Assembly (NCBI GenBank): GCA_016931085.1
Contig: JAFGFO010000313.1
Coordinates: 1 to 13,439 of the forward strand
DNA: 13,439 nucleotides
Direction: 5' to 3'
Source of the DNA: Thermoflexales bacterium
Lineage (GTDB): Bacteria > Chloroflexota > Anaerolineae > Fen-1058
The notes below the pieces were generated by a model that saw only the letters and a list, made by a program, of their open reading frames with translations, ran no database searches and was not told the DNA's origin. Shown one piece after another: positions 1 to 13,439 of the stretch. A program made the translations under genes and the position numbers. Numbering within the stretch: the stretch's first letter is position 1; each line of letters opens with the position of its first letter.

Positions 1-267
1 CACGCTGTCCATGAAGGAGGCCAGGTCGTTGCCCGGCGTGCCGTGGATGTGAATCTCGACCGGGCTGTGCAGGTCGGTGCCCAGGTAGCGCTGGCCGTAG
101 ACCTGGCGCAGCTCGATGCGCCTCGCGCCCGCCTCGACTGCCTCGCGCAGCCGCTGGTTCAGCTCGCGATAGTGCAGCCCACTCGCGTCGATAAGTAGGG
201 TTTCAGGTTCACCTGCACTGCGCGCAGGCGCAAGTGTCAGGTTTAAGGTTTCAGCTTCTGTTCCCAT
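1..267 (-). CDS. Glutamate synthase GXGXG-domain subunit (GltB domain 3), partial
   Basis: This is the 5' part of a gene that continues past the left edge; 89 codons are visible from ATG at 267. The translation includes LRQVYGQRYLGTDL, then EIHIHGTPGNDLASFMDSV, which matches the entry to the beta-helical GXGXG domain found at the C-terminus of glutamate synthase large subunits (I.I.G.PGNDL.AFMD). In split glutamate synthases of archaea and some bacteria this domain is a separate protein that scaffolds the glutaminase and FMN subunits. It follows the glutaminase subunit by 45 bases, so it is the last visible gene of the operon. The ATG is preceded on the minus strand by a purine-rich GATAGAGA stretch that can act as ribosome binding site. 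The family call is confident; the full length and C-terminus cannot be seen. Confidence 0.85.
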   Translation of the reverse strand, partial: MGTEAETLNLTLAPARSAGEPETLLIDASGLHYRELNQRLREAVEAGARRIELRQVYGQRYLGTDLHSPVEIHIHGTPGNDLASFMDSV

Positions 268-312
268 TCTCTATCTCTCTATCTAAATTCTCTATCCGAG
301 TTCTCTACCGAG

Positions 313-1551
313 CTAGTCGCCGATCTCCAATCCTCGCCCGCCGCTTTCGCTGCTCCACGCCTGGACGGCCGGTCTCTTGGTGCTGGCCTGGCTGTAGGCT
401 GGCAGTGCCATTTCCAGGTGTACCGCCGGCGGTGCGGCTTCTTTCTCGCTGGGGAGCGCCAGCCCCAGGCGCCCCACGATCGGCTCGCCGCCCACCGGCG
501 TCCAGACCCGTTCGAGCTGGGGGCTGATGAGCCGGATGGGCGCTTCTTCGGAGGAGAGGTAGAGCCGCTTGCCGGCGACAGCCGTCGTCAGCGGGCGCAG
601 GCGGATGCGGTCGGTGAGGCCGATCATCTCCCCGTGATGGGCGATGATGACGGTGAAGGGGCCGTTGATGAGTAGGGGGGAGTAGACCTGGCGCAAGGTG
701 CGGTAGGTGGATTGCTGGGCCGGCGGCAGCCGCCGGATGTCGGCCCACAGCGGGGGCGCCATGACGCGGGCGGCCAGCTCGACCGGCAACTGGTGCCGCC
801 GCATCAAAAAGTCGGCCGCGTAAGCAATCACTTCGGTGTCGGTCTGCATCGTGCATTTGTAACCCTGCATCTCCAGGTAGCGCAGGTTAGTGCCGTAGGA
901 CGAAATCTCCCCGTTGTGCACCACACTCCAATCCAGGAGGCCAAAGGGGTGCGCGCCCCCCCACCAGCCAGGCGTGTTGGTGGGAAAGCGGGTATGGGCC
1001 GTCCATAGATAGCCGCTGTAGCCCTCGATGTCGAAATATTCGGCGATCTGGCTGGGATGGCCGACGCCCTTGAATATCCCCAGGTTTTTCCCGCTGCTGT
1101 AGACGTAGGCGCCCAGGCCGGCGCCGTTGATCTTCATCACCTTGTCCACCAGGTAGTCGACCTCGCTCTGCAGGAGACTGTCGCGCTCGTTGACGTGCAA
1201 AAAGTAGCGCCAGATCAAGGGCGGGTCGAGCAGGCCGGGTGTGGGCCGGTGCGGCACTTCTTCGGCGTGAAGGAGGCTAAAGTGATCGTACAGAAAGGTC
1301 TCCGTCTGCGGCCGGCTCTCGCGCCGCGTGTACATCACGTGAAAGGCGTAGCAGTCGGCGTGATCGGGATAGCAGCCGTACACCGCAAAGCCTGCCCCCA
1401 GCCCGTTGCCGCGCTCTTCCATGTTCGTGATGCCGCGCGCGATGTCGTGGCCCGAAAAACACGCCCCGCTGACGTCCATGATGCCCAACAGCCCGCACGC
1501 GTCGTAAACCTTGTCGTCCCCATAAGGATTCTCGTAAGATATGCGCTTCAT
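313..1551 (-). CDS. Glutamate synthase glutaminase subunit (class II glutamine amidotransferase, GltB domain 1)
   Basis: This 412-residue protein is a class II (Ntn-hydrolase) glutamine amidotransferase that releases ammonia from glutamine for glutamate synthase. Cys19 in DACGLLGIMD is the likely catalytic nucleophile, exposed after removal of an 18-residue propeptide. Family motifs follow in order: HTRFPTN (186-192, substrate site), HNGE (212-215) and TDTE (237-240). The FMN and GXGXG domains of a normal large subunit are absent and are encoded by neighbouring genes, so this is the split form. The start at 1551 has AGGA 8 bases upstream, inside the end of a heptamer repeat. The last ~60 residues are low-complexity and less conserved in appearance. 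It is the fourth gene of a five-gene operon. A purine-biosynthesis PurF is unlikely, because there is no phosphoribosyltransferase domain. Confidence 0.88.
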   Translation of the reverse strand: MKRISYENPYGDDKVYDACGLLGIMDVSGACFSGHDIARGITNMEERGNGLGAGFAVYGCYPDHADCYAFHVMYTRRESRPQTETFLYDHFSLLHAEEVPHRPTPGLLDPPLIWRYFLHVNERDSLLQSEVDYLVDKVMKINGAGLGAYVYSSGKNLGIFKGVGHPSQIAEYFDIEGYSGYLWTAHTRFPTNTPGWWGGAHPFGLLDWSVVHNGEISSYGTNLRYLEMQGYKCTMQTDTEVIAYAADFLMRRHQLPVELAARVMAPPLWADIRRLPPAQQSTYRTLRQVYSPLLINGPFTVIIAHHGEMIGLTDRIRLRPLTTAVAGKRLYLSSEEAPIRLISPQLERVWTPVGGEPIVGRLGLALPSEKEAAPPAVHLEMALPAYSQASTKRPAVQAWSSESGGRGLEIGD

Positions 1552-1559
1552 CGTCGTTT

Positions 1560-1601
1560 CCTACTCCCTACTTCCTACTCCCTACTTCTTACTCCCTACT
1601 C
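1560..1601 (-). repeat. Six-copy purine-rich heptamer array between oxidoreductase and glutaminase genes
   Basis: On the minus strand the array is six 7-base units of the form (G/A)AGTA(G/A)G, exactly 42 bases. It begins within the upstream gene's TGA stop and ends 8 bases before the ATG of the glutaminase gene. The units resemble weak Shine-Dalgarno sequences, so the array may double as a translation-initiation region. A shorter version of the same unit lies at 3331-3357. Confidence 0.85.
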
Positions 1602-2886
1602 ACACCTCAATCCCATCCCCCACCACCAGGTGCTTGCGATAGTCCTTGGGGAGCGAGATCAGGCCAAAGTTGCCCGCCAGCAGCAGATCCTTGAAAGAAC
1701 TGACGTCTAGGCCGTCACGGATGAGGCCGGTGTAAATGCCGGCCCGGTTGATATCGCCCACGAAAATCGCTCCCACCAACTGCTTGCCGCGCAGGACAAG
1801 CTTTTTGTAGACGGGCGCCTGGCGATCGCACGTATCCATGACCTCGTACGCGCCATCGCCAGCCTGGGGGTCCGTCAGCCCGACCGAGATCGTGGGCACG
1901 CTGCAGATCTCGACCGAGTTCATCGGAAATCCCCCCTCGTATTCCTGGTAAACCCCGGCCATGTTGCAGCCGGCCACGCAGCCTTGCCGGTAAGCGTTCG
2001 GCCAGATGGCGATCGGGCGGCTGGCGCCCAGCAGCATGTCGTACGCCTCCACACAGTCGCCGGCGGCGTACACGTTGGGAACGTTGGTGCGCATGCAGGG
2101 GTTGACGACGATGCCGCGCCCCACCTGGATGCCGCTTTCCGGCGGGACCAGGCTGGTGTTGGGCCGCACGCCGATGGCAAGCACTACCACGCCGCAGTTG
2201 ACGCGCTCGCCGTCGCTCAGGATGGCGTGGTTGACCCGCCCGTCCTGCCCCACGATTTCTTGCACCGTCGCGCCGGTCCTGATCTCCACGCCGGCCCGGC
2301 GCAGGATGCCCTCGGCCAACTGGGAGGCCGTGCGGTCGAAGGTCGCGCTTAGGATGCGCTCGGCCAACTCCACGACGGTCACTGCGATAGAGCGCTTCAT
2401 CAACGCCTCGGTCGTCTTGAGGCCGATGAGGCCCCCGCCCAGGATCAGCGCCGACCGGACGTCGTGATCCTCGATGTAGCGCGCCAGCCGGCGGGCATCT
2501 TCCCAACGCGTGAATGTAAAGACCCCCTTTTGCTCCAGGCCCGGAATAGGCGGAACGAAAGGCCGGCCGCCAGTGGCGATCAGCAGGCGATCGTAAGCCA
2601 GCGCCTCTCCCCCCGCCAGCGAGATGGTCTGCTCCTGGGGATTGATGCGGGTGACCTCCACGCCCAGCCTCGTCTCTACTTTGTGACGCTCGTAGAAATC
2701 GGGCGGGCGATAGGGCATGTGGGCTTCGTCAACCAGACCGCCCAGCAGATAAGAAATGAGCGGCCGGGAGTAGACGTGATGGGCTTCATCAGACACGACC
2801 GTGATCGGGTTATCCGCATCGTGCTGGCGCACCGCCTCGATGGCGCCTACGGCTGCGGCTGAATTGCCAGCAATAACGTATCTCAT
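1600..2886 (-). CDS. FAD-dependent NAD(P)H oxidoreductase of the glutamate synthase operon
   Basis: This 428-residue pyridine nucleotide-disulfide-type flavoprotein would take electrons from NAD(P)H and pass them to the Fe-S proteins encoded next to it. The N-terminal FAD-binding fold starts with VIAGNSAAAVGA, a variant of GxGxxG. A second Rossmann fold has LILGGGLIGL at about 148-156, and Glu173 at the end of its second strand suggests NADH preference. The FAD-closing motif NVYAAGDC follows. There is no redox-active CxxC of the disulfide reductases, so it resembles NADH:rubredoxin-reductase or NirB N-terminal enzymes. Its ATG overlaps the ferredoxin stop by one base (TGATG), implying translational coupling. 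In this operon it takes the place of the usual GltD small subunit, though it is a different subfamily. The electron partner is inferred from context. Confidence 0.85.
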   Translation of the reverse strand: MRYVIAGNSAAAVGAIEAVRQHDADNPITVVSDEAHHVYSRPLISYLLGGLVDEAHMPYRPPDFYERHKVETRLGVEVTRINPQEQTISLAGGEALAYDRLLIATGGRPFVPPIPGLEQKGVFTFTRWEDARRLARYIEDHDVRSALILGGGLIGLKTTEALMKRSIAVTVVELAERILSATFDRTASQLAEGILRRAGVEIRTGATVQEIVGQDGRVNHAILSDGERVNCGVVVLAIGVRPNTSLVPPESGIQVGRGIVVNPCMRTNVPNVYAAGDCVEAYDMLLGASRPIAIWPNAYRQGCVAGCNMAGVYQEYEGGFPMNSVEICSVPTISVGLTDPQAGDGAYEVMDTCDRQAPVYKKLVLRGKQLVGAIFVGDINRAGIYTGLIRDGLDVSSFKDLLLAGNFGLISLPKDYRKHLVVGDGIEV

Positions 2887-3326
2887 CAGAATTCCTCCTC
2901 GTAGACCAGCGCCTCGTTAGGGCAGTGGGCCACGCAGGCCGGCGTTTGCTCCCCGTAGCACAGATCGCACTTGGAGGCCGCCTTGCGCTGGGTGACGCTG
3001 CGCTGGATGGCGCCGAAAGGACAGACCATAATGCACATCCAGCAGCCCACGCACTTGTCCTCGTCGCACAACACGGCCCCCCTTTCGTCACGGTGCATCG
3101 CCCCGGTCAGGCAGGCCTCCAGGCAGCGCGCGTCTGTGCAGTGGCGGCACTGCATGGCAAACGAAAGTGGGCCTTCCTCCTCCACCACCAGCCGCGGCAG
3201 CAGCCCAGCCGCTTCTTCCTTGAAGGCCTTGATGATCTTTTTGGACTGCGAGTGCTGCACCAGGCAGTGAATCTCGCACAAGCGGCAGCCGATGCAGTAC
3301 TCCTCGTTGACGTAAATTCGTTTCAC
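2886..3326 (-). CDS. Polyferredoxin-type 4Fe-4S protein (four clusters)
   Basis: This 146-residue protein resembles HycB/CooF-type electron-transfer subunits. Cysteines form four cluster motifs: C11/14/17/21, C60/63/68/72, C92/95/98/102 and C120/123/131/135, with one extra Cys at 87. That layout predicts four [4Fe-4S] clusters forming a wire. It sits between the FAD oxidoreductase (one-base stop/start overlap) and the FMN synthase subunit (31-base gap), so it probably carries electrons from FAD to the synthase's own ferredoxin domain. The start codon is GTG at 3326, with GGGAG 8 bases upstream inside a short purine repeat. No signal peptide or membrane segment is visible, so it should be cytoplasmic. 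The exact partners are inferred from gene order. Confidence 0.88.
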   Translation of the reverse strand: MKRIYVNEEYCIGCRLCEIHCLVQHSQSKKIIKAFKEEAAGLLPRLVVEEEGPLSFAMQCRHCTDARCLEACLTGAMHRDERGAVLCDEDKCVGCWMCIMVCPFGAIQRSVTQRKAASKCDLCYGEQTPACVAHCPNEALVYEEEF

Positions 3327-3330
3327 CGTT

Positions 3331-3357
3331 CTTCTCCCTACTTCCTACTCCCTCTTC
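3331..3357 (-). repeat. Short purine-rich heptamer array between synthase and ferredoxin genes
   Basis: The minus strand carries GAGTAGG-AAGTAGG-GAGAAGA, the same heptamer type as at 1560-1601. It fills nearly all of the gap between the TGA of the FMN subunit and the GTG of the ferredoxin, and supplies the GGGAG that probably serves as ribosome binding site. Confidence 0.75.
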
Positions 3358-4872
3358 TCACTCCCCGGCTGCCCTGACACCCAGCGTTCTCAGCTCCACC
3401 TCGTTGAGACCTACTCCGCGCAGGTGATCGCGATTGCCACGCAAGCTCTCGATCGCGTTGACGCCCAGCCCGCCCAGCATCTCTTTGATCTCCATTGACC
3501 AGGCTCGCACCAGGTTGGCCAACTGGCGGCTGCCGATGTTGGGGTTCAAGCGCTTGGTGAGGTAGGGGTCCTGCGTGGCGATGCCCCAGTTGCACTTGCC
3601 GGTATAGCATTTTTGACACAGGTGGCAGCCCATGGCCACCAGGGCCGCCGTACCGATGTAGACCGCGTCCGCCCCCAAGGCGATCGCCTTGACCACATCG
3701 GCGCTGCTGCGGATAGAGCCGGCCGCCAGCACCGATACCTGGTTGCGGATGCCCTCCGCCCGCAGGCGGGTGTCCACGGCGGCAATGGCCAGCTCAATAG
3801 GGATGCCCACGTTGTTGCGGATGGTGGTGGGGGCCGCCCCGGTGCCGCCGCGCAGGCCGTCGATGGCGATGTAATCCGCCCCGGCCCGGGCGATGCCACT
3901 GGCGATGGGCGCCACGTTGTGCACGGCGGCGATCTTGACCCCCACCGGCTTGTCATAGTGGGTGGCTTCCTTGAGCGCATAGATCAATTGCCGCAAGTCC
4001 TCGATGGAATAAATGTCGTGGTGTGGCGCTGGCGAGAGCGCGTCCGTCCCCTCCGGGATCATGCGGGTCGCCGAAATCTCGGCTGAGACCTTTTCGCCCG
4101 GCAGATGCCCCCCGATGCCCGGCTTGGCGCCTTGCCCGATCTTGATCTCGAGCGCCGCCGCCGCCCCCAGGTAGCGGGGATGGACGCCAAAACGGCCCGA
4201 GGCGACCTGGGCGATGGTGTAAGGCCCGTATTCGTACAGGCTGGCGTGCAGCCCGCCCTCGCCAGTGTTGTACAGGATGCCGCTGGCCTTGGCGGCTCGC
4301 GCCAGCGACAGGCAGGCGTTGTAACTGATCGAGCCGTAGGACATGGCCGAAAACAGGATGGGCGTCTCCAGCACGAGCTGGGGGGCCAGTTGGGTCTTGA
4401 GCTGTATCCCCTCCGCCGTTCGCTCGAACTCGACACGCTCGGGCTTGCGCCCCAGGTAGGTGTGCAGCTCCATCGGCTCGCGCAGCGGGTCGATCGAGGG
4501 GTTGGTCACCTGCGAGGCGTTCAGCAGCAAATGATCGAAGTAAATCGGATACGGCTGGTCGCAGCCCATCGCCGTCAACAGCACGCCGCCGCTGGCAGCT
4601 TGCTTGTAAATGCTGCTGATGACGGACGACGTCCAGTTGGCGTTGGGCCGAAAGTCGGGCGGGTGGTGGCGGACGGTCAACGCGTGGGTGGGACACATCG
4701 TCACGCAGCGCTGGCAGCCCACGCAACGCCCATAGTCGCTGTAGACCCAATCGTACTCCGGGTCAAAGTTGTGGACGTCGTTGGCGCACTGGCGCACGCA
4801 CACCTGGCAGGCGATGCAGCGCGCCTCGTCGCGCTCTATCGTGAACTCGGGCGCAAGCAGGTTGAGACTCAT
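3358..4872 (-). CDS. Glutamate synthase FMN/Fe-S subunit with fused ferredoxin domain (GltB domain 2)
   Basis: This is the catalytic synthase subunit, which reductively transfers glutamine-derived ammonia to 2-oxoglutarate on FMN. The 504 residues begin with a two-cluster ferredoxin domain (C19/22/25/29 and C50/53/56/60). A TIM-barrel glutamate synthase domain follows, with IKIGQGAKPGIGGHLPG, DALSPAPHHDIYSIEDL, GLRGGTGAAPTTIRNN and VLAAGSIRSSADVVKA. A Cys cluster near 416-427 (CHLCQKCYTGKC) precedes GIATQ and should bind the family's [3Fe-4S] centre. A TTG at 4878 is in frame, but ATG at 4872 has GAGAG at a better distance, so I chose ATG. It heads the operon behind a consensus promoter and a repeated operator-like element. 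Archaeal and Thermotoga-type glutamate synthases share this architecture. Confidence 0.92.
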   Translation of the reverse strand: MSLNLLAPEFTIERDEARCIACQVCVRQCANDVHNFDPEYDWVYSDYGRCVGCQRCVTMCPTHALTVRHHPPDFRPNANWTSSVISSIYKQAASGGVLLTAMGCDQPYPIYFDHLLLNASQVTNPSIDPLREPMELHTYLGRKPERVEFERTAEGIQLKTQLAPQLVLETPILFSAMSYGSISYNACLSLARAAKASGILYNTGEGGLHASLYEYGPYTIAQVASGRFGVHPRYLGAAAALEIKIGQGAKPGIGGHLPGEKVSAEISATRMIPEGTDALSPAPHHDIYSIEDLRQLIYALKEATHYDKPVGVKIAAVHNVAPIASGIARAGADYIAIDGLRGGTGAAPTTIRNNVGIPIELAIAAVDTRLRAEGIRNQVSVLAAGSIRSSADVVKAIALGADAVYIGTAALVAMGCHLCQKCYTGKCNWGIATQDPYLTKRLNPNIGSRQLANLVRAWSMEIKEMLGGLGVNAIESLRGNRDHLRGVGLNEVELRTLGVRAAGE

Positions 4873-4890
4873 AGCCAAACTCTCTGTAAA

Positions 4891-4914
4891 GATATAATAG
4901 ATACAATAGATACG
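4891..4914 (-). promoter_or_regulatory. Direct-repeat operator candidate in glutamate synthase leader
   Basis: The minus strand shows two 9-base repeats, GTATCTATT-GTATCTATT, followed by a partial third (ATATCTTT). The 16-base core, ATAGATACAATAGATA on the plus strand at 4897-4912, recurs exactly at 9656-9671 before the GntR gene. It lies about 15-40 bases downstream of the predicted transcription start, a roadblock position for a repressor. That the GntR protein at 8946-9635 binds it is an inference. Confidence 0.6.
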
Positions 4915-4935
4915 AACTTTATAAAGATTGCGTGG

Positions 4936-4964
4936 ATTATACTATACAGTCCGCATTTTGTCAA
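4936..4964 (-). promoter_or_regulatory. Consensus sigma-70 promoter of the glutamate synthase operon
   Basis: On the minus strand TTGACA (4964-4959), a 17-base spacer and TATAAT (4941-4936) match the consensus at every position. The predicted transcription start is near 4929, giving a leader of about 57 bases. A promoter this strong suggests that control is by repression, which fits the repeated element just downstream. Confidence 0.85.
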
Positions 4965-4970
4965 GCCTGA

Positions 4971-4998
4971 TTGCAGATTTGCTGATTTGATGTATGAT
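4971..4998 (+). promoter_or_regulatory. Probable promoter of the KaiC-like/ATP-grasp fusion gene
   Basis: TTGCAG (4971-4976), a 16-base spacer and TATGAT (4993-4998) form a plausible sigma-70 promoter on the plus strand. It overlaps no part of the minus-strand promoter core, but shares the same 144-bp divergent region. The predicted start near 5005 would leave a very short leader before ATG 5011 or 5017. Confidence 0.5.
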
Positions 4999-5016
4999 TG
5001 ACGTGGGGTAATGCTT

Positions 5017-7623
5017 ATGGACACACTGACGATTCGCAGCGGGTTGGAGGCCCTGGACGAGGTCGTGCAAGGCATCCGGCTGGGGGATAACGTCGTCTGG
5101 CAGGTTGACCAACTGGAAGACTATGGCCGCTTTGTGCGCCCCTTTGTCGAGCAGGCGGTGGCCGAGCGGCGGCGCTTGGTGTACGTGCGTTTCGCTCCTC
5201 ACCCGCCTGTCCTAGAGGCTCGAAATGGGCTGGATTGGGTCGAGTTGGATCCACGGCCGGGTTTCGACTATTTTACGCGCCAGGTTCATCAGACGATTGA
5301 AAGGTATGGGCGGGAGACCTTTTACGTATTTGACAACCTGTCGGCCCTGGCCGTGGAATGGGCCACCGATGAGCTGCTGGCCAACTTTTTCCAGGTGACC
5401 TGCCCCTTCTTGTTCGAGCTGGATACTGTGGCCTATTTTGCTCTCATCCGGGGCCGTCACGCCCACGCGGCCGTGGCGCGCATCCGGGATACGACGCAGA
5501 TTCTCCTCGACGTCTACCGCGTCAAGGACCAGCTTTACATCCATCCGATCAAGGTCTGGGACCGCTACTCGCCGCAGATGTTCTTGCCTCACCTGGCCTC
5601 TGGCGCTCGTTGGGAGCCGCTGTCCGGCAGCCACCAGGCAGCCGAGGTGCTGGCCTCGGCCCGCCAGTCACCCTTGCGCGGCACACGGCGCTCGATCGCC
5701 CCGTGGGAAAGCGTCTATCAAAAGCTTGTCGATTACTCCAGCTTTGACGAAACGGATCCCGAGCAGGCCGCTTTGAAGCAAGAGCTGTGCCGCATGCTGA
5801 TCGGCTACCACCCCTTTTTCAGCCGGCTCTTGGACCACTATATCAGCCTGGATGATTTGCTGGCGATTCGCGAACGCATGGTTGGCTCCGGCCGGATTGG
5901 CGGCAAGGCGGCCGGTATGCTGCTGGCGCGGCGGATTTTGCAGGCGGACGGGGAGGGGGCAGGCCTGGCAGAACGTCTGGAGGATCACGACTCGTTCTAC
6001 ATCGGCTCGGACGTGTTTTTCACCTTCCTGGTCGATAACGACCTTTTCCGCTTGCGCCTGCAGTTGACCCGCAATTCGTTCACCTCTCCCGAGGAATACG
6101 AGGAGGTCGAGCGGCGCTTCCTGGCCGGAGGTTTCGCGCCCGCCGTCGTCGAGCAATTCCGCGCCTTGCTGGATTACTATGGGCAGTCGCCCATCATCGT
6201 GCGCTCCAGCAGCTTGCTGGAGGACAGCCTGGGCAATGCCTTTGCCGGGAAATACCGCAGCGTGTTTTGCGCCAACCAGGGTGACCCTGATAAGCGCCTG
6301 GAAGGCTTTATGCAGGCCGTCAAACTGGTGTATGCCAGCGCTCTGAACCCCGATGCCTTGTCTTATCGCAGCAAGCGGGGACTGGGTGAGAACGATGAGC
6401 AAATGGCCATCTTGGTGCAGCGTGTGTCCGGCATGCCCTACCGGCACTATTTTTTCCCGACTTTGGCGGGGGTCGCTTTTTCGCGCAATCTCTTTGCCTG
6501 GAATGAGCGGATCGACCCAGAGCAGGGCATCATCCGCCTGGTGTTTGGCTTGGGCACCCGCGCCGTCGACCGCGTCGGTTCGGACTATCCCCGCATGGTC
6601 GCCATCAGCCATCCCCAACTGCGTCCAGAAGTGGGGCCGAGGATCGCCAAGTACTCTCAGCGCCAGGTGGACGTGTTGGACCTGGTCGCCAACCGCTTTG
6701 AGAGTCGCGCCCTGGCCGAAGTGCTGGACGGCCGCGATTACCCCAATCTTTACATGCTCGTTTCGGTCATGAAAGATGGCTATCCCTACGATCCCATTTC
6801 CGCTCGTGTCGAGGGTGACGCCAGGAGCTGGGTGCTCACTTTTAACAACGTGCTGGGCCGCACGGATTTTGTGTCGCTCGTGGGGAAAATCCTGGCCAGG
6901 CTAGAAAAGGCCTACGGACACCCGGTAGACATCGAGTTTACTGCCTCGGTGGATGACGGAGAGCACATCCGGCTCAACTTGCTCCAGTGCCGGCCCTTGT
7001 TTTTGCCTGGCACGGCGGCGGCGGCGCAAATTCCAGCCGATTTACAGTCTCGCCAGGTGCTGTTTCGCGCCCAACGCATGGTTTGCGGTGGCGCTGTCGA
7101 GCACATCCGCTATATTCTCTACATCGCCCCCAAGGCTTATGACGCGCTCGAGCTCCAGTTGAAACATGGCCTGGGACGCTTGGTGGGCCAGATCAACCGG
7201 CACCCGGTGGTGCAGGCGGGCAAGATCGTGATGATGGGGCCGGGCCGCTGGGGCAGCAGCAACATCAAGTTGGGCGTCAACGTGGGCTATGCCGATATCG
7301 ACAATGCTTGCGTCTTGGTGGAGATCGCGCTGGAAGAGGCCGGCCACGTGCCTGAAGTATCGTACGGCACCCACTTTTTCCAGGACTTGGTCGAGGCTCA
7401 GATCATTTACATGCCGCTGTATCCCGACGACGCCGCGGCCCAGTTCCAGGTCGGGTTCTTTGAAAACGCGCCCAACGCTTTATTGGAGCTGTTCCCGCAG
7501 GCCGGGGCGTACGAGTCGCCGGTGCGCTTGATCGACGTACCGGCCGCGGCTGGCGGCGCTTTTGCCCAGGTGGCAGCCGACCCGCAGCAGCGCAGCGCCG
7601 TGTGCTTCCTGAGCCAGCCTTAG
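5017..7623 (+). CDS. Degenerate KaiC-like domain fused to PEP/pyruvate-binding ATP-grasp protein
   Basis: The protein has 868 residues from ATG 5017, chosen because GTGGGG lies 8 bases upstream; ATG 5011 (two residues longer) is possible, and residue numbers here count from 5011. Residues ~6-195 follow the KaiC/RecA pattern (SGLEALDEVVQGIRLGD, then a Walker-B-like FYVFDNLSA at 104-112). The Walker A position reads VWQVDQLEDYGRF with no GK(T/S), so ATP hydrolysis there is unlikely. Residues ~290-663 are a PPDK/PEP-synthase N-terminal ATP-grasp domain: GRIGGKAAGM (294-303), IIVRSSSLLEDS and NAFAGKYRS (395-417), and QCRPL at the end. A conserved-looking C-terminal module follows (MMGPGRWGSSN at 741-751). 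The phosphohistidine swivel domain and PEP-binding barrel are missing, so it is not a complete PEP synthase; the substrate is unknown. It diverges from the glutamate synthase operon. Confidence 0.8.
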   Translation: MDTLTIRSGLEALDEVVQGIRLGDNVVWQVDQLEDYGRFVRPFVEQAVAERRRLVYVRFAPHPPVLEARNGLDWVELDPRPGFDYFTRQVHQTIERYGRETFYVFDNLSALAVEWATDELLANFFQVTCPFLFELDTVAYFALIRGRHAHAAVARIRDTTQILLDVYRVKDQLYIHPIKVWDRYSPQMFLPHLASGARWEPLSGSHQAAEVLASARQSPLRGTRRSIAPWESVYQKLVDYSSFDETDPEQAALKQELCRMLIGYHPFFSRLLDHYISLDDLLAIRERMVGSGRIGGKAAGMLLARRILQADGEGAGLAERLEDHDSFYIGSDVFFTFLVDNDLFRLRLQLTRNSFTSPEEYEEVERRFLAGGFAPAVVEQFRALLDYYGQSPIIVRSSSLLEDSLGNAFAGKYRSVFCANQGDPDKRLEGFMQAVKLVYASALNPDALSYRSKRGLGENDEQMAILVQRVSGMPYRHYFFPTLAGVAFSRNLFAWNERIDPEQGIIRLVFGLGTRAVDRVGSDYPRMVAISHPQLRPEVGPRIAKYSQRQVDVLDLVANRFESRALAEVLDGRDYPNLYMLVSVMKDGYPYDPISARVEGDARSWVLTFNNVLGRTDFVSLVGKILARLEKAYGHPVDIEFTASVDDGEHIRLNLLQCRPLFLPGTAAAAQIPADLQSRQVLFRAQRMVCGGAVEHIRYILYIAPKAYDALELQLKHGLGRLVGQINRHPVVQAGKIVMMGPGRWGSSNIKLGVNVGYADIDNACVLVEIALEEAGHVPEVSYGTHFFQDLVEAQIIYMPLYPDDAAAQFQVGFFENAPNALLELFPQAGAYESPVRLIDVPAAAGGAFAQVAADPQQRSAVCFLSQP

Positions 7624-7646
7624 GGGCGACCCATTGGGTCGCCCCT
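7622..7646. terminator. Bidirectional hairpin between convergent genes
   Basis: A perfect 11-bp stem (AGGGGCGACCC with GGGTCGCCCCT) and a three-base ATT loop sit between the fusion gene's TAG and the glutamate dehydrogenase stop at 7661. There is no T-run on either side, but position and stability argue for a shared terminator or a transcript-end barrier. Confidence 0.7.
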
Positions 7647-7660
7647 GAGCATCGTCCCGC

Positions 7661-8917
7661 TTAGGCCCAGCCGCGCAAGTGGACTGCCTCGGCCACTCGG
7701 CTGACAGCCACCAGGTAGGCGCCTGTGCGGTTGTGCACCTTTTGCTCCTGGGCGGCCTTGTGCACGGCGTGGAAGGCGGTCGTCATCTTCTTGTCCAGCC
7801 GCTCGTGCACCAACTCTTCTTCCCAGTAATAATCGTAGGCGTTCTGGACCATCTCGAAGTAAGATACAGTCACCCCACCGGCGTTGCACAAAAAGTCTGG
7901 AATCACATAGACGCCGTTCTTGTACATGATTTGATCGGCCTCGATTGTGGCAGGGCCGTTGGCCAGCTCGGCGACGATCTTGGCCTTGACGCGCCCGGCG
8001 TTCTCCTCCGTGATCACGTTCTCCAGGGCGGACGGGATCAGGACGGTCACGTCCAACTCGAGCAGATCTCCGTTGCTGACCGGCTCACTGCCCGGAAAAT
8101 TGGCCACCGAGCCGGTGGCTTGCTTGTGAGCCATCACCTGCTCGTAGTCCAATCCGTCTTTGTTATAAATGCCGCCCTTGGAATCGGAAACGGCCACGAC
8201 TTTTAGCCCCAGCAGCTCCGCGCCCAGCTTGTGCGCAAAGGCGCCGGCGTTGCCGTAACCCTGGATGGCGGCCGTCTCGCCCTGCAGATCGATGCCCAGC
8301 ACCTTGCCCGCCTCGCGTATGCAGCACAGGCCGCCGCGAGCGGTCGCGTCGCCGCGGCCGGCCGAGCCGCCCAGCGCCAACGGCTTGCCCGTGATGACGC
8401 CGAATTCGTTGTAGCCGTGCAAGGCCGCGTACTCGTCGGCCATCCAGGCCATGATCTGCGGCGTGGTGTACACGTCGGGCGCCGGCACGTCTTTCTCCAG
8501 GCCGATCAGTCGCCCGATCTGGCGGATGTAGGCCCGGCTCAGGCGTTCCAGCTCGCCCGGCGACAGTTCCTTGGGATTGCAGATGATGCCGCCCTTGGCC
8601 CCACCCAGCGGGATGTCGACCACGGCCGTCTTCCACGTCATCCAGGCCGCCAGGGCGCGCACGGTGTCGATCGTCTCCTCGGGGTGGTAGCGGATGCCGC
8701 CCTTGGTCGCCCCGCGCGCGTCGTTGTATTGCACCCGAAAGCCGTGGAAAATCTTGGTCGAGCCGTCGTCCATCTTGACCGGCAGCGTCACGTGCAGCTC
8801 GCGGATCGGCCAGCGCAGCAGCTCGTGCAGGGCCGGGTCGAGCTTGAGGATGGCCGCCGCCTCGTCGAGCTGGCGTTGGGCTGTTTCGAATGGATTGGGT
8901 TTTTGTTGTTGGTTCAC
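7661..8917 (-). CDS. Glutamate dehydrogenase (NAD(P)-dependent)
   Basis: This 418-residue enzyme interconverts glutamate with 2-oxoglutarate and ammonium. The length is typical of the hexameric ~420-residue class. TKGGIRYHP (71-79) and PLGGAKGGI (103-111, catalytic Lys108) form the glutamate site, Asp148 in PAPDVYT is the expected catalytic Asp, and the coenzyme fold has GYGNAGAFA (220-228). The strand ending VVAVSDS places an Asp (245) where NAD-linked enzymes often have an acid, but coenzyme choice cannot be settled by reading. The start is GTG at 8917, with GGAGAG 7 bases upstream. It lies 28 bases after the GntR regulator gene with no promoter visible between, so the two should be one transcript. 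Regulation is therefore probably through the GntR operator. Confidence 0.95.
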
Positions 8918-8945
8918 GTCTTATCTCTCCTTAATAATTTCTGAA

Positions 8946-9635
8946 TTAATCCTCGCTCTTTTGTAAACGACCTTCGAGCAAGGTAAAGTGATTGACCAGG
9001 ATGTCTTTGCCTCCTTCGTATCGCTGCGCCTTGATGGCGTCCGTTATCGCTTGATGCTTGGACCACATCTCTTTATAATAGCTGTAGTCAAAATAGAGAT
9101 TCAAGCCGACGGCTTCGTAAGCGTCCCAATAGGCTTCTAACAGCCCTTGCACGAACTCGTTTTGCAACTGGCTAAAGATGAGCAGATGGAAGCGCCGGTG
9201 TTCCGTGTGGGGGATCTCGGCCTGGGGGCCGGTGAGCTTGCGCTGAGCTTGGACCAGGACAGCGTCGAGCTCTTGGTATTCCTCCGGGCCGAGGTTACGC
9301 ACGGCTTCATCCCAGAACGCCACTTCCAACTGGACTCGCAGCCGGTAGAAGCGGTCAAAGTTCTTCCTGTCGAGCGCGATGCCGTACAACACCGCCGTGC
9401 GGATGGCGGCGTAAAAATCGTAGGGGAGGACGTACGTGCCATCCCCCGGCCGCATCTCCACCACGCCGTAGGCTTGCGCGACGACCAGCTCCTCGCGTAG
9501 CTTGCCCCGGCTGACCCGCATTTGCCTGGCCAAATCGTCCATAGGAGGCAGTTTCGTCAGATCCTCCCCGTTCACCGCCATGTCTTTGTCGACAATGTGT
9601 TGGAGGATGGTGTAGGGCAACGCATTTCTAAGCAT
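8946..9635 (-). CDS. GntR-family (FadR subfamily) transcriptional regulator, predicted glutamate-metabolism regulator
   Basis: This is a DNA-binding regulator of 229 residues from ATG 9635. An in-frame start at 9677 exists, but AGGAGG lies four bases upstream of 9635 and homology-like sequence begins there (MLRNALPYTILQHIV). Residues ~7-72 form the winged helix-turn-helix (DDLARQMRVSRGKLREEL, then RPGDGTYV). Residues ~85-222 are an all-helical FCD effector domain, with His150, His194 and His216 at positions where FCD proteins often bind a metal and a small carboxylate. Its own promoter carries the same 16-base element as the glutamate synthase promoter, and glutamate dehydrogenase follows in the same operon. 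I infer autoregulation plus control of both glutamate routes; the effector (possibly a dicarboxylate such as 2-oxoglutarate) is a guess. Confidence 0.88.
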   Translation of the reverse strand: MLRNALPYTILQHIVDKDMAVNGEDLTKLPPMDDLARQMRVSRGKLREELVVAQAYGVVEMRPGDGTYVLPYDFYAAIRTAVLYGIALDRKNFDRFYRLRVQLEVAFWDEAVRNLGPEEYQELDAVLVQAQRKLTGPQAEIPHTEHRRFHLLIFSQLQNEFVQGLLEAYWDAYEAVGLNLYFDYSYYKEMWSKHQAITDAIKAQRYEGGKDILVNHFTLLEGRLQKSED

Positions 9636-9654
9636 GTTACCTCCTAGATCGTTT

Positions 9655-9672
9655 GATAGATACAATAGATAT
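9655..9672 (-). promoter_or_regulatory. Direct-repeat operator candidate in GntR-gdh leader
   Basis: The minus strand reads ATATCTATT-GTATCTATC, two near-identical 9-base repeats. The core ATAGATACAATAGATA (plus strand, 9656-9671) is identical to 4897-4912. It lies about 20-40 bases downstream of the predicted start and about 10 bases before the Shine-Dalgarno. Related TAGATCG sequences flank it at 9645-9651 and 9682-9688. Confidence 0.6.
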
Positions 9673-9699
9673 AACAATTCATAGATCGTACAGCGCGGA

Positions 9700-9727
9700 A
9701 TTATAGCACTAATTCAAATTATGTCAA
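9700..9727 (-). promoter_or_regulatory. Consensus sigma-70 promoter of the GntR-glutamate dehydrogenase operon
   Basis: TTGACA (9727-9722), a 16-base spacer and TATAAT (9705-9700) on the minus strand match both consensus hexamers. The predicted start near 9693 gives a ~58-base leader, almost the same length as in the glutamate synthase operon. Confidence 0.85.
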
Positions 9728-9743
9728 GTGGGGATCAGAACCG

Positions 9744-9783
9744 AAGAAACCGAGTTTCTGCAAGGCAGAACACTCGGTTTCTT
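9744..9783 (-). terminator. Long hairpin downstream of rsmD
   Basis: AAGAAACCGAGT pairs with ACTCGGTTTCTT (12 bp), and an inner TTCTGC/GCAGAA stem (6 bp) closes on an AAG loop, with a single unpaired C. On the minus strand the stem's 3' arm ends in GGTTTCTT. It lies 27 bases beyond the rsmD stop and just upstream of the GntR promoter, so it can end rsmD transcription and insulate the next operon. A dispersed palindromic repeat is an alternative. Confidence 0.65.
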
Positions 9784-9809
9784 TAGCGTGGCAAGCTTGC
9801 CTGTTGCGA

Positions 9810-10367
9810 TTAACCCGGCTCGCGCAGCTCGTAAAAGCACAGCAGCGTGCTGCCGTACTTGCGCTCGCCAGCCGGCTCGAAATGCTGCAGCTCGACCGCC
9901 TGGAATTCGCGCGGGTGAATTTGCACGATGATGGCGCCCTCGGCCGACAGCCAGCCGGGCCGGGCGTCCAGTGCGTGCAGTGTCTCCAGCCACAGGCCCT
10001 TGTATTGGGGTGGGGCGATGTAGATAAAGTCAAAAGGGGTAGGGGGAGGGACGGACAGAAAGGCGAACACGTCGGCGCGCACGGTCTGCGCGCGGTCCTG
10101 GAGCTGGGTGTGGGCCAGGTTGAAGCGTAGCGTGTCGAACGCCGCCCGGCCCTGTTCCACGAACACCGCCTCGGCTGCCCCGCGGCTGAGTGCTTCGAGG
10201 CCCACGCCGCCCGTGCCGGCGAACAAGTCCAGGAAGCGGCAGCCGGCGATGTCGCCGGCCAGGATGTCGAACAGCGATTCCTTGACCCGGTCGGTCACCG
10301 GCCGCGTTCCCTCGCCCGGCACGGTCTTGAGTTTCCGCCCTTTGGCGCTACCGGAAATAATTCTCAA
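9810..10367 (-). CDS. rsmD: 16S rRNA guanine-N2 methyltransferase, RsmD family
   Basis: This 185-residue protein belongs to the family that methylates G966 (E. coli numbering) of 16S rRNA during small-subunit assembly. It starts with the typical MRIISGSAKGRKL, then TRPVTDRVKESLFDIL (21-36), the SAM-binding motif LDLFAGTGGVGLEALSRGA (46-64), and motif IV as IAPPQYKG (117-124). Many family members have DPPY at motif IV; Ala for Asp here is notable. The start is TTG at 10367, because an in-frame TGA lies two codons upstream and no ATG fits the conserved N-terminus. The TTG falls inside a 14-bp tandem repeat and lacks a clear Shine-Dalgarno, so expression may be low. A coaD gene, the frequent partner, is not next to it here. 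Confidence 0.92.
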   Translation of the reverse strand: MRIISGSAKGRKLKTVPGEGTRPVTDRVKESLFDILAGDIAGCRFLDLFAGTGGVGLEALSRGAAEAVFVEQGRAAFDTLRFNLAHTQLQDRAQTVRADVFAFLSVPPPTPFDFIYIAPPQYKGLWLETLHALDARPGWLSAEGAIIVQIHPREFQAVELQHFEPAGERKYGSTLLCFYELREPG

Positions 10368-10387
10368 TTTTCAATTCTCAATTTTCA
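10360..10387. repeat. Two-copy 14-bp tandem repeat at the rsmD start
   Basis: ATTCTCAATTTTCA occurs twice in direct tandem (10360-10373 and 10374-10387). The rsmD TTG start codon lies in the first copy, so copy-number change would alter the translation-initiation region. Confidence 0.85.
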
Positions 10388-10425
10388 AATGGCTAGTACC
10401 CAGCCGGCCAAATAGGCAAGCATGC

Positions 10426-10495
10426 AAAAAAGACCTTCCCGAAAGCGGGAGCTTCGGTCACTTGAGCGACCGAAGGTCGCCGCTTTCGGGAAGGT
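10426..10495 (-). terminator. Strong intrinsic terminator of the ferredoxin gene
   Basis: A perfect 16-bp stem (10433-10448 with 10480-10495, beginning ACCTTCCCGAAAGCGG) encloses a second 8-bp stem, CTTCGGTC/GACCGAAG. On the minus strand it is followed by CTTTTTT (10426-10432). This is a textbook factor-independent terminator, 27 bases after the ferredoxin stop. Confidence 0.9.
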
Positions 10496-10521
10496 GCCAG
10501 TTGTACGCAGTGCCGGCGGTG

Positions 10522-10725
10522 CTATATCTCGGTCAGGGTGAGGGCTTCTTCTGGGCAGACGTCCACGCACGACTCGCAGCCGGTGCAATCCTCCGGGTCG
10601 CCGGAGAAAACGGCCACCTTTTTGCCGTCGACCTCTTGCAGCTCGAACATCTGGCTGGGGCAAATGTCCACGCATTCGCCGTCGGCCGAGCACTTTTGAA
10701 CGTTGACGATGATCTTGTATGTCAT
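10522..10725 (-). CDS. Small 2[4Fe-4S]-type ferredoxin with an Asp ligand position
   Basis: This 67-residue soluble electron carrier has its first cluster motif as C12-x2-D15-x2-C18-x3-C22-P, where the second Cys is replaced by Asp. The second motif is complete (C47/C50/C53/C57-P). Asp at this place is known in Pyrococcus-type ferredoxins and allows a [4Fe-4S] cluster with an Asp ligand or conversion to [3Fe-4S], usually with altered potential. The ATG at 10725 has AGGAGAG four bases upstream, a strong ribosome binding site. It has its own promoter and terminator and so is monocistronic. Its redox partners are unknown; the glutamate synthase system and 2-oxoacid oxidoreductases are candidates only. 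Confidence 0.92.
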   Translation of the reverse strand: MTYKIIVNVQKCSADGECVDICPSQMFELQEVDGKKVAVFSGDPEDCTGCESCVDVCPEEALTLTEI

Positions 10726-10782
10726 TTTTCTCTCCTGTATGGGGGCCGCTTGGGGCCCGAATGGTTGAAATACGCCGGCCCC

Positions 10783-10810
10783 ATTTTACCCGATTTAGCC
10801 AGATGGTCAA
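10783..10810 (-). promoter_or_regulatory. Sigma-70 promoter of the ferredoxin gene
   Basis: TTGACC (10810-10805), a 16-base spacer and TAAAAT (10788-10783) on the minus strand give a near-consensus promoter. The start near 10776 gives a leader of about 50 bases before the ATG at 10725. Confidence 0.75.
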
Positions 10811-10867
10811 GTGTCACAATATCATGTGCAAATCCAGAGATGAAGGTCAATGGAAGAATTGCCGCTT

Positions 10868-10895
10868 CGACCGCTTCACCCGCTCGGCGCGGTCG
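10868..10895 (-). other. Inverted repeat downstream of the toxin gene
   Basis: CGACCGC (10868-10874) and GCGGTCG (10889-10895) form a 7-bp stem in a G+C-rich patch between the toxin stop (10929) and the ferredoxin promoter. There is no T-run, so a terminator role is only possible. The rest of 10811-10928 shows no gene. Confidence 0.3.
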
Positions 10896-10928
10896 TCGGC
10901 CCGAACCACTGCGAGGCGGACTCCAAAA

Positions 10929-11258
10929 CTAGTCTGGAATGTCTAAAGCAATACGGAGAGCCTGATCGAGTGCTCGCAATTTCTGCGGCGGTAATGCACC
11001 TACGTAGTTGGTTAGCGCCGACTTGGGTAAACTCACCAGTTCGTCACAATGAATGCTGCTATCGTGTTTCAACCCCTCTTGTTCACCAATCAACACCTGG
11101 GTCGATAACCCATCATGAACCGAGTAAATAGGCGCACAGATCACCGTTGAAAAGCGTGAGTCAATCACCACTTGACGACTGACCACGACAAACACCCTTG
11201 ACTTCTTCGGGTCTTTGGTCGAAGGTCGCATCACTCGATAGAGTTCGCCGCGTTTCAT
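10929..11258 (-). CDS. PemK/MazF-family mRNA interferase toxin
   Basis: This 109-residue protein has the MazF fold pattern: MKRGELYRV at the N-terminus, SRVFVVVSR (20-28), VICAPIYS (39-46), LSTQVLIG (51-58), [13 protein letters not shown] (62-74), and a C-terminal helix rich in AL. Arg21 and Thr53 fall where MazF enzymes place the catalytic Arg and Thr, so it is probably an active, ribosome-independent endoribonuclease. The usual Pro after that Arg is Val-Phe here. Its ATG overlaps the antitoxin stop by four bases (ATGA), the classical antitoxin-first, translationally coupled order. It lies at the edge of the AT-richer accessory patch, fitting a mobile or stabilising module. Its cleavage motif cannot be read from sequence. 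Confidence 0.9.
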
Positions 11259-11485
11259 ATGGCAACCTGGTAAGCCAATACATCCGCTGCTTCTTGGTTC
11301 AAGCGTTCAGCCTGCTGATTGATGATTTCAAGGTCGCGGGCGTTTTGCTCATTCCGAATCATCTGAGTAATAAAGGCCCACAAAGCCATTTCGATAAACT
11401 CGGAACGAGTTCTATCTGATCTGGCGCGTTGGTCAATAGCTTTGAGTAAATCTTCTGATAGGGTGATAGAAGTCTTGACTTTCAT
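11255..11485 (-). CDS. Ribbon-helix-helix antitoxin of the MazF-type pair
   Basis: The 76-residue protein begins [19 protein letters not shown], the strand-plus-helix start of ribbon-helix-helix DNA-binding antitoxins. [15 protein letters not shown] completes the DNA-binding dimer unit. A charged C-terminal tail (residues ~45-76) would wrap and inhibit the toxin. A longer frame extends upstream to 11572, but the conserved N-terminus and the promoter place the start at ATG 11485. The promoter at 11493-11521 puts +1 within a base of this ATG, so the mRNA is probably leaderless. It should repress its own promoter together with the toxin, as in most such pairs. Confidence 0.88.
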
Positions 11486-11492
11486 ACTACCA

Positions 11493-11521
11493 ACTATACT
11501 CCATCTGTAATACTTTGTCAA
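11493..11521 (-). promoter_or_regulatory. Toxin-antitoxin promoter
   Basis: TTGACA (11521-11516), a 17-base spacer and TATAGT (11498-11493) on the minus strand form a near-perfect sigma-70 promoter. The -10 box ends seven bases before the antitoxin ATG, predicting an mRNA with a leader of 0-1 bases. Confidence 0.8.
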
Positions 11522-11592
11522 CCCCTCGCTGGTTATGAGGTGTTGTCGCCTGTTAAACTTCACATTGTCCATCTGACTCGTAGCAACATCTT

Positions 11593-12195
11593 CTAAACGG
11601 CTGTCTGCTTTCGTTTCCTATACGCCGGACTTCTGACATAGAGGGACAGCATTCTCCACAAAACACCCAACATTCCTCCGCAATCATATCGCCGCAATAT
11701 TCCTTTGGATTCGACTTGCACATTGACTTCACAAGTTTTCACGACTATCTCTCTTAACCCAGCGGACTCCACCAAGCCTACCCATTCACTGGATGTCAGA
11801 GGGTTCACATTGACACCCAAATCTTGGGACGTCCAGGCAACCAATTCAGGTGGCGGTGGAACCTTTAGCCAGGTTGACTCATTGAGGCCGACGTATCCTC
11901 CTGGTTTTGTCACCCGCACATATTCGTTAACCGCTTTCTGTTTGTCTTCTGGAAAAGCGGTCACAGACTCGGTGATGACTGCATCGAAAGGGTTATCCTC
12001 GAAAGGGAGATTTTGTGCATCTGCTACCCTGAATTCAAGCCTATCCATTACCCCCTCTCTCTTTGCCCTTTCCTTGGATTTCTCGACAATCACCTCTTTG
12101 TGTTCAATTGCCCTGCTCTGTTGTTGCTGCCTAACGATCGGCTGGATGCGCGGGTAGGCTTCTTTGCACCCCAATGGCACGCGATTCTTGACCAC
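11593..12195 (-). CDS. 5'-truncated SAM-dependent methyltransferase (motif I missing)
   Basis: From about residue 33 the frame follows a class I methyltransferase: EKSKERAKREGVMDRLEFRV, ADAQNLPFEDNPFDAVI (motifs II-IV), VRVTKPGGYVGLNE (post-motif), and a C-terminus LSLYVRSPAYRKR. The upstream SAM-binding motif (LDxGCGTG) and roughly the first 70 residues of the family are absent. The frame's first ~30 residues, from GTG 12195, do not look like the family. GTG 12093 is an alternative start that keeps only family sequence. The break coincides with CGTTAGGC on the minus strand at 12129-12136. Without motif I it should not bind SAM, so it is probably a pseudogene or captured fragment. The DNA is less G+C-rich than the metabolic region. 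Confidence 0.65.
   Translation of the reverse strand: MVKNRVPLGCKEAYPRIQPIVRQQQQSRAIEHKEVIVEKSKERAKREGVMDRLEFRVADAQNLPFEDNPFDAVITESVTAFPEDKQKAVNEYVRVTKPGGYVGLNESTWLKVPPPPELVAWTSQDLGVNVNPLTSSEWVGLVESAGLREIVVKTCEVNVQVESKGILRRYDCGGMLGVLWRMLSLYVRSPAYRKRKQTAV
12129..12159 (-). other. Possible degenerate attC-like site (C)
   Basis: GCCTAAC (12129-12135) and GGTAGGC (12153-12159) are a 6/7 inverted repeat, 17 bases apart. On the minus strand the site reads CGTTAGGC, matching the attC core GTTRRRY. The interval is shorter than a normal attC and no inner L boxes are visible, so this is the weakest of three sites. Confidence 0.25.
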
Positions 12196-12226
12196 CTGTT
12201 GTCACCTGGGACAGATAACGCTGCCC

Positions 12227-12742
12227 TTACTTCCCGATGATCACGTCTCTCAATTTCGTGGATATTTGTCCACCCGGACATACCTGTCTTGTGCTGCATA
12301 CCGAACATATCGACCACAAAAAACTAACCGCATATATCAAAACGATCCCGAGATAGGTTAGTAGGTATATTGTACTCTGTTGATATAGAAAATAGATCGG
12401 CAAAACGATTATCCCTAGAAAGCTTGCAAATGCCAAGCTAACAACTATGTTGTAGGCCTTTTCTGACCTTTTTACATTCTTGAATAACCGAGCTATTTGA
12501 CTGGATGGCAGACAGAATCCACCCACACAGGGAGCAAACTTGCCCACATAGGAACATTGCCAATACACACAAACGTAGCTTTGGGAAATTGCCACAATGA
12601 CAAACAGAGCCAGATAGATCGCAAAAAAGGCTGTGCTAACTCGCCAGAGGAATGCAGCAAGGGCAACATACATTACCATCATGGGTACTGTTAGCAACAA
12701 GTACAGTGACTTTCTCGGATATGGCACACAGTTTTTGCTCAT
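12227..12742 (-). CDS. Cysteine-rich four-helix membrane protein of unknown function
   Basis: I do not recognise this 171-residue protein by name. Four hydrophobic segments are visible at about 12-33, 36-57, 97-120 and 124-145. Eight cysteines are arranged in two groups: C58-x4-C63-x8-C72-x4-C77 in the loop after helix 2, and C146-x2-C149-x5-C155-PGG just after helix 4, with C5 near the N-terminus. Such spacing suggests metal or Fe-S binding or a thiol relay at one membrane face. A frame extends up to 12850, but ATG 12742 is preferred: it has AAGAGG upstream, and the added residues would cross an attC-like hairpin. It follows CGTTAGGG by 25 bases. It appears intact, unlike its methyltransferase neighbours. 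Base composition is lower in G+C than the main operons. Confidence 0.7.
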   Translation of the reverse strand: MSKNCVPYPRKSLYLLLTVPMMVMYVALAAFLWRVSTAFFAIYLALFVIVAISQSYVCVYWQCSYVGKFAPCVGGFCLPSSQIARLFKNVKRSEKAYNIVVSLAFASFLGIIVLPIYFLYQQSTIYLLTYLGIVLIYAVSFLWSICSVCSTRQVCPGGQISTKLRDVIIGK

Positions 12743-12766
12743 ATCTTGCTTTTTACCTCTTACTGT

Positions 12767-12825
12767 CCCTAACGGTCGGGATAAGCCGCCGCGCTGGGCC
12801 GCCTTATGCACTTCTGGGCATAGAC
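12767..12825 (-). other. Possible attC-like recombination site (B)
   Basis: The plus strand has CCCTAAC (12767-12773), then ATAAG (12781-12785) pairing with CTTAT (12803-12807), and an inner GCC/GGC stem with one bulged base. The minus strand reads CGGCTTATC...CCGTTAGGG, the L'-R' order of integron attC sites. The partner box near 12819-12825 (GTCTATG on the minus strand) fits RYYYAAC at only 5 of 7 positions. It lies between two unrelated genes. Confidence 0.35.
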
Positions 12826-13092
12826 TACTGCCCACAAATATTTCCGCCAAACCACCTCACTCACTGCAAACCCTGCCTCATCTTTGAGCCAGATTACTTG
12901 TTGAATGAGTGTCCCTGGGAGAGTCAAATTTCCCGTGCCGCAGCCCAGGTCGAGAATTGTGTTAGGAGTCCAATCTGCGGGCAGATAGCCGAGTAGTGCT
13001 TCCAACATTTCGGCATAGCACGGATTACTTCGGCGGACTGATTCGGTATATTCATCTTTGATGGAATTGAAGAATTGTGCCAAGTCACCCAC
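12769..13092 (-). pseudogene. 3'-truncated SAM-dependent methyltransferase fragment
   Basis: From GTG 13092 the first ~57 residues match the N-terminus of a class I methyltransferase: FFNSIKDEYTESVRR, YAEMLEALLGYLPADW, and the SAM motif TILDLGCGTGNLT. After NLT the frame no longer resembles the family (LPGTLIQQVIWLKDEAG) and runs into an attC-like hairpin before stopping at 12769. The remaining ~130 residues of a methyltransferase are missing, so this is a fragment. It is not the missing front half of the methyltransferase at 11593-12195, because its N-terminal type differs. It starts 42 bases downstream of CGTTAGGC at 13134-13140. Confidence 0.6.
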
Positions 13093-13133
13093 TTTGAGTA
13101 TCCCTCGCCAAACGACGTATCTCGATCATAGCG

Positions 13134-13202
13134 GCCTAACGTATTTTGAACTAAGCCGTTCCCGGCTGCACGCACCAGTCTTCCGGCGCTTGGAATTTAA
13201 GC
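13134..13202 (-). other. Possible attC-like recombination site (A)
   Basis: Plus-strand order: GCCTAAC (13134-13140), 7-base spacer, GAACTAAGCC (13148-13157), CCGG (13162-13165), loop, CCGG (13183-13186), GCTTGG (13188-13193), TTTAAGC (13196-13202). CTAAGC pairs with GCTTGG (one G-T pair) and CCGG with CCGG, with unequal bulges; the outer boxes pair at 5 of 7. This is the box order and size (69 bases) of a short integron attC. The outer partner box GCTTAAA misses the conserved final C. Confidence 0.4.
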
Positions 13203-13439
13203 CACAAGCGAGTGGAGATTGTCTTCCTGGCGGCTCCGGTCTGAGGATATTGTACACCAAACAGGCCAACTTTGGCAAATGGGATAGGGCCATGTGGAGC
13301 GAAGAGCGGGCTTTGAGGCCACCTAGGGGCTACTGTCGAGGATGGTTCAGGGCGTACAAGTTGGGCACGAGGCAAGCGGGCGCAAGGGCGTAGAGAAACG
13401 GAGTGCGTCCTGGGAAAGATGACGGCTCAACTATGCACG
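13203..13439. other. Right-edge stretch without a supportable gene
   Basis: Together with 13093-13202 this is about 350 bases without a confident gene. A 74-codon minus-strand frame (13375-13151, GTG start) ends with its TAG inside the attC-like site, as cassette genes often do, but its translation is proline/arginine-rich and resembles no family. The G+C content rises again here. I see no RNA gene or terminator. Confidence 0.4.

Follow-up and report, generated by a model that had tools for sequence, protein, structure and literature searches.

We find that a short operator-like site recurs at two promoters in a 13,439-nucleotide stretch of Thermoflexales DNA (the window, meaning the whole stretch analysed). 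We suggest, with a probability of about three in four, that the GntR-family protein encoded there is an autoregulated FadR-type repressor that would control both its own operon with glutamate dehydrogenase (gntR-gdh) and the glutamate synthase operon through this common operator. The kind of regulator is ordinary; glutamate synthase as its new target is a well-supported prediction, and the extension to gdh appears to be specific to the window.

The six genes concerned lie on the minus strand. The gntR gene (8946..9635) encodes a 229-aa FadR-type regulator with a GntR winged helix and an FCD domain, and gdh, encoding glutamate dehydrogenase (7661..8917), starts 28 bases past the gntR stop and is probably co-transcribed with it. 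The split glutamate synthase is encoded by gltB2 (3358..4872, the start being taken as the ATG at 4872), which specifies the FMN domain with an N-terminal 4Fe-4S domain, and by the genes for a ferredoxin-type 4Fe-4S subunit (2886..3326), a FAD/NAD(P) oxidoreductase subunit (1600..2886) and a class-II glutamine amidotransferase subunit (313..1551). Pfam domains (GntR and FCD, glutamate dehydrogenase, Glu_synthase FMN with 4Fe-4S, ferredoxin, pyridine-nucleotide oxidoreductase and class-II amidotransferase) confirm the gene identities on which the initial annotation built its pair of operons. An open frame at 267..1 resembles the start of a GXGXG subunit, below the cut-off (13.3 of 32.5 bits). 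A search with Rfam at gathering scores of the window and twelve loci gave no match.

It had been claimed that one 16-mer, as part of 9-bp repeats, lies about 20–40 bases past the predicted start of two consensus promoters, in leaders of about 57–58 bases, and our analysis bears this out. The 16-mer, ATAGATACAATAGATA, is present as two exact copies, at 4897-4912 and 9656-9671, and a further copy with 2 mismatches at 4888-4903 overlaps the one on the gltB2 side, so that three 9-bp units precede gltB2. With up to 3 mismatches allowed, chance would give 0.01 matches per window, and three matches were reached in 0 of 200 shuffles. The array before gltB2 (4888..4914, minus strand) reads GTATCTATT GTATCTATT ATATCTTTA on that strand, with a 15-bp core, ATCTATTGTATCTAT, at 4897-4911; the operator before gntR (9656..9673, minus strand) is of the ATATCTATTGTATCTATC type, with two 9-bp units and the 15-bp core at 9656-9670. 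Both stand just downstream of the only two perfect sigma-70-type promoters among 13 promoter-like matches in the window (12/12 agreement with TTGACA/TATAAT). The predicted promoter of the glutamate synthase operon (4936..4964, minus strand) is TTGACA-17-TATAAT and that of gntR-gdh (9700..9727, minus strand) is TTGACA-16-TATAAT with a TG preceding the -10 box, each identified by its consensus match only. With transcription starts estimated at 7 nt past the -10 box, at about 4929 and 9693, the leaders would be 57 nt (gltB2) and 58 nt (gntR) long, and the 15-bp site would lie at about +18 to +37. Self-match at a lag of 9 was equalled in none of 1000 shuffles of the gltB2 leader (P = 0.001 for any lag from 4 to 30); for the gntR leader it gave P = 0.005 and, for any lag from 4 to 30, P = 0.16, which is unremarkable alone. 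The strength of the window repeat lies in the recurrence of one site at two promoters. We rejected the possibility that the two promoter regions are recent copies of one another, as their likeness, judged by eye, is limited to the hexamers and the operator.

The same site is conserved in the closest relatives of the regulator. From the 120 homologues listed out of 711, 34 proteins entered a profile alignment, which matched 170 loci in named genomes; the best 80 were kept. The five closest of these gntR genes (L001–L005; genomes labelled Anaerolineae, Thermoflexales or Chloroflexota) encode proteins 54–60% identical to the window protein, and all five stand immediately before gltB2. In L001, L004 and L005 the ferredoxin, oxidoreductase and amidotransferase genes follow, and the contigs of L002 and L003 stop inside gltB2. 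A search of 396 genomes of the class, drawn evenly from a larger group, gave a GntR match at E ≤ 1e-50 in 73 of them, with the same five at 54–60% and the next best at 48%. Among viral contigs, 35 stretches fit a pattern and none of the 35 encodes a relative.

A site of this kind is present in all five gntR leaders, where it overlaps or closely follows the -10 box and has the strand opposite to that of the window sites. When seven leaders (two from the window and five from relatives) were searched for a motif, a 15-bp site was placed in each, with the consensus ATCGATTGTATCTAT, in which letters three and four are weak, so that it may be written AT(C/A)(T/G)ATTGTATCTAT-like. Over 24 columns the motif held 14.17 nats per sequence, whereas 40 null draws averaged 8.25 and did not exceed 9.42; each draw had 20 starts and the real set 60, and the control leaders were at least 52% AT where the real set has 62%. 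When each leader was left out in turn, all seven outscored all 395 control leaders, L002 narrowly (14.8 vs 14.3). The lag-9 self-match was weak in two of the five relatives (L002, P = 0.076; L003, P = 0.325), in a test in which the start of L005 was placed 12 bases early. Across the 23.4 Mb of the five relative genomes, a degenerate form of the site has five matches, four of them at a gntR promoter; because the pattern was built from the same sites, and the own site of genome G002 falls outside it, only its rarity elsewhere is informative. The fifth match (G002, L150) was considered as a further target and is regarded as chance because it lies within a coding ORF. From these positions the regulon in the relatives looks like one operon. 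An 18-mer search gave five matches at up to 3 mismatches, two at gntR and three elsewhere (each with 3 mismatches), against four for the reversed control. The presence of the repeat at the orthologous promoters of relatives that keep the regulator was the check proposed for the initial annotation, and with the site in 5/5 gntR-gltB2 leaders the predicted autoregulation is well supported.

The site is also missing where the regulator is missing. A close gltB2 occurs in 23 of the 396 genomes, and 18 of these 23 lack a GntR match at E ≤ 1e-50; in none of the 18 did the region before gltB2 reach the 99th percentile of the controls (best 7.5 vs 9.3). Eight of them (L127 and L129–L135) are clean negatives, since in the other ten (L137–L146) gltB2 is intra-operonic, with another subunit gene before it. 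Upstream of the start region, six of the eight clean leaders (L129, L130 and L132–L135) show, by eye, an ATCCTCC...GGAGGAT-like element, possibly the operator of a different regulator. Strong hairpins lie just before the gltB2 start in L127, L128 and L136 (z -4.4, -5.7 and -3.0; 100 simple shuffles of the last 90 bases), with T-rich tails in L127 and L128, and could be attenuators or terminators; nine other leaders gave z from -2.6 to 0.9.

The protein itself has the domain order of the FadR subfamily, with PF00392 at 27.3 bits (cut-off 27) and PF07729 at 60 bits (cut-off 24.3). Its predicted structure (mean pLDDT 90.0) combines a winged helix with an all-helical C-terminal domain, the FadR-subfamily fold, and resembles CGL2915, NanR and DhdR; a structure search gave 58 PDB matches at E ≤ 0.001, and the 50 listed are mostly FadR/FCD-type GntR regulators. 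The scores against NCBI equivalog models stayed far below the cut-offs for NanR (NF003011, 24.9 of 260 bits), PdhR (24.2 of 330), LldR (39.6 of 311) and UxuR (33.8 of 442).

The other 75 loci, with proteins 39–49% identical to that of the window, form a side of their own in the tree, with SH-aLRT 100; the tree was built from 76 of the 200 proteins collected and included 38 of the 75 sister loci. Here a korA gene lies within 1 kb downstream of gntR in 71/75 loci, five of these matches being only 25–27% identical in the reported piece, and korB in 69/75; of the four loci without korA, two end within 326 bases of gntR and one at once. A representative KorA exceeds the cut-off of the 2-oxoacid:acceptor oxidoreductase alpha model (521.1 of 482.75 bits), and the KorB scores below the nearest cut-off. 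The best solved-structure match of KorA is 6n2n, a 2-oxoglutarate enzyme, and 2-oxoglutarate is a putative substrate of the sister KorA. From gene order and leader sites, the sister proteins appear to regulate a further enzyme at the same metabolic junction, of the korAB type.

Sister leaders share the spacing of the window site. Their mean self-match is 8.14 at lag 9, 4.91 at lag 18 and 4.12 at lag 27, against 3.0–4.0 at other lags, and 61% of 74 sister leaders score at least 7 at lag 9 compared with 6% of 395 controls (79 of the 80 leaders were used, L051 being left out as its start codon is absent; AT content is 0.48 in controls vs 0.59–0.61 in regulator leaders). The sister motif, ATTNATCNGATTAAT, is palindromic, with a third half-site 9 bp further, and holds 11.06 nats per sequence, compared with 1.53 for 74 of the 395 control leaders. 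Its exact 16-base form is found in 20/396 genomes, in 15 of them at gntR-korA, and the reversed pattern in 0/396; in the remaining five no common gene was seen by eye at the sites. The two motifs are related and not exclusive, because 10/74 sister leaders exceed the controls' 99th percentile with the window-type matrix (best 14.6). Common to both regulator groups are AT-NN-AT half-sites every 9 bp; this hexamer-N3-hexamer layout is also that of PdhR-type operators. The repeats had been described as direct, and 9-bp tandem units are indeed seen, but half-sites on a 9-bp phase, as in the sister palindromes, are the better fit. In five sister loci (L027, L040, L047, L063 and L064) a near-identical stretch, ggttccagcaacggcgcaaacccc, stands immediately before the chosen start, and the true start may be upstream.

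The two groups of proteins are alike in domain order, in their 9-bp-phased leader sites and in the FCD histidines (H146, H150 and H194 invariant, H216 in at least 98%), and differ in the palindrome, in the downstream korA and in the recognition helix. The window protein has R43, E49 and Q54, and together with the five gltB2-linked relatives it keeps R or K at 43, E or D at 49 and Q at 54, whereas the korA group has mostly V43, always Q49 and mostly R54. Position 43 presumably corresponds to the base-contacting arginine of E. coli FadR.

Among characterised regulators, DhdR of Achromobacter denitrificans is the top match in a PDB sequence search (E 4.7e-9). According to the sections of PMC8651671 used here, it is likewise FadR-type, autoregulates its operon, binds GTTATCAGATAAC and senses D-2-hydroxyglutarate, a C5 diacid. 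The core of its operator, ATCNGAT, equals the core of the sister motif, which was built independently of the DhdR site; the window shows just the TATC half of this core, tandemly repeated. DhdR is, however, only 23–24% identical to the window GntR in structure alignments, and it controls D-2-hydroxyglutarate dehydrogenase from a single palindrome over the -35 region (PMC8651671, same sections). NanR of E. coli is alike in its FadR-type fold and in a tandem-repeat operator downstream of the polymerase site, but its GGTATA repeats control sialic acid genes (PMC8012715, in part), and the 9-bp units of the window have other letters than the GGTATA tandem. In general, FadR-subfamily operators are palindromes with TKGT/ACMA boxes, with direct-repeat exceptions such as NanR, according to the portion of PMC4494728 consulted, which counts six Chloroflexi FadR-type proteins; the GT-N3-AC core of that palindrome is absent from the window site ATCTATTGTATCTAT. 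GdhR of Neisseria resembles the window regulator in function, by description, being FadR-type, tied to glutamate dehydrogenase and bound past the transcription start (+6 to +48 at the gonococcal site). It differs in an inverted-repeat FadR-type site and, in meningococcus, in activation of gdhA, and a link to glutamate synthase is absent from the part of the description in PMC6957213 that we draw on. In the open-access literature we found no description of glutamate synthase or korAB being regulated by a GntR protein in Chloroflexota.

We propose that GntR dimers would sit on AT-rich half-sites 9 bp apart at the start of the two transcripts, hinder RNA polymerase and so hold down gntR-gdh and the glutamate synthase operon. 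As the TATC half repeats in one direction in the window, a dimer would there grip one good and one poor half, whereas sister half-sites face each other; NanR dimers hold one consensus and one poor half (PMC8012715, excerpt). In the relatives a single operator-bearing promoter would serve gntR and the gltB2 directly behind it. In the window, gntR is followed by gdh, and gltB2 stands behind a separate promoter that carries the same operator; the circuit would therefore include gdh. A signal from the 2-oxoglutarate node would probably release the repressor. That the effector is 2-oxoglutarate or a close C5 diacid is a guess to which we give slightly less than even odds. It is suggested by the position of both branches before enzymes that use, or probably use, 2-oxoglutarate, by the effector of DhdR and by the reported inhibition of meningococcal GdhR binding by 2-oxoglutarate; 2-oxoglutarate was without effect on gonococcal GdhR at lctP (PMC6957213, in part). 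Such a circuit may balance the two glutamate routes, as suggested in the initial annotation.

The proposal of one operator for two operons stands for glutamate synthase, with five relatives behind it, and not, beyond the window, for gdh. Copies of gdh were detected in four of the genomes with the regulator, and none of their nine gdh leaders has the site (best score 5.7). From the gltB2 and gdh leader controls, the glutamate synthase link therefore appears conserved and the gdh link peculiar to the window. It may thus be that the true targets are glutamate synthase and gntR itself, with gdh merely lying behind gntR and not a selected target, as the gntR-gltB2 order of the relatives would also suggest. 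We regard this as a real though lesser possibility; against it, gdh would share the gntR promoter at a distance of 28 bases, and its product connects the same metabolites.

The sign of regulation could also be different. In meningococcus, GdhR reportedly activates gdhA (PMC6957213, in part), and GntR might likewise activate, or work both ways depending on a metabolite. We find this unlikely, as the sites lie over or past the -10 box and perfect promoters need no help; with sites at the transcription start, repression is the natural reading. Least probable, and in our view improbable, is that the repeat is the site of some other regulator, or a feature of AT-rich leaders, and that gntR is nearby by coincidence. 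The leaders are indeed AT-rich and GntR binding is a prediction from sequence, but the site tracks gntR, being present in all five gntR leaders and absent before gltB2 where gntR is lacking, and a 9-bp-phased relative of it stands before the sister regulators.

More broadly, and tentatively, a lineage of FadR-type 2-oxoglutarate sensors may directly read the carbon/nitrogen balance in Anaerolineae-type Chloroflexota, one branch controlling korAB and the other glutamate synthase, here also gdh. If so, the korAB branch would guard the carbon exit and the glutamate synthase branch the nitrogen exit. As part of this tentative reading, the difference at position 43 (mostly V vs R) and in the half-site (ATTAAT vs ATC-T/G-AT) may be a paired protein–DNA change, which would offer a ready-made test of specificity. 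The 9-bp-phased half-sites suggest that one spacing may lie behind both palindromic and direct-repeat FadR-type operators. For these largely uncultured bacteria, two enzyme systems would be tied to one regulator family with readable operators, and the window would provide a concrete, testable regulator at the carbon–nitrogen junction.

Two further observations were made in the window. On the plus strand, divergent from gltB2 and about 100 bases from its operator, positions 5011-7623 encode an 870-aa protein with PPDK_N as its sole domain, a relative of which (41%) is encoded downstream of the same glutamate synthase operon in L004. The FCD domain of the window GntR has four conserved histidines, at residues 146, 150, 194 and 216; the first aligns, in a gapped stretch read by eye, with an aspartate of DhdR, which hints at an altered metal site.
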